NCBI RefSeq assembly: GCF_000829465.1
Contig: NZ_JXAL01000003.1
Span: forward strand, 124,001 to 188,000
Source of the DNA: Cohnella kolymensis
GTDB taxonomy: Bacteria; Bacillota; Bacilli; Paenibacillales; Paenibacillaceae
Reading direction: 5' to 3'
DNA length: 64,000 nt
Numbering within the stretch: the stretch's first letter is position 1; every line of letters begins with the position of its first letter. The translations under genes and the position numbers were made by a program. The notes beneath the pieces are model-generated. The model was not told where the DNA came from, made no database searches, and worked only from the letters and a program-made list of their open reading frames with translations. Of this stretch, positions 1 to 64,000 are shown in pieces.

Positions 1-1087
1 TTATAACCCTGTCACCGATCTCCACCTGCGGAACATACGGATCGTGGTAATTTACATTCACACCAAGATTGAGAAGCTTCTCAATGATTTTAAGGCAGCT
101 GGATTCACGCATGTCGTTAATATCCTTTTTATAGCTTACTCCGACGGCAAGAATCTTGCATTCCTTAAGCTGCTTATACGTAGGCAGATGCCTCAACACC
201 TTGTTGACCACGTACTCGATCATCCGCTCGTTTATGCTGCGTGCGAGCTCAACGAACTTCAGACTGCCGCCGAATTCTGCGGCTTTCCAGGACAAATCAA
301 GCGAGTCGACCGGGACAGATTGTTCGCAGATTAGAGGACCGGGTGCAAATTCCGGCTTTCTGCCTGTAATGGAAAGCACTTCCCAAAGATTGAGTTTCAT
401 TTTGTCACTCATCATAAGCAGCTCATTCATGAAAGAGATGTTAATCATTCGATAGGCATTTTCAAGAGTGATGGTCATTTCAGCTGCTTTGGGAGAGGAA
501 ACGACGACAACCCGATCAAATACAGCTTCATACAACTGCTTTGCGGATTCCGAGCAACCGGGAGTGACACCGCCGATTACTTTCGGTATCCGGCTTAGAC
601 CGATGTGGTGATCACCGGCTTCGTATCGGGAAGGAGAATATACAAGGTTAATGTCTTTGCCAACTTTGAGACCGGTGGATTCAATTAATGGAAGAAGCAC
701 TTCCTCCATCGTGCCGGGAAAGGTGAAACTTTCCACAGAAACCAGCTGACCGGGCTTCAAAAAGGGCAAACATTGCTTCACAGCAGCGTAAACGCATCGT
801 ATGTTCGGATTCCCGTTTCCGTCCCGCGGAGCGGGAACGCAAATGATAACGGCATCTGATTGTGCGATCATATCGTAAGAACTATCTACCGAAAAACGTC
901 TGCCCGCGAACATGTCGCGAATGTCTTTCGCGGAAAACTCCGATAAGCAGCTTCGACGGGACTCGAGCATTGCTATTGTGTTCGCATCCGAATCTATGCC
1001 AAACACTTTATGACCTTTCCTTAAAAACAATCGGCACAGCGGCAACCCTGCGTAACCCAGACCGATCACGCCAATTTTTTTTAACAT
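1..1087 (-). CDS. UDP-sugar/nucleotide-sugar dehydrogenase-like protein, catalytic residues lost, 3' end cut by window edge
   Basis: The reverse strand is open from an ATG at 1087 (MLKKIGVIGLGYAGLP) to the left edge, 362 residues seen. The N-terminal Rossmann motif GLGYAG, the central helix (LENAYRMINIS) and the C-terminal substrate-binding YKKDINDMRESS match the UDP-glucose/UDP-ManNAc dehydrogenase family (WecC/Ugd/YtcA-like). The three residues the family uses for chemistry are replaced. The Glu of SPER is Ser153 (SPSRYEAG), the Lys four residues before the conserved Asn is Ile206, and the nucleophile Cys of GGHCIPVD is Ser257 (EQSVPVD), with the preceding glycines also lost. The frame is otherwise undamaged. 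The gene starts 15 bases after the stop of the upstream glycosyltransferase, so they are probably one operon. A plain oxidising role is unlikely; a sugar-nucleotide-binding or altered role is inferred. Confidence 0.85.
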   Translation of the reverse strand, partial: MLKKIGVIGLGYAGLPLCRLFLRKGHKVFGIDSDANTIAMLESRRSCLSEFSAKDIRDMFAGRRFSVDSSYDMIAQSDAVIICVPAPRDGNGNPNIRCVYAAVKQCLPFLKPGQLVSVESFTFPGTMEEVLLPLIESTGLKVGKDINLVYSPSRYEAGDHHIGLSRIPKVIGGVTPGCSESAKQLYEAVFDRVVVVSSPKAAEMTITLENAYRMINISFMNELLMMSDKMKLNLWEVLSITGRKPEFAPGPLICEQSVPVDSLDLSWKAAEFGGSLKFVELARSINERMIEYVVNKVLRHLPTYKQLKECKILAVGVSYKKDINDMRESSCLKIIEKLLNLGVNVNYHDPYVPQVEIGDRVI

Positions 1088-1101
1088 TCATGTCATATGC
1101 C

Positions 1102-2143
1102 TCATTTCTTGAAGTTGTATATGAATGCCGTGGCGGCACGGTTCAAAGCTGCTTCCATAATGCGGCCAAGTCTTTTATATTCCTTCCTGGTCTTCCATTC
1201 CGCCAATAGCCGCAGTATAGACTTAAAAAGGTTGGGATCTTTCAGCGGGTGACAAAGGCAAATCAGGGATATTTCCGCATCCTTGGAGGTGTGAATGTCA
1301 TAAAAAATCCGCAGATTATCCAACTGCGGGTCGTCTTTGCGAAAAAGGGATGGATGTTCTTGGTGGAATCCTATAATTCCTCTAACGCTTTTAAATGGTA
1401 ATCCTTGTTTATGAAACCGGTAACCGAGTTCCCAGTCTTCGAAGCCGTAAGTGATGAAACGTTCCTCGAATCCGCCGGCATCCATGAAATGCTTTCGCTT
1501 CACGGATACGCATCGTGTGATGAACATAATCCAAGGTGCGAAATCGGTAGATCGGATGGCCCGTTCATAGCTCTTGCCCATACGAGCGGGTACGGCTGCT
1601 GAACGAATGCGGCGAAAATCACGGCGAAGATCGTCCGGAGTAAGCACGTCAGCGATTCGGTCGCTGTTTAACCAGTTATTTTTCCATAAGCCATGCGGCT
1701 GGAGAATCCGGCGCATTTTCTTTTTTTTTATGGTCGGAAAATTGCGGATAGTATTGCGTGTAAACCGCATGGGTACTCTCCGGAAATCCCGAGATCACGT
1801 GCTCCGGGTATCGGTGATGGTACGAGTACAACGTCTGCAAACACTCAGGCACCAGCAGAAAGTCCGCATCTATAAAAACAAGATACTTTCCCTTTGCGGC
1901 GTTTGCCCCGACATTGCGGGTATAAGCTCTGCCATGCCTTCCCTCATTTACTATGAATGTCAGCATATATGGCGGTTTATAACCGTCTATGGCCTCAGCG
2001 GTTCCGTCTTCCGAACCGTCATCTACAACGATCACTTCAAACCGATTTTTCGGAAAGGTTTGAAGCTCGAGCGATGTCAAGGTCAACATAAGCGCTTTGG
2101 CATTGTTAAAAGAAGGGATAACGACACTGAATTTAATGCCCAT
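1102..2143 (-). CDS. family 2 glycosyltransferase, frame broken in an A9 run
   Basis: The start ATG at 2143 has the RBS GAGGAGG. The first part reads as a GT-A family 2 enzyme: FSVVIPSFNNAKALMLTLTS, VVDDGSEDGT and the metal-binding FIDADFLLV. The second part, in another frame, continues with the acceptor domain FEERFITYGFEDWELGYR and ends at 1102. The frames meet in nine T's at 1721-1729 (A9 on the coding strand). Removing one base joins SDHKKK to KMRRILQPHG and gives 346 residues, a normal GT2 length. It would transfer an activated sugar onto a surface glycan. It precedes the dehydrogenase-like gene. Whether the extra A is real, a sequencing error or tolerated by slippage cannot be told from one sequence. 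Confidence 0.8.
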
Positions 2144-2297
2144 AGCAAACCTCCTCTTTCTCCAATATACACGGCACGTACTGTCCGGTAACGGCTAATC
2201 GTACACAGGCGTTAACTCTATTTTGCGTAACAATAGACGCGCGACCATGGCAGCGCTGCACTCCGCCCCATAGATTAGTATCTAAAGGAGGAGGAAT

Positions 2298-2864
2298 ATG
2301 AGCAGCTATAAATTGATTGTGGTTAAGGACGGCTTTCCTGTAGAAGTGGTACAGAATCCAACCGACTACCCGTTGATTGGAAGAGGAGGAAACGGGGCGG
2401 TTTTTAAGCTTTCAGATGAACACTGTGTGAAGATATATCCTAACAAAGCATTCGCAAGAGCAGAAAGTGCAGCTCTGCGTGTCGGACAAGACTCCCCTGC
2501 GTTTCCAAGGCTGGTTAAAAGCGGGCGTAAGTATGTAGTGATGGAGCTGATTAATGGCACTCTGCTGGACGAATATCTGAGAGACAAGGGTGTTCTTGAC
2601 GAACAGATCACCGAGCAGATCCTGTTTGTATTAAAAGAACTGAAGCGGCTCAGGTTTTCACGGCGGGATGCCCGCTTGAGGCATCTGGTCTTGACCGAAG
2701 AAGGAAGCCTTAAGGTCATTGATCATGTAAACTCGCAGACCAAACATTACAAATATCCGGAGAAGCTGCTTAAAGGCTTGGATGAGCTCGGGATGAAGCC
2801 CGCGTTTCTCAAGCAAGTGAAACAGCGGGATCCTGAACTTTATCGCAAATGGAAATCCAAGTGA
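2298..2864 (+). CDS. short protein-kinase-like protein (YrzF-like)
   Basis: A strong RBS (AAAGGAGGAGG) precedes the ATG at 2298; 188 residues. The glycine-rich loop LIGRGGNGAVFKL and the VKIYP lysine strand match the N-lobe of eukaryotic-type kinases. The sequence ends soon after RRDARLRHLVL and VIDHVN, which occupy the places of the catalytic loop and DFG. The protein is far shorter than a full kinase (about 260 residues) and resembles the small YrzF-type kinases of Bacilli. It is the first gene of a plus-strand run of glycan genes (glycosyltransferase, nucleotidyltransferase, HipA-like kinase, manC). Its substrate is unknown; phosphorylation of a coat or glycan protein is only a guess. Confidence 0.7.
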   Translation: MSSYKLIVVKDGFPVEVVQNPTDYPLIGRGGNGAVFKLSDEHCVKIYPNKAFARAESAALRVGQDSPAFPRLVKSGRKYVVMELINGTLLDEYLRDKGVLDEQITEQILFVLKELKRLRFSRRDARLRHLVLTEEGSLKVIDHVNSQTKHYKYPEKLLKGLDELGMKPAFLKQVKQRDPELYRKWKSK

Positions 2865-2977
2865 AAGGGAGACAATTCCGCAATCGTGCAAGGCGCAACC
2901 ATCCATGCCAAATCAGGTTGGCCACATATTAATATTTATAAGACCACCTTACTCCTAAAAGCAGGTGATCCTTCTTT

Positions 2978-4210
2978 ATGGATACCGGCCAAGTACAACC
3001 TTCAGTTAAAATCTGCTTTGCCGTGCTTGTTCATAACAAACGAGAAGTCGTCCAGGATATGCTGGATAACATTCGGTTTTACTGTCCGCACAGCTCAATC
3101 GTTCTGTTTAACGGCGGTTCGCAGCGTGATCTTTGCGACAACCTGGGTTACCCGGTTTGTCCTGCCAGCCGTAAGCTGACATACGGAGTCACCGCTGTCT
3201 ATTTGCTGGAGGTAATGGAATGGTTAGAGAGCATTAACTTCGATTATGACTACTTGATCAATCTGGATTCCGACGCACTGTTTGTCCGGGAAGGTTACGA
3301 AAACTTTATCGAACAAGAAATGAAAAATTCCGATTACATGGGCGTCGATGTATTTGTCCGGGATCGGAACTGGTATTGCGGCGAGCAGTTGAAAAAAGAG
3401 TGGCAACGATGGAAGCCTCTGCTGCTTACCGACACTTTCATAGGCGCGTTTAACGTGGGCCAAGTGCAGAGCCGCCGATTGGTGCGGCGACTGCTTTCCT
3501 GGGAACAGTTCGCGTACCTGAAAAACAATCTTCTTCACACAAAAGCGTATGGCATCGACGAGATCATCTATGTGATGATGGCTGACCGGTTCGGCTTTAA
3601 GCCCAAATCGTACCCTAAGGAACCAGGTCTCCCGGTGCGTTATCGGCCTCACTACAGGTATCAAGAGATTATCCGCATCATCAATGAACGCCTTAACAGC
3701 TTTGTCGTACACCCCATTAAGCGGAAGATGAAAGACGAAGCCAGAACGCTGGTCCGCTGCTTGAGGTGGAGAGCAGCGCGTAAACAAGAAAAAATGCCCG
3801 ACTACGTTAACTTGAAGGCCGTATCCATCATTCGCAGCAGGTACGGCAATCTTGAAATCATCACCAGAACAAACAACCGGCTGATTCATGCTTGGCGGGA
3901 TGAACAACGAAAGAATTGGCATAGAAACCCACCGTTTGCAAGCGGGGTAAGCGGCACGCCCTTTTTTACGGAAAGCCGGGATGGGAACTTTCACGTCATC
4001 GCGCCTTTGATCAAGGGCGGAATCGGGCATTGGTGGAGAGATAACCGCCGCAGCCGGAAATCGTGGTACGGTCCTGCAACGTTCGGCAAACGACAAATGA
4101 ATGTCGTTTCGCTCATGAACACGCGCCGCAAGCAGCTGGTTGCCGTTGTTGAAAAGGATGGGCATCTTCGCTCATACAAGTCTCGGCATGGACGGTGGAA
4201 ATCGAACTGA
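2978..4210 (+). CDS. glycosyltransferase with C-terminal beta-propeller-like repeats
   Basis: 410 residues. Residues about 10-230 look like a GT-A/GT14-like transferase: VKICFAVLVHNKREVVQDML, the DxD-type LINLDSDALFV, and IDEIIYVMM. From about residue 285 there are two to three repeats built around GNLEIITRT...HAWRDE and GNFHVIAP...GHWWRDN...WYGPATFG. These resemble blades of PLL-type lectin propellers. The start ATG follows GCAGGTGATC. Fusion of a transferase to sugar-binding blades suggests the enzyme holds a polymer acceptor, but this is inference. Too few blades are present for a complete seven-bladed propeller, so it may oligomerise or use a partial fold. Confidence 0.65.
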   Translation: MDTGQVQPSVKICFAVLVHNKREVVQDMLDNIRFYCPHSSIVLFNGGSQRDLCDNLGYPVCPASRKLTYGVTAVYLLEVMEWLESINFDYDYLINLDSDALFVREGYENFIEQEMKNSDYMGVDVFVRDRNWYCGEQLKKEWQRWKPLLLTDTFIGAFNVGQVQSRRLVRRLLSWEQFAYLKNNLLHTKAYGIDEIIYVMMADRFGFKPKSYPKEPGLPVRYRPHYRYQEIIRIINERLNSFVVHPIKRKMKDEARTLVRCLRWRAARKQEKMPDYVNLKAVSIIRSRYGNLEIITRTNNRLIHAWRDEQRKNWHRNPPFASGVSGTPFFTESRDGNFHVIAPLIKGGIGHWWRDNRRSRKSWYGPATFGKRQMNVVSLMNTRRKQLVAVVEKDGHLRSYKSRHGRWKSN

Positions 4211-4239
4211 CAATTAAATAGAAGGAAAGGGGGACTTCA

Positions 4240-5256
4240 ATGAAAGGAATAATACTTTGCGCAGGAAAGGGAACGAGAATGCAGCCCTTTACCTTCTCCT
4301 CTCCCAAAACTCTATTGCCGGTCGCGAACGAGGCGATCCTGGATCATTGTCTGCGGAGCCTGAAGCAAGCCGGTATCCATGACATCGGTGTCGTTCTAAA
4401 CCCGGAGCAAACGAGCATTGTCGATCATCTGTTAGGCAAGCACCCGCAAACATCTTTTACGTTTATAAGACAAACCGAGCCGTTAGGCATTGCCCATGCA
4501 TTGTCAGCTGCCGAATTTTTCATCAGGGATGATCCGTTTGTATTGTTATTAGGAGATATTCTGATAACGGAACCGCTGACTGTGCTGCTTGAAGCTTTCA
4601 AGGAGAAACAGGGTGCCGTTATGCTCTCCAAGGTGGACCATCCTCAGGACTACGGTGTCGCAGTCGTCAACGGCAATCGGATTATCCAATTGGAAGAAAA
4701 ACCGGCTGAGCCGAAAAGCGAACTGGCAGTCGCAGGCGCCTATGTTTTTGATAAAAAGATATTCAAAGCTATTGAGAAGATTAGTATTTCTCATAAAGGA
4801 GAGTACGAAATCACATCTGCGATCCAATGGATGATCGGCAACGGTGATTCCATCGGTTATGCGTTGACCAAAGAGCGTTTCTTTGACGTAGGAACCCCCG
4901 ATCGGCTGCTGGAGGCGAACCGCTTCATTCTAAGGTACAGTCAGGGAACGGAGAATGAGATCGACCCGCTCGCGGTGATGGAGAATTGTACGGTGATTCC
5001 CCCTGTGAAGATCGGTACGGACTGTATTTTGAAAAACGTCGTTATCGGTCCTTTTGTATCCGTGTGTATGGGTTCTACTTTATCCGACTGTTCCATAGAG
5101 AACAGCATTTGTATGGAAGGCACGATTATTCGTTCGCCCGGTATCCCTGTCACGTGCAGTATATTCGGCCGGTACTCCCGTTTGGAAGGACGCTCGGATG
5201 TGAATCGGATGATCTGCGTGCTGGGAGATAAATCGACGGCTATGGTGGTGGAGTAG
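4240..5256 (+). CDS. glucose-1-phosphate thymidylyltransferase-like nucleotidyltransferase
   Basis: The RBS AGGAAAGGGGG lies before the ATG; 338 residues. It opens with the nucleotide-binding signature GIILCAGKGTRMQPFT followed by PKTLLPVAN, and has LLLGDILI as the metal site and YGVAVV/LEEKP for the sugar. This is the pattern of RmlA/SpsI-type enzymes that make dTDP- or UDP-glucose from glucose-1-phosphate. After about residue 245 it carries a short left-handed beta-helix (IPPVKIGTDCIL..NVVIGPFVSV), as in long thymidylyltransferases. It would supply an activated hexose to the neighbouring transferases. The nucleotide it prefers cannot be told from sequence. Confidence 0.8.
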   Translation: MKGIILCAGKGTRMQPFTFSSPKTLLPVANEAILDHCLRSLKQAGIHDIGVVLNPEQTSIVDHLLGKHPQTSFTFIRQTEPLGIAHALSAAEFFIRDDPFVLLLGDILITEPLTVLLEAFKEKQGAVMLSKVDHPQDYGVAVVNGNRIIQLEEKPAEPKSELAVAGAYVFDKKIFKAIEKISISHKGEYEITSAIQWMIGNGDSIGYALTKERFFDVGTPDRLLEANRFILRYSQGTENEIDPLAVMENCTVIPPVKIGTDCILKNVVIGPFVSVCMGSTLSDCSIENSICMEGTIIRSPGIPVTCSIFGRYSRLEGRSDVNRMICVLGDKSTAMVVE

Positions 5257-5294
5257 ACGAAACCATCACGTTGTTCGCCGAAAAGAGGTATAAC

Positions 5295-6059
5295 ATGAAC
5301 GTCAAAGCAGTGAGTTATATCCGTGCCATAGAGGAAGGATGGAGCCGGCCTTTACTGTTTCGCTGCGACGACGGCAATCAATATGTGGTTAAATTGCTTA
5401 ACAATCCGCAAGGCATAAAAGTTTTACCGAATGAAATGATCGCCTTTCGGCTTGGGCGGCTGCTCCATCTGCCTGTCGGAGAATGCGCGATTGTGCATGT
5501 GTCGGGAGAACTTATTACCCAATCTCCTGCGCTCAGGGATATGCAAGTGAAGGCCGGCCCTCACCTTGGCAGTGTTTATCGCGAAACGGTAAAAGTTTTA
5601 CAAAACGCGGATGACCTGACAGGCTGCTGCAACTTGGATAAGGCTGCAGGGATGATCGCCTTCGATCATTGGATACAAAATTGGGATCGTGCGGATAACA
5701 TCGGCAACATTCTGGTATCTAAGGAAGATGACAACAAGAAGATTGTAATGATTGACCACGCGAATGCTTTTACAGGGAGCTGGACCCTTGATTCGCTGAA
5801 AGAAAATCGTACGAATAGATCGGTATATTGGGGTAAAATCTATGAACTTTTTATACCGCATATTAGCGATAAACGGCTATTCAAGAGTGCACTTCGGCAA
5901 ATTCAGTCACTAAGCAAAGCTGAGCTGTGGACGGCAATGTCCGGGCTGCCGCGGAAATGGTCTGTTTCTCATACAGAGCAGCGTAAGCTGGTGAAGTATT
6001 TGGAGTACAGAAAAGTCGCTGCGGGGGAAGCTTTGAAGGATTTACGCAAAAAATTTTAA
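5295..6059 (+). CDS. HipA-like kinase domain protein
   Basis: I chose the ATG at 5295, which has AAGAGG seven bases upstream, over an in-frame TTG at 5271; 254 residues. The catalytic-loop-like FDHWIQNWDRADNIGNIL (Asp and Asn separated as in HipA) and the later metal site MIDHANAF mark a HipA/PI3K-like kinase fold; QYVVKLLNNPQG carries the N-lobe lysine. No HipB-like antitoxin lies beside it, so a toxin role is not supported. It sits between an RmlA-like gene and manC, so a role in phosphorylating a glycan intermediate or envelope protein is possible but unproven. Confidence 0.65.
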   Translation: MNVKAVSYIRAIEEGWSRPLLFRCDDGNQYVVKLLNNPQGIKVLPNEMIAFRLGRLLHLPVGECAIVHVSGELITQSPALRDMQVKAGPHLGSVYRETVKVLQNADDLTGCCNLDKAAGMIAFDHWIQNWDRADNIGNILVSKEDDNKKIVMIDHANAFTGSWTLDSLKENRTNRSVYWGKIYELFIPHISDKRLFKSALRQIQSLSKAELWTAMSGLPRKWSVSHTEQRKLVKYLEYRKVAAGEALKDLRKKF

Positions 6060-6123
6060 CGAACGAAAACGCCTGGTTATAAATGAGGATGCGTGCCTGT
6101 CCAGGGTGAAAGAGGGGAAATCG

Positions 6124-7179
6124 ATGAAGGTCATTATAATGGCAGGCGGAAAAGGGACCCGTTTTTGGCCCAGAAGCCTGGACCAGATGCCAAAGCAATT
6201 TCTCGCCTTAACCTCTAATTTGACTATGCTGCAGCAGACTTACAAGCGATTTCGTGAATGGCTGCCGGAACATCTTATCTACGTATGCACTTGGAGAGGA
6301 TACTTGGACCTGGTGAAGGAACAATTACCGGATTTAACCGACAGCAAAATCATTTTAGAGCCGGAGCAAAGGGATACAGGACCTGGTATCGGGTTGGCGG
6401 CTTTGCATTTTCTTCGGCAGGGTGATGACGAAGTGTTGGTTACCGCCGCTGCCGATCACCATATTCCGGATTCTGAACAACTCATGAGTGTATTAATGCA
6501 GGCGGAGACTTTCGCCGGTACCGGCTGCCCGATTGTGACGATCGGGGTTACCCCGACACGGCCCGAAACCGGGTACGGTTATATAATGACGTCCGGTACG
6601 AACGACCGGGATAACGTATTGAAAGTTCAGACATTCATTGAGAAGCCCACCATGCAAAAGGCACAGCAACTCATACAATGCGCTGATGTTTATTGGAACA
6701 GCGGAATCGTGGTCTGGAAACCGTCGACCATTCAGCATTATATGATGCGTTATGAAATGGAGCTGTGGAACGTCCTTAACAGCAGCGGGGATGAATTGGA
6801 CAAAGGATACTCGCTCCTTCCGCATCGGTCCGTGGATCACGCGATCCTGGAGAAGTCCGATAATCTATACTGCATTCCTGCCCGCTTCGAATGGGATGAC
6901 GTCGGCACGTGGAAATCGCTGGAGCGAATGTGTCACCCGGATCCACAAGGCAACATTACCTTCGGTGACACCCATACCTTTTCTACGAATAACAGCATCA
7001 TTTTTTCCGAGCACCAGAAAGCGATCGTGATCGGTGTAGAAGATTTAATTATTGTTTCCACCGCTGACGGGCTCCTTGTTTGTCATAAATCCAAAGAATT
7101 ACAAATAAAAAAAAGCGTTGAAGGAGGCGGAAACAAAAGGGCATTAAATATTAATTCATCGGAGATGAGCTGCGTATGA
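6124..7179 (+). CDS. manC: mannose-1-phosphate guanylyltransferase (short, single-domain)
   Basis: The start is the ATG at 6124, with AAAGAGGGGAAAT upstream; 351 residues. The signatures are IIMAGGKGTRFWPRS with PKQFL, the PETGYGYI loop, FIEKPT, and FEWDDVGTW near the end. These are diagnostic of GDP-mannose pyrophosphorylases of the type lacking the phosphomannose isomerase domain. It makes GDP-mannose from mannose-1-phosphate and GTP, for the glycosyltransferases around it. Its stop overlaps the start of the next gene (ATGA), which indicates translational coupling. Confidence 0.88.
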   Translation: MKVIIMAGGKGTRFWPRSLDQMPKQFLALTSNLTMLQQTYKRFREWLPEHLIYVCTWRGYLDLVKEQLPDLTDSKIILEPEQRDTGPGIGLAALHFLRQGDDEVLVTAAADHHIPDSEQLMSVLMQAETFAGTGCPIVTIGVTPTRPETGYGYIMTSGTNDRDNVLKVQTFIEKPTMQKAQQLIQCADVYWNSGIVVWKPSTIQHYMMRYEMELWNVLNSSGDELDKGYSLLPHRSVDHAILEKSDNLYCIPARFEWDDVGTWKSLERMCHPDPQGNITFGDTHTFSTNNSIIFSEHQKAIVIGVEDLIIVSTADGLLVCHKSKELQIKKSVEGGGNKRALNINSSEMSCV

Positions 7180-8369
7180 ATGTGCTTGTCCTTAATTATT
7201 ATCCCGCGCTCCATCCACCAAGCAGTGGTGGTGAATTGCGATATTACAATTTATACCGGGAGCTCAGCAAGTATTTTAACATTACATTATTGTCCTTTAC
7301 CCATCCTTTTCACAAAGGCTTCGTTCAGCATACATCTGCAATGAAAGAGTATCGGATCCCACAGGAAAAAGTGCATGAGCATTGCTGGCATAGATTGAGC
7401 CGAAAAAAAATCGGTCATGAATTACACGGACTCATGTACGCCAAATGCGGCAAGTATTCGACTGAATACCATGAAATGTTCAGTCGTTTATATAACGAAA
7501 ACGATATTATTGTGCATGAATTTCCCTACTTACTTTTATACGATGTTTATTTCGGTCAAGACCGCAAACCAAGAATATATAATAGTCACAATTTTGAGAC
7601 ATCACTTGTAAAGTCAATGTATAAAGGGCCGCTTGCAGGCAAATATGTAAAATTTATATCCGGGTTAGAAAACAGGTTAATTCATGGTGCGGACATCGTA
7701 TTTGCTACGTCCGACGCGGAAAGGGAGAAATTTGCGAAATTCTTTACAGCGGATCCCAAAAAGATAAAGCTCGCTCCTAACGGAACTCATCCTCACGAAT
7801 GGACCAGGATAAAAAAAGATACCGAATGTAACGCCAGGAAAACGGCGCTGTTTATCGGGTCCCTTCACCGGCCAAACAAAGAAGCCGTTGAATTCATCAT
7901 TCACGAGCTTGCAGACCGGTGCCCTGCTATTGACTTTATCATTGCCGGCGGCTGCTGTGCTTATATTAAAAACACAATAAAAACAAATGTAGAACGATTA
8001 GGAAGAATAGATCAGAATACGAAGCAAGAGCTCTTTTCCCGAGTAGATGTTGCGATAAATCCAATGTTTTCGGGTGCAGGAACGAACTTGAAAACAGTAG
8101 AGTGTTTATCCGCTGGAATTCCTCTGTTCACTACCGAGGTTGGAGCGCGCGGCTATAATCTTATCCATAAGCAGCATTGTATAAAGGTTAAGAAAGAAAA
8201 ATTTGCCGAGAAATTACGGAAATATTGCGAACAAAGGTTTGATCTGCTGCTGCAAATAGCTGAACAAGGCCGCGAGTATGTGAATGAAAATTTCTCGTGG
8301 CAATATATTGCGATGAACGTCAAGAACGAGATTGAGGAATTACTTTCACAAAAAACTAACCAAATATAA
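7176..8369 (+). CDS. family 4 glycosyltransferase
   Basis: 397 residues, start overlapping the manC stop by four bases. This is a GT-B enzyme: the N-terminal acceptor domain starts LVLNYYPALHPPSSGGELRY. The C-terminal nucleotide-sugar domain has LFIGSLHRPNKEAVEF and the E-x7-E region NPMFSGAGTNLKTVECLSAG. Coupling to manC suggests GDP-mannose as donor, which is inference. The gene is visibly AT-richer than the 16-23 kb and 39-47 kb regions. It is the last gene of the plus-strand run that begins at 2298. Confidence 0.82.
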   Translation: MNVLVLNYYPALHPPSSGGELRYYNLYRELSKYFNITLLSFTHPFHKGFVQHTSAMKEYRIPQEKVHEHCWHRLSRKKIGHELHGLMYAKCGKYSTEYHEMFSRLYNENDIIVHEFPYLLLYDVYFGQDRKPRIYNSHNFETSLVKSMYKGPLAGKYVKFISGLENRLIHGADIVFATSDAEREKFAKFFTADPKKIKLAPNGTHPHEWTRIKKDTECNARKTALFIGSLHRPNKEAVEFIIHELADRCPAIDFIIAGGCCAYIKNTIKTNVERLGRIDQNTKQELFSRVDVAINPMFSGAGTNLKTVECLSAGIPLFTTEVGARGYNLIHKQHCIKVKKEKFAEKLRKYCEQRFDLLLQIAEQGREYVNENFSWQYIAMNVKNEIEELLSQKTNQI

Positions 8370-8397
8370 AAGCTGACGCAGGCCTTACGCCAGCTTT
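8369..8397. terminator. hairpin between convergent genes
   Basis: Arms AAAGCTG and CAGCTTT flank a 15-base centre immediately after the family 4 transferase stop. It lies between convergent genes and lacks a long T tract, so termination strength is uncertain. Confidence 0.4.
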
Positions 8398-8434
8398 GCA
8401 TGATGTCAACTCACTGGGTCCCCGAAGAGGGGAA

Positions 8435-9166
8435 TCAATTATTGGATTGTTGTGCCTTCCACGCTTCCAAAGTCCGATCATGATTAAACTTAGATCCTTC
8501 AATAACTTGGTCTAACGCGTGTCCGAAATCGATTGCAACGCGTCCGCTCGCCGGGGCCAATCGGCTGACAAGAATCCTTGCCGGCAATCCGGCTGAAATG
8601 AGAGCAATTTGCCAATTTCCGTCCTTTGTGAGTTCTTCACAAACCGAATCAATTTCCCCATATCCTTCTAAAGTTAACGTTGTGACAACGGCCACCCCTT
8701 TTTCTTCCTGGAAGAAGGGGACCGCTTCGGCTGCTCGACGTCCGACCAAAGCGACTTTGTATTTTTTTAGCCATTTCCAAAAAGAATCAGTGTGAGGCAT
8801 TTTATGTGTGATCCATGCCGAGCAAATGTATCTTGGGATGAAATCCAGATGTTGAAGCAATTCCTTTGTGAGATTCGCATATTCTTTGTCCGCGGGGACA
8901 TACGACGAATGTAAACCTGCAATGTCGACGAGCTTTAAAGCTGTTTGCAAGTCTTGCTGCATTTGCTGCGGTGCTCCTGTTGATCCTGAATACTCTCTTC
9001 CGTTCCATCCGAGAATCCATTCAGGATACGTATTGTATGCAATACATACTTCAGTGTGGCCAAATCGAGCCAGGGAACATGGCTTCTTATTAACAACTGC
9101 TTCTTCCAGTATGCTGATCACTTCTTTCAGGCTCAGCATATAGTTCTCATAGTCGAAGCTTTTCAC
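8435..9166 (-). CDS. GT-D fold (DUF1792-like) glycosyltransferase
   Basis: I take the GTG at 9166 as start because AAGGAGG lies at the right distance; longer in-frame starts would run through this RBS. 243 residues. The opening SLARFGHTE matches the GT-D metal-site region, normally RFGDGE. The later VALVGRRAAEAVPFF and LISAGLPARILV followed by VAIDFGHALD fit the C-terminal half of DUF1792-type glucosyltransferases. It would add a hexose to a surface glycan or glycoprotein. The Asp of the usual DGE is His here. It is divergent from the next gene and convergent with the family 4 transferase. Confidence 0.65.
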   Translation of the reverse strand: MKSFDYENYMLSLKEVISILEEAVVNKKPCSLARFGHTEVCIAYNTYPEWILGWNGREYSGSTGAPQQMQQDLQTALKLVDIAGLHSSYVPADKEYANLTKELLQHLDFIPRYICSAWITHKMPHTDSFWKWLKKYKVALVGRRAAEAVPFFQEEKGVAVVTTLTLEGYGEIDSVCEELTKDGNWQIALISAGLPARILVSRLAPASGRVAIDFGHALDQVIEGSKFNHDRTLEAWKAQQSNN

Positions 9167-9329
9167 ATTTAGCCTCCTTACATAGCAGATATTTATATTA
9201 TGAACATTCAATGCAGCCGGCAATGGACAACGCATCTATTTTGCTTGTGTGAATCGTTAACCTATACCGAATACAGTGGTCAAGAATAAGCTAATACGAA
9301 CTGTAGCACCGATAAATAAGGAGGCCATC

Positions 9330-10012
9330 ATGTTTGAGTCTTTGTCGGTTCTAATCCCTTACAAGCCCGATCATGGACATAGAGATTTGCTCTTTAACTG
9401 GGTTCAACGATTTTATGCAGCTGCGATGCCGGAGGCCGAGATTTGCATAGGTCATGATGTCAGTGAACTTTTTAATAAGTCCAAAGCCGTGAACCTCGCT
9501 GCTTCCCAAGCTGCCAGGAATGTCTACTTGATTGCGGACGCAGATGTGTTTTTCGATCCTGCGATCATCATTGAAGCTATGAAACAGTTAGACAGTTATG
9601 CATGGGTGATCCCGTTTCGCGAAGCTATAAATGTAGCGGAAAACAATACAAAAGCGATTGTACAAAGCGAGGCGAAGTGGCCGTTAGCTGTAGAAGCGTC
9701 CGATTTTGAAGTCACCGCTTACTATGAGGCTTTGCCGGCAGATTAAACCTCATCTCACGCGAAAACTTCTGGTCTGTAAGAGGGTTCGATGAGAGATTCG
9801 AAGGATGGGGGGGAGAGGATGACGCTTTTACGTGGGCGATGAACACGCTTTGCGGTAGTTGTATCAAAATGGACGGCAGGCATTATCACTTGTGGCATCC
9901 TCAACCTGTAAACCCGAATTATCATGCGAATTGCGATCTTAAAAATTTGTATTATGACGCGCTGGGGAATAAGGAAAAGATGCTTAAACTGATTACGCAG
10001 CGGGACAACTAG
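9330..10012 (+). CDS. family 2/CgeD-like glycosyltransferase, frame broken near 9733
   Basis: The start ATG at 9330 follows TAAGGAGG. The first frame gives SVLIPYKPDHGHRDLLFNWV and the metal site LIADADVFFD, then stops at 9746. The remaining frame carries LNLISRENFWSVRGFDERFE and GWGGEDDAF, the typical acceptor domain of GT2 enzymes, to a TAG at 10012. One missing base around GCTTTGCC (for example a T) restores a 227-residue protein. Such enzymes act in surface polysaccharide or spore-coat glycan synthesis. It stands directly upstream of rfbF. Confidence 0.72.
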
Positions 10013-10053
10013 AAGCAAGATCCGTTCAGGTTGTCTGAAAGGAGCAGATGTGC

Positions 10054-10830
10054 ATGAAGGTAGTCATATTGGCCGGCGGATATGGAACAAGGATTAGTGA
10101 AGAGTCGTACTTGAAACCGAAGCCTATGATTGAGATCGGCGAATATCCGATCATCTGGCACATCATGAAATTATATTCCATCTACGGATTTAATGAATTT
10201 ATTATTTGTTTGGGCTATAAAGGCTACAAAATTAAAGAATATTTCTTAAACTATTATCTGTATAAATCGGACGTCACTGTAGATTTTTGTGTTGGAAATC
10301 AGCATATCATCCACAATCATAATACGGAGCCATGGAGAGTCACATTGGCAGAAACCGGCTTGGAAACGATGACCGGCGGCAGAATAAAGAGAATTGAACA
10401 ATATATCGGCAACGAGCCCTTTATGGCCACATATGGGGACGGTGTGGCGAATATCGACATTCCGGAATTAATGGAATTTCATAAAGCTCAGGGACGATTA
10501 GCTACGCTTACTGCCACGAGGACTGCAGGAAGGTTCGGTTCTCTAAAAATAACAGAAAATGATGCGGTCGAATCCTTCAGAGAGAAAGTAGTGGGTGACG
10601 GCGGCTGGGTTAACGGCGGTTTTTTTGTGTTCCAGCCTGAAATTTTTGATTATATAGAAGGCGACAAGACTGTGCTGGAGAGGGAGCCGTTAGAAAACCT
10701 GGCACTAGCCGGACAATTGTCGGCCTATAAGCATCCGGATTTTTGGCAGCCCATGGATACTTTACGCGATAAAAATGATTTGGAAGAACTCTGGAAAAGC
10801 AATAAGGCGCCGTGGAAACTATGGACATAG
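10054..10830 (+). CDS. rfbF: glucose-1-phosphate cytidylyltransferase
   Basis: Start chosen at the ATG at 10054, ten bases after GAAAGGAG, rather than the ATG six bases earlier. 258 residues, the family size. Signatures: VVILAGGYGTRISEES, KPKPMIEIG, FIICLGYKGYKIKEYF, FMATYGDGVANI and a C-terminal WKLWT. It makes CDP-glucose, the entry compound for CDP-activated deoxysugars. No CDP-glucose 4,6-dehydratase of the classic RfbG type is visible in the window; instead two other SDR proteins and an FAD oxidoreductase follow. Confidence 0.9.
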   Translation: MKVVILAGGYGTRISEESYLKPKPMIEIGEYPIIWHIMKLYSIYGFNEFIICLGYKGYKIKEYFLNYYLYKSDVTVDFCVGNQHIIHNHNTEPWRVTLAETGLETMTGGRIKRIEQYIGNEPFMATYGDGVANIDIPELMEFHKAQGRLATLTATRTAGRFGSLKITENDAVESFREKVVGDGGWVNGGFFVFQPEIFDYIEGDKTVLEREPLENLALAGQLSAYKHPDFWQPMDTLRDKNDLEELWKSNKAPWKLWT

Positions 10831-11741
10831 AACAGAAAGGTGCTCGATCAGCAGTCATTACCGGTGCAACCGGGTTTATCGGAGCGTATCTCGTTAGAAA
10901 AATGTTGGTTGAGGGTTGGAATATACATCTGATATGCCGAAGCAATGCCAATTTGGAACGAATTAGAGACATAACAAATGAACTTAAATTACATGTTTAT
11001 GATGGAAGCGCATCGCATTTAAACAGGATTATGGATGAGGCTCGGCCTCATGTCGTTATCCATCTGGCAGCTATGGTGATCACTGAATATACTCCTCTCG
11101 ATATCGAGCCCATGATCCAAAGTAATGTCTTGTTCGGGACGCAGATCGCGGAGGCTATGGTTCGAGCAGGCTGCCATTATCTGATCAATACGGGGACTTT
11201 GCAGCAGCACTTTGAGGGAAAGCCGTATGGTCCGACGTCTTTATATGCAGCAACAAAGCAAGCCTTTGATGATATTCTTGAGTATTATATCGACACGACC
11301 CCTCTGAAGGTCGTTACCCTCAAATTGTCTCATGTGTACGGCCCTGATGACCCCAAACAGAAACTTTTCTCTTTGCTAAGACATGCTGCAAACATGGAAC
11401 AACCTTTGATGATGTCACCTGGCCATCAATTGATCGACTTGGTCTACATCGACGACGTCGTTGAAGCATTTTATCTTGCGGCGATGCGCTTTGATGAACC
11501 AATGACGGCAAAACACGAGAAGTATTATGTTTCTTCGGGTCATCCGCTTGAACTGAAAGAATTAGTAAGTCTGTATGAAAAAGTGACCGGCAAAACGATC
11601 TCTGTTCATTGGGGCGGAAGGCCGTATCGAGAGAGAGAAATGATGTTTCCGTGGCCAATAGGAGAGCGTGTGCCTGGTTGGCAAGTTACAGTCCTGCTTG
11701 AAGAAGGCATAAGAAAAATGGAATGTCCTGCACTGGAATAA
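10821..11741 (+). CDS. NAD-dependent epimerase/dehydratase (extended SDR, CDP-abequose-synthase-like)
   Basis: Overlaps the end of rfbF by ten bases; 306 residues from the ATG at 10821, with no clear RBS, so translation is probably coupled. The NAD site is ITGATGFIGAYLV, the catalytic region INTGTLQQH, and the Tyr/Lys pair lies in LYAATKQAFDDIL. The TGTLQQH...YGP..LYAATKQAF stretch is like CDP-abequose/paratose synthases, which reduce the 4-keto group of CDP-deoxysugars. A matching role on the product of RfbF is inferred from overlap and similarity. Confidence 0.75.
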   Translation: MDIEQKGARSAVITGATGFIGAYLVRKMLVEGWNIHLICRSNANLERIRDITNELKLHVYDGSASHLNRIMDEARPHVVIHLAAMVITEYTPLDIEPMIQSNVLFGTQIAEAMVRAGCHYLINTGTLQQHFEGKPYGPTSLYAATKQAFDDILEYYIDTTPLKVVTLKLSHVYGPDDPKQKLFSLLRHAANMEQPLMMSPGHQLIDLVYIDDVVEAFYLAAMRFDEPMTAKHEKYYVSSGHPLELKELVSLYEKVTGKTISVHWGGRPYREREMMFPWPIGERVPGWQVTVLLEEGIRKMECPALE

Positions 11742-11744
11742 AAA

Positions 11745-11770
11745 AGAGGAGAAGGCGCAGCCTTCTCCTT
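11745..11770. terminator. bidirectional terminator
   Basis: A stem formed by GGAGAAGGC and GCCTTCTCC with a three-base loop lies between the plus-strand SDR and the minus-strand GT8 gene. Read on the minus strand it is followed by CTTTTTT. The right arm overlaps the stop region of the GT8 gene. Confidence 0.8.
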
Positions 11771-12546
11771 ACCACTTCGTTGCGAGTGAGTATCTGACGT
11801 ATTCCTCCTTGAGAGGATGATCGTGGCTCCAGGGTTTTTGGAACGTGTTAAAGTGGATGAGCGCCGGATTCTCCACATAATAATTTTCCCAGAGGTGAAT
11901 CGTCATATAGTTCCATTTCGGATCGAGCTTCAGCCATTTTTCATCTATCACTGCATTCAGCGCATCTTGATCCAACCAGATGATTTTGGAAGGATTATCT
12001 CTAATAAAGCGGATCGTTTCATCAGCTATCTGATGTTCTCTCCATTTTTTTAAATTCATCAGCATAACCCCGGAATTAAAGCAGCAGACGGATTTAAGAG
12101 ATAAATCCTCTACTCTGTCAGCCCCCCCTAAATCCTCTACTGCGGCTAAAAAAATAATCATCGATATCAATGTTCCACAACTGTGTAATATCTTCTTTCA
12201 GAATGATATCACTGTCCAAAAATATGGCTTTGTCAATCTTCTTGCTCAAAACATCCGGAGTAAAGATTCTGTAATAATTTTGCAGGGCAAAGTGATGAGA
12301 TACTTTGAAATTATCCAATATCGACTCATCGATCGTAATAAATTGCGGTAGAACGTTATATTGACTTACAGACTCATTCAGCTTCACTTTCATACCGTCG
12401 GTAAATTTGTCATTTATCGTAATGTAAACATGAATAACAGAATCCGCACTTTTATTGTCTAATAAAGAATTTAACATCACCGCCGTATACTGGGCAAATT
12501 CATTGCTGGTGGTTGTCACCACATGCACATTGTTCACATCTTTCAC
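11769..12546 (-). CDS. family 8 glycosyltransferase, frame broken in a T7 run
   Basis: The first part, from 12546, reads as a GT8 enzyme: VHVVTTTSNEFAQYTAVML and the DxD motif AIFLDSDIIL, to IDIDDYFF. The second part, in another frame, continues AAVEDLGGADRVEDL, FNSGVMLMNLKKWRE, LDQDALN and the C-terminal HFNTFQKPW. The switch falls in a run of seven A's on the plus strand at about 12148-12154. Taking one out gives DYFLAAVED, the usual GT8 sequence, and 258 residues. It is divergent from the FAD oxidoreductase. Enzymes of this family transfer glucose or galactose in LPS-like or surface glycans. Confidence 0.8.
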
Positions 12547-12679
12547 CTCCCAATAATGAATATTTGAAAACTATGTCCCTATTTTATTAAGCGCTTGAAT
12601 GGAATGCTTGTGTGTTTGAGCAGCATTCGTAACAAACGTTAAGAACCGCTCATACATTAACAAGAAGGGGTGCAAGCCC

Positions 12680-13900
12680 ATGAAGCATTATGATTATCTG
12701 GTTATCGGTGCCGGAATCATGGGTTTAACAACCGCCCGGGAATTGAAATCGAGGTTTCCGCATAAGAAAGTTGCGTTACTGGAGAAGGAATCAGACATCG
12801 CCATGCATGCCAGTGGACGGAATAGCGGAGTTCTTCATGCGGGGTTTTATTACACGGCTGATAGTCTGAAAGCAAAATTTACGAAATTAGGCAATCAAGC
12901 TTTGACACAGTATTGTGAAAATCAGAATTTAAAGATTAATAAATGCGGGAAATTAGTCATCGCAGCCAATGAACAAGAATTAAATGGGTTACAACTCTTG
13001 AAGCAGAGAGCAGATTTGAACGGGGTGCCATTGTTATGGGTCGATGAAACAGAAATAAAAAGCATTGATCCCAATGCCAGCACCTATCAAAAAGCCCTAT
13101 TTTCTCCTACAACTTCAACGATCGATCCGCTAGAGGTGTGTCACGCGTTAAAAAACGAAAATGCAAGGAATGGAGTAGAATTCCACTTTAACACCCTATA
13201 TAAAGGGCATGACAAAGATGTGATTATCACCAATAGGGAGCTGCTGCAGGCTAGCTGCGTGATTAACGCAGCCGGTTTATACGCGGACAAGATTGCGCAC
13301 GATTATGGCTTTGGAACAAAATATACGATCATTCCCTTCAAAGGAATGTATTTAAAATATGAAAAGAACAAAACCGATGTCGTAACGAATATATATCCTG
13401 TCCCGGATTTGCGAACGCCCTTCCTAGGAGTCCATTTCACAAAAACCGTTGACGGCGGAATTAAAATTGGACCTACTGCGATTCCTGCGTTGTGGCGTGA
13501 GCATTACTCCGGTATGAAGAACTTTAACTTTCTCGAATTCATAACGATTTTATTCTATGAAGCAAAGTTATTTCTGAACCATTCATCTCATTTTCGCCGC
13601 ATTGCGAGCGATGAAATAAAAAAGTATAAGAAATCGAACTTTATCAGCTTAAGCAGGAAACTGATTCGGAAAATAGATGAAGAAGGTTTTGGGGAATTTA
13701 TGCGGCCGGGCATTCGAGCGCAATTGCTGAACAAGGAAACATTGGAATTGGTACAAGATTTTGTTGTCGAAGGCGATCATCGATCCATGCACATTTTGAA
13801 TGCAGTCTCACCGGCATTCACCTGTTCCATTCCATTTGCCGAACATGTGGTAGATTCCGTTATACAAAAACAGGGCGGGAGATTAACTGCTGATGAATAA
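12680..13900 (+). CDS. FAD-dependent oxidoreductase, L-2-hydroxyglutarate oxidase (LhgO)-like
   Basis: 406 residues; start after AGAAGGGGTG. The dinucleotide-binding motif DYLVIGAGIMGLTTARE and HASGRNSGVLHAG match the LhgO branch of the D-amino-acid-oxidase family, and FMRPGIRAQL near residue 340 is also typical. Its stop overlaps the next gene by eight bases. Here it sits in a sugar-nucleotide cassette (rfbF, SDR, SDR, RmlC-like) rather than with dicarboxylate metabolism. Oxidation of a sugar hydroxyl or hydroxy acid in the glycan pathway is therefore as likely as 2-hydroxyglutarate. The substrate is not determined. Confidence 0.75.
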   Translation: MKHYDYLVIGAGIMGLTTARELKSRFPHKKVALLEKESDIAMHASGRNSGVLHAGFYYTADSLKAKFTKLGNQALTQYCENQNLKINKCGKLVIAANEQELNGLQLLKQRADLNGVPLLWVDETEIKSIDPNASTYQKALFSPTTSTIDPLEVCHALKNENARNGVEFHFNTLYKGHDKDVIITNRELLQASCVINAAGLYADKIAHDYGFGTKYTIIPFKGMYLKYEKNKTDVVTNIYPVPDLRTPFLGVHFTKTVDGGIKIGPTAIPALWREHYSGMKNFNFLEFITILFYEAKLFLNHSSHFRRIASDEIKKYKKSNFISLSRKLIRKIDEEGFGEFMRPGIRAQLLNKETLELVQDFVVEGDHRSMHILNAVSPAFTCSIPFAEHVVDSVIQKQGGRLTADE

Positions 13901-14954
13901 AATATTAATTACCGGAAACATGGGCTACGTTGGTTCGGTAATTGTACAGCATTTAAGAAAAGCTTATCCGGATGTTACGCTGAATGGATTTGATTACGGC
14001 TATTTTTCTCACTGCTTGATTAATGTCCCTCAACTGCCGGAGTGCAGTCTGAACAACCAGATTTTTGGCGATATCCGCCAATTTTCAGATACACACTTGG
14101 AAGGTGTCGATACGTTAATCCATTTAGCGGCACTTTCTAATGACCCGATCGGGAACCGATATGAAGATCTCACGATGGAAGTTAACTTTCATTCGACGAT
14201 GAGACTGGCTAACTTGGCTAAATTGGCAGGAGTAAAACGCTTCGTATTCGCTTCCAGCTGCAGTGTGTATGGCTTTTCGGAACAGGGGCCGCGGAATGAG
14301 CAGTCTCCGGTTAACCCTTTAACCGCCTACGCTAGATCTAAAGTACGATCAGAGGAAATCTTGAAAACATTAGCATCCTCTGAATTCAACATCACATGTT
14401 TACGATTTGCCACCGCGTGTGGGATCAGTCCCAGATTGAGACTGGATCTCGTACTAAATGATTTTGTGGCTTCGGCAGTGATTGACAAGAAAATTACCGT
14501 TCTAAGTGATGGAACACCCTGGCGCCCCTTAATCGATGTGAAAGATATGGCAAGGGCTGTAGACTGGGCAATAAATCGTGAAGCTGATGTCGGAGGCGCG
14601 TTTCTGGTCGTTAATGTAGGCGCAGATCAATGGAACTTTCGGGTACATGAGTTAGCTGAAGCCGTTGCCAGGGCAATTCCGGATCTGGATATTTCATTAA
14701 ATAAAAACGCTATGCCTGACCATAGGTCTTATAAAGTTAATTTTGATTTATACAAATCATTAGCCGCCGGGTATCAACCTGAGCAGAATCTTGAGACGAC
14801 AATTAAAGAGCTTAAAGACGGAATAGACGCAATGGGATGCGTTGATAACTGGGATGCCGGAAAATCATTTCTCATACGCCTGCATGTTCTGGAAATGCTG
14901 CGAAATAAAGGCTTATTAACTGCAGACTTAAAATGGAAGGCGGGTGGAAAATGA
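13893..14954 (+). CDS. NAD-dependent sugar-nucleotide epimerase/dehydratase (extended SDR)
   Basis: 353 residues, beginning inside the end of the FAD oxidoreductase gene. The NAD motif is ILITGNMGYVGSVIV, the catalytic Ser region FASSCSVYG, and the Tyr/Lys pair YARSKVRSE. DGTPWRPLIDVKDMARA is the usual substrate loop of GalE/RmlB-like enzymes. It overlaps the start of the RmlC-like gene (ATGA). Together they look like a dehydratase/reductase plus epimerase acting on one sugar nucleotide, probably a CDP-sugar from RfbF, which is inference. Confidence 0.82.
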   Translation: MNKILITGNMGYVGSVIVQHLRKAYPDVTLNGFDYGYFSHCLINVPQLPECSLNNQIFGDIRQFSDTHLEGVDTLIHLAALSNDPIGNRYEDLTMEVNFHSTMRLANLAKLAGVKRFVFASSCSVYGFSEQGPRNEQSPVNPLTAYARSKVRSEEILKTLASSEFNITCLRFATACGISPRLRLDLVLNDFVASAVIDKKITVLSDGTPWRPLIDVKDMARAVDWAINREADVGGAFLVVNVGADQWNFRVHELAEAVARAIPDLDISLNKNAMPDHRSYKVNFDLYKSLAAGYQPEQNLETTIKELKDGIDAMGCVDNWDAGKSFLIRLHVLEMLRNKGLLTADLKWKAGGK

Positions 14955-15514
14955 TTATCAAACCGCGTGATTTGGCTGGAGTCTATGAAATTGATTTGAG
15001 TCCTGTTTTCGATTCCCGCGGGTATTTTAAACGTGTCTATGATGAAGAAATATTTAAATCGTTTGGTCTTGAGCGGCATTGGATCCAAGAAAACCACTCT
15101 TTATCAGTAAAAAAGGGAACCGTTCGCGGATTGCATTTTCAATTTCCTCCTTTTACAGAGAGCAAATTAGTCAGGGTCACAAAGGGAGCGATCATGGATG
15201 TATTCGTCGACTTGAGAATTGATTCACCTACGTTTGGAGGTTGGGATCGCATTGAATTAACCGATGACAATCATAAGATGATTTATATTCCAAGAGGATT
15301 CGCTCACGGATTTTGTACATTAACGGATTCCTGTGAAGTGGTTTATAAAGTGGATAACGTTTATTCTCCGCAGCATGAAGGAGGGCTCTTCTGGATGGAT
15401 GAATCACTCCGCATCAATTGGCCCGTTACCAACCCGATTATTTCGAATAAAGATGCTGCGTTACCTTCTTTCAAGGATTTTAGCAGCAATCATGGGGGAA
15501 TCATCGTAAATTAA
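14951..15514 (+). CDS. dTDP-4-dehydrorhamnose 3,5-epimerase family protein (RmlC-like cupin)
   Basis: Start at 14951 after GGAAGGCGGG; 187 residues, the usual RmlC size. It has FDSRGYFKRVY, the catalytic His in GTVRGLHFQ, MDVFVDLRIDSPTFG, and AHGFCTLTDSCEVVYKVDN, which carries the conserved Tyr. It should epimerise a 4-keto-6-deoxy sugar nucleotide at C3 and/or C5. No RmlB or RmlD lies beside it; its partners are the SDR and FAD oxidoreductase upstream, so the substrate may not be the dTDP-rhamnose intermediate. Confidence 0.8.
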   Translation: MIIKPRDLAGVYEIDLSPVFDSRGYFKRVYDEEIFKSFGLERHWIQENHSLSVKKGTVRGLHFQFPPFTESKLVRVTKGAIMDVFVDLRIDSPTFGGWDRIELTDDNHKMIYIPRGFAHGFCTLTDSCEVVYKVDNVYSPQHEGGLFWMDESLRINWPVTNPIISNKDAALPSFKDFSSNHGGIIVN

Positions 15515-15529
15515 AAAAAGCACTGTCTT

Positions 15530-15637
15530 TTAGACAATGGCTTCTTCTTCATCTTCTTCAATTTTTAATGGTTCTTGTTTTGTGGATACCGGCTCGTCAG
15601 GCTGATCGTAGGGCACGCGGTCTTCTTCATAGTACAT
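15530..15637 (-). CDS. 35-residue acidic peptide, strong RBS
   Basis: AAAAAGGAGGTG precedes the ATG at 15637 by nine bases. The product starts MYYEEDRVPYDQPDEP and ends with an EEDEEEAIV tail. It has no membrane segment or cysteines and is strongly acidic. The RBS quality and clean stop support a real small gene. A weak hairpin with one mismatch (15521-15539) overlaps the stop. Function unknown. Confidence 0.55.
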   Translation of the reverse strand: MYYEEDRVPYDQPDEPVSTKQEPLKIEEDEEEAIV

Positions 15638-15723
15638 GTCGGCAGCACCTCCTTTTTCACATTATCCCTTCACATGTTTAGCCCCAAATTAATGGAGTGT
15701 AATCCGCAAGTAAAACCTAGCAA

Positions 15724-16020
15724 TCATCGATCGGCCAAGTATCCCTGAACAAAGACGGCGTAAACGGCAAAATTCACAGCGTTCGCAGGCTTGCGCAAAT
15801 ACATATTGGGATTGTCATACGACTGAATATCTTTGAGGTACACGGTGGTAGAAGAGAATGCCTCCAACACCCGTTTCGCTTCCGATTTGGACATGCCGAG
15901 TTCGGAGCGGAAATAATAGAGAATATGATCTGCAATCGTCTTAAATTCTTTATATTCATCCGGATGCGCAGCTGCATAGGCCAAATGATGCCGAAGAAGC
16001 AGATCCGCCTTTATTCGCAT
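15724..16020 (-). CDS. hypothetical protein
   Basis: 98 residues from the ATG at 16020, which has TGGGAGCG just upstream; a second in-frame ATG lies five codons earlier. The protein is mostly helical by eye (LLLRHHLAYAAAHPDEYKEF, SKSEAKRVLEAF) and has no signal peptide or membrane segment. I do not recognise the family. It is divergent from the TetR gene. Confidence 0.55.
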   Translation of the reverse strand: MRIKADLLLRHHLAYAAAHPDEYKEFKTIADHILYYFRSELGMSKSEAKRVLEAFSSTTVYLKDIQSYDNPNMYLRKPANAVNFAVYAVFVQGYLADR

Positions 16021-16189
16021 GAATGACGCTCCCATACTTGCTTTTATTATGTTACAAATTGTATCATCATGCTTAATCTACTGTAAACGTGTTAAAAAGA
16101 GGAGGTTTTGTCGACTAAGGAGATTAAATGTATGCGCTCTCTTGAAAAGATGAGGTTGTTGATATATAGTATTCCCGAACAATAGAAAA

Positions 16190-16206
16190 TGACTGATATT
16201 CAGTCA
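16190..16206. promoter_or_regulatory. TetR-type operator
   Basis: TGACTGATATTCAGTCA is a perfect inverted repeat (arms TGACTGA/TCAGTCA, three-base centre) lying 22 bases before the tetR start. The position suggests autorepression. A related half-conserved copy lies ahead of aguB at 16867. Confidence 0.65.
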
Positions 16207-16227
16207 CTTCCCCAAGGAGGTGCATCG

Positions 16228-16815
16228 TTGAGTACCGCAACACAACAAGACAAGTACAACGCCATACTGCAAGCGGCCATCGAAATCATTTCAGAGAAGG
16301 GACTGCACAGCACATCCATCTCGGACATTGTGAAGAGAGCGGGCGTGGCTCAGGGAACGTTCTATTTGTACTTCCGCTCCAAGAATGCGCTGATCCCGGC
16401 GATCGCGCAGAATCTGATCTCGATCACGATGGACAAAATCAAGGAAAATACGCAGCAGCACGCTGATTTTTGGGAGTTTCTAACGACGTATATCCATCAG
16501 ATATACAGCATAACCGACGAATACAAGGATGTTATCGTGCTGTGTTACTCCGGGCTTGCGATCGATCATTCCATGGAAATATGGGAGTCTATCTATCAAC
16601 CCTACTATCAATGGTTCCAAGATGAGTTGAAGCAGGCGATCGCACAGGGTGAAGTTATATCCGGGACGAATGTGCAATGGACCAGCAAAATGATCATAAA
16701 CTTAGTGGAGAACGCGGCTGAGCGGTTTTACATCGGTCGCGACCAGGATATGACCAAGGAACAGTCCATGACCGAAGTTTTCCACTTCCTCAAGCGCTCA
16801 ATGACGAATTCTTGA
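16228..16815 (+). CDS. TetR/AcrR family regulator of the agmatine operon
   Basis: I choose the TTG at 16228, preceded by CAAGGAGGTG; an upstream ATG at 16189 would place the operator inside the gene. 195 residues. The helix-turn-helix is classic: AILQAAIEIISEKGLHSTSI, IVKRAGVAQGTFYLYFRSK. The C-terminal part is helical and ligand-binding, not family-specific. It lies upstream of the agmatine-putrescine operon in the same direction, with operator-like sequences before both genes. It probably represses the operon until agmatine, putrescine or a related compound is present (inference). Confidence 0.85.
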   Translation: MSTATQQDKYNAILQAAIEIISEKGLHSTSISDIVKRAGVAQGTFYLYFRSKNALIPAIAQNLISITMDKIKENTQQHADFWEFLTTYIHQIYSITDEYKDVIVLCYSGLAIDHSMEIWESIYQPYYQWFQDELKQAIAQGEVISGTNVQWTSKMIINLVENAAERFYIGRDQDMTKEQSMTEVFHFLKRSMTNS

Positions 16816-16866
16816 ATTTCGTAACAGAAGGATGATCGGCAATACAGGTCATTTTCTGCTGTATTA

Positions 16867-16883
16867 TGACTGACGATCATTAT
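16867..16883. promoter_or_regulatory. degenerate second TetR operator before aguB
   Basis: TGACTGACGATCATTAT keeps one full arm (TGACTGA) and the first three bases of the other arm of the operator at 16190, with the same three-base spacing. It lies about 30 bases before the aguB start. Confidence 0.4.
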
Positions 16884-16913
16884 GTTCCTTATTGATACAT
16901 GGGAGAGGACGCT

Positions 16914-17774
16914 ATGAAAAATGAAACTGTAACGATTGCCCTGCTTCAACTGGCGTGCGGACCGGACATTAAGGCCAACATAGCGCATAGCGTCACGAAA
17001 ATGGAAGAGGCGGCCGCAAAGGGTGCTCAGATCGTTTGTTTGCAGGAGCTTTTTGCGAGCCGCTATTTTCCTCAGCGAGTGTCGCCGGATGGATACGAGC
17101 TCGCCGAGTACGCCGATAACGAGACGCTGAAACGAATGGGAGAATTGGCTGGCGAGTTGGGCATCGTCCTTATCGTTCCTTACTATGAAAAGGCGGGGCG
17201 AGGATTGTTCTACAACAGCGCAGCGGTGTTCGACGCAGACGGTACCTTGCTAGGCACCACTCGCAAGAATCATATTCCCGACGGCCCGCAATACCATGAG
17301 AAATACTATTTTATTCCCGGAAACACCGGATATCCGGTATATCAAACGCGCTTCGGCACCATTGGCGTCGGCATTTGCTGGGATGAATGGTTCCCCGAAA
17401 CGGCACGCATTCTTGCGCTGCAGGGGGCGGAAATTTTGTTTTTCCCTTCGGCGATCGGCTCGGAGCCCGATCATCCGGGGATGTCGACTCGCCGTGCTTG
17501 GGAAAAAGCGATCTCCGCTCACGGCATCAGCAACGGCGTCTTCGTGGCAGCGCTCAACCGCGTCGGCCAAGAAGATGACATGACGTTCTATGGCGGCAGC
17601 TTCGTCAGCAACCCTATGGGCGATATCCTGCAGTCGCTCGACGAAGAAGAAGGCGTACTGATCCACACGATAAATTTGAAAGAAATCGACTTCGCCCGCA
17701 ATCTGCTGCAGTTTATGCGGGACAGAAGGCCGGAAACCTATGGGCCTCTGCTGACGCGCGACGCCAAGATGTAA
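16914..17774 (+). CDS. aguB: N-carbamoylputrescine amidase
   Basis: Start ATG after GGGAGAGG; 286 residues. This is a nitrilase-superfamily hydrolase with the Glu-Lys-Cys triad visible: Glu in VCLQELFASRYF, Lys in TTRKNHIPDG and Cys in GVGICWDEWFPE. The lengths and surrounding residues (SRYFPQ, GPQYHEKYYF) match AguB, which cleaves N-carbamoylputrescine to putrescine, CO2 and ammonia in the cytoplasm. It is first in an operon with putrescine aminotransferase, agmatine deiminase, aldehyde dehydrogenase and GABA aminotransferase, which supports the assignment. Confidence 0.9.
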   Translation: MKNETVTIALLQLACGPDIKANIAHSVTKMEEAAAKGAQIVCLQELFASRYFPQRVSPDGYELAEYADNETLKRMGELAGELGIVLIVPYYEKAGRGLFYNSAAVFDADGTLLGTTRKNHIPDGPQYHEKYYFIPGNTGYPVYQTRFGTIGVGICWDEWFPETARILALQGAEILFFPSAIGSEPDHPGMSTRRAWEKAISAHGISNGVFVAALNRVGQEDDMTFYGGSFVSNPMGDILQSLDEEEGVLIHTINLKEIDFARNLLQFMRDRRPETYGPLLTRDAKM

Positions 17775-17826
17775 CAACAGATGTGAAACCGCTATCCATA
17801 CATCATCGACTACAGAGGAGGCTTAA

Positions 17827-19206
<1,380 letters not shown>

Positions 19207-19222
19207 ACAGAGGTGTAAACGG

Positions 19223-20325
19223 ATGCCAGCCATTATCGACAGCAAACCGAGAATCGACGGATTTCGCATGCCGGGCGAATTCGAACCGCACCGGGGAACA
19301 TGGATGCTTTGGCCGGTGCGAACGGACACATGGCGGCTCGGCGCTAAGCCGCGCAGGATGCATTTGTTGAGGTAGCGCTTGCCATAGCCCATTTTGAGCC
19401 GGTAACCATCGGAGTATCTGCGGGGCAGTACGAGCACGTGCGCGCCATTTTTCCACCCCCGATCCGTATTGTCGAGATGTCCTCGAATGACGCTTGGATG
19501 CGGGATATCGGACCTACTTTTGTGAAGAACGACCGAGGCGAAATACGCGGGATCGATTGGGGATTTAATGCATGGGGCGGACTGAACGGGGGCTTGTATT
19601 TTCCTTGGGATCAAGATCTTCTGGTGAAACAGAAAGTGCTGGAAATCGAGAATAAAGACCGCTATGAAAAAAGCGACTTCATTCTGGAGGGCGGCGCCAT
19701 TCATGTGGATGGGGAAGGCACCCTGATCACGACCGAGCAATGCCTGCTTCATTCCAACCGCAACCCTCATATGACCAAAGAAGAGATCGAGCAGCACTTG
19801 AGAGATTACTTGAACATCGACAAAGTGATTTGGCTGAAATACGGGTTGAAGTTTGACGAAACGGACGGGCATGTCGATGAAGTGGCCGCTTTCGTTCGGC
19901 CGGGCGTGGTTGCGATGAGTTGGACGGATGATCCGGCCGACCCGCAATACGAGGTGCTGCACGCCGCATTCGAGGTGCTGAGCAGAGAAACCGACGCCAA
20001 AGGACGGAAGCTAGAGATACACAAAATCCATATTCCTCAGCCGCTGACGATCTCGGATGAAGAGGCGCGCCTGATCGATCGGGCAAGACGGAGCTACAAC
20101 CGGGCGACCGGCACCCAGTTCGCGGCGACCTACGTTAATTTCTACATTTGTAACGGCGGCGTGATCATTCCGGCTTTCGGGGATCCGCGGGATAAGGAAG
20201 CGTACGAACAGATCAGCAGGCTGTTCCCAGATCGCAAAGTCGTTCAGGTCAACACGAGAGAGATCGCTTTGGGCGGCGGCAATATCCACTGTATTACCCA
20301 GCAGCAGCCCAGCTGTGCAAGATGA
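19223..20325 (+). CDS. aguA: agmatine deiminase, frame broken near 19350
   Basis: The N-terminal part reads [20 protein letters not shown], then a stop falls at 19373-19375. The rest continues in another frame as [50 protein letters not shown] and ends with [14 protein letters not shown], which carries the catalytic Cys. One base missing near AAGCCGCGCAGG restores WRLGAKPAQDAF and a 367-residue protein, exactly the AguA size. It hydrolyses agmatine to N-carbamoylputrescine and ammonia. Every catalytic element is intact outside the break. Confidence 0.88.
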
Positions 20326-20367
20326 TCGGCAGAGGACTCATTGATATCCAAATAAGGAGGAATGTAA

Positions 20368-21851
20368 ATGGCAGAGCGGTTGAACATGTTCATCAATGGC
20401 GAGTGGACACCGTCGCATTCCGGCGCGACAAGAGAGATTCTGAACCCGGCTAACGGCATAGTGATCGGGATCGCGGCAGAAGGTGATGAACAAGATGCGC
20501 AGCGGGCAATAGCTGCCGCTAAAGAAGCTTTCTATGAAGGAGGCTGGTGGGGAACGCCCGCAGCGGAACGGGCCCGTTTGCTGTTCAAGGCGGCGGATTT
20601 ATTGGAAGCCAAAAAGGAAGAGTTTACGAGAATGGAGACGCTGAACAACGGCAAACCGCTGCGGGAAAGTGTTTTTGACGTGAATGACGCCATCGCGTGC
20701 TTCCGCTATTTCGCCGGACTCGCGACTAAGCCACACGGCCAATCGTACGAAGTGTCCGATCCGATGCAAGCGATAGTCGTCCGTGAGCCGATCGGAGTGT
20801 GCGGACAGATTATTCCTTGGAATTATCCGTTGCTTATGGCCGCTTGGAAGCTGGCGCCGGCACTGGCTGCCGGGAACACCGTCGTATTCAAGCCTTCTGA
20901 AATTACGCCATTATCTGCCGTTCGTCTGTTTGAGCTATTCGAGGAAGCCGGTTTTCCCGCCAGCGTTGTCAATCTGGTGCTCGGCGCGGGCGCCACAGTT
21001 GGCCATACGCTTGCTGCTCACGATGATGTCGATAAAATTGCGTTCACCGGCGGCACCGCCACGGGCCGGAAGATCATGCAGGCGGCGACGGGAAATCTCA
21101 AAAAAATATCCCTAGAGCTCGGAGGCAAATCTCCTAACATTGTGTTTGCTGATGCCGACTTTGAGACAGCAGTAGACTATGCGCTTTTTGCAATATTCGC
21201 GAATCAGGGGCAGGTGTGCGCAGCCGGCTCCCGTCTATTGCTGGAAGAGAGCGTGTACGAACGGTTCATGGAACGGTTGGTGGAGCGGACCAAAGCGATT
21301 GTCGTCGGCGATGGAATGGCGGACGGTACGGAGATGGGACCGCTGATCACGGAAGCGCACTTGAACAAGGTGCTCCATAATGTAGAGATCGGGAGGCCGA
21401 AGGTGCAACCCTTCTCTGCGGCGGCGGCCGGTTAACCGGGGAGAAATATGCAGGCGGTTACTATATGGAGCCTGCTATCTTTACAGATACGACACCCGAT
21501 ATGCGAATCGTGAAAGAAGAGATTTTCGGCCCGGTGCTCGTCGTACAGAAGTTCAAAGATGAAGCCGAAGCGATCCGTCTGGCTAACGATACGATATACG
21601 GATTGGCCGGTGCGGTGTTTACGACTGACGGTGCGAAAGCGCAGCGTGTCATCCGCAAACTGCGGGCAGGGATTACTTGGATCAACACCTATCATCCGAC
21701 TTATAATGAAGCGCCATGGGGCGGCTACAAGCAAAGCGGCATCGGCCGCGAACTCGGTACGATGGGCTTTGAAGAGTATACCGAAGTGAAGCAAATCAAC
21801 ATCAATCTGCAGGTGGAGCCGCTGGGATGGTACGGCGCGAACGGCAGTTAA
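20368..21851 (+). CDS. aldehyde dehydrogenase (4-aminobutyraldehyde/betaine-aldehyde type), frame broken near 21390
   Basis: RBS AAGGAGG. The first frame covers the NAD site (PWNYPLLMAAWKLAPALAAG, FTGGTATGRKIMQ), the catalytic Glu in LELGGKSPNIVF and the nucleophile Cys in NQGQVCAAGSR, then stops at 21435. The rest (CGGGRLTGEKYAGGYYMEP, EEIFGPVL, PWGGYKQSGIGRELG) is in another frame. A missing G in GATCGGGAGG restores 494 residues, the family size. In this operon it should oxidise 4-aminobutanal, formed by the putrescine transaminase, to GABA. Confidence 0.87.
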
Positions 21852-21884
21852 TCCCGAATCGGACATGAGAAGGAGTGGAAACCG

Positions 21885-23249
21885 ATGACACAGCCGCGAA
21901 AATTTATTTCCGTGTCCGGCGGACTGCCGGGCGAGAAAACGAAGGAGCTTCTTCGGCGCAGGGAGCAAGCGGTAGCCGCGGGTGTAGGAAACAACTTCCC
22001 GCTGTTCGTTGAAAGTGCCAAAGGCGCGTTGCTTCATGATGTGGATGGCAATACGTTTCTTGATTTTGCGGGGGGCATCGGCACTGTGAATGCCGGTCAT
22101 TGCCCGCCCGAGGTGGTAGATGCGGTGAAAAGGCAAGCGGATTTGTTCCTGCACACCTGTTTCCACGTCGGGATGTATGAGCCGTACGTTGCCTTGGCGG
22201 AGAAGCTTGCCGAGCTTACGCCGGGCAGTTTCCCGAAAAAGGCCGTGCTGCTCAACAGCGGTGCGGAAGCGGTGGAGAACGCGGTGAAAATCGCCCGCAA
22301 GTTTAGCGGGAAAGCCGGCATCGTATCGTTCACCCGCGGCTTTCACGGCCGCACGCTGATGGGCATGTCGCTGACGAGCAAGGTAAAGCCGTATAAATAC
22401 AAAATGGGGCCTTTTGCGCCGGCCACGTACAAAGCGCCTTTTCCCTACTCTTATATGCGGCCCGAATCGATGAGCGAAGAGGAGTACGGGCAGTTCTGCG
22501 TACGCCAGTTCGAGGATTTTCTGCTGACAGAAGCGGCACCGGAGGAGCTGGCTGCCGTTATTATGGAACCGGTTCAAGGTGAAGGCGGCTTTAACGTACC
22601 GCCGAAATCCTTCGTCAAAGGGATATATGATATATGTAAGCAGAACGGAATCTTGTTTATCGCGGATGAAATCCAGACGGGCTTCGGCCGTACCGGTACA
22701 ATGTTCGCCAGCAAGTATTTCGGCATCGAGCCCGATCTGATCACCATTTCCAAATCGCTTGCTGCAGGGCTTCCGATCAGCGCGGTGGTCGGCAGAGCGG
22801 ATATTATGGATGCTCCGAATCCCGGTGAGCTCGGAGGAACCTATGGAGGAAACCCGCTGGGCTGTGTTGCGGCACTAGCCGTCATTAAACAAATGGAGAA
22901 GGATGACTTAAGCGGCCGATCCGAGGTGATCGGGGAACGGATTCGCAGCCGTTGTACTTCTCTGCAGGCTCAATACCCGGCGATCGGGGATGTCCGGGGG
23001 CTGGGCGCAATGTGTGCCGTGGAGTTTGTCGAACCGGATACCGGGAAGCCTGCAAAGACATTGGTCGCAGGGATCGTCCGGGCGTGTTACGAAAAAGGCG
23101 TGATCATCCTTACCGCGGGTGTCCATGCGAATATCATCCGTTTCTTGACGCCTCTTGTTATTACGGACGACGAGCTCCAGGAAGGTCTGGACATTATCGC
23201 CGAAGCGATCGCGGAAGTCCACCAGACTGCGGGAGCGAACAGCAGATGA
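21885..23249 (+). CDS. gabT: 4-aminobutyrate aminotransferase
   Basis: 454 residues; start ATG with AGAAGGAGTGG upstream. Class III PLP enzyme with FDFAGGIGTVNAGHCPPEVV-like N-terminus, LLNSGAEAVENAVKIARKF, RGFHGRTLMGMSLTSK, ADEIQTGFGRTG and the PLP lysine in ISKSLAAGLPIS. This matches bacterial GabT. It would convert GABA to succinate semialdehyde. No succinate-semialdehyde dehydrogenase lies next to it, so the last step must be done elsewhere or by the operon's aldehyde dehydrogenase. It ends the operon before a strong terminator. Confidence 0.88.
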   Translation: MTQPRKFISVSGGLPGEKTKELLRRREQAVAAGVGNNFPLFVESAKGALLHDVDGNTFLDFAGGIGTVNAGHCPPEVVDAVKRQADLFLHTCFHVGMYEPYVALAEKLAELTPGSFPKKAVLLNSGAEAVENAVKIARKFSGKAGIVSFTRGFHGRTLMGMSLTSKVKPYKYKMGPFAPATYKAPFPYSYMRPESMSEEEYGQFCVRQFEDFLLTEAAPEELAAVIMEPVQGEGGFNVPPKSFVKGIYDICKQNGILFIADEIQTGFGRTGTMFASKYFGIEPDLITISKSLAAGLPISAVVGRADIMDAPNPGELGGTYGGNPLGCVAALAVIKQMEKDDLSGRSEVIGERIRSRCTSLQAQYPAIGDVRGLGAMCAVEFVEPDTGKPAKTLVAGIVRACYEKGVIILTAGVHANIIRFLTPLVITDDELQEGLDIIAEAIAEVHQTAGANSR

Positions 23250-23260
23250 CTTGGTTCTCG

Positions 23261-23287
23261 AACAGCCTCCTTCGCGGAGGCTGTTTT
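23261..23287 (+). terminator. rho-independent terminator after gabT
   Basis: AACAGCCTCC and GGAGGCTGTT form a ten-pair stem with a short TTCGC loop, followed by TTT. It ends the agmatine operon. Confidence 0.85.
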
Positions 23288-23291
23288 CCAT

Positions 23292-23630
23292 TTAATGCGT
23301 AATGTGCTCGTCCGTCTCCTCAAAGGCCGGGTGCGGGTGCGCCGGTTCCTCGTCCGTGTCCTCAAAGTCCAGCGGCTGCGCCGGTTCCTCCTCGGTGTAG
23401 TTAACGGATGCCGCCGCGGCATGCTGCCTTCGGCGCCGGGTCGCCTCATAAAGTTCATCTTCCAGCCGTTCCGCCTGATCAGGGGACAACGCAACGACAA
23501 TTTCATTGTTCCTGCCGTCGGATGCTGTAATCAACACGTAGGTGTCAGAGTCGGGTGGAGTAACATTGCTGATTTTCAAATTCATATCGGTAATCTCATA
23601 TCTGACTCGCATTCCGATCATCCGGGACAC
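23292..23630 (-). CDS. hypothetical acidic protein
   Basis: 112 residues from a GTG at 23630; the start is uncertain because no clear RBS is seen. The N-terminal half (RYEITDMNLKISNVTPPDSD, VVALSPDQAERLEDELYEAT) is folded-looking. The C-terminal half is a low-complexity Glu/Pro/His tail (EEEPAQPLDFEDTDEEPAHP). The family is not recognised. It is convergent with gabT. Confidence 0.6.
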   Translation of the reverse strand: MSRMIGMRVRYEITDMNLKISNVTPPDSDTYVLITASDGRNNEIVVALSPDQAERLEDELYEATRRRRQHAAAASVNYTEEEPAQPLDFEDTDEEPAHPHPAFEETDEHITH

Positions 23631-23783
23631 CCCATCAAGTTAAATGTTCAATACTGATAAGGTTTCGCGATGTTTGCGGCAATTATTCGAGATCTGCCCG
23701 GTACGGCGTGCGCGCTGAATAAATTGCTCTGTAAAGGAGAAATTATAAATCGAGTAAACCAAACAACCAGAGGAGGTCTCAAC

Positions 23784-24158
23784 TTGAAGAAATTCTTGAC
23801 GAGCATCGCTTTATGCGCGACTTTGTCCTTGTCCCTGATGATTCCGGCATTCGCAGAAGGGAATAGGGGCACGGTGACAAACAACGCTCCGGATTTCGGC
23901 AACGGAACGTTCGTAGGTACTGCGGCAGGTGATATGGATGGTGACGGAATTTTTGACGGGAACAACAATAATAACAGAATGAACAACTTTAACACCAACG
24001 GCCGGGGCAACAACACGAACAATAACAACAACGGCAATTACAGAGCTAGAGCAGCCGGCGGACGCGCGGACAACAACGGTGTGGACTGGGGCTGGCTCGG
24101 TTTGCTCGGCTTAATCGGATTGGCAGGTATGCGGAACAGGAATCGTCAGCCAAGCTAG
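23784..24158 (+). CDS. secreted WGxxGxxG-motif protein
   Basis: I choose the TTG at 23784 after AGAGGAGG; 124 residues. The signal peptide is MKKFLTSIALCATLSLSLMI with cleavage around AFAEG. The middle is rich in Asn and Gly (NNNNNRMNNFNTNGRGNN). The C-terminus is WGWLGLLGLIGLAG followed by RNRNR, the WGxxGxxG tail seen in Bacillota exported proteins: a hydrophobic helix and a basic end. It is probably anchored or processed at the membrane; its role is unknown. Confidence 0.75.
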   Translation: MKKFLTSIALCATLSLSLMIPAFAEGNRGTVTNNAPDFGNGTFVGTAAGDMDGDGIFDGNNNNNRMNNFNTNGRGNNTNNNNNGNYRARAAGGRADNNGVDWGWLGLLGLIGLAGMRNRNRQPS

Positions 24159-24174
24159 CACGATCGTGTATATG

Positions 24175-24209
24175 AAACCCCGCTGACCAGAGTGGCCGGC
24201 GGGGTTTAT
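24175..24209 (+). terminator. terminator
   Basis: AAACCCCGC pairs with GCGGGGTTT, followed by ATT, just downstream of the WGxxGxxG gene and before the convergent DJ-1-family gene. Confidence 0.7.
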
Positions 24210-24233
24210 TCGGGTGCCGTGAATGAGCCGAAG

Positions 24234-24767
24234 TCAGTAAGCTTGCACACCGAGCTTATCGATCGTCGCTTTAATGAAAGCCGGCTCGTCCTCAGGGCGG
24301 CGGGAGGTAATCAGGTTTCCGTCGATTACCACCTCTTGATCTACATAATGCCCTCCGGCTTGTTTGATTTCATCTTCTATAGCCGGGTAGCCGGTTAATG
24401 TTTTACCGTTCAGCAGGCCGGCTTTGGCCAGTAATTGGGGACCGTGGCAGATGGCCGAAATCGGAATTCGCTGTCGATCGGCCTCCTTAACAAAATCTAC
24501 CATGGCCGCATTCTCCCTCAACGCGGCCGGTGACTTGCCTCCCGGAATAATGACCGCATCGTAATCGCCCGCGTTGGCCTCCTCTGCCGCCAGATGGGAA
24601 GTATAGGTGATCGTACCCTTCTTACCCTTGAGCTCCGCCCCTTTTTGCAAGCTGATTATGACCGCATCGTTCCCGTTTTTCGTCAGTGCCTCGTAAGGGT
24701 TTCTCATTTCAGAATCCTCATATCCGTCCGCCAGCAGGAAGGCGACTTTCTTCGTGTTCTGTTTCAA
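24234..24767 (-). CDS. DJ-1/PfpI family protein (YhbO/YfkM-like)
   Basis: I take the TTG at 24767 as start (AGAGAGGTG upstream), giving 177 residues. Signatures: VAFLLADGYEDSEMRNPYEA, YDAVIIPGGKSPAALREN and the nucleophile elbow ISAICHGPQLLAKAG with Cys then His. This matches the PfpI/YhbO branch, proposed to act as a stress-induced deglycase or glyoxalase. Actual activity is not readable from sequence. It stands alone with its own promoter region. Confidence 0.82.
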   Translation of the reverse strand: MKQNTKKVAFLLADGYEDSEMRNPYEALTKNGNDAVIISLQKGAELKGKKGTITYTSHLAAEEANAGDYDAVIIPGGKSPAALRENAAMVDFVKEADRQRIPISAICHGPQLLAKAGLLNGKTLTGYPAIEDEIKQAGGHYVDQEVVIDGNLITSRRPEDEPAFIKATIDKLGVQAY

Positions 24768-24943
24768 TGGAAAACACACCTCTCTTTTTTGCACAACTTA
24801 GCAGTGAAATACCCGATGATCCGGCATTTTAACCACCACATCCCTCTCCCAGGGGCGTTCGTACATAAAATTTTCCAATTATACAAATCCTGTTTCAGTA
24901 CAGGCGGTTATCGTCAAGCGGCGTTGTATGGGAGGATATCGAG

Positions 24944-25774
24944 ATGAGCATTTCGAGAATGCAAAATTTAAGCAGAGCTCTGCTGTCAGTCGTTACTGCA
25001 TTAATGCTGTGGAACGGCGAAGCCAACGCCATGCTTCTGGTCGGAGCGCGTGAATCCAGAGAGGCTCCCCGTCAGATTGCCTTGGTCATTGATGATTTCG
25101 GCAATGACATGAAGGGATCAGAGCAAATGCTGGAGCTGCCGGTCAAGCTGACGGTTGCCGTCATGCCGTTCCTGCCGACCAGCAAACAAGACGCGGAAGC
25201 CGCTTACAGGAAAGGTCACGATGTCATCGTGCATCTGCCTATGGAGCCGATTAGGGGCAAGCGCAGCTGGCTTGGCCCGGGTGCTATCTTCACGGATTTA
25301 TCGGATGCGGAAATTCGCAAACGGGTAGAGGCTGCCATTGATGCGGTGCCGCACGCGATCGGCATGAATAATCATATGGGATCCCGCGCCACTTCGGACA
25401 AGCGGGTGATGAGGATTGTTCTGCAGGTGTGCAAGGAGAGGGGACTGTTTTTCTTGGACAGCCGGACGTCTTACCATACGGTAATTCCTAAAGTCGGGGA
25501 AGAGCTGGGTGTAAGCGTGATCCACAACGATGTGTTTCTGGACGATGTGTATTCGCGCCGGCATGTGATGCGGCAGATCAGGACCGTGAAGGAGTTTTTG
25601 CAGGATCATGAGAGCTGTGTCGCAATCGGGCATGTCGGACCGTCCGGCACGATCACGGCGGGTGTGCTCAAGGATACGATTCCAGATCTCAAATCCAACG
25701 CCGTGTTCGTTCCTCTGTCCCAAATGCTCCCTCCGGTCCATCAAATTATGGAGCGAAACAAAGGTAAGCGATAA
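24944..25774 (+). CDS. divergent polysaccharide deacetylase (YibQ-like)
   Basis: 276 residues; start after GGAGGATATCGAG. A signal-like hydrophobic N-terminus is followed by IALVIDDFGNDMKGSEQMLE, where the Asp-Asp pair marks the NodB-like barrel, then HDVIVHLPMEPIRGKR, IGMNNHMGSRAT and FFLDSRTSYHTVIP. This is the divergent polysaccharide deacetylase family (DUF610/YibQ), an exported envelope protein. Its end overlaps the end of the convergent amidase gene by 29 bases. Confidence 0.8.
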   Translation: MSISRMQNLSRALLSVVTALMLWNGEANAMLLVGARESREAPRQIALVIDDFGNDMKGSEQMLELPVKLTVAVMPFLPTSKQDAEAAYRKGHDVIVHLPMEPIRGKRSWLGPGAIFTDLSDAEIRKRVEAAIDAVPHAIGMNNHMGSRATSDKRVMRIVLQVCKERGLFFLDSRTSYHTVIPKVGEELGVSVIHNDVFLDDVYSRRHVMRQIRTVKEFLQDHESCVAIGHVGPSGTITAGVLKDTIPDLKSNAVFVPLSQMLPPVHQIMERNKGKR

Positions 25775-26447
25775 TACCGCTCGCAATTGCAGACGCGATC
25801 CGCGTTTGCCCGACGGAGGACGTCAGCATTGCGCGATCCTGCGGATCGCTGAGAAATGCGGTTTCCACCAGTACGGAGGGGACTTCTGTCTTTTTCAGCA
25901 AATAAAGCTTTGAAGTGGGCTTAGGCAGGCGGTGCCGCCCTTGCTGCTGATTCAGGCTATTCTGAATGAAGCCGGCCAATAGCGCGCTTCTGCCTTCAGA
26001 CTGATGGATGGTGACAGGTCCCCGGGCTCGGCCGCGCGTTGACCAGTTCACATGAATGCTGACGAACAAGGGAGCATCTATTTCATTGGCCAGACTTTTG
26101 CGCTGCGACAAGTCCCGGCGGTGTCTGGATCTTGTGGCATGCCAGCGGTTATCGTCACTCAGAGCATAATCGCCGGTGCGGTTAAGGATCGTGCGGATCC
26201 CTTTGCTTCTAAGCAGCAGGTACAGCTTGCGCGCGATAGCCAAATTGATGTCTTTCTCCTTGATGTCGCGCCAATAGGTACCGCCGTCAATCCCGCCGTG
26301 TCCCGCATCGATGACCACATCCGCGGACGGCAGAGCCCTTTTGATATTCGGAGGCTCGGCTCCGACGACATCCTTGTCCCCCGCATCCGGAGCTTTCCAG
26401 CCTGTGAATAGCAGCAACGCGCAGCATAACAGCAAAGCACGTCTCAA
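25746..26447 (-). CDS. N-acetylmuramoyl-L-alanine amidase (amidase_3, CwlD-like)
   Basis: I choose the TTG at 26447, with CGGAGGAG upstream; 233 residues. A hydrophobic N-terminal segment (ALLLCCALLLFTGW) is followed by the zinc-amidase domain: His in VVIDAGHGGIDGG, the second zinc site in PLFVSIHVNW and the catalytic Glu in VLVETAFLSD. Length and order match CwlD, which removes peptide side chains so that muramic lactam can form in the spore cortex. A CwlC-like role is less likely because there are no cell-wall-binding repeats. Confidence 0.8.
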   Translation of the reverse strand: MRRALLLCCALLLFTGWKAPDAGDKDVVGAEPPNIKRALPSADVVIDAGHGGIDGGTYWRDIKEKDINLAIARKLYLLLRSKGIRTILNRTGDYALSDDNRWHATRSRHRRDLSQRKSLANEIDAPLFVSIHVNWSTRGRARGPVTIHQSEGRSALLAGFIQNSLNQQQGRHRLPKPTSKLYLLKKTEVPSVLVETAFLSDPQDRAMLTSSVGQTRIASAIASGIIAYLCFAP

Positions 26448-26603
26448 ATCAATCTCCTCCGATCCGAACATTGTAATCGTCGTCTTTAGAGTGGCACATA
26501 TTGACGGCGCTCATGCAGACCCGCGGCGATTCCGTTATTGGATGCAAAATGGTTTGCGTATTCGCAGAACCGGGCATGCTAGGAGTTGAGGAGGCGTGTC
26601 GCA

Positions 26604-26840
26604 ATGAGTGACAAGTCCGATTATTTGAAATATATGACGGAGAGTGTTGTGCGCTATTTGGACAAATCGCCGGAGACGATACAATCCAGACAAGACAAGA
26701 AGAGGCGCAGGGAACCCTGGATGACGCGCTGGTTCGGCGTTCTGCCGATGGGGCTCATGATGTGGTGGGGCGGTAAGGAAAAACGCAAAAAGAAAGCCCA
26801 GGACGATCTGGGTCAAATGAATTCCACTAATTACCGATAA
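26604..26840 (+). CDS. yqzE: YqzE family small protein
   Basis: RBS GAGGAGGCG before the ATG at 26604; 78 residues. SDKSDYLKYMTESVVRYLDK followed by a basic stretch (RQDKKRRREPW) and a short hydrophobic part (FGVLPMGLMMWWGG) is the YqzE pattern. In Bacillus it lies by the competence gene comG; here it stands near an amidase. Function unknown. Its last bases overlap the convergent gene's stop. Confidence 0.75.
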   Translation: MSDKSDYLKYMTESVVRYLDKSPETIQSRQDKKRRREPWMTRWFGVLPMGLMMWWGGKEKRKKKAQDDLGQMNSTNYR

Positions 26841-27739
26841 AAAAATCCGCAGCGTGCGAGCGCTTCAATCGGGATAAAGCGCGTACCTTCCATATGAAGA
26901 GCGAGATCCAGCCGTCCGCCCGACCACCGTTGATATCCGACTACCGGTGCGGCATACAGCATGGCCTCACCGTAGGGTTCCGTTACATAGCGCACACGCT
27001 GTTTTTTGTTCAAGCGCAGCACGATTTTCTCCATATCTTTATTAGCAAAAGGGGCTTCCTTGGTCAGCCAAGGGAGTCTTTCGTATGCATCAAATGTCGG
27101 GTTTAATCGCAACCGGCTGCGGTTACCCGTAAGAAGCGGGGCGGCCGGCCGATCTTCTGCTGCTTCCTCGATCGCGTCCCAATCCGATTGTTTCAAGGGC
27201 AGCAGCTCTGCGGTTTTGGCATCGAGCCAATAGCTTTTACCGTCGATCTTCACCTCCCAGACCGCCGCGAGGGGATGAAGGTAATGCCGCACTGCGGAGT
27301 ACGAGGTACTCGGGGCGTTCGCGGCGATCAACTCGTTGCGGATCAGCGACCGCTTCAATTGCTGCTGCGAGAATAAGGGGAACGACCCGACACCATACTC
27401 TCCCATACGGAAGGATCCGTCGGTGACGGCATGCACGACCATATAACCGATATGTCTGCCGTCTTTACTGAATAGCACCAGCCAGCCGTGCGTTCCGGGA
27501 CCAAGCGCTTGTATTTGCGGATCCGCTCCCTGCCAATCGGCGAACAGCTTCTGTTTCGCGAGTACGGATACCCACTCGTTAACCTGCTGCTCAAGCTTCG
27601 ACGGCGCTGCAGTTTGCTCCGGCTCCGGCGACGCCGACGATCCGGCAGGGAACGCACTAAACAACAAGGCTGCCGTCAACAACAGGCAGAACACGCGCAT
27701 TATTTTTACAACAGACGCTGAAATCACTTCGGGACCCAC
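26831..27739 (-). CDS. secreted protein of unknown function
   Basis: Up to 302 residues. The signal peptide is MRVFCLLLTAALLFSAF, beginning at an internal ATG at 27700, which may be the true start; neither start has a good RBS. The mature part holds a stretch reminiscent of PepSY/YcdB-like domains (LHPLAAVWEVKIDGKSYWLD), but I do not recognise the family. It precedes no obvious partner; the YqhG gene lies immediately upstream. Confidence 0.6.
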   Translation of the reverse strand: MGPEVISASVVKIMRVFCLLLTAALLFSAFPAGSSASPEPEQTAAPSKLEQQVNEWVSVLAKQKLFADWQGADPQIQALGPGTHGWLVLFSKDGRHIGYMVVHAVTDGSFRMGEYGVGSFPLFSQQQLKRSLIRNELIAANAPSTSYSAVRHYLHPLAAVWEVKIDGKSYWLDAKTAELLPLKQSDWDAIEEAAEDRPAAPLLTGNRSRLRLNPTFDAYERLPWLTKEAPFANKDMEKIVLRLNKKQRVRYVTEPYGEAMLYAAPVVGYQRWSGGRLDLALHMEGTRFIPIEALARCGFFYR

Positions 27740-27748
27740 TTTCTTTGG

Positions 27749-28623
27749 TTAATCGATACCCGGCAGGTGAAACAGACCGCAGTTAAGTACCGTCAGCGTA
27801 ACCCTCGGCCGGTACTGCCAGTCAATCTCGGCTGCTCGCTGCTCAAAGCGGGCGGTCAGCGCCGCTCTCTGCTCGGCATCCTCACACGCTTCGACCATCG
27901 GTTCATAATACAGCCGGATCCGTTCCAACTCGTCCTGTCTGCGTTCTTCCGCTTCGACGGCCCAGGAAAAGTCGGTATTCTTGAGTCTTCGCTCCAACGT
28001 GTGTTCCAACTGTGTCATACCTTTACGCAGCGACAGTCCGTTCTTCAGCAGATGTATATTGGAAGGAAGCCGAGGCGTCAGCTTCAGTGACTTCATTTTC
28101 TCCAAAAAATGCTCATCGATCACCCCCGTGGCCAGAGAGATGCCCCAACCGTACAGCTCTTCGCGTTTGACATCGCACTCATAACCGACTTTGAAATTCA
28201 CCCCCAGCCATGCGGTATATGGGTAGGAACTCAGAGGACCCGTTTGTCCCTTGGGCGGTTCTTCGAATAAGGTGATGCAGCGGCCTCCCTGACGAACCAT
28301 ATTAAACAGGTGCTCCAACCGTCTGGACCCGTAATAGATATGTTCCTGCAGAATTCTGCGCCCGGAGTGAGCAGGTAGGACAGCTGAGTAGGCACCTTGC
28401 GCTCATCGGCGGGCGGGATGCCGAACGTCCAAGTGTACGTCATCGTTTCAGGCTCAATTCCTGCGCGATCGACGAACCCCCAATAATAGAGGCGGTTGGT
28501 CAGCGCGCGGTCCGCCACCGGAGACAGCTTGACCGTTACCTGATTCGGCGTTTTCTCGATGATCTGGCAATTCGTGGCTTCCAGGTAGGAAAGGAGGAAT
28601 TTCTGCACTTGTTTGGTGTTCAT
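27749..28623 (-). CDS. yqhG: YqhG family protein, frame broken near 28350
   Basis: The N-terminal part, from 28623, includes YLEATNCQIIEKTPNQVTVK and TMTYTWTFGIPP, then leaves frame after GAEF. The second frame continues LEHLFNMVRQGGRCITLFEE and runs to 27749. One missing C in GAATTCTGCAGG restores EFLQEHIYYGSRRLEHLFN and 291 residues. Its start overlaps the stop of the SNF2 helicase gene, and yqhG-yqhH adjacency is also found in Bacillus. Function unknown; the pairing suggests a role with the helicase. Confidence 0.78.
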
Positions 28624-30434
28624 AGCTTTTTCTCCCGCCGTACTTGTTCCCTGGTCTCGAGCATCTTTTCGCCGAGCCCGTCGATCCGTTTGCGCAGATC
28701 CTCGCCGTCCGCCGATTCCAGTACCATCTGGGCTAATCTGCGCTCCAACGACTCCTCTTTTTCCATCTTCTCAATAATCTCGTCCAGCTCGCCGATGACC
28801 AGCTCGAACATATTGATTTTTTCATGGAGCAGGTGTACGATATGTTCTTCGATTGTTCCGAGTGTACATAGGTTGAAGATTTGGACGTCTTCCGTCTGGC
28901 CCAAGCGATGAACGCGCCCGATTCTCTGCTCGACTCTCATCGGGTTCCAGGGCAGGTCGAAGTTAATGATATGGTGGCAGAATTGCAGATTAATGCCTTC
29001 ACCGCCGGCCTCGGTGGCAACCATCACCTGTGCTCTTCTGCGGAACAGGTCCATCATCCAGTCTTTTTTGCCCCGATTCATGCCGCCGCGGTAGGAAATC
29101 GCTTGTATGCCGTGTTCTTTCAAGAAACGCATCAGGTAGTCCTGGGTGGCGCGGTATTCGGTAAAAATGATCACTTTGTCGTTCAGGGTTTGGATGATCT
29201 CCATCGCTTTCTCGGCTTTGGTGTTGGCGGTAATGCTCTTGATCAGATCTACAAGCTCCCAGATCCGGGCGGCAAGAGGGGAACCCTTCTCAATTTTCTT
29301 GGAAAGATTGACCAGGGTGAGGAAGACCGCCTCCCGGCTCGAACATACCTCGCGCTGCAGGGTGACCAAAGCCAGCATGCTGGTTACATCGCTTTCCGCC
29401 CGTGCATGCGTTCGGATGTATTCCGTGACACCTCTGTACAATGCCATTTCCTCCGGCGATAAGAGCAGCGGGACATTGGTTACGAAACGTTTCGTGAAGG
29501 AGACGCCGCCGTCGCTGCGCCGATTGCGCACCATCACTTGGCCGATCGCGGCTTGCAGCTTCTCTTCATTCTTGGGAACCCGTTTATCGGCAACGAAATT
29601 GGCTGCGAAGTCACCCTCGCCTCCAAGCTGACCCGGCTTCAGCAGAGTGATGAGATTGTATAGCTCCCCCATGTCGTTCTGCACCGGAGTAGCGGTCAAG
29701 AGCAGGCAATATTTTTTGCGCAGCTGGTTGATGAATTGATAGTTCGCCGTTCTTTTATTCTTGAGCTTGTGAGCTTCATCGACAATCAGCATGTCATATT
29801 CGTTATCCAAAAGGATGGCCCGGTGAGGGTCGCGTTTGGCGGTGTCCATGGAAGCCACCACGACATCGTTCTGCCAGCTGTATTCTTTTTTCTGCGCGGT
29901 GGCCGGAATGTCGAATTTGAAGTTGAGTTCACGCACCCATTGCAGCACCAATGAAGAGGGCACAAGGATAACAACCTTTTTGACGAGACCGCGGATCATG
30001 TACTCTTTTAAGATCAATCCCGCTTCGATCGTCTTGCCGAGGCCTACTTCATCCGCCAGAATGGCCCGTCCTCTCATGTCATGCAGCACACGGCGGGCGG
30101 TCTCGATCTGATGGGGCATAGGTTCGAATTGGGGTAAAAGGGTCAGACACTGCAGGTCGTGAAAATCATGCACAAGCGAGACTTCTTCGGCTTCCAAAGC
30201 CAATTGATATAATGACCAGTCGTCCCACGGACCGTTGCGGTCCACACGGCACTCCAGATCATCGAAAGCGTTACGGTCGATATGCAGATCCACCAGCGGA
30301 TGCAGTTTGCGCGGCGCTTCCCCGGCTGCGGGCGCTCTAGCATTGCCAGGCGTCGGTTGGGAAGAGGGTCCAGCGGTGCCGGACAGGTCCCCGGCGGGTG
30401 AAGAGAACGCAATACGCAATAGATGTTCCTCCAT
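28620..30434 (-). CDS. yqhH: SNF2-family DEAD/DEAH helicase YqhH
   Basis: 604 residues. The Walker A region is ILADEVGLGKTIEAGLILKE, Walker B is LIVDEAHKLKNKRTANY, motif III is LLLTATPVQND and motif VI is RVEQRIGRVHRLGQ, all within a SWI/SNF helicase core. An N-terminal segment of about 95 residues precedes it. The likely role is ATP-dependent DNA or nucleoprotein translocation. The stop overlaps the yqhG start by four bases, so the two are translationally coupled. Confidence 0.88.
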   Translation of the reverse strand: MEEHLLRIAFSSPAGDLSGTAGPSSQPTPGNARAPAAGEAPRKLHPLVDLHIDRNAFDDLECRVDRNGPWDDWSLYQLALEAEEVSLVHDFHDLQCLTLLPQFEPMPHQIETARRVLHDMRGRAILADEVGLGKTIEAGLILKEYMIRGLVKKVVILVPSSLVLQWVRELNFKFDIPATAQKKEYSWQNDVVVASMDTAKRDPHRAILLDNEYDMLIVDEAHKLKNKRTANYQFINQLRKKYCLLLTATPVQNDMGELYNLITLLKPGQLGGEGDFAANFVADKRVPKNEEKLQAAIGQVMVRNRRSDGGVSFTKRFVTNVPLLLSPEEMALYRGVTEYIRTHARAESDVTSMLALVTLQREVCSSREAVFLTLVNLSKKIEKGSPLAARIWELVDLIKSITANTKAEKAMEIIQTLNDKVIIFTEYRATQDYLMRFLKEHGIQAISYRGGMNRGKKDWMMDLFRRRAQVMVATEAGGEGINLQFCHHIINFDLPWNPMRVEQRIGRVHRLGQTEDVQIFNLCTLGTIEEHIVHLLHEKINMFELVIGELDEIIEKMEKEESLERRLAQMVLESADGEDLRKRIDGLGEKMLETREQVRREKKL

Positions 30435-30595
30435 AGCCGTTGTAAAATGAGTCTTTCAGAGCAGACATAACCTAGTATGAGCAATCGTATCGCTTTCGAA
30501 ACAAAAGATGAAAAAGTGAGCAATCATTAGCAAATCGAAGGTTGTTCGCGCTAGTTCGTCATGATTCGCTAATATATGCTATTTGTCCTATGGCT

Positions 30596-30644
30596 GTACA
30601 ATATGTGGTATAGTATAATGGCAATCGTACACAATATGTTGTAC
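30596..30644 (+). promoter_or_regulatory. two NrdR boxes and a -10 before nrdJ
   Basis: GTACAATATGTGGTAT (30596) and ACACAATATGTTGTAC (30629) both resemble the NrdR consensus (ACACWATATATWGTGT). They lie 33 bases apart, about three helical turns, as NrdR pairs usually do. A TATAAT -10 at 30614 lies between them. Confidence 0.75.
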
Positions 30645-30731
30645 AATTTACATACATTTTAAAAATGCCTTACGCCCTTATAACAAAGGATTTTACAGCA
30701 TTTTACCTTGAAAGTTCGGGAGGATACCGGA

Positions 30732-33304
30732 GTGAAGACAATGGAGACGAAACAGCTGCAAGGGTTGAGTGAGAAGATTTTTCTGGACCGATATGCATGG
30801 AAGAACGCAGAGACCGATAACACCAAAGTGGGCGATGTCGTTCTCGTACTTACGAAGGATGATCCCAAATTTCCTGCCAAGGACGTTGGGGAAGTCGTCA
30901 AACGTGAGGGACGCAACGTAACCGTGAAGCTCCGCAACGGAGATCTGGTAGAATCCACCGTCGAGAAGCTGACGCTGACGATAGAGAAAACGCCTGAGGA
31001 AATGTGGACCCGTCTGGCGAATGCCATGTCCAAGGTTGAAACTTCCCCTGAGAAGCAGAAAGAATGGGCGGACAAGTTCCGATGGCTGCTTGACGATTGG
31101 AAGCTCGTTCCGGGCGGCCGGATCGCAGCGGGAGCGGGAGCAAGCGATGAGCTTACGCTGTTCAACTGCTACGTTATCCCGTCTCCTCATGACAGCCGCG
31201 GCGGCATTATGGAAACTCTCTCCGAGATGACCGAGATCATGTCGCGCGGAGGCGGCGTAGGCATTAACTTGTCTTCCCTGCGTCCTCGCCGTTCGGTAGT
31301 CAAAGGCGTTAACGGCTCCTCCAGCGGTGCAGTATCCTGGGGCGGATTGTTCAGCTACACGACCGGATTGATCGAGCAGGGCGGAAGCCGCCGCGGAGCA
31401 TTGATGCTCATGATCAACGACTGGCATCCGGATGTTGTGGATTTCATTACGGTCAAGCAGACTGCAGGCCAAGTAACGAACGCTAACTTGTCCGTGTGTG
31501 TCAGCAACGCCTTCATGAAGGCCGTTAAAGAAGATCTGGATTGGGATCTTGTATTCCCGGATACGAAGGACCCTGAATATAACGAACTGTGGGACGGCGA
31601 TCTGGATAAGTGGAAAAAGCTTGGCAAGAACGTCATCCACTATCGCACCGTTCGTGCACGCGATGTATGGACGACGATCATCGAGAGCGCATGGAAATCC
31701 GCTGAGCCCGGCGTTGTTTTCATGGAATACTACAATCAAATGTCCAACAGCTGGTACTTCAACCCGATCATCTGTACGAATCCGTGCGGTGAGCAAGGCC
31801 TTCCGGCTTGGGGCGTGTGTAACCTGTCGGCCGTCAACCTGTCCAAATTCTACGATGCGGACAATCACGACGTCGCTTGGGATGAATTGTCCCGTGTCGT
31901 GCGTTACTCCACACGTTTCCTGGATAACGTTATCGATACGACTCCATATCATTTCCCTGAAAACGAGCGCAACCAGAAGAACGAGCGCCGCGTAGGTCTC
32001 GGAACGATGGGTCTTGCCGAACTGATGATCCGTCTCGAAATCCGCTACGGCAGCCCGGAAAGCTTGGAGTTCCTCGATAAGCTGTATGGTTTCATGGCTC
32101 GTGAAGCTTACTTGGCGTCCACTGAGATCGCAGCTGAGAAAGGTTCTTTCCCGGCCTTCGATCTGGAGCCATTCATGCAAAGCGGCTTTATGAAAAATAT
32201 GGTCGACGTGTATCCTGAAGTGGGAGAGGCTGTCGCGAAGCGCGGTATGCGTAACGTTACCGTCATCACTCAGGCGCCAACGGGCTCCACGGGTACGATG
32301 GTCGGCACATCTACTGGAATTGAGCCGTACTTTGCATTTGAATTTTTCCGTCAAAGCCGTCTCGGCTTCGACAAGCAATATGTTCCGATCGCGCAAGAAT
32401 GGCAGGACGAGCATCCGGGCGAGGCGCTTCCGGAGTGGTTCGTAACCGCCATGGATCTCTCTGCGAAAGATCACATCCGTGCACAAGCTGCGATCCAGCG
32501 CTGGGTAGACAGCTCCATCTCGAAGACGGCAAACTGCCCGGCAGACTTCACCGTTGAAGAGACTGCAGAGCTGTATGAACTGGCGTTCGAGCTCGGCTGC
32601 AAAGGCGTCACGATCTACCGTGACGGCAGCCGCGACGTGCAAGTTCTCAGCACCGCCAAGGATGAGAAGAAGGAAGAAGCGAAAGCGGAGGCAGCTCCGG
32701 TCGCACCGGTTGCGGATGAGGCTGCGGTCAGCACGTTGAACTCTGTTCTTAACGCCGCTGTCACTCCTGGTCAGCAGCAAGTATTCGACAAACAATACAA
32801 GAGCCGCCCGAAAGTATTGCGCGGAGCGACTTACAAATATAACACACCGTTCGGCATGGCCTACATTACGGTCAACGATATCGACGGCACGCCGGGAGAA
32901 ATCTTCCTGAACGTAGGTAAAGCCGGCTCCGACGTATTCGCCATGGCGGAAGCCTGGGCCGCGTCTGCTCGCTGTTCCTTCGCTACGGCGATCACGGCGA
33001 CAAAGTCCAATTGTTGGTGAAGCACCTGAAAGGTATCGGCGGCTCCGGCGCAGTCGGCTTCGGCCCGAACCGTGTCGAATCCATCGCCGACGCAGTCGCT
33101 CAAGCGCTGGAAACCCACGCCGGCATCATCAGCCACGAGCATGCTGCAGCTTTTGAAACGCCAATTGCTGCAACCGGCTATGCTGAGAAAACAGTAACTC
33201 CTTACACTTCCAAGGACTTGTGTCCATCCTGCGGATCGGCTTCGCTGCTGAATGTAGAGGGATGCAAGACATGCGGGAACTGTGGTTATAGTAAGTGTAG
33301 TTAA
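30732..33304 (+). CDS. nrdJ: vitamin B12-dependent (class II) ribonucleotide reductase, frame broken near 32955
   Basis: I choose the GTG at 30732, with GGGAGGA upstream. Signatures: FNCYVIPSPHDSRGG, MSRGGGVGINLSSLRPR, NPCGEQGLPAWGVCNLSAVN (active-site Cys), GLGTMGLAELM and a C-terminal zinc finger CPSCG...CKTCGNCGYSKC. The frame breaks after VFAMAEA. One added base (C or G) in GAAGCCTGGG restores LGRVCSLFLRYGDHGDKVQL and 857 residues. The enzyme reduces ribonucleotides using adenosylcobalamin. A real break in such a gene would be surprising, so it is most likely a sequence error. Confidence 0.92.
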
Positions 33305-33320
33305 ATTGAGAGTGAACTGT

Positions 33321-33371
33321 GACCCGAAAGATATAGACACTTTAAAAAAGTGCCCGTCTTTCGGGTCTTTT
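33321..33371 (+). terminator. nested hairpin in the IS left end
   Basis: GACCCGAAAGA and TCTTTCGGGTC form the outer stem, an inner CACTTT/AAGTG hairpin sits inside, and TTTT follows. It may block readthrough from nrdJ into the transposase and may now serve as the nrdJ terminator. Confidence 0.6.
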
Positions 33372-33414
33372 GCGTTTATAATCATACTTATCTAAGAGGA
33401 TCGGGGTCACTGAC

Positions 33415-33846
33415 ATGTCACACAGAAAGCTATATACGGAATTCCAGATTAGACAACTCGAGTGTAATCCAAACGTTCAGCACGTTACAGACAAGAACAT
33501 TACTTTTGCCCCAGCATTTAAGGTGACTGCTGTTAAAGCTTACGAGGCTGGTAAAACGCCAATGGAGATTTTCAAGGACGCTGGGTTTAATTTAACTATG
33601 TTAGACCGTGAAAAGCCCAAGGGCAGCTTGACGCGCTGGAGAAACGCTTATGCTGCGCACGGAGAAGCTGGTCTTCTTGAGGAACGACGTGGGAAAGACA
33701 GCACTGGCCGGCCTTCTGGTAACAAGCTTTCAACTGAGGAAAAATTAAAGCGAGCGGAGGCTAAAATCAAACTTCTAGAAGCGGAGAATGACTTCCTAAA
33801 AAAGCTCGAGGCACTAGAGAGGCAGGCGAAACAGAACAAACGTTAA
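33415..33846 (+). CDS. IS3-family transposase OrfA
   Basis: 143 residues with the helix-turn-helix of IS3 OrfA (TAVKAYEAGKTPMEIFKDAG) and a leucine-zipper-like C-terminus (LKRAEAKIKLLEAENDFLKK). It forms the DNA-binding half of the fusion transposase. The slippery site CTA AAA AAG at 33798-33804 lets ribosomes shift -1 into OrfB. Confidence 0.85.
   Translation: MSHRKLYTEFQIRQLECNPNVQHVTDKNITFAPAFKVTAVKAYEAGKTPMEIFKDAGFNLTMLDREKPKGSLTRWRNAYAAHGEAGLLEERRGKDSTGRPSGNKLSTEEKLKRAEAKIKLLEAENDFLKKLEALERQAKQNKR
33798..33804 (+). promoter_or_regulatory. programmed -1 frameshift site
   Basis: AAAAAAG in the OrfA frame (A AAA AAG). After a -1 shift the new frame runs without stop through GETEQTLTPSERFALINQ into OrfB, as in IS150-type elements. 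Confidence 0.75.
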
Positions 33847-33935
33847 CACCTTCAGAGCGCTTCGCACTCATTAATCAAGTCATCCGACTACATGAGTTAA
33901 AGAATCGTACGCGCTTTCTGTGTAAACTTGCGGGC

Positions 33936-34748
33936 GTGAGTGTGAGCGGCTACTATCGGTGGCTGGGCAAACAAGAGGAACGTCAGCTAAGAGAGGCTGC
34001 TGACGAGAACGATCTGGCGCTTATAAAACAACATTTTGACCGTCTTACCGGCAAGGCAGGCGCACTGGTGATTAAAATGCGGCTTGAAAACATTGACGGT
34101 GTAGTGATGAACCACAAAAAGATACGTCGCTTGATGCGCAAGTACAGTCTTATTGCTAAGGTGAGACAAGCCAACCCATACCGCAAGATGGCTTTGGCCA
34201 CGCAGGAGCACCATACGTGTCCGAATCTTCTTCAGCGCGAGTTTGAGCAAGGGGAGCCGGAAAAGGTACTCCTCACCGATATTACCTACCTGAGTTATAA
34301 CAACGGCCAGTGGGGATACCTTTCGTGCGTCAAGGACGGATCGACAAAGCAGATCCTCGCGCACTACCTATCCACATCCCTGGAGGTATCACTGGTAGAA
34401 CGGACGCTAGATATACTGCTGGAGCGACTCGATGGCAATATTCATCCGGACGCCATCTTGCACTCTGATCAAGGGATGCACTATACACATCCTAAATTTC
34501 GTCATCGAGTTAAGGAAGCAGGCTTTCATCAATCGATGTCCCGAAAAGGCAACTGTTGGGACAACGCCTCCATGCAGAGTTTCTTCGGCCATATGAAGGA
34601 TGAGCTGCAATATAAGGACTGCACAACAATTGAACAGCTACGTGCCCGCGTGGATGAATACATCCATTACTACAACTCGGAACGATATCAATGGACATTA
34701 AAAAAGATGACTCCTGACGAGTTCAGGAGCCACCTTTTAACAGCGTAA
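33936..34748 (+). CDS. IS3-family transposase OrfB (rve integrase domain)
   Basis: Open from about 33805 in the -1 frame; the marked start is an internal GTG and the normal product is the OrfA-OrfB fusion. The DDE residues are visible in VLLTDITYLSYNNGQWGYL (first Asp), AILHSDQGMHYTHP (second Asp) and NASMQSFFGHMKDEL (Glu). The RKGNCWDNA motif is standard for IS3. The frame is intact, so the element may be active. Confidence 0.88.
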   Translation: MSVSGYYRWLGKQEERQLREAADENDLALIKQHFDRLTGKAGALVIKMRLENIDGVVMNHKKIRRLMRKYSLIAKVRQANPYRKMALATQEHHTCPNLLQREFEQGEPEKVLLTDITYLSYNNGQWGYLSCVKDGSTKQILAHYLSTSLEVSLVERTLDILLERLDGNIHPDAILHSDQGMHYTHPKFRHRVKEAGFHQSMSRKGNCWDNASMQSFFGHMKDELQYKDCTTIEQLRARVDEYIHYYNSERYQWTLKKMTPDEFRSHLLTA

Positions 34749-34792
34749 CTTGCGGTTTTTTTTAAACCGTACACTTAATGGGTCACAGTTCA

Positions 34793-35149
34793 GTTGTCTA
34801 TGTTGGAGGCTTTCCAGGATCGTATAAAAGGAGACTGCTGATGCAGATTTACACCGCAGCTACACATAAAGAACGTGACTTCACATCCTTCTTTTGGGGG
34901 GATATCGATCTTGGAGGTTTCAATATTTTTACCCATATTCGTGAGAGGGTAATACCCAATTTAAAAGTCTTCAATATGGACGAAAGTACTTTTCTTAAAT
35001 ATAGAAACTACGCCGAACCTATAGACAGCGCGTACAGACCTAAGCTATCTCGTATGGTTGGAGATCCACGTTATGAAGTTTTTCAGTCCGTCCTAGAGGT
35101 TATGCTTAAAGATGGATTGCGTTTAGAACAAGAAGCACAGCTGCTTTGA
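34793..35149 (+). pseudogene. C-terminal remnant of a Wadjet JetD-like protein (DUF2220), cut by the IS
   Basis: The frame begins directly at the right end of the IS with VVYVGGFPGSYKRRLLMQI. It continues FTSFFWGDIDLGGFNIFTHI, whose GDID carries the acidic Toprim-like metal site, and closes with LRLEQEA. This resembles the C-terminal domain of JetD/DUF2220, the nuclease subunit of Wadjet anti-plasmid systems. The N-terminal part and jetA, jetB and jetC are absent from the window, and nrdJ lies on the other side of the IS. An internal ATG at 34841 with AAAGGAG upstream could still express about 102 residues. Confidence 0.6.
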
Positions 35150-35241
35150 TTCATCATTTCCTCTTTATGTCTTATTGAACCCGTTCCTCCGACACACAAT
35201 AAAGGCTTAATTCCTAGAACGCGTCTTTCAATCAATACTAT

Positions 35242-35270
35242 AAAAGGCGACCCATGTAGGTCGCCTTTAT
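35242..35270. terminator. bidirectional terminator
   Basis: AAAGGCGACC and GGTCGCCTTT flank a six-base loop; on the minus strand TTTTATAG follows. It separates the jetD remnant from the convergent secreted hydrolase gene. The rest of 35150-35338 shows nothing further. Confidence 0.8.
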
Positions 35271-35338
35271 ACAAAACGAGCCCTGCGGGTCGCTGGGACA
35301 CCCGAGAGCTCAATAGGCAAGGTGGGTTAACTTGTAAT

Positions 35339-38014
35339 CTACTGATTTTGATTCTTCTTATCCGTTTTAGATTCAAAGATAGTCAGGATCTGAATTGCGT
35401 AATTCATGTCATACAACATTCTGTTTTTCACTTCCGTATGAAGCTCCGCATCCTTGGAAATTTCCCGGACCAGATTATTTAAGTGCACCAGAAGGGCTTG
35501 TGATTGACCGGCGTCAAACCGCTGCTCCTGTGCAAAGCTTAATACGTGATCCAATCTTTTCTCATACTTGGATCCGGCGCTGACACCGTGGTTAGGCACA
35601 TAAATCTCGTTAATTTTCCGCTTCATATCATTCAGCAAAATACGCAGAGATTCAGCGGGGTTCCGATCGGGCACGGCAGCCGTGTCGCGATACACACCGA
35701 GCTTCAGTTCCTTATCGTAACGGTTGGCGAAAAAGCCGATAAACTCGAACATCCCGCTCCCGCCTATGCCAATCCGAGCAGTTCCCTCGATTTGCCCTGC
35801 CAGAATTTTTTTGTCAATGCGCAGGTACGGTCCGAGACCGATTGCGACATAAGCTTTATCCTTGGAGAACGCAAGCGCATTGGCGGAATCCTTCACCACA
35901 GAATCTACATCAAACGTGTAGGACATTGGAAGCAGATGATCGATGTAATTTTTGCTGACCCAATCCTTTGCGTCCTGCAGCTTGAACTCCGGAGCGATAG
36001 CGAAGTCGCTCATTACGGCAGCCGAAATTTTAATGTCCGGGTTCAAAGCCTTCGCTTCATCCACGATGCGATAAACGAACGTATTGATTACTTGGACTCT
36101 GAAGTCTACCCACTCGTCCCACAGCGGGTCGCCGCGATTTAGCGTAATCGGATCCACGCCGTATTTTTCCTCGAACAATCTCCGGGTGTACGTGTCGTAT
36201 CCGAAATCGTTTGTGTAGTCGCCGGACTCCGGATAGCGTGTGTAATCCAGATGGAGACCTGCGAAGTCATATTTTTTGATCAGTTCTTGGTAAATACCGG
36301 CCACGAAATCACGGGCTTCAGGCAGAGCCGGATTCAGCCAATACCACTTGACGCCGTCGTGAGTTTCGTAATTCTCGCCTTTGCGGTTTCGGATGCCCCA
36401 TTCAGGTTTCTTAAGTGCCAGTTCTTCTCCGATGAAGAAATGCTCCACCCACGCGTGCACATCGATATTGTATTTTTCAGCTTCTTCCAAATAAGCCTGG
36501 AGCACGTCAAATCCGTTGTAGATCGGGTTTTGCCGGGTCAACGTATTTTCCGTCGGAAAAATGGTATATCCGTCCCACCAGGTTTCGAGATAGATCGTGT
36601 TCAGATTCGCGGCAGCAATTTGTGCGACATGCTCCCTGACTTGTTCAGCCGTCGTTTCCAGCGGTCTTACCCATATGCCGCGATGCTCCACTTTACGGCT
36701 TTCAAAATTCATGTAATAAGCTTCATTAACGATGGCGTCAATCTCTGCAGACGTGGAGGATAGCTTTGAATAATCACTTTCCTCCATCTGTGTTTTCAAC
36801 TGATCGAGTTTTGCCCGGGCATCTTTAATTTTCTGTGTAATCTGGGCGTAAGGCACATCCAGAAACTTGGCCTTGGAACTCTCCAATCCTTGTTCGACGG
36901 CCGCTATGTTCACTTCCGCCCGTTCAATATATGATTCGGGAGTAAACACGAGCAAGAGCTCCTTTTTCTCCGGCTTTACCATGACTGTAGCTCCGATGCG
37001 CGCATGCTTCTGAAGCCAATCCGCCTTTACACCATGCCCGGATAAAACCATTCCCCGGTCGGGAATAGCTGAGTTGTTGCCTGCGAGGCTAATCACCTTG
37101 CCATTATGGTCCACAGTAATTTCGTATCCCCATGGATTCGTCCCGGTACTGGAGCCGTACTCTGAGTCATATACGATCAACTGATCGCCGCCTCTGAATC
37201 CCGGATACGGCTGATTGTTAGCGTCATCCCAGCCGGCAGGATTGTCTTCTTTGACTTTGGGATTGAAGGCGTCGTAGGCGGTCTTGACAGCTTCATACAA
37301 AGGAACTTCATTGGCGCTCAGCTGTACAGGGGTGCCCGCCGCCACTTTGCCGTTCAAGAGACTGTAATAATTGCTGTCGATATGCACGGATAATACGTAA
37401 CCGTCCGAAGGGATTGGGGAGTTGCCTTGAAGTGAAACGGCACGTGTAACCTTATCGTTCACAACGGTGATTTCCATGCCCCAAACATTCGTGTTGGTGG
37501 ATGAACCAAAAGACGGTTGGTACATAACCACACTTGCCGTACTACGGAAACCGTTCACGCTGTCGATCGGCAAGACGACATCGCCGATTAGCGCATATTG
37601 ACTCGGCATGACAGGAAGCGTCATTCCGGACAGCTCAACGGATTGTCCCACGGCTACGCTGGACAACGCTTCTGTGGCCGAACCTGAGGCGGACAATATA
37701 TATCCATTTTTCGGAATATAACTGCCATGTTGTCCCCGGGTGTTGACCGCGATCACGGTTCCATCGGAAATAATGTACTCCGTCGTTTCTGCGCCGAAGG
37801 TCGGTGAGAATGAGCCGTAAGAGGCAGTGTACATGGCAAATCCGTCAGATGCGCGAGCTTCATTGATGCGTTCTACTGTCACTTCGGTGCCGTTCTGAAA
37901 GACGAGCTTAACCGGCGTTGAAGGTGCGGTGGACGTATTTGCTGATGAAAGCGTTGCCACATTGAATGATAATAAAAGACACAATACAAAAGTAACCAAC
38001 CTTTTTTTGCTCAA
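35339..38014 (-). CDS. large secreted GH10-like (GHL10/DUF187) glycoside hydrolase
   Basis: 891 residues. The signal peptide MSKKRLVTFVLCLLLSFNVA cleaves near SSA. Residues about 57-330 hold three similar 55-60 residue units, each with a YGS.....G.EITV...V...S..IP..GYVLS pattern (near 60-112, 163-210 and 279-327). A helical linker follows. The catalytic-like domain starts near residue 440: VEHRGIWVRPLETTAEQVRE, IYLETWWDGYTIFP, GLHLDYTRYPESGDY and YIDHLLPMSYTF. Such proteins act on cell-surface polysaccharides outside the cell. The exact substrate is not known. A terminator lies just beyond its stop. Confidence 0.82.
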   Translation of the reverse strand: MSKKRLVTFVLCLLLSFNVATLSSANTSTAPSTPVKLVFQNGTEVTVERINEARASDGFAMYTASYGSFSPTFGAETTEYIISDGTVIAVNTRGQHGSYIPKNGYILSASGSATEALSSVAVGQSVELSGMTLPVMPSQYALIGDVVLPIDSVNGFRSTASVVMYQPSFGSSTNTNVWGMEITVVNDKVTRAVSLQGNSPIPSDGYVLSVHIDSNYYSLLNGKVAAGTPVQLSANEVPLYEAVKTAYDAFNPKVKEDNPAGWDDANNQPYPGFRGGDQLIVYDSEYGSSTGTNPWGYEITVDHNGKVISLAGNNSAIPDRGMVLSGHGVKADWLQKHARIGATVMVKPEKKELLLVFTPESYIERAEVNIAAVEQGLESSKAKFLDVPYAQITQKIKDARAKLDQLKTQMEESDYSKLSSTSAEIDAIVNEAYYMNFESRKVEHRGIWVRPLETTAEQVREHVAQIAAANLNTIYLETWWDGYTIFPTENTLTRQNPIYNGFDVLQAYLEEAEKYNIDVHAWVEHFFIGEELALKKPEWGIRNRKGENYETHDGVKWYWLNPALPEARDFVAGIYQELIKKYDFAGLHLDYTRYPESGDYTNDFGYDTYTRRLFEEKYGVDPITLNRGDPLWDEWVDFRVQVINTFVYRIVDEAKALNPDIKISAAVMSDFAIAPEFKLQDAKDWVSKNYIDHLLPMSYTFDVDSVVKDSANALAFSKDKAYVAIGLGPYLRIDKKILAGQIEGTARIGIGGSGMFEFIGFFANRYDKELKLGVYRDTAAVPDRNPAESLRILLNDMKRKINEIYVPNHGVSAGSKYEKRLDHVLSFAQEQRFDAGQSQALLVHLNNLVREISKDAELHTEVKNRMLYDMNYAIQILTIFESKTDKKNQNQ

Positions 38015-38421
38015 ATGCGATTCCTCCCTGAATCATAATGGTGTATTACAGAGACCGGCCGCGATTGAAACATGTCGAAGTCCTCGGTGCTAAGCGGAGT
38101 CCTCGACTAATAGTGGATGAATGTGAGTAGTTCCTTATTGTCCCTGTCCATAATCATACCCCGACTGGAAATTAAATGTAATTATAAAATAGAAAATAAA
38201 TCTTTTTTAATATTTGTAAGAGGAGTTATTTTCCATACAAATTTTGCGAATTACGATATTATTAAAATATCTGACATGAGTTTATTTAGGCGGTGTGCGG
38301 TGTTAATCCAGAGAAAGTGAAAAGCTAGAACCCTTATGGTTCTAAGCTTTTTTAGAATTAAAAATGGAATATCACACTTTTTTTGATTTTTTTCTATGGT
38401 TTTAACTAAATCCAAGACTCG
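38015..38421. other. non-coding stretch, AT-rich, with a terminator-like hairpin
   Basis: It holds the upstream region of the secreted hydrolase and an AT-rich part at about 38160-38290. A short frame at 38117-38320 lacks an RBS and family likeness, so I do not call it. The hairpin at 38320-38353 is the only structured element I see. Confidence 0.5.
38320..38353. terminator. bidirectional terminator
   Basis: AAAGCT-AGAACC pairs with GGTTCT-AAGCTTT (one bulge) and is followed by TTTT on the plus strand. It probably ends the MFS gene transcript on the minus strand. Confidence 0.7.
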
Positions 38422-39628
38422 TCATTTTCGAGCCATGCGATGCATTGCCCAAACTACAAACGCGGCTAGCGTCATTGCGCCGCCTGCGATGCACGTGCCG
38501 TTCCAGCCCCAGCGCACCCATGAATAAGCTCCGATGGATGAACCGATTGCGCCCCCGATAAACACGCTGACCATGTAAACTGTGTTCAACCTGCTCCTAG
38601 CCTCCGGAATCAGCGCATAGACTCGCGCTTGGTTGGATACCTGTGCGCCCTGCACCCCCAAGTCGAGCAAGACGACCCCCACGACCAGCCCCACGAGCCA
38701 GGAACCGGCCAGCCAAAAGCAAACATACGAAAGAATAGCGGCCGCTATCATGAAGCCCACCATTCGAGTCGGACTCGCCCTGTCGGCCAGCCGGCCGATG
38801 ACCGAGGCGGCGGAGGCGCCGACCACGCCGACCAAGCCGAAGAGCCCGGCTATCGCGCTGCCGTAGCCGAAGCCTGGCCCCTCCAAATAGAAGGTCAGCG
38901 AGGTCCAAAAAAACGCTGAACGCTCCGAACATGCATGCCGCGATCAATGCGGCTTCCCTTAACGTGCGCTGTTCGGCGATCAGCTTGCCCATGGACCGGA
39001 TGAGAGCGGGATATGACAGCCGAATGACCGGCCGGCTGGCCGGCAGTCGCTTCCACAGAATAAACGCGAGCGCGAACATGGCGGCCGCGGCGAGTCCGAA
39101 CATGAACCGCCATCCGAACAACTCGCCGATCAAGCCGGCAACGGTACGTGCCAGCAAAATCCCGATCAGCAGCCCGCTCATGACGCTGCCGATCACTTTG
39201 CCCCGCTCTTCGGGAGGAGCCAGCTCCGCAGCGAGCGGAATGATCATTTGCGGAGCGGTTGTGGTCAATCCGACCACGAAGCTGGCCGCATACATCCAGG
39301 CCAAATTCGGCGCCGCCGCCACGCCGATTAAGGCCACACCGACGGCAAGCAGCAAGCCGGCAATCAGCTTGCGTTTCTCTTGTATATCGCCCAGCGGGAT
39401 GAACAGGAACAGTCCTGCCGCGTAGCCGAACTGGGTCAGCATGGAGATCAGCCCCGCCTGTTTGGCGCCGACGCCAAAAGTCCGTCCTATATCCGCTAGA
39501 AGAGGCTGGTTGTAGTATAAATTCGCCACAGTGATGCCGCTGGATACCGCCATCAAGAGGATAAGGCCGGGTGTGAGCGGTTTGGTGAGCGCGCTGTTCG
39601 CTGCAGCGGCGCCCATCGATTGTGCCAT
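38422..39628 (-). CDS. MFS transporter (DHA1-type), frame broken in a T7 run
   Basis: The first frame, from 39628, gives a major facilitator N-terminal half: VANLYYNQPLLADIGRTFGV, LFLFIPLGDIQEKRKL (motif A) and LAPPEERGKVIGSVMSGLL. After FGAFSVF it leaves frame. The other frame carries WTSLTFYLEGPGFGYGSAIA, VIGRLADRASPTRMVG and the rest to 38422. Removing one T from the seven at about 38907-38913 restores FSVFWTSLTFYLEG and 401 residues with about 12 membrane helices. It resembles sugar or drug exporters. It is divergent from the epimerase gene. Confidence 0.85.
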
Positions 39629-39781
39629 TCTGACGCCTCCTTCTTATGGAATCGTGGCAGTATTATATCACGCACTTACGCGCGGAAAAGGAGGAATGGC
39701 GATCTTAGTTCCGATTATGAGAATCGAGTTCCTTGTTTGATAAGACGGTCATTTTCTTCTTGGATTAAGATGGAGGTGCAT

Positions 39782-40636
39782 TTGAAATCGGTGTCGGACA
39801 GGGGGAGTGCTGTATTGCGGCAGCCTTGCGACTTGAAAAGGTTGAGCTTGAACCAGATTACGACCGAACGGTGGAGTTTGAGGGAAGCGGTAGAAGGATG
39901 CGCGAGGGCGGACATTCCATGGATCGCTCTGTGGCGCCACAAGGTAGCTGCGGCGGGCCTGGCGGAAAGCCGGAGAATCGTCCGCGATGCCGGACTGAAG
40001 GTTTCAAGCCTGTGCAGAGGCGGCATGTTTCCGGCAGCCACAGCAGATGAGCGACAAGCGCGGCTTGATGACAATCGCCGCGCGGTGGAGGAAGCGGCGG
40101 AGCTGGGCGCGGAGGTTCTCGTACTGGTCTGCGGACCGGCTCCGGATCGAGATATCGACAGCGCCCGCCGGTGGGTTGCCGAAGGGATCGAGAAGCTTGT
40201 CCCTTATGCGCAGTCACATGGCGTGAAGCTTGGAATCGAGCCTCTGCACCCGATGTATGCGGCCGAACGCTCGGTCGTCGTTTCCCTTGCGCAGGCCAAC
40301 GCCTTAGCGGAGCCGCATTCAGCCGATCAGGTGGGCGTTGTCGTTGATGTATTTCATGTATGGTGGGACCCCGATTTGTACCGCCAGATCGCTCAGGCAT
40401 CAGGCCGCATTGTCGGTTTTCACGTTTCCGATTGGATCGTTCCGACGCAGGACCTCCTGATGGGCCGCGGGATGATGGGCGACGGTGTGATTGAGATTTC
40501 CCGCATCCGCGAGAGCGTTGAGGCTGCCGGTTACCGCGGGCCGATTGAAGTCGAAATTTTCAACCAGGCGATCTGGGATGCGCCCGGAGATGAGGTGCTT
40601 GCCCTGATGAAGCAGCGTTTCCCGGAGTATGTGTAG
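39782..40636 (+). CDS. sugar phosphate isomerase/epimerase (AP-endonuclease-2-like TIM barrel)
   Basis: The start is uncertain: GGAGGTG lies five bases before the TTG at 39782 (284 residues), while an ATG at 39770 lacks an RBS. It has the xylose-isomerase-like TIM barrel with LKVSSLCRGGMFPAAT, HGVKLGIEPLHPMYAAERS and VVVDVFHVWWDP, where Glu, Asp and His would bind a metal. Relatives include IolE, IolI and the 3-keto-glycoside beta-eliminases/hydratases. It lies with a Gfo/Idh/MocA and a GMC oxidoreductase, so 3-keto sugar chemistry is plausible. Confidence 0.75.
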   Translation: MKSVSDRGSAVLRQPCDLKRLSLNQITTERWSLREAVEGCARADIPWIALWRHKVAAAGLAESRRIVRDAGLKVSSLCRGGMFPAATADERQARLDDNRRAVEEAAELGAEVLVLVCGPAPDRDIDSARRWVAEGIEKLVPYAQSHGVKLGIEPLHPMYAAERSVVVSLAQANALAEPHSADQVGVVVDVFHVWWDPDLYRQIAQASGRIVGFHVSDWIVPTQDLLMGRGMMGDGVIEISRIRESVEAAGYRGPIEVEIFNQAIWDAPGDEVLALMKQRFPEYV

Positions 40637-41492
40637 ACACATATTCGGGCGTGTATTGCCTTTCGTCTTTCACCGTGTGATGCTCCCGGGTTTTATGCAG
40701 CGTTCGGTACTTCTGGGGAGGGATCTCGGCCGCATCCTTGAAAATCCGATAAAAAGTGGACACCGTTTCAAAGCCAAGCTCGAAGCAAATGGAAGTGATG
40801 TCCTTATCCGTTTCCGTCAGCAATTTCTTTGCCAGCCCGATCCGCAAGTCGGTTAAGTAGCGAACCGGCGTCATATTGTAGTGTTCTTTGAAAATCATGT
40901 TGATGTACCGGCTGCTCATGCCCAGTATGCCTGCGATCCTGTCGGCATCTAAGTTTTCGAAGTAATGCGTTTCGATATAATGGCGGATCCGCTCCGCCCG
41001 CAGGCTGTTGGCGTCCGTCAACGCATGCGGTTGTTGCGAACGGGAAAGTACGATAAGCATTTCGATTAGAATGATTTTCATCGCCAAGCCGCTTAAATGA
41101 TGACGGGCAGATTGCTCGAACAGCATTTTTCGAAGGAGCGGCCTAACTTCACTGATTTCATAATGGAAGGGTTTAATCAGCTTGGAATGATGCTCGTCCA
41201 GCAGCCGGGTTTTGACCGCATCGTCGAAAATCGCCTGGTCGAAGGCTAGAACAAGCACGGTCAGCTTCGAATCGGACACAATGGCGTGCAAGGCTCCCGG
41301 CGCGATGACGCACACATGATCGCCATTGAAAACGCTGTCTTTTCCATCCAGCCTAATTCTTCCTTCCCCTTCAAGAGCATATAAAACCTGATGGACTTGA
41401 TGATAGTGCTCTTTCACCACATCGCCGTCCTTATGCTTGATTTCGTATAACAAGATTCCCTCATCAGGCAGTTGAATTGCTTGCAAGCTCAT
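40560..41492 (-). CDS. AraC-family regulator with cupin sensor domain
   Basis: 310 residues. The N-terminal cupin (VKEHYHQVHQVLYALEGEGR, VCVIAPGALHAIV) would bind a sugar. The C-terminal double helix-turn-helix is clear: DADRIAGILGMSSRYINMIF and TDKDITSICFELGFETVSTF. It ends inside the epimerase gene's 3' end and is divergent from the GMC oxidoreductase. It is the likely local regulator of this cluster. Confidence 0.85.
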   Translation of the reverse strand: MSLQAIQLPDEGILLYEIKHKDGDVVKEHYHQVHQVLYALEGEGRIRLDGKDSVFNGDHVCVIAPGALHAIVSDSKLTVLVLAFDQAIFDDAVKTRLLDEHHSKLIKPFHYEISEVRPLLRKMLFEQSARHHLSGLAMKIILIEMLIVLSRSQQPHALTDANSLRAERIRHYIETHYFENLDADRIAGILGMSSRYINMIFKEHYNMTPVRYLTDLRIGLAKKLLTETDKDITSICFELGFETVSTFYRIFKDAAEIPPQKYRTLHKTREHHTVKDERQYTPEYVSTHTPGNAASSGQAPHLRAHPRSPG

Positions 41493-41607
41493 GGATCAAC
41501 ACCCCCGCCGACATCAAATTCCATTCATTCTTAGTATAGGATGCCAATTCAATATTTTACAATCAATTACTATCTTTCTTTCGAAAAGGGAAAGGGGACT
41601 CGGCTAT

Positions 41608-43152
41608 ATGCTCAATGAGTCTGCAGACGTATTGATCGTCGGCGCCGGCGCGTGCGGCGGATTGGTCGCGAAGGAGCTGTCCGGCCGCGGGTTCAGCGTT
41701 GTCGTTCTTGAAGGCGGCAAAAGTTACAACCCCGCTGTCGATCTGGCAAACTCCGAAGCCAACAGCGCCAAGATTCAATGGGCGGAACCGAGGGTGTACG
41801 CGGGCAAAGACCAGGTCGTTCCGAAAACGGGCGTCGGAGTAGGCGGCGGCACGCTCACTTGGCTGGGCGTCATGCCGCGCTTTCACCGGGCCGACTTTCG
41901 GACAAGGACTCTGGAAGGAGTCGGAGAAGATTGGCCGATTTCGTATGAGGATCTCTCGCCGTATTACGCCAAGGTAGAGCGGGACTTCGGCTTAGCGGGA
42001 GAGTGCGGACCGTTCGCGCCCGAATCTTATTCGCTTCCGATGCCCGCCCACCGGATGAGTTGGCACGCGCAGGTGCTGGCCAGGGGAGCGAGGAGAGCGG
42101 GGGCCCATCCTTTTGCGCCGCCGATCGCGATCAACTCGGAGGAATACGGCGGTCGCCCGGCCTGTATATACTGCGGTTGGTGCGGATCCGGCTGTCCGAC
42201 CGGCGCCAAGGCGACGAGCCAGGGGACGTACTTGGCGCAAGCGGAAGCCGCCGGGACGCGCGTGATCAGCGAAGCGTTCGTCCATCGCGTGGATTATGAC
42301 GAAGCGTTGGGCCGCGTGACCGGCGTTCATTATCTCGCTGCCGATGGCCGGGAGCACGAGCTGCGGGCGCGGATCGTGATCTTGTCCGCCCACGCGGTGG
42401 AGACACCGAGACTGCTGCTGATGTCCGCCGGTCCCAGCTTCCCGGACGGTCTGGCCAATTCCAGCGGCACAGTCGGCAAATATTTGCTCAGTCATCCGAC
42501 CTGGCAAGTATTCGGCACGTTCGACGAACCCGTCAACGCCTACAAAGGGATCCAGATGGGCCAGGTCATGGTGCAGGATTATTACAAGCCGGATCCCCGC
42601 AACGACTATGCCCGCGGCTATGTACTGATCTCCTACATGATGACGCCGATCACATACGCCAACCTGAGCGGTGATTTCGTCGGGCCGGAGCTGAAGCGGT
42701 TCCTGCATGACTATCCCTACACCGCGGCCTGGTGGGCGCACGCCGAGGGGCTGCCGAGCGAGAACAACACAGTCACGCTCGATCCGGAAGTGAAGGACAA
42801 GCGCGGCCTTCCGGTCGCCAGAATTGAGATTGAGTGGCAGGAGAACGACATCAAGGTGGCTGCCGCCGCAAGGGACAAAGCCGCCGAGTTGATGGAGTTG
42901 TCGGGGGCCCGCAAGGTAAGAATCGGTCTGAACTACGGAGCGCACGCGATGGGGACGTGCCGCATGGGCGACGATCGCCAGACGTCTGTGGTCAACGGCT
43001 ATGGGCAAACGCATGACATCAAAAATTTGTTCATCTGCGACACCAGTGTTTTCGTGACCGGAGGAGGTCTCAACCCGACGCTGACCGCCATGGCCATCGC
43101 CGGCAGGTCGGCGGATTACATAGCGAGCCAAGCCCGGAGGGGCGAACTTTAA
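41608..43152 (+). CDS. GMC-family oxidoreductase (sugar dehydrogenase large subunit)
   Basis: I choose the ATG at 41608, with GAAAAGGGAAAGGGG upstream; 514 residues. The FAD motif is DVLIVGAGACGGLVAKELSG. A cysteine cluster CIYCGWCGSGCPTGAK is like the large subunit of gluconate 2-dehydrogenase and FAD sugar dehydrogenases. The catalytic pair is His in NYGAHAMGTCRMG and Asn in GGGLNPTLTAMAI. The next gene encodes the matching small subunit. It probably oxidises a sugar, perhaps at C3 as in glucoside 3-dehydrogenases, passing electrons onward. Confidence 0.85.
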   Translation: MLNESADVLIVGAGACGGLVAKELSGRGFSVVVLEGGKSYNPAVDLANSEANSAKIQWAEPRVYAGKDQVVPKTGVGVGGGTLTWLGVMPRFHRADFRTRTLEGVGEDWPISYEDLSPYYAKVERDFGLAGECGPFAPESYSLPMPAHRMSWHAQVLARGARRAGAHPFAPPIAINSEEYGGRPACIYCGWCGSGCPTGAKATSQGTYLAQAEAAGTRVISEAFVHRVDYDEALGRVTGVHYLAADGREHELRARIVILSAHAVETPRLLLMSAGPSFPDGLANSSGTVGKYLLSHPTWQVFGTFDEPVNAYKGIQMGQVMVQDYYKPDPRNDYARGYVLISYMMTPITYANLSGDFVGPELKRFLHDYPYTAAWWAHAEGLPSENNTVTLDPEVKDKRGLPVARIEIEWQENDIKVAAAARDKAAELMELSGARKVRIGLNYGAHAMGTCRMGDDRQTSVVNGYGQTHDIKNLFICDTSVFVTGGGLNPTLTAMAIAGRSADYIASQARRGEL

Positions 43153-43177
43153 ACCATTTGATGAGGGAGGCGAGGGT

Positions 43178-43606
43178 ATGGGAACGATCAGCTCCGAACA
43201 AGTCGAATTGTTGAGCGAATTGACGCTGGCGGTCATTCCTGAGGACGAGGTCGACCGGGGAGCCGCCGAAGTCCATGCCGGTACGGCTTTGGCCGCCAAA
43301 ATAGACAGGGGCGTCAACGCCGCGCTTTATTTGCAAGGGCTCGAAACAGCCGGTCTTCTCGCGAAGGAACGGTTCGGTCTCAGCTCAGGCATGACGCAGG
43401 AGCAGGCTCTGGACATTTTGCTGGAAGTGAAGAAGCGCCTGCCGGCCTTCTATAAGCAGCTTCGGGCGGACGTGTGCGCGTTATATTTGAGCGAACCTGC
43501 GGTATGGCAGCGAATCGGATTCCCCGGTCCTTCGGCGGAGTCGGGCGGGTATCCGGATTTCGACCAGCCTCAATTCAGGATCGGAGACGAACAAACAGCC
43601 GGGTAA
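43178..43606 (+). CDS. gluconate 2-dehydrogenase subunit 3 family protein
   Basis: 142 residues, 25 bases after the GMC gene with RBS GAGGGAGGCG. SSEQVELLSELTLAVIPEDE and the later FYKQLRADVCALYLSEPAVW with GFPGPSAESGGYPDFD match the small subunit that pairs with GMC sugar dehydrogenases. No Tat signal is obvious at the N-terminus, whereas many relatives carry one, so the complex may be cytoplasmic. Confidence 0.8.
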   Translation: MGTISSEQVELLSELTLAVIPEDEVDRGAAEVHAGTALAAKIDRGVNAALYLQGLETAGLLAKERFGLSSGMTQEQALDILLEVKKRLPAFYKQLRADVCALYLSEPAVWQRIGFPGPSAESGGYPDFDQPQFRIGDEQTAG

Positions 43607-43637
43607 AAAACATGACAAAAGGAAGGGGGCTTCATCG

Positions 43638-44831
43638 ATGGCGCAAATCAAGCTGGGTGTAATCATGAACGGGGTAACGGGACGGATGGGCACGAACCAG
43701 CACCTGATCCGCTCGATCTTGGCAATCCGGAAGCAGGGGGGCGTAATGCTTCCGAACGGCGATTCGATTATGCCGGAACCTATATTAGTGGGACGGCAGG
43801 AGCACAAAGTGAAAGCTTTGGCTGAGGCGCACGGAATCGAAAAATGGAGCACCAACCTGGACGAGTGTCTTGCAGATGAAGAGAACGTGATTTACTTTGA
43901 CGCCCAGATGACCAATTTCCGCGCGCACAGCCTCCGCAAAGCGATCGCAGCGGGCAAGCACATTTACTGCGAGAAGCCGACGGCAGGTTCATTCGAGGAG
44001 TCGATGGAGCTCGCCCGGCTCGCCAGGCAGGCGGGCGTCAAAAACGGCGTCGTCCAGGATAAGTTGTTCCTGCCCGGTTTGCTGAAACTGAAGCGATTGG
44101 TGGATTCCGGCTTTTTCGGCAAAATTCTGTCCGTGCGTATGGAGTTCGGCTACTGGGTGTTCGAAGGCGATTGGCAGCCCGGTCAACGTCCTTCCTGGAA
44201 CTACCGCAAAGAAGACGGCGGAGGAATCATCGTCGACATGTTCGCGCACTGGCGATATGTGCTGGACAACTTGTTCGGGAACGTAGTGGCCGTCAGCTGC
44301 CTCGGCGTGACGCACATTCCGAAGCGATGGGACGAGAACGGCAGCGAATACGAATGCACGGCCGACGACGCGGCCTATGCGACCTTCGAGCTTGAAGGCG
44401 GGATCGTCGTGCAAGCCAATTCCTCCTGGGCGGTCCGTGTCAATCGGGAAGACCTGCTCACCATCCAGGTGGACGGAACGGAAGGCAGCGCGGTTGCAGG
44501 TCTGCGGGAATGTAAGGCGCAGCATCGTATCAACACCGGCAAGCCGGTCTGGAATCCGGACATCCCGAATCCGTTCGATTTCCGTGCCCAGTGGGAAGAG
44601 GTGCCGGACAACCAACTGTTCGATAACGGCTTCAAGGTGCAGTGGGAGTTGTACTTGAAGCATGTGGCGCTGGGAACCCCGTTCCCGTGGGATCTGCTGG
44701 AGGGGGCGAAGGGCACCCAGCTTTCCGAGCTCGCCTTGCAATCCTGGCAGGAACGCCGCTGGATCGAGGTGCCGGAATTGAACATCCGGGAGGAAAGCCG
44801 AGATGCCGAAGCTGCTTCTGCCGCGAAGTGA
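43638..44831 (+). CDS. Gfo/Idh/MocA family oxidoreductase
   Basis: 397 residues; RBS AAAGGAAGGGGG. The N-terminus LGVIMNGVTGRMGTNQHLIR is the Rossmann part, IYCEKPTAGSFEESMELAR carries the EKP lysine, and GGIIVDMFAHWRYVLDN carries the catalytic Asp and His. It should oxidise or reduce a sugar or keto-sugar with NAD(P). In the known levoglucosan pathway a family member makes the 3-keto form and a TIM-barrel enzyme cleaves it; here both are present. Confidence 0.85.
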   Translation: MAQIKLGVIMNGVTGRMGTNQHLIRSILAIRKQGGVMLPNGDSIMPEPILVGRQEHKVKALAEAHGIEKWSTNLDECLADEENVIYFDAQMTNFRAHSLRKAIAAGKHIYCEKPTAGSFEESMELARLARQAGVKNGVVQDKLFLPGLLKLKRLVDSGFFGKILSVRMEFGYWVFEGDWQPGQRPSWNYRKEDGGGIIVDMFAHWRYVLDNLFGNVVAVSCLGVTHIPKRWDENGSEYECTADDAAYATFELEGGIVVQANSSWAVRVNREDLLTIQVDGTEGSAVAGLRECKAQHRINTGKPVWNPDIPNPFDFRAQWEEVPDNQLFDNGFKVQWELYLKHVALGTPFPWDLLEGAKGTQLSELALQSWQERRWIEVPELNIREESRDAEAASAAK

Positions 44832-45969
44832 CGGTACATTAGCCGCATATACACCTGGCGGCGTCAGAACGTTCGAGATTCCGCGCGGTACTGTGCCGCA
44901 AAGCCGCATCGCTTATTCAGCGGCGCATGTCGTCTGCGATCCGCTGGCGGACGCTGATCCCCTGAACCGGGCGATGATTGACTGGGAGGCGACGATGGCG
45001 TATCGCCGCCATCTATGGTCGCTCGGCATGGCCGTCGCAGAAGCGATGGATACCGCTCAGCGGGGGATGGGCCTGAACTGGGAGCGGTCCAAGGAGCTCA
45101 TTGCAAGGTCACTCGCCGAAGCCCGCTCAGCAGGAGGCCGAATCGCTTGCGGTGCAGGAACGGATCATCTGGCTCCGGGACCGACTGTTACCCTCGAGCA
45201 GGTGGAGGCGGCTTACGAAGAACAGTGCGGCTTCGTCGAAAGCCATGGAGGACGCGTCATCCTCATGGCAAGCCGCGCGCTGTGCGCCGCCGCGAAATCG
45301 CCGGAGGATTACGAGCGGGTGTATGGCAATGTCTTAAGACAGGTGTCGCAGCCCGTTATCCTTCACTGGCTGGGCGGCATGTTTGACCCGAACTTGACCG
45401 GCTATTGGGGTCATGATGATTTGGATGAGGCCATGGAAGTCTGCCTGCGGATCATCCGTTCCCATGCCGACAAGGTGGACGGCATTAAAATCTCGCTGCT
45501 CGACGCCGACAAAGAGATCGCGATGCGGCGGCGGCTCCCGGCGAACGTAAAAATGTACACGGGAGACGACTTCAACTACGCGCATCTCATCCACGGAGAC
45601 GAGCACGGCTTCAGCCACGCGCTGCTCGGCATCTTCGATGCGATCGCCCCGGCTGCCGCTGCGGCACTGCACGCATTGGATGCAGGCGATTCCGAGGGTT
45701 TCCATCGCATACTGGAGAAAACCGTCCCGCTTTCCCGGCATATTTTTCAGGCACCGACTTACGCTTACAAGACGGGCATCGTGTTCATGGCCTACCTCAA
45801 CGGACACCAGTCGCATTTCCGCATGATCGGCGGGGCGGAAGGGGCGAGATCGATCGTCCATTTGTCCGAATTGTTCATCCTGGCGGATCAAGCAGGTCTG
45901 CTGGAGGACGCGGACATGGCGGCCGAGCGGATGAAACGGGTTTTGGCGGTAGCCGGCGTGATGGCGTGA
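44803..45969 (+). CDS. DUF993 (dihydrodipicolinate-synthase-like) protein
   Basis: 388 residues, overlapping the Gfo/Idh gene by 29 bases. SRIAYSAAHVVCDPLADADP, VAEAMDTAQRGMGLNW, CGAGTDHLAPGPTVTLEQVE, PVILHWLGGMFDPNLTGYWG and MYTGDDFNYAHLIHGDEHGF match DUF993, a DHDPS-like TIM-barrel family often found with Gfo/Idh and TIM-barrel epimerases. The DHDPS-type Schiff-base lysine may be that of GIKISLLD (residue about 229). It could be an aldolase or dehydratase on a keto-acid sugar. The reaction is not established to my knowledge. Confidence 0.85.
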   Translation: MPKLLLPRSDGTLAAYTPGGVRTFEIPRGTVPQSRIAYSAAHVVCDPLADADPLNRAMIDWEATMAYRRHLWSLGMAVAEAMDTAQRGMGLNWERSKELIARSLAEARSAGGRIACGAGTDHLAPGPTVTLEQVEAAYEEQCGFVESHGGRVILMASRALCAAAKSPEDYERVYGNVLRQVSQPVILHWLGGMFDPNLTGYWGHDDLDEAMEVCLRIIRSHADKVDGIKISLLDADKEIAMRRRLPANVKMYTGDDFNYAHLIHGDEHGFSHALLGIFDAIAPAAAAALHALDAGDSEGFHRILEKTVPLSRHIFQAPTYAYKTGIVFMAYLNGHQSHFRMIGGAEGARSIVHLSELFILADQAGLLEDADMAAERMKRVLAVAGVMA

Positions 45970-45989
45970 TGGCGTGATGGCGTGATGGC
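45958..45989 (+). repeat. four tandem copies of an 8-bp unit across a stop codon
   Basis: GTGATGGC is repeated four times in a row, spanning the stop (45967-45969) of the DUF993 gene and the following spacer. A change of copy number would shift the frame at the extreme C-terminus. Confidence 0.95.
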
Positions 45990-46042
45990 GTCGACATGAA
46001 ATGACTTTTCCCATTCGTATTTATAAGAAGGAGGAGAGCAAG

Positions 46043-47497
46043 GTGGCAATAGGCACAAAAGGGATGGATTGCAGGCATTTTATAGACGGCGAATATTTGG
46101 ACTTATCGACGGGCAGCACATTCGACAACATCAATCCCGCGACCGAAGAAGTAATCGGGCAAGTGGCGGAAGGCGGCAAAGCCGAAGTAGACAGAGCGGT
46201 TGAAGCCGCGAAAAGGGCTTTCCACGGCGGATGGAAGCAATCCAAGCTCAGCGAACGTGCGGCGATCCTGAGGAGGATCGGCGACATAATCCTTCAGCGC
46301 AAAGACGAGCTGGCTCTGCTGGAGACGATGGATACCGGTAAACCTCTGTGGCTGTCCACCAACGTCGATATGCCACGCTCCGCCGGAAGCTATCATTTTT
46401 ACGCCAATTTTATTTCCACGATGGGAACCGAAGCCTATCCGAACGAACAGGGGGCTCTCAGCTTCGTCGTGCGCCGTCCGCTCGGTGTCGTCGGGATGAT
46501 CAATCCGTGGAACCTGCCGCTGCTCTTGCTCAGCGCCAAGCTCGCGCCAGCGCTGGCCATGGGCAACACGGTCGTGCTGAAACCGGCACGCTGGACGCCG
46601 ATGACCGCGACGCTGCTGGGAGAAATCTGCAAGGAAGCCGGTCTGCCGGATGGCGTGGTCAATATCGTGAATGGCGCGGGGCGGCTGGTCGGCGAGGCGA
46701 TGTCCGAGCATCCCGATATCCGCGCCATCGCTTTTACGGGCGAAACCTCGACCGGCAAAAGCATCATGAAAGCCGGCGCGGCCAGCCTGAAGCGGCTGTC
46801 GTTCGAGCTAGGCGGCAAAAACCCGAACATCGTGTTCGAGGACTGTGATCTAGACGAAGTCGTGGAAACATCTTTACGCAGCAGCTTCATCAACCAAGGC
46901 GCAGTCTGCCTTTGCGGATCCCGTATTTACGTGCAACGACCGATTTACGACAAGTTTGTCGAGAAATTCGTTGCCCGTACGAAGCAGCAGATCGTCGGCG
47001 ATCCTCTGAAGCCGGATACGAATATCGGAGCGCTGATCAGCAGGCAGCATTACGAGCGCGTACTCGAGTATATCGAGTCGGCCAGGGAGGAGGGCGGCAT
47101 CATCGAGACCGGCGGTAAACCCGCGGAAGTATCGAACCGAGGATTCTATCTGGAGCCGACGATCATCACCGGGCTTACGCAAGAGTGCCGGGTCACCCGG
47201 GAGGAAGTGTTCGGGCCGGTAGTCACGATCCAACCGTTCGATACGGAAGAGGAAGTTATCGGCTATGCCAATGACACGCATTATGGCTTGAGCGCGTCCA
47301 TCTGGACCAAGGACAGCAGCCGCGCGTTCCGGGTTTCGCATCAGATCGAAGCGGGACTAACCTGGGTCAACACCTGGTTTTTGCGTGATCCGAGAACACC
47401 CTACGGCGGAGAGAAACAGAGCGGGATTGGCCGTCAAGGCGGCAGTTTCAGTCTAGACTTCTACAGTGAGGTCTCCACGATCTGCATGAAATATTAA
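46043..47497 (+). CDS. aldehyde dehydrogenase
   Basis: I choose the GTG at 46043, with AAGGAGGA upstream; 484 residues. The NAD site is GMINPWNLPLLLLSAKLAPA, the catalytic Glu lies in FELGGKNPNIVFED and the Cys in NQGAVCLCGSRIYV; EEVFGPVVTIQPF and PYGGEKQSGIGRQGG are also present. It is similar to betaine-aldehyde or 2-hydroxymuconic-semialdehyde dehydrogenases. It probably oxidises an aldehyde acid released by the DUF993 protein, an inference from gene order. Confidence 0.85.
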   Translation: MAIGTKGMDCRHFIDGEYLDLSTGSTFDNINPATEEVIGQVAEGGKAEVDRAVEAAKRAFHGGWKQSKLSERAAILRRIGDIILQRKDELALLETMDTGKPLWLSTNVDMPRSAGSYHFYANFISTMGTEAYPNEQGALSFVVRRPLGVVGMINPWNLPLLLLSAKLAPALAMGNTVVLKPARWTPMTATLLGEICKEAGLPDGVVNIVNGAGRLVGEAMSEHPDIRAIAFTGETSTGKSIMKAGAASLKRLSFELGGKNPNIVFEDCDLDEVVETSLRSSFINQGAVCLCGSRIYVQRPIYDKFVEKFVARTKQQIVGDPLKPDTNIGALISRQHYERVLEYIESAREEGGIIETGGKPAEVSNRGFYLEPTIITGLTQECRVTREEVFGPVVTIQPFDTEEEVIGYANDTHYGLSASIWTKDSSRAFRVSHQIEAGLTWVNTWFLRDPRTPYGGEKQSGIGRQGGSFSLDFYSEVSTICMKY

Positions 47498-47620
47498 TAT
47501 TTAATTCGCTTCTTTCAAAATTAAGTAATTGACAGATAAAAAAAATAACTAACTAAAATAGCAATAAATAGTAATAGTAAACGATACTTTAATAGCGAAG
47601 CACGGATGAACATGCAGACT

Positions 47621-47634
47621 TGGAAGCGATTGCA
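47621..47634 (+). promoter_or_regulatory. cre-like site before the ABC transporter
   Basis: TGGAAGCGATTGCA matches the CcpA consensus TGWAARCGYTWNCW at 12 of 14 positions, 75 bases before the binding-protein gene. It is a weak match by sequence only. Confidence 0.3.
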
Positions 47635-47708
47635 ATTAGGATGTATTCGTACGGGCAGTATATTCGCCTGTTGTGAATAAAAAATGCTGATAAAGGATGG
47701 GTTAACAA

Positions 47709-48653
47709 ATGAAGAGACTCTTGGCAACCATCATGGCTCTTGCTCTCGTATTCGCAATGACAGCCTGTGCGACAAAGGATTCCGGGTCTTCCAAAGATCT
47801 CATCGGCATCAGCGTACCCCAAGCCCCAACGGGCTGGGTTGCAGCAGTGCAGTACTACGCCGACAAAACCGCCAAAGAGCTTGGCATGAACTACAAACTT
47901 CTCGCATCCGCAGATCCCAACGAACAAGCCAGCCAGATTGACGACCTGATCAATATGAAACCGAAAATCATTATTTTGTTCCCGCACAACGACCAGGTTG
48001 CCGTCGCCGCACAGAAAATCATGGATGCCGGCATCACGCTGATCAACTATGACCGGACCATCAACCCCGCCAAACCGGATTACTACCTTGCGGGAGACAA
48101 CTATGGAATCGGTGTCGAAGGCGCCAAATACATCGCCGAGAAGCTCGGCAACAAGGGCGATGTCATTATCAACGGTATAGCCGCATACGGTGACGCCGTG
48201 AACGGCGCGCGGGTCAAAGGCTTCAAGGAGACGATTGCCAAGGTTGCTCCCGATATCAAGATCATCGGTGAGTACGACAGCCCCAACGGCGCACCCGAAT
48301 CCGGATTGAAGACGATGACGGACGCACTTCAGGCAAACAAGAAAATTGACGGCGTATTCTCCATTGATGATGAGCTTTCTGTAGGCCTGTACCAAGCGAT
48401 TAAAGAGCAGAACCGAACCGATATCAAAGTGATGACAGGCGGCGGCGGAGCCCAGTCCTACTTCAAGCTCATGCCCACTACGGATATATGGCTTGCAAGC
48501 GCATTGTACTCCCCGAACATGATCATCGACTGCGTGAAGATGGCCGACGCCATCCTCAAGGGCGAAACTCCGAAAGCGGAAACCATCGTTCCTTCGAAGA
48601 TCGTGGACAAGAATAATGTAAAAGATTACATCGACGCAAGTTCTCCGTACTAA
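47709..48653 (+). CDS. sugar-binding lipoprotein of an RbsABC-type transporter
   Basis: 314 residues. The lipobox is MALALVFAMTAC with Cys at residue 20. The mature part is a type I periplasmic-binding fold: QIDDLINMKPKIIILFPHND, ITLINYDRTI and VFSIDDELSVGLYQAI. It belongs to the RbsB/XylF-like family and captures a sugar outside the membrane. It is followed by the ATPase and permease of the same system. Its sugar may be the substrate of the oxidation genes upstream. Confidence 0.88.
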   Translation: MKRLLATIMALALVFAMTACATKDSGSSKDLIGISVPQAPTGWVAAVQYYADKTAKELGMNYKLLASADPNEQASQIDDLINMKPKIIILFPHNDQVAVAAQKIMDAGITLINYDRTINPAKPDYYLAGDNYGIGVEGAKYIAEKLGNKGDVIINGIAAYGDAVNGARVKGFKETIAKVAPDIKIIGEYDSPNGAPESGLKTMTDALQANKKIDGVFSIDDELSVGLYQAIKEQNRTDIKVMTGGGGAQSYFKLMPTTDIWLASALYSPNMIIDCVKMADAILKGETPKAETIVPSKIVDKNNVKDYIDASSPY

Positions 48654-48686
48654 TCGCTGTCCCTAAAGCACCTCACCCGAAACACT

Positions 48687-48715
48687 GCCGGAATCCGGAT
48701 TTTTCGGATTCCGGC
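48687..48715 (+). terminator. hairpin between the binding-protein and ATPase genes
   Basis: GCCGGAATCCG and CGGATTCCGGC flank a seven-base T-rich loop. No T tract follows, so it may stabilise the binding-protein mRNA and reduce readthrough instead of ending it. Confidence 0.6.
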
Positions 48716-48741
48716 ATACCATCAAACAAGGGGTTGCCAAG

Positions 48742-50250
48742 ATGTCCGAGTATGCATTGAAGATGATCGACATCGACAAAAGCTTTGACACGGTTCCTGT
48801 GCTGAAGAACGTGAGCCTGTTCGTAAGGCCGGGCGAAATCCATGCGCTGCTGGGTGAGAACGGCGCGGGCAAAACCACGCTCATGAACATATTGGGCGGC
48901 GTGATTGAGGCCGGCAGCGGCAAAATCGAAATCGGAGGCAAGGAAGTAAGCATCCACTCCCCGAGCGCGTCCCAGCATCATGGCATTGCGTTTATCCATC
49001 AGGAATTGAACGTGGTAAATGACCTTTATGTCTATGAAAACATGTTTCTAGGCTACGAGTTAACGAATAAGTATGGTCGGATCAATGCCAAAGATATGAT
49101 CGGAAGATCGCGGGAAATCTTCGACTACATGGGGGTCAAGCTGGATCCCAAAGCGATGGTAGGCGATTTGGACGCCTCGTACAAGCAAATCATTGAAATC
49201 GCGAAAGCCCTTCTTCGGAATGCCAATATCATTATTATGGATGAGCCTACCTCCTCTCTTACAAGCGCTGAAATCGAGCACGTATTTGAAATCATGCGCA
49301 ACTTGAAGGAGAAGTGGGCTTCTATTATTTTCATCTCCCACAAGCTGGGGGAAGTGGTCGAAATCTGCGACAGATACACGGTGTTAAGAAACGGCGAGAA
49401 GATCATCGAAGACGACATTCACAAGCCGGAAGGCACAGCGACTCCTGAAATGCTGGCCCGATATATGGTGGGACGTGACGTGTTGAGCGTGGAGGTTTAT
49501 GAGGAGCATTCCATTGGCGAAGTGATTTTGCAAGTCGAGAACCTTTCCGCCCATCCCGATCTTAAGGATGTCTCCTTCCAGCTTCGAAAAGGCGAAATTC
49601 TGGCGTTTACCGGCCTTTTGGGAGACGGGCGAACGGAGCTTGCGAGAGCGATTTTTGGCGATCTGAAGATCCATTCGGGTTCCATAAAAGTGAGCGGCAA
49701 GAAAATCGTCAATAAAAGCCCCGAAAAAGCCAGGAAGAGGAAATTCGGCTATGTGCCGGATAATCGGAAAGAAAACGGGATTGTAAAAGACCTTACCGTT
49801 ACGGAAAATATTACTCTTTCGACCCTTGGCAGCTTCAAAAAGCTATTGGGCATCAATCGCAAAAAGGAAAATGAGGTGGCCGAAGGATTTGTTCAATCCC
49901 TAAGAATAAAGGTTCCTTCGCTTGATTCGTATATTACGAGTCTTTCCGGCGGCAACCAGCAAAAAGCCGTTCTGGCCAAATGGCTCCATTCCAAGCCCGA
50001 AATTATGATTTTCGCGAATCCCACACAAGGGGTTGACGTCGGAGCTAAAAATGAAATTTACGCCCAGATCATGCAATTGGCCAAAAAAGGCGTCGCCGTG
50101 ATGGTGATGTCCGGAGAAGCGCAGGAAGTGATCAAAATTTGCGACAGGGTTTGTGTGATGTACCATGGTGAAATCAAAGGGGAACTTGACCGAACCGAAT
50201 GTACCGAAGAAGCGCTGATGATCCTGTCAACCGGCGGTTCTTTAAACTAA
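48742..50250 (+). CDS. sugar ABC transporter ATP-binding protein (RbsA-like)
   Basis: 502 residues with two fused nucleotide-binding domains. The first has Walker A LLGENGAGKTTLMN, a degenerate signature LDASYKQIIEIAKALL and Walker B IIIMDEPTSSL. The second has the RbsA-type GLLGDGRTELARAIFG in place of a Walker A, the signature LSGGNQQKAVLAKWL and IMIFANPTQGVDVGA. This is the typical arrangement of ATPases that drive Rbs/Mgl-type importers. Confidence 0.9.
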   Translation: MSEYALKMIDIDKSFDTVPVLKNVSLFVRPGEIHALLGENGAGKTTLMNILGGVIEAGSGKIEIGGKEVSIHSPSASQHHGIAFIHQELNVVNDLYVYENMFLGYELTNKYGRINAKDMIGRSREIFDYMGVKLDPKAMVGDLDASYKQIIEIAKALLRNANIIIMDEPTSSLTSAEIEHVFEIMRNLKEKWASIIFISHKLGEVVEICDRYTVLRNGEKIIEDDIHKPEGTATPEMLARYMVGRDVLSVEVYEEHSIGEVILQVENLSAHPDLKDVSFQLRKGEILAFTGLLGDGRTELARAIFGDLKIHSGSIKVSGKKIVNKSPEKARKRKFGYVPDNRKENGIVKDLTVTENITLSTLGSFKKLLGINRKKENEVAEGFVQSLRIKVPSLDSYITSLSGGNQQKAVLAKWLHSKPEIMIFANPTQGVDVGAKNEIYAQIMQLAKKGVAVMVMSGEAQEVIKICDRVCVMYHGEIKGELDRTECTEEALMILSTGGSLN

Positions 50251-50270
50251 GCAAAAGGTGGATGCGCTTG

Positions 50271-51284
50271 ATGATTGTCAATCAGAAAGTGGCCGAGAGA
50301 GAAAGAAGTATGACGCTGTCGCTAGGAAAGGTCTGGGGACAATACAGCATTATTTGGGTGTTACTCGGGATCATCATCATCGCGTCTATTTTTCTGGGCG
50401 AGTCCTTCTTGGATATTCAGAATTTTGTAAACATTCTGAGGAACAATGCGATTTTGGGAATATTGGCGCTGGGCATGGCGTTTATTATCATTTCCGGAAA
50501 CATTGACTTAAGTATCGGTTCGATGCTGGTAGCCGTAGGCGCCATCGCCATTGCCATTACCAATTTCTTTGGCACACTATTTAATCCTGAACTCGGATGG
50601 CTGGCGATAGTCTTCGGTATATTGGCGGCTTTGATATGCAGCGCGGTCTTCGGCGCCTTGAGCGGGTTGATCGTTACAAAAGGGAGGGTACCTTCCTTTA
50701 TCGTGACCTTAGGCTTTCTGAGCATATACAGGTCAGTAAGCATGTACTTCATGGAGGGCGGCGGATTTTTCTCTAACGTTCCGGCCTTTACGAAAATATC
50801 AAATTCGAACCTGTTTGGGATCATTCCTCTTCCTATTATTTATTTTGCAATAATTGCGGCAGCCTGCTACTACATCGCGAAATATACCCGATTCGGCCGC
50901 CACGTGTATGCCGTAGGAAGCAATGAGAAGGCGGCGCGCCTGAGCGGAATCAATACCGACAGGGTGAAGATCCTCGCGTTCATGCTCATGGGGCTCATGG
51001 TGGCCTTGGCCGTCATTATCGAAACCTCCCGGATGAACAGCATCAATGCCACATCCTCCGGCCAGGGCTATGAGCTCAACGCCATCGCGGCTGTTGTGAT
51101 CGGCGGTGTAGCCATGAATGGAGGCAGAGGATCGATCATTGGAGTTGTCTTTGGCGTCCTGCTCCTGGGAGTTATCAGCAATATCCTGAATATCGCCGGA
51201 GTTGACGTGTTTCTTGTCAACGCCATCAAAGGCACGCTTGTTGTACTTGCCGTGCTGCTTCAGCGGAAGGAAGCGGTTAGATAA
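50271..51284 (+). CDS. sugar ABC transporter permease (RbsC-like)
   Basis: The ATG at 50271 has AAAGGTGG nine bases ahead; 337 residues, about 8-10 membrane helices. AILGILALGMAFIIISGNID followed by LSIGSMLV is the RbsC signature, and ALSGLIVTKGRVPSFIVTLG also fits. It pairs with the ATPase upstream. Confidence 0.88.
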   Translation: MIVNQKVAERERSMTLSLGKVWGQYSIIWVLLGIIIIASIFLGESFLDIQNFVNILRNNAILGILALGMAFIIISGNIDLSIGSMLVAVGAIAIAITNFFGTLFNPELGWLAIVFGILAALICSAVFGALSGLIVTKGRVPSFIVTLGFLSIYRSVSMYFMEGGGFFSNVPAFTKISNSNLFGIIPLPIIYFAIIAAACYYIAKYTRFGRHVYAVGSNEKAARLSGINTDRVKILAFMLMGLMVALAVIIETSRMNSINATSSGQGYELNAIAAVVIGGVAMNGGRGSIIGVVFGVLLLGVISNILNIAGVDVFLVNAIKGTLVVLAVLLQRKEAVR

Positions 51285-51308
51285 CCCTTTTCCCGGGAGG
51301 ATAATTCA

Positions 51309-51983
51309 ATGCCATATCCTGTGACGAAAGCCCTACCTTACTTGTTGGAGAAAGAAAAGTGCGCCCTTCTGGTCATTGATATGCAGAATGATTTTGTGCG
51401 TCAGGGGGGAAAGCAACAAGTCCCGGATACCCGAAAGACCATTCCTGTTCAAAGGAAATTGATCGATTATTTCCGATTGAACGGATTGCCGGTCGTGTAT
51501 ACCAAGTTTCTGGCATCGAACAAGTATTCTCTGCTGTGGGAATGGTCACCGATGTGCGGGCCGGAGGAAAAGAGCTGCTGGAAAGGCGTCATGAAAAAGT
51601 ATCTCGACCGGGACGAACCGTTGGACGGCTCCGATATCATCGATGAGCTGTATCCGCATCCGGGCGAACCGATTATCGAGAAATACGGATATAGCGCTTT
51701 TCATCATACGTTTCTGGAGGATTTGCTTCGGCATCACGGTGTGGAATACATCGTGGCCACCGGTACCGTGACGCAAATTTGCGTGGAAGATACCGTACGT
51801 GGTGCCTTCCACCGACATATCAAGTGCGTGGTGGCGGAAGACGCGGTTTCATCCTTTTCGGATACGCTTCAGAAAGCATCGCTTGAGGGAATACGCATGA
51901 AATACGGCCGAGTCGAACTCTCTGATCGAATCATCGATGAATTGGAAGGACGTTGGAGCAATCGATCAACACTCATTCGGTAG
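51309..51983 (+). CDS. cysteine hydrolase (isochorismatase family)
   Basis: 224 residues; RBS CGGGAGGA. The catalytic triad is visible: Asp in LLVIDMQNDFV, Lys in IIEKYGYSAFH and Cys in GTVTQICVEDTVRGAF. The family covers nicotinamidases, isochorismatases and amidohydrolases. Its place at the end of the transporter operon suggests hydrolysis of an imported or side-product amide or ester. The substrate is not known. It ends overlapping the anti-sigma gene by 11 bases. Confidence 0.82.
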   Translation: MPYPVTKALPYLLEKEKCALLVIDMQNDFVRQGGKQQVPDTRKTIPVQRKLIDYFRLNGLPVVYTKFLASNKYSLLWEWSPMCGPEEKSCWKGVMKKYLDRDEPLDGSDIIDELYPHPGEPIIEKYGYSAFHHTFLEDLLRHHGVEYIVATGTVTQICVEDTVRGAFHRHIKCVVAEDAVSSFSDTLQKASLEGIRMKYGRVELSDRIIDELEGRWSNRSTLIR

Positions 51984-52746
51984 TGGGATCCAACTTTTCA
52001 GCTTCAACGGTGTGTCCATCTTTGTCTTTTGCGAGAATCAATATTTCCTCGGTGCTATTGGGAAGAAATGCAAACCAACCGGTCGTGCTGTCACTGATAG
52101 GGAAATTAACAGCCTGAGTGGAAAAATGGTCTCCGGAGTCAACAAATACACTTTCCACACTTTCATTAAAGAACACACCATAAACCAGAGGAAAAGGTGT
52201 AGTTGTATGAATATAGGCATCTGGGCTCTTTAGGTATTGATAATAGACAGATTTATTCTTCAGCACGCTGCTTCCGAATCCACCGCTATGGATCCACTTC
52301 CACCCATTCCAGGTTTTTTTCATATATTCAACGGATAAATTTATAGTGTCGCCATTGCGTTTTTGGCTTTCTTCCGTCAATGGCCGTTGATAGAATACAA
52401 AAGCACCATTATCAGAAGGCTCCACGTGCACAAGGTTAATTGCATCATAATTTGTAAAATCCATTACTGCTTGCTTCAAGTCTTTCCACTCTTGGCTGCC
52501 AGAGATTGCGGCACTCTGAATACCGGTTTCCAACCGATTTTGATACGCATTAAATCCGATACTTAGAATAACGACAAGTGATGTTATAACTAATGCCAGT
52601 CGTGACAGTCGGCGAAATCGTTTGGTGTCTGCAGGTTTTGTGGTCACACTTCTTTTAATCTGCTCTATTTGTACAACATTCGGCGAAGAGCTATTTAAAG
52701 GCCCCATTCTTAATTGATCATACCAATTGGGTTTTTCGCTATCCAT
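51973..52746 (-). CDS. membrane anti-sigma factor for the adjacent ECF sigma factor
   Basis: 257 residues with a cytoplasmic N-terminal part (about 46 residues), one membrane helix (LALVITSLVVILSIGFNAY) and an extracellular domain with no enzyme motif. Its start overlaps the end of the sigma gene by eight bases. The layout is that of an RsiX/RsiV-like regulator that holds the sigma factor at the membrane. The outer signal is unknown. Confidence 0.75.
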   Translation of the reverse strand: MDSEKPNWYDQLRMGPLNSSSPNVVQIEQIKRSVTTKPADTKRFRRLSRLALVITSLVVILSIGFNAYQNRLETGIQSAAISGSQEWKDLKQAVMDFTNYDAINLVHVEPSDNGAFVFYQRPLTEESQKRNGDTINLSVEYMKKTWNGWKWIHSGGFGSSVLKNKSVYYQYLKSPDAYIHTTTPFPLVYGVFFNESVESVFVDSGDHFSTQAVNFPISDSTTGWFAFLPNSTEEILILAKDKDGHTVEAEKLDPTTE

Positions 52747-53278
52747 CGATAAAACCTCCTTCCAGCCATGAAGACATTTTAGAGCGCGCCCGATTTAATC
52801 TGGACTTTACGGTACCTTCTGATATTTGAAGAATGGAGGCAATCTCTTTAACACTAAGCCCATACTTAGCATCTAAGATCATGACTTCCCGTAGTTTCGC
52901 GGGGAGCTTAAAGACCTTGCTCCAAATGTATTGAAAATTCGAGTGTAGAAAGAATTCCGATTCCGCAGAAGGTGAATTGCCGAGGGCTGACAAACGGTCA
53001 ACGGGAATGACTCTTTTGATCCATGCCGAACGCTGGTGGCTAACTGAAACGTTTCTCGCAATTTTCAATAACCAAGTTTTAAATGACGCTTCTCCACGAA
53101 ACGCATCCAGCGAGCGGAAGGCCCTGATAAAGGTATCTTGGGTTAAATCGTCCACCAAATCCTGATTTCGGGTTATGAGAAAAATGTAATTGCGGACATC
53201 ATCCCAATAGCATCGTATCAGCTGGTCAAGCTGGCTATCATCTAATGTATTAACATTCTTCAGATACACGTCATCCAC
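52739..53278 (-). CDS. ECF RNA polymerase sigma factor
   Basis: 179 residues from a GTG at 53278, RBS TGAGGTGA. Region 2 is VDDLTQDTFIRAFRSLDAFR followed by EASFKTWLLKIARN, and region 4 is LSVKEIASILQISEGTVKSR. It belongs to the SigX/SigV-like group of Bacilli. An ECF-type promoter motif lies just upstream, consistent with autoregulation. Confidence 0.88.
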   Translation of the reverse strand: MDDVYLKNVNTLDDSQLDQLIRCYWDDVRNYIFLITRNQDLVDDLTQDTFIRAFRSLDAFRGEASFKTWLLKIARNVSVSHQRSAWIKRVIPVDRLSALGNSPSAESEFFLHSNFQYIWSKVFKLPAKLREVMILDAKYGLSVKEIASILQISEGTVKSRLNRARSKMSSWLEGGFIDG

Positions 53279-53298
53279 TCAGCTGTCACCTCAAGAAA

Positions 53299-53328
53299 AT
53301 AGACTAAACTACGAATGTAAAGGTTCCA
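53299..53328 (-). promoter_or_regulatory. candidate ECF promoter before the sigma gene
   Basis: On the minus strand TGGAACC is followed after 17 bases by GTCTATT. The second ECF pair at 60938 has TGTAACC, 16 bases, GTCTATT. Confidence 0.55.
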
Positions 53329-53426
53329 TTTATTTTCTGAAGATATCATCCTGTTTCATTTCGGCGAGAATTGGGTAATTTTTAGGTGATGTACATGTAT
53401 ATACATTTAACAAGACAATTCTCCTA

Positions 53427-53508
53427 TTGAAAAAGGCAAACTTATCGAAAAGGTAAGGACGCAAAGCCACGGGTCTAAGGCGAAAGCTATGACAGCCGGG
53501 TTTCCAAG
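53427..53508 (+). ncRNA. cyclic-di-GMP-I (GEMM-I) riboswitch aptamer
   Basis: The conserved GGCAAAC, a short stem with GAAA loop, GGACGCAAAGCC, CGGGTCTAAGG, a GAAA-capped inner hairpin and GCCGGGTTTCC occur in the order and spacing of GEMM-I aptamers. Closing pairs TTG(A)AA/TTT(C)CAA form P1. A terminator follows directly. GGGTCT at 53471 is complementary to AGACCC of the terminator's left arm. So the free RNA may form an antiterminator, while c-di-GMP binding lets the terminator form (an OFF switch), which is inference. It controls the small coiled-coil gene. Confidence 0.88.
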
Positions 53509-53516
53509 GGGGCCAC

Positions 53517-53541
53517 AAAAGACCCTTTTTGGGTCTTTTTT
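53517..53541 (+). terminator. riboswitch terminator
   Basis: AAAAGACCC, a five-T loop and GGGTCTTTT form a perfect stem ending in T6. It lies nine bases after the aptamer and before the coiled-coil gene, as the expression platform of a transcription-controlling riboswitch. Confidence 0.88.
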
Positions 53542-53598
53542 ACTTTCTTCCGACCTAAACTACGATAATTCGCTATGAGCGGCGGGGGGAGATGATCT

Positions 53599-53814
53599 AT
53601 GGAAGACGAAGCATTGAAGAAGATTCTCAATGACCTTGGAGGACTGCGAGAAAAACAAAATAATTTGAATCAAGGAATCAAAAATCTTGAAAGACTCGTG
53701 GAAAAAGAAAGACAAAACAAACAAAACTCCGGCATAATTGCGAACACCAAGCATGTTTCGTCTAAACAAAGCTCCATACCTGAGAATGAACCCGATTCCC
53801 CCGAAGCTAATTAG
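53599..53814 (+). CDS. 71-residue coiled-coil protein under c-di-GMP riboswitch control
   Basis: RBS GGGGGGAG, ATG at 53599. Residues about 5-40 form a heptad coiled coil (LKKILNDLGGLREKQNNLNQ), followed by a polar, probably disordered tail. No signal peptide, membrane helix or known domain. It is flanked by the riboswitch terminator and by its own palindromic terminator, so it is a single-gene unit answering to cyclic-di-GMP. Function unknown; an adaptor or assembly factor for a c-di-GMP-linked trait (motility, biofilm, sporulation) is possible. Confidence 0.72.
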   Translation: MEDEALKKILNDLGGLREKQNNLNQGIKNLERLVEKERQNKQNSGIIANTKHVSSKQSSIPENEPDSPEAN

Positions 53815-53833
53815 TTGTTTGTTACATTCGCTG

Positions 53834-53858
53834 AAAAGCTTGGATATCCAAGCTTTTT
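53834..53858. terminator. palindromic terminator
   Basis: AAAAGCTTGGA followed by its reverse complement forms a perfect stem with T5 after it, isolating the coiled-coil gene from the histidine kinase gene. Confidence 0.85.
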
Positions 53859-53941
53859 GTTGTTGTCTTATCATGATTCAATTTATCAGTAAACGGGTAA
53901 TGTTTTAGATTATCTCTGATGTACAGGAAGGTAAATTAGCC

Positions 53942-55159
53942 ATGTTCGAGGCAATCGACAAAAAAGAGCAAGAACGGATAATGGCTTTACGGCGATATCA
54001 GATACTTGACACACCCCCGGATGGCGCTTTTGACAGAATTACATCTCTTGCCTCCGAATTGTTAAATGTGCCCGTTGCGATTACCAGTCTGGTGGATACG
54101 GAGCGGATTTGGTTCAAATCTCATCATGGAGTGGACTTGCAGGAGGTTCAACGGGAGCCTGGACTGTGCTCGTCAGCCATTCTTCGTGATTTGCCCTATA
54201 TTCTTAATGATGCCAGTATCGACCCTCAATCGCTTGCACATCCGTTGGTAGCGGGAGAGGCAGGCTTCCGTTTTTACGCCGGTGTCCCACTGACAACTCA
54301 TGACAACTACAACCTTGGCGTGTTATGTGTGATGGACTATAAACCGCGTACGATTACGGAACAGGAACTCAATATTCTGAAAAAACTGGCTCAAATCGTG
54401 ATGGATGAAATGGAATTGCGCTTAGCCTCACGCCACGTTGACAGCCTGACAAAGCAAAAGTCCGCATTATTGGCGGTCTTAAGCCACGAAATCCGTACGC
54501 CTATGAACGGTATGGTAGGAATGGCAAGCCTGCTGCAATCTACTGAATTGACCGAGGAACAGAAGGATTATTTAGAAATAATGGACACGTGCGGCCAATC
54601 ATTGCTTACATTGCTGGATCATATCTTGGATTTTTCTAAATTAGAAGCGGGTAAGATGGAACTGCTCATTGAACCATTCGATCTCCGCTCCTGCGTGCGG
54701 CAGGTCATGAATCTGTTTGCTGCCCAAGCCCTTAGCAAAGGGGTTGTAATAAGCAGCGAGATGGATTCGAATATCCCGGCTTTGCTGGCAGGGGATATGC
54801 AAAAAATTCGTCAAATTTTAATTAACTTAGTTAGTAATGCAGTGAAATTTACGAAGACAGGTAAAATTCATATTGCAGTAGAACTAGATTCAAATGACAG
54901 CAATCTAGAGAATGTTAACGTCTATTTTAGGGTTAAGGATACAGGGATCGGAATTCAAAATGAGCAAATGGACCGGTTGTTCTATCCTTTTTCTCAGGTA
55001 CATTCTAGGCTTTCTCATGAAAACTATGGAGGAACAGGGCTCGGATTGTCTATCTGCAAACAATTCGTTGACATGATGCAAGGGCGCATCTGGCTTGAAG
55101 ATTCGAGCAATGAGGGTTCGACGTTTACCTTCAACCTCAGGTTGGCCGTATTAGAGTAA
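53942..55159 (+). CDS. GAF-domain histidine kinase
   Basis: 405 residues. An N-terminal GAF domain (YQILDTPPDGAFDRITSLAS, FYAGVPLTT..LGVLCVMD, residues about 20-165) is followed by the HisKA domain with H-box LAVLSHEIRTPMNGMVGMAS. The ATPase then has N-box ILINLVSNAVKFTKTG, G1 VKDTGIGIQNEQ and G2 YGGTGLGLSICKQFV. No membrane helix is seen, so it is a cytosolic sensor. It resembles the kinases of signalling hybrids but lacks a receiver domain. No response regulator is adjacent. Confidence 0.88.
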   Translation: MFEAIDKKEQERIMALRRYQILDTPPDGAFDRITSLASELLNVPVAITSLVDTERIWFKSHHGVDLQEVQREPGLCSSAILRDLPYILNDASIDPQSLAHPLVAGEAGFRFYAGVPLTTHDNYNLGVLCVMDYKPRTITEQELNILKKLAQIVMDEMELRLASRHVDSLTKQKSALLAVLSHEIRTPMNGMVGMASLLQSTELTEEQKDYLEIMDTCGQSLLTLLDHILDFSKLEAGKMELLIEPFDLRSCVRQVMNLFAAQALSKGVVISSEMDSNIPALLAGDMQKIRQILINLVSNAVKFTKTGKIHIAVELDSNDSNLENVNVYFRVKDTGIGIQNEQMDRLFYPFSQVHSRLSHENYGGTGLGLSICKQFVDMMQGRIWLEDSSNEGSTFTFNLRLAVLE

Positions 55160-55185
55160 CTATTGAGAGTCTACGATAAAAAGAA

Positions 55186-55222
55186 GGCCCGCCCGGATCT
55201 CTTTCATCCGGCGCGGGCTTTC
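55186..55222. terminator. bidirectional terminator
   Basis: GGCCCGCCCGGAT and ATCCGGCGCGGGC pair with one mismatch around a CTCTTTC loop, then TTTC. It lies between the convergent kinase and NlpC/P60 genes. Confidence 0.8.
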
Positions 55223-55246
55223 GCTCGTCAAGCTGTTTTTCTAATG

Positions 55247-55747
55247 TTAGGCATAGTTTTTAATGACGCGGCGGGCGCTTACATAATGCTTCGACCAATA
55301 AGAAGAGCCCATGCTGGAGATTTTAACTGCTTTGCCAGAGGCGCCTAGCATCTTATTGTTGCCTATATATACAGCGACATGTCCGATACGACCCGCGCGA
55401 CCCGGATCTTTAAAGAACACAAGATCGCCTTTCTTCAAGTTCGCTTTTGCTACCTTAACGCCTTTTGTAGCCTGTAAAGAGGAACTGCGCGGTAGTGTGA
55501 TTCCGTTCTTTTTGAATATATATTGTGTAAAGGATGAGCAGTCGAAAGCGTATGTAACGCCTGAAGGTGCCCCGAAACGGTATTTAACGCCCAAATAATT
55601 TTTACCTGTGCTTATAACCTTATCGGCCTTGGTTACGGTTGCCGCTTCTGCTTTACCTGCTTGTCCAAAACCAAGAGCGGTAAAACCAATTGCTGCGCAA
55701 AGCCCGATGCTGATGACTTTACGGAAGAGTTGTTTGGTGTGCAACAA
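55247..55747 (-). CDS. secreted NlpC/P60 cell-wall hydrolase
   Basis: Probable TTG start at 55747, with GGAGGG upstream (an ATG at 55765 would precede this RBS); about 166 residues. The signal peptide ends at AEA. The NlpC/P60 core has Cys in VTYAFDCSSFTQYIF and His in GRIGHVAVYIGN, with GDLVFFKDPGR between. It should cut gamma-D-Glu-meso-DAP peptide bonds in peptidoglycan. There is no wall-binding LysM or SH3 domain. Confidence 0.85.
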   Translation of the reverse strand: MLHTKQLFRKVISIGLCAAIGFTALGFGQAGKAEAATVTKADKVISTGKNYLGVKYRFGAPSGVTYAFDCSSFTQYIFKKNGITLPRSSSLQATKGVKVAKANLKKGDLVFFKDPGRAGRIGHVAVYIGNNKMLGASGKAVKISSMGSSYWSKHYVSARRVIKNYA

Positions 55748-55999
55748 GATTGTAAATCCCTCCATCAGTAATTTTCAGCCGAAACTTTAACCAATATACC
55801 ACGCCTAAAAACAATATAATTTTTTCCAAATAGAAAGAAAAGGTAGAGCCATAAAGGGTTTAACACCGCTTATGAGAATTGAATTAGTATTCTCTAATGA
55901 AATGCTGTTTTATTGAAGAGGATCTAAAATATCGAAAGAAGTATGCTTCAGTATGGAAGAAATAATCATTGAGCTATCTCTCACGACCATATAAAAATA

Positions 56000-56026
56000 A
56001 GGTCGACCAGAAAGATCTGGTGACCT
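56000..56026 (-). terminator. terminator of the murQ operon
   Basis: On the minus strand AGGTC-CCAGA pairs with TCTGG-GACCT across an inner AAGA-type loop and is followed by TTATTTTTAT. The rest of the gap 55766-56060 shows no further element. Confidence 0.7.
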
Positions 56027-56060
56027 CATAACAGTTCGTGAATCTCTCGGCACAGCTCTA

Positions 56061-57035
56061 TCAGCTGCCGTTTCCATCATTCGCTACGCGATCTGATCCG
56101 TCAGGGGCAAGGGGGGGGGCGGCGGCGTTGTCCTTCAAGCTGCGGATCGCCGCTTTCAGTCTGCCGTCATGCCGCTGCAGAATTTGTTCGGCTTCCACAA
56201 CATCCGTGCCCGTTTCGATCATCAAGATGGCGGTCTTCGCCTGCATACCGGCCTGCTTCAGCACCTCGATCGCCTGCTGCTCGGTGACGCCGGTGACAGC
56301 GCGGACGATGCGGATGGAACGGTCGTACAGCTTGCTGTTGCTGGCACGCAGATCGACCATCAAATTATTGTAGACCTTGCCTAATTTAATCATGACGCCC
56401 GTCGTCAGCATGTTGAGCACCAGCTTCTGCGCCGAGCCGCTCTTAAGTCGGGTGGAACCCGCCACCACCTCGGGGCCAACCACCGGCGCGATGCAGATAT
56501 CGCATACTTCGCCGAGCTTGGAGTTTTGGTTTGTCACGATGCCGACGGTGCCCGCGCCGAGTTCCTTGGCCCGTCGAATGGCGCCAAGCACGTACGGAGT
56601 GGAGCCGCTGGCGGTAATGCCGATGACGACGTCTCGGGACGTGACCCCCTTGTCCATAATGAGCTGAGCCCCGCTTTCCGCGTCGTCCTCGCAGCCCTCC
56701 ACGGCGGTGCGCAAGGCGATATCGCCCCCGGCGATGTAGGCTTGTACCATTTCAGGGTCGGTGCCGTAAGTGGGCGGACATTCGCTGGCGTCCAGCACGC
56801 CCAATCGTCCGGAGGAGCCGGCGCCCACGTAGAACATCCGGCCGCCATTCTTCAGGGAGGCATGCAGCAGATCCACCGCCGCGGCGATCGCATCGATCTC
56901 TTTGCGGACCGAGAGGGGGACGAGCTGGTCCTCGTCGTTCATCAGCAACAGCATATTCCGGGTATCACACTCGTCGATCGAATGCGTTGCGGGATTGCTC
57001 TTTTCGGTCGTTAACTGTGCAAAGTATGAAGTCAT
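56061..57035 (-). CDS. murQ: N-acetylmuramic acid 6-phosphate etherase
   Basis: 324 residues. FYVGAGSSGRLGVLDASECP followed by PTYGTDPEMVQAYI and IGITASGSTPYVLGAIRRAK are the signature SIS-domain motifs, with the catalytic Glu in DASECPP. It cleaves the lactyl ether of MurNAc-6-phosphate to give GlcNAc-6-phosphate and lactate. It is the last gene of an operon with an LplABC-type sugar importer, not the PTS MurP usually seen. A C9 run (G9 on plus, 56111-56119) sits in the last 25 residues, so the very end of the protein should be read with caution. Confidence 0.9.
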   Translation of the reverse strand: MTSYFAQLTTEKSNPATHSIDECDTRNMLLLMNDEDQLVPLSVRKEIDAIAAAVDLLHASLKNGGRMFYVGAGSSGRLGVLDASECPPTYGTDPEMVQAYIAGGDIALRTAVEGCEDDAESGAQLIMDKGVTSRDVVIGITASGSTPYVLGAIRRAKELGAGTVGIVTNQNSKLGEVCDICIAPVVGPEVVAGSTRLKSGSAQKLVLNMLTTGVMIKLGKVYNNLMVDLRASNSKLYDRSIRIVRAVTGVTEQQAIEVLKQAGMQAKTAILMIETGTDVVEAEQILQRHDGRLKAAIRSLKDNAAAPPLAPDGSDRVANDGNGS

Positions 57036-57079
57036 GGTTTACCCATCCTTTTCTGTCTGTATATGATGGCCGAGGCGCC

Positions 57080-57952
57080 TTACCCCTTGATGGATCCCAG
57101 CGTCAATCCGGATACGAAGAAGCGCTGCAGCAGGGGATAGAGGATGATGATCGGAAGGGTGGAGGTGATGATGACCGCCGACTTGATTGACATGGCGATC
57201 GTACTCTTGTCCGCCGCACCTGCGCCGTCGCCCACCATAGTCGTACCGTTCACGATGTTGCGCAGAAACAGCATGACTGGATATTGGTTGGTATTCAGAT
57301 AAATTAAGCCGTTAAACCAGTCGTTCCAGAAAAACACGGCGGTAAACAAGCCGATTGTCGCCAGAGCCGGGGTCGAAAGCGGGACGATGACCCGCAGCAG
57401 GATGCCGAAGTAATCCAGGCCGTCGATGATGGCGGCTTCCTCGAGTTCTGCAGGAACGGCCCGTATGAAGTTGATCAGGATAATCAGGTTGAACTGGTTG
57501 ATGGCGAAGGGCAGCAGCATGGCCCAGACCGTGCCGGTCAGGTGAAGATTGGAGATCAGCAGGTACGTGGGGATGAGTCCGCCAGAGAAGAACATGGAGA
57601 ACACGATCAGCTTCATTATCAACTTGTGCCCGTAGAGAAATCGTTTGGACATGGCGTAAGCGAAGACGGTCGTCGTGAATAGAGCGATCAAGGTGCCCGC
57701 CACAGTGTAGAAGATTGTGTTGCCATACGCCTTGAAAAAGTTCGGATACGTGAAAATTTGAATGTAAGCATCGAAGTTCAAGCCGACCGGATAGAACGTT
57801 ACCTTGCTGTTGATGATCGCGCTGGGGCTGGACAAGGAAAGCGCCAGCATATATAAGAAGGGCACGATGCAAATCAGGATGACCAGAATCATCACCAGGT
57901 GAATCAGAAGGTCGACAATCGTCATGGAATGAAGCCTGCGTTGCTTACCCAC
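57080..57952 (-). CDS. carbohydrate ABC transporter permease (LplC/YtcP-like)
   Basis: 290 residues, six membrane helices. The conserved EAA loop reads EEAAIIDGLDYFGILLRVIV. It ends SGLTLGSIKG, the usual LplC tail. It pairs with the permease 23 bases upstream. No ATPase is encoded nearby, so a shared MsmX-type ATPase probably serves it. Confidence 0.88.
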   Translation of the reverse strand: MGKQRRLHSMTIVDLLIHLVMILVILICIVPFLYMLALSLSSPSAIINSKVTFYPVGLNFDAYIQIFTYPNFFKAYGNTIFYTVAGTLIALFTTTVFAYAMSKRFLYGHKLIMKLIVFSMFFSGGLIPTYLLISNLHLTGTVWAMLLPFAINQFNLIILINFIRAVPAELEEAAIIDGLDYFGILLRVIVPLSTPALATIGLFTAVFFWNDWFNGLIYLNTNQYPVMLFLRNIVNGTTMVGDGAGAADKSTIAMSIKSAVIITSTLPIIILYPLLQRFFVSGLTLGSIKG

Positions 57953-57975
57953 CCTCTGCAGCTCCTTTCACGAAG

Positions 57976-58935
57976 TTAGTAGATGCTTTCGCCGGATACT
58001 TTCTTGCTGAACCAGTTGGTGCCGGACACCAGAATGACGCCGACGACGCCGCTGAACAGACCGATGGCGGTCGCGTAAGAGTAGTTCTGGTTCATGAGGC
58101 CCGTACGGTAGACGAGCGTATCGATGATGTCGCTGACCATGGCGTTGGAGGGGGTATACATGAGCAATACCTTCTCGAAGCCTAAGCTGAGCAGCGAGCC
58201 TACATTCAGAATCAGCATGACCATGATCGTGGACATGATGGAAGGTATGGTCACGTATCGAATCTTCTGGAAGCGACCGGCCCCGTCGATATCCGCCGCT
58301 TCGAACAACTCCCGGTTGATGCCGGTAATGGCCGCCAGGTAAATAATGGCCGTCCAGCCTGTGAATTGCCAGGTTTCGCTCAAGATGTAGATGGGACGGA
58401 AATATTGCTGCTCGTTCATGAAGTAGATCGGACTCATGCCGAACACGTCAACCAGGAACCGATTGATCAGCCCCGAGCTGGGAGAGAGTATCTCGCTCAG
58501 AATGGCTATAACGACCACGGTGGATATGAAACGCGGCATGTACGAGATCGTCTGGACGAGCTTTCTGAACTTGACGTTGCGCACTTCGCTCAGCATTAAC
58601 GCGAAGATGATCGGGATCGGAAAGTTGATCAAGATATTCCCGAAGGATAGCACCAGCGTGTTGTTGAACGCTCGCCAGAAGGCAGGATCGCTGAGAAACC
58701 GTTCGAAATAAGCGAATCCGACCCAATCGGTTCCGAACGGGCCCATGCCCGGGCGGAACCGGCGGAAGGCCAGAATGTTGCCGAACAAGGGAGCATACTT
58801 GAAGAGGAGCAAAAGAATCAGCGGGATCAGCATCATCACGTACAGCTGCCAGTAACGGCGAAAGTGGCGGAGGCGGGGCGAGTGCGACGTCGCGACGGCC
58901 GTCTCTACTCCAGGACGAACGGACATTTCGGTCAT
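57976..58935 (-). CDS. ABC transporter permease (LplB-like)
   Basis: ATG at 58935 with GAAGGTGATC upstream; 319 residues. The N-terminus HFRRYWQLYVMMLIPLILLL and the loop FEAADIDGAGRFQKIRYVTI are LplB-type. With LplC-like and LplA-like partners it forms the membrane channel of an oligosaccharide-type importer. Confidence 0.88.
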   Translation of the reverse strand: MTEMSVRPGVETAVATSHSPRLRHFRRYWQLYVMMLIPLILLLLFKYAPLFGNILAFRRFRPGMGPFGTDWVGFAYFERFLSDPAFWRAFNNTLVLSFGNILINFPIPIIFALMLSEVRNVKFRKLVQTISYMPRFISTVVVIAILSEILSPSSGLINRFLVDVFGMSPIYFMNEQQYFRPIYILSETWQFTGWTAIIYLAAITGINRELFEAADIDGAGRFQKIRYVTIPSIMSTIMVMLILNVGSLLSLGFEKVLLMYTPSNAMVSDIIDTLVYRTGLMNQNYSYATAIGLFSGVVGVILVSGTNWFSKKVSGESIY

Positions 58936-58972
58936 ATGATCACCTTCTTCTTGGTGTGTGTTGAAAAAGAGA

Positions 58973-59027
58973 AGGGCCTGCCTGAAAGAGTCGGTCAAGC
59001 TCTGACTTCATTCCTATGGCAGGCCCT
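58973..59027 (-). terminator. intra-operon attenuating hairpin
   Basis: AGGGCCTGCC pairs with GGCAGGCCCT between the solute-binding and permease genes; on the minus strand it is followed by TTCTCTTTTTC. It probably lowers permease expression relative to the binding protein. Confidence 0.6.
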
Positions 59028-59063
59028 ATTCAATATTTCAGACGGATCGTATGCTTGCCAAGA

Positions 59064-60671
59064 TTATTTTGCCATATTGTCGTTGTAAAGCTGATTGAAT
59101 TTTTCAATTTGCAGGTTTTTCATTTCCTTGACGTATTGATCCCAATCCGCGTTCAAATCCTTCTTGCCGGTGAGGAAGGCATCGGCCCAGATCTGGAAGG
59201 TGTCGAACAGCGGTGTCTGCAGCGAACTGGCTTCTTCCGCGGTCATGTCGTCGAACAACGGGCTGGGAGGAATACTCTGAATGGCCTGATCCATGCCGGC
59301 TACGACTTTGTTGATTTGTCGATAGTTCTCGTCGTATTTGGTCATCTCTCTCTCGTTGACCCATACCAGTTGAAGCGGGTCGGCGCCTAAGCCATACTTC
59401 AGCTGCATCGCCTTGTAGATGCCTTCCTTCGCGTTCACGATGTCATCCGGATACTTTATCGTGCTGCCGTCCATCGTGTAAGTCTGGCCTTCTACGCCAA
59501 GTGCTGCCAGCGTTGCGCCTTCTTCGGAGAAGAAGATTTCGTCGATCGTTCTGACGATACGTTCAAAGTCGGCCCGCTTGGAGGTCTTGGTAGGGAACAA
59601 GATGCCGGAGCCGGTGCTGCTCTTCGGCTGGTGATGCGCGCCGTCCGGTCCTTCCAGCGGCGGATACATCTGCAGATCGAATCCCGGTTCTGTAGCCGAA
59701 GCCTCGACGCCGCCGATCTGGTCATAGTAGGCATAGCTCGCGAAAGATTTGCCGGTGGCCAGCTTCTGCGCCCATTTATCGCCATCGATCGGTTCGGCCA
59801 TCTCAGGATCGATCAAACCTTCCTTATAGAGCTTAGCCATGTAAGTCATGTATTGCTTGTACTGGTCGCTGATGGCGCCTGGGAAGTATTCTTTCTTCTC
59901 GTAATCCCAGCTTAGCGTATTCGTGCCGGATGCTCCGTTCTTGCCGACACTGACGCCGAAGGACGGCATCGTCATGCGGTACAATACACGGGCGCCGGCG
60001 AGGATCGTCAGCGGATAGGAGTCCGGGTTCTCTTGCTTGAACGTCTTCAGCGCCGTGTACAGGTCGTCGAAGGTCTTCGGAGCCGCGAGTCCATGTTTCT
60101 TCAGCAGATCCTGACGCATAATCAGGCCGCCGTCGTAGAAAGGCTTGTCAAACAGCGAAGGCAAGGAGTAACGCTTGCCGTCCTTCAGGTTCAGCTTCGC
60201 CACTTCCTCCTTCAGCCCGAACTCCTCGACTCTGGCGTTCCAGTTCGGCGTCCATTCCGCGTAGTCGCTGATCGGGGCGAGCGCGCCGTTCAGGGCAAGG
60301 GAGGCATTCTCCCCCACGGTCATCTGGTTCAGGATCACGTCGGGCGCGTTCGTACCGGTGTTGAGAGCGAGCGATACCTTCGTCGGGTAATCGGCCAACG
60401 GGATGATTTCGAAGGAAAAGTCAACGTTGTACCGCTTCTCGATTTCTTGGATAAGCAGCCAATCTTCTTTGAAGGGAAGCGTCGCATTGTCGGGGTAGTA
60501 GATGGACAACTTGAGCGGCTCTTCCTTGCCGGCGGGCGTCGTACTGCCTCCGGGAGTCGTGCTGGGACTCGGCGACGTCGTTCCGTCGCTGCCGCCGGAG
60601 CTGCAGGCAAGCAACGTAGTCATCATTAGGACGAATGCTAGTGTAAGCGGTACCAATTTTTTCTTGAACAT
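59064..60671 (-). CDS. extracellular solute-binding lipoprotein (LplA-like)
   Basis: ATG at 60671 with GGGAGGTC upstream; 535 residues. The lipobox is LMMTTLLACSSGG, followed by a Ser/Thr/Pro-rich linker. The mature domain is a type 1 family binding protein: EEPLKLSIYYPDNATLPFKE, ALNTGTNAPDVILNQMTVGE and AALGVEGQTYTMDG. Long size and lack of an ATPase partner fit the LplA group of Paenibacillus. The bound sugar is unknown; murQ in the operon hints at an amino-sugar or muramic compound. Confidence 0.88.
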   Translation of the reverse strand: MFKKKLVPLTLAFVLMMTTLLACSSGGSDGTTSPSPSTTPGGSTTPAGKEEPLKLSIYYPDNATLPFKEDWLLIQEIEKRYNVDFSFEIIPLADYPTKVSLALNTGTNAPDVILNQMTVGENASLALNGALAPISDYAEWTPNWNARVEEFGLKEEVAKLNLKDGKRYSLPSLFDKPFYDGGLIMRQDLLKKHGLAAPKTFDDLYTALKTFKQENPDSYPLTILAGARVLYRMTMPSFGVSVGKNGASGTNTLSWDYEKKEYFPGAISDQYKQYMTYMAKLYKEGLIDPEMAEPIDGDKWAQKLATGKSFASYAYYDQIGGVEASATEPGFDLQMYPPLEGPDGAHHQPKSSTGSGILFPTKTSKRADFERIVRTIDEIFFSEEGATLAALGVEGQTYTMDGSTIKYPDDIVNAKEGIYKAMQLKYGLGADPLQLVWVNEREMTKYDENYRQINKVVAGMDQAIQSIPPSPLFDDMTAEEASSLQTPLFDTFQIWADAFLTGKKDLNADWDQYVKEMKNLQIEKFNQLYNDNMAK

Positions 60672-60810
60672 ACGAATGAAGACCTCCCTGGAAATTAAAT
60701 GTATTACGTGTAGATCGTACAACTTACAAACCCTGTAAGGAAAAATTAACCAATAATTACCTGTTCCTTATGAACGGATAATATCATTTTTTTATTTCAG
60801 CGGTCAATAC

Positions 60811-60837
60811 ATTTTTTGAAATTTTATTTCAAAAAAT
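60811..60837. promoter_or_regulatory. 12-bp perfect inverted repeat, candidate operator
   Basis: ATTTTTTGAAAT and ATTTCAAAAAAT flank a three-base TTT centre, about 140 bases upstream of the lplA start and next to a cre-like site. Confidence 0.5.
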
Positions 60838-60850
60838 GAAAACGGTATCA
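60837..60850 (+). promoter_or_regulatory. cre-like CcpA site before the lpl-murQ operon
   Basis: TGAAAACGGTATCA fits TGWAARCGYTWNCW at 13 of 14 positions. It touches the inverted repeat at 60811. Confidence 0.45.
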
Positions 60851-60937
60851 TTTATGTGGCGGAGCAAGCAAAATGGTTAAGCGCCAAGGTATATATACTG
60901 AAGATCCTTCGCGAATCTATTCCTCTTTATAGAGAAA

Positions 60938-60965
60938 TGTAACCTCTCAGATGGTGAAACGTCTA
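60938..60965 (+). promoter_or_regulatory. ECF sigma promoter before the second sigma gene
   Basis: TGTAAC (60938), 16 bases, then CGTCTA (60960). This is the classic Bacilli ECF pattern and matches the motif at 53299-53328. Confidence 0.65.
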
Positions 60966-60989
60966 TTTTAATGAGGGGCAGGTGAGCGT

Positions 60990-61547
60990 GTGGATTTTTT
61001 ATACTTAAAGCATTTATCGCAAGGACACGATAAAAATGAAGTGCTACAGAATTTGATGGAGGAATACGGCCAAGATGTTTGGAATTTCGCCTTTTCAGTC
61101 ACACGTCACCCTGCTATTGCAGATGACATACGACAAGAAGTATTTGTGAAGGCTTTTAACAGGTTGGAAACTTACCGTGGACAGTCGTCTGTGAAAACGT
61201 GGCTATTGGCTATCACTCGAAATGCTGTGACTGATTATCACAGGTCGGCGTTCTTTCGTAAAGTTACACTAGTCGACTACATCAAAGAAACCGGGGAACA
61301 TCCTTCGGCGGAACAACAATATCTCGACAGTCAAAAGATAGATGACGCGTGGAAGGCTGTGATGAGTTTGCCGATGAAGCTGCGAGAAGTGATCGTATTA
61401 TTCGTTCACCATGAATTATCGATAGCAGAAATCGCACGTCTACTGAAGATTTCTGAATCGGCTGCCAAGGTGAGACTGCATCGGGCGAGAATCAGAGTTA
61501 ATCAAACGTTTAATGGAAGTGAAGGTGATAGGCATGGGGAACTATGA
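60990..61547 (+). CDS. ECF RNA polymerase sigma factor
   Basis: 185 residues from a GTG at 60990, RBS GGGGCAGGTGA. Region 2 is IADDIRQEVFVKAFNRLETY with SVKTWLLAITRNAV, and region 4 is LSIAEIARLLKISESAAKVR. SigX/SigV-like. The end overlaps its partner gene by 14 bases. Confidence 0.88.
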   Translation: MDFLYLKHLSQGHDKNEVLQNLMEEYGQDVWNFAFSVTRHPAIADDIRQEVFVKAFNRLETYRGQSSVKTWLLAITRNAVTDYHRSAFFRKVTLVDYIKETGEHPSAEQQYLDSQKIDDAWKAVMSLPMKLREVIVLFVHHELSIAEIARLLKISESAAKVRLHRARIRVNQTFNGSEGDRHGEL

Positions 61548-62829
61548 TTGGGAGAAACGGCTAAAGGCTCCTGCATCAACTGGGGGCTCAGATAAAGCGT
61601 GGATGAATACCGTACATCAACGTGTAAAGCATAAAAGCAAAAAGTTAAAAGGCGTCACGCCTATGGTGGTGAGCGGGGTAGTGGCTGCTGTTCTTTTTGG
61701 GGTTCTGCTTACTAATTTCGATTATCTACGCGGATTGGTTACTGGCTTTAATCCAGAAACTAAGATAACTGCATCTCAATCTCCCATAGATGAGTTGCCA
61801 ATACCGGCTAACTACCCGCCTCGAAACAAGGCATTTGGAAATCAGGAACAATTGACTGAAGAGGAACAACAAAAAGCGGAATTCTTGCAAAGAATGGCGT
61901 ATGCTTACCAGAAGGTGCTTACATTGAAAGGCACTGCTATAGATCAGAACAAATCCTTTTCGTTTTCGGATACGATTGAATTTCAGATACGTCAGGGTAA
62001 GTATCCAGCCTCTTACGAAAAAGTCACTGCATCTGACGGCACCGTGAGTGAGTTCGGAAATAACAATGAATTCATTTGGCATCAGTCCAATGGCAATAAT
62101 CAGATCAGCCGCGTACAACCCAGAAACACAGAACTTGAGCCGAGTATGCCTTTTTTCTCCACTTCACCTGACGGAATTCCAACTTATTCTCTACCCACGG
62201 ATCCCGCCAGGTCGGATCGAGGTCAGAATATTGTAGCACCTTTGCGAAATCTGGGCTGGATGCTAAACGATTTAAAATTGTGGTCGCTAAAAAATAGTGA
62301 AGTGTATCTGAGTCGAAAAGTTAACGTTGTTGAAGGAACATTGCCTAAAGATATGGCTGAGAAGTTTCGTGCGTCCAAGTACAAATTATGGATAGATGAA
62401 GCGACCGGCATGTTGCTCAAAAAGCAGTTGTTCGACAAAAACGACGTTGTTACTGAAAGTTTCGTTGTAACGTCAATACAGGTGGATCAACGGCTAGACA
62501 AGGGTATTATTGATGTCCCAACTGATCTGAAGGCAGTCCAAGAACCAAGGTCTGTACCAGTTCCAAGCTTCCCGACAAATGAAAATGGCCAGACTTACGG
62601 CTCTGCATCGGACGCCACTTCCCCGGAAACAGAACCGGATTTAATTAAAGCACATGGTGTGGATGGCACTGAGGGATATGTATTGAAAACAGATTTAGAC
62701 GGTGAGATGCCAAGGAACCCTCAGGAAGCATTGGCGCAACAGGAGAGTAGACCTGCGGGTGGTCGTGATATCCCACTATATGATGTTGATGGTGAAACAG
62801 TAATTGGTGTCTTTCATATTGGACCATAG
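61534..62829 (+). CDS. probable anti-sigma/sensor protein of the ECF pair
   Basis: I choose the ATG at 61534, with GAAGTGAAGGTG upstream; 431 residues. The cytoplasmic part (about 40 residues) is followed by one membrane helix (MVVSGVVAAVLFGVLLTNF) and a large outer part. No catalytic motif is recognised. Stretches such as SFSFSDTIEFQIRQGKYPAS and YKLWIDEATGMLLKKQLFD have the look of LolA/MucB-like lipoprotein-sensing domains, but this is only a resemblance. Overlap with the sigma gene supports an anti-sigma role. Confidence 0.68.
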   Translation: MGNYDWEKRLKAPASTGGSDKAWMNTVHQRVKHKSKKLKGVTPMVVSGVVAAVLFGVLLTNFDYLRGLVTGFNPETKITASQSPIDELPIPANYPPRNKAFGNQEQLTEEEQQKAEFLQRMAYAYQKVLTLKGTAIDQNKSFSFSDTIEFQIRQGKYPASYEKVTASDGTVSEFGNNNEFIWHQSNGNNQISRVQPRNTELEPSMPFFSTSPDGIPTYSLPTDPARSDRGQNIVAPLRNLGWMLNDLKLWSLKNSEVYLSRKVNVVEGTLPKDMAEKFRASKYKLWIDEATGMLLKKQLFDKNDVVTESFVVTSIQVDQRLDKGIIDVPTDLKAVQEPRSVPVPSFPTNENGQTYGSASDATSPETEPDLIKAHGVDGTEGYVLKTDLDGEMPRNPQEALAQQESRPAGGRDIPLYDVDGETVIGVFHIGP

Positions 62830-63500
62830 ATTTAATTGGCAATACTTGAACTGTTTGACAAAACATTATCTCTTTAAATTGTTGTTCAGGTACGGGTACT
62901 ATAGTTCAAGCTTTAGCTCGAATGCGGCGAAGAGTTTTTTGGTTGGTTGCGGATGGCAGGTAATATTAAGTCCGCTCAGTATCAAAATCATTCCGACTGG
63001 AGCAACGACGCGAACAATTTCATTCCATCCATGATATGAGTTTAGTAAATTCCTTCGTTGAGGAGCTCAATCAACTGTCGAGACTTTCTCGACAGCCTGA
63101 CCTCCCTACAGGGAGGGTTTTTTCATTAGGTTTATTCAATTTGAACCATTTTTTCATGACATTAGCTTCGCAAATAAAACAAACTACCCTAGAAATAGAA
63201 TTACAAATTAACGTTGTCGATTGTTCATACTAGTTCATTTATTTTAGAACGGTAAGCGCTTGCTTCCTTTGTTCTGTTGACAGTATGCGATTGAGTCTCC
63301 CTTTTGTAAGAGAGTTCTATTTTTATAATGGGTCTTCCCAAAATCACGGTAAGAGATGGAGTCAATCACCTTGAACTGCGTTAAAACATAGACGGAAGTA
63401 AATTCCGTCACATTTCACTCCCATCTAGTGTACGAACTAACCTATCCTAACGAAGATCACTCTCCCCGGTTGCTTGCATTCCTCTGTTAAGCGTGTCCCC
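62830..63500. other. non-coding stretch
   Basis: Between the sensor gene and the convergent solute-binding gene I see no gene with an RBS. It holds the hairpin pair at 63075-63123. The rest is AT-rich without other clear features. Confidence 0.5.
63075..63123 (+). terminator. hairpin plus terminator
   Basis: A first stem, CTGTCGAG/CTCGACAG (five-base loop), is followed at 63101 by CCTCCC-TACA-GGGAGG and a T6 tract. The second is a terminator; the first may belong to a short RNA or stabilise the mRNA end. Confidence 0.65.
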
Positions 63501-64000
63501 TTATTTTTTGATCCCCGCAAACTTTTCGAATAGCTTGGTCCATTTTTCTCGCTCATCCAAAACGATCGCCGGGTCTACAAATTCAATCGGGACATTTTTT
63601 TAATGGGGTTTCCATTCTGGTACTTGCGGGTACAAAATTGAGATCTGACATGATCTGCTGACCGTCACTCACCATAAAATCAAGGAACAAAACAGCAGCA
63701 TGCGGATGAGGCGCATTTTTGGAAACAGCATGCCCATTAGGTCTGGCAATAGCCGTTTCAAGGGCAAACCAATCCAGTGGCGTGCCTTCTTTCTTCAATT
63801 GCTCGGCCTTATAGCTGTAGACGGTCAGTGCCATAGGAACTTCCCCCGAGGCGGTAAGATTGGCAAGCAAGGAGTGTCCTTTGCGATTCGATACTTCATT
63901 CGTATTCGCGATATTCTCCAGCAGTTTGATGCCATTTTCCTCCCCTTTCAATTTCACCAGCATGGCATACCAATCATAGTCTTCCAATTCCACAACCAGC
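63501..64000 (-). CDS. extracellular solute-binding protein, 5' part outside the window, frame broken in an A7 run
   Basis: The reverse strand is open to the right edge. The visible part reads VKLKGEENGIKLLENIANTN, RKGHSLLANLTASGEVPMAL and HPHAAVLFLDFMVSDGQQIM, the C-terminal pattern of family 1 solute-binding proteins (iron or sugar type). After ETPLK the frame ends early at 63583. Removing one T from the seven at 63595-63601 continues NVPIEFVDPAIVLDEREKWT and ends at 63501. The substrate is not known. Confidence 0.75.

Follow-up and report, generated by a model that had tools for sequence, protein, structure and literature searches.

In the 64,000 nucleotide stretch of Cohnella kolymensis DNA investigated here (the window), a c-di-GMP-I riboswitch of the OFF type and its terminator appear to control a lineage-specific gene for a 71-residue coiled-coil protein, and we hold this reading as a whole with slightly better than even confidence. 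The riboswitch and its logic are textbook. If the reading is true, the c-di-GMP regulon of this Gram-positive genus has gained a young, lineage-specific small protein, and the locus exemplifies how a gene may arise, or become inserted, between a riboswitch and an older target. A sequence-only reading had described the locus as an isolated c-di-GMP-controlled unit; its sighting was correct and its description is partly supported, in that the gene is a plausible orphan and the isolation is doubtful. Our literature search found no paper joining Cohnella with riboswitches, and none that brought c-di-GMP riboswitches together with small proteins and coiled coils in Bacillus.

The aptamer occupies positions 53425-53508 of the forward strand. 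It matched the full length (1-87) of the Rfam c-di-GMP-I (GEMM-I) covariance model RF01051 (gathering score 35) with 81.9 bits and an E-value of 1.4e-14, and was the sole Rfam match in the window at gathering scores. This match supports the earlier identification as a GEMM-I aptamer, for which a covariance hit had been expected at 53427-53508. The two ligand positions of this aptamer class are numbered 20 and 92, which we take to correspond to positions 53436 and 53504 here. G53436 directly precedes the CAAA motif, and the 3′ CC begins with C53504. Judged by these letters, the aptamer is of the c-di-GMP type and not of the cGAMP type at both ligand positions, and c-di-GMP would be its expected ligand. 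The available text of PMC6456294 describes that an A-to-G change at nucleotide 20 turns the choice of cGAMP into a choice of c-di-GMP. A forward-strand scan of 53200-53425 for sigma-70-like promoters gave no candidate with 9 of 12 matches.

Both intrinsic terminators that had been proposed were recovered on the forward strand. The first, at 53517-53539, forms the expression platform with a 9 bp stem of -12.0 kcal/mol, and 1 of 200 shuffled sequences was as stable. The second, at 53832-53859, lies beyond the region 53427-53814 to which the unit had been assigned and has a palindromic stem (12 bp by the terminator scan, 11 bp by the fold) of -14.1 kcal/mol, a stability reached by 0 of 200 shuffles.

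Two candidate antiterminator strands compete for the left arm of the first terminator. The hexamer GGGTCT at 53471-53476, inside the aptamer, pairs with AGACCC at 53520-53525 in a duplex of -11.1 kcal/mol, as good as which none of 2000 arm shuffles was found. The heptamer AAGGGGG at 53507-53513, in the 3′ flank of the aptamer, emerged from the folding series and has two alternative partners, either TCTCCT in the 5′ flank, which extends stem P1, or CCCTTT in the arm and loop of the terminator. The duplex with the arm has -7.8 kcal/mol and was equalled in 41 of 2000 shuffles, while the P1 duplex with the 5′ flank has -7.1 kcal/mol and is borderline (122 of 2000 shuffles). The switch through GGGTCT that had been put forward thus stands as a real pairing at this locus, but it shares the arm with a second pairing and is absent from the corresponding riboswitch of Paenibacillus abyssi (-0.3 kcal/mol). 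In P. abyssi it is instead the 3′ flank that is complementary to the arm (GUGAUG:CAUCAC, -8.1 kcal/mol, 23 of 2000 shuffles), and the P1 flank pairing is there no better than in shuffles (421 of 2000).

The aptamer and the first terminator do not overlap, and both are present in the lowest-energy fold of the transcript to 53548, the energy of which (-38.4 kcal/mol) is unchanged when the aptamer is enforced. In a transcript ending at 53526, the structure with GGGTCT:AGACCC is the lowest-energy fold (-26.9), and when the right arm of the terminator is barred from pairing, the left arm is taken up by the 3′ flank instead (-28.4). At equilibrium the two antiterminators, at -31.9 and -28.4, both lose to the terminator at -38.4, and switching must therefore be kinetic. 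The mechanism may be depicted as follows: With c-di-GMP bound, GGGTCT and the 3′ flank would be held within the aptamer, which would let the terminator at 53517-53539 form. Without ligand, one or both strands would occupy the terminator's left arm for the time that the polymerase needs to pass into the small gene, and the 71-residue product would be made when c-di-GMP is low.

A survey of the genus placed these pairings in a wider context. With 87 candidates scored per genome, the genus Cohnella contained at least 184 c-di-GMP-I aptamers, distributed over 36 of 37 genomes; 139 of these loci were taken, 67 displayed a terminator-like hairpin by scan and 66 were analysed. Complementarity between the 3′ flank and the arm exceeded that of base shuffles (Stouffer -3.21 for the 66 loci, -3.0 without the window). 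Complementarity between the aptamer core and the arm did so less clearly (-2.76 for 41 loci, -2.01 without the window), and the value for the two flanks with each other was -2.11 in the 66 loci (-1.87 without the window). Taken singly, 10 of 66 loci reached p 0.05 for the 3′ flank with the arm, and 2 of 41, one of which was the window itself, did so for the core with the arm. Since the controls were plain shuffles of the bases and some of the loci are related to one another, these values are only supporting. As a genus-wide mechanism, the GGGTCT pairing was rejected, being above shuffles on average yet individually so in just the two loci. In two congeners (loci L013 and L014), the 5′ flank of the aptamer appeared by eye to be pairable with the adjoining 3′ GTGTTTTTT stretch, as if the P1 stem were itself the terminator.

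Within its own genome the riboswitch does not stand out from the rest of the c-di-GMP regulon. Ten c-di-GMP-I aptamers were found there, and the copy in the window scores highest. The genes downstream displayed Pfam domains in six of seven tested cases, namely DUF192, PilZ, FapA, copper amine oxidase N-terminal, fibronectin type III, and MshEN with T2SSE, and the remaining gene (behind aptamer L010) had no Pfam domain. Judging from these domains, part of the regulon has to do with surface and motility functions, as is usual. Two further sites, L008 and L009, had no clear downstream target; here the aptamers lie just 3′ of similar-looking genes of 124 and 99 residues (L008 700-1324 and L009 1501-1938). 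A DNA search of the window's locus against the genus gave matches confined to the aptamer region and to the palindrome of the second terminator.

The ORF between the two terminators, at 53599-53814 on the forward strand, encodes the 71 residues that the sequence-only reading had reported. Its frame has the best coding score of the six (0.223 bits per codon), a value not exceeded by 38% of 250 fragments taken from long ORFs. A G-rich stretch resembling a ribosome-binding site precedes the ATG. The GC content of the ORF is 38.9% compared to 50.1% in the window, and that of the neighbouring genes is likewise below the window. At the a and d positions of a heptad pattern covering residues 6-34, eight of nine residues are leucine, isoleucine or valine, and the heptad score was equalled in 2 of 5000 residue shuffles. 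Single-sequence AlphaFold2 predicted one helix from residue 2 to 44, with pLDDT of 94-98 over the first four ten-residue blocks. From these predictions, the protein most likely forms a coiled coil with itself or with a partner, and the tail beyond the helix is probably disordered.

Relatives of the protein were absent from every collection searched. Among 5.77 billion proteins, in a search that requires shared five-residue words, it found itself alone. None was detected in 59 related genomes, 36 of which were congeners, nor in 50,697 phage and 72,556 plasmid records, and its own genome held no paralogue at an E-value of 10. The absence of a known domain, as claimed before, agrees with Pfam and NCBIfam, where no family scored above its curated score. 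The type III secretion protein YscO (PF07321) was considered and rejected, at 16.5 bits against a curated score of 28.8. By these searches, the gene would be specific to this lineage. The earlier suggestion that the protein opens new ground in c-di-GMP signalling has only the lack of relatives behind it, and the same lack may equally be that of a young, lineage-specific gene.

The lack of relatives is also what would be seen if the ORF were not a gene at all and the locus consisted of a terminated riboswitch RNA followed by a chance open frame. Shuffling of the spacer yielded an ORF of at least 71 codons in 82 of 2000 cases, and 6 of 166 shadow ORFs had as high a codon score. A codon score within the range of genes, the rarely equalled heptad pattern, the ribosome-binding-like stretch and a terminator close behind the stop codon speak against a chance frame, and we regard this explanation as improbable. 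The ORF is probably a genuine gene that is either young or evolving fast, the translation of which we infer.

The surroundings of the unit bear on its claimed isolation. Upstream, the divergent gene at 52739-53278 on the reverse strand encodes an ECF sigma factor (Pfam Sigma70_r2 and Sigma70_r4_2), whose relatives in congeners are at most 53% identical, and lies outside the unit. Downstream, a histidine kinase gene with the Pfam domains GAF, HisKA and HATPase_c is located at 53942-55159 on the forward strand. The second terminator does close the small gene, but isolation is made doubtful by this kinase, which starts only 82 bases beyond the terminator in the same orientation as the small ORF and may be an additional target of the riboswitch or an earlier one. 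Among at most 50 candidates scored per genome in 36 congeners, no relatives of the kinase were found at an E-value of 1e-80, and its GAF domain is rare, being present in 5 of 394 genomes of the family, its own included, at an E-value of 1e-25.

Isolation is further weakened by P. abyssi, in which the counterpart of the kinase stands directly 3′ of a c-di-GMP-I riboswitch. At this locus (L075), an aptamer at 4750-4835 (79.3 bits) and one hairpin directly precede a GAF-PAS-kinase ORF at 4926-6545, with a gap of 90 bases. Between the two kinases, the GAF domain and linker have 71% identity over 178 residues. Both loci thus have the riboswitch, the hairpin and this GAF-linker region in common, whereas P. 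abyssi has neither the small gene nor the second terminator, and its GAF domain is followed by a PAS domain and a kinase half that differs in type. As an observation on P. abyssi, the region 4750-6545, matching in the GAF and not in the kinase half, has the appearance of a domain swap behind a riboswitch.

The older or true target of the riboswitch could accordingly be the GAF kinase at 53942-55159, with the small ORF, together with the terminator behind it, inserted later in this lineage and the kinase either still reached by read-through or uncoupled. Because the genome taken as P. abyssi (G298), which agrees with L075 in its riboswitch score and in tRNA scores, carries nine c-di-GMP-I riboswitches, we estimate that the riboswitch would adjoin the GAF gene by chance with a probability of about 0.002, and this estimate, with the rarity of the GAF domain and its position directly behind the P. 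abyssi riboswitch and hairpin, speaks for such a target. The strong second terminator, which separates the small ORF from the kinase, and the different types of the two kinase halves speak against it, as do the loci of the other relatives. The full-length relatives of the kinase in Bacillus sp. ISL-34 (66%) and Peribacillus simplex (62%) had no c-di-GMP-I riboswitch within 5 kb flanks, and none was present within 1.5 kb of the GAF loci in three further genomes (L139-L141) or of the second copy in G298 (L142). We consider the kinase a possible but rather unlikely target. On the sequences compared, the link between riboswitch and GAF gene, seen in two lineages, is unlikely to be due to chance, yet it is not general. 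The simplest history may be an older pair of riboswitch and kinase, into which the small gene was later inserted. That the 71-residue protein is a partner of the adjacent kinase, a small adaptor whose gene came to lie between the riboswitch and its ancestral target and which is made at low c-di-GMP and tunes the displaced kinase, is an idea to which we assign a very slender chance.

Returning to the small gene as the favoured target, this locus is not the only one where such a gene directly follows a c-di-GMP-I riboswitch, as is evident from a family in the congeners which we term PxYH. A short closed ORF came first behind the aptamer in 35 of 139 loci of the genus, according to a rough gene caller by which many are doubtful and some are internal or chance frames. 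The PxYH family comprises ORFs of 55-68 residues located 10-72 bases 3′ of the aptamers in four congeners (loci L118, L123, L124 and L153 of genomes G018, G013, G008 and G003). Its members share the core LCxAL and the end YH, and no Pfam match was above cutoff. A profile of the four members gave six matches in 5.8 billion proteins, four named Cohnella and two from JGI. The family had no match in the genome of the window's own strain at an E-value of 0.01. Locus L180 in genome G031 is by eye perhaps a fifth member. The PxYH units resemble that of the window in having a c-di-GMP-I riboswitch followed by a small gene, and differ from it in that their protein is unrelated to the 71-residue product.

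The sense of the switch is suggested by its architecture. Since the aptamer and the terminator fold together, and ligand binding should leave the terminator free to form, an OFF switch like Cd1 of Clostridioides difficile would be expected. Some GEMM riboswitches are ON switches, and c-di-GMP might correspondingly raise the expression of the small gene. The example described in the part of PMC9262584 available to us is the cGAMP riboswitch pilM, in which aptamer and terminator are mutually exclusive, whereas those of the window coexist without overlap, and we therefore find an ON switch very improbable. According to the same portion of PMC9262584, the aptamer and the terminator of Cd1 coexist, its antiterminator makes use of a strand that stabilises the aptamer, and it acts as an OFF switch. 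As far as that account goes, the favoured OFF-type riboswitch of the window shares with Cd1 the aptamer class and the coexistence of aptamer and terminator, and would also share a transcriptional OFF logic, with either of two candidate strands as the antiterminator. The two differ in what they control, which is a flagellar operon for Cd1 and, for the riboswitch in the window, probably the single orphan small gene that it fronts.
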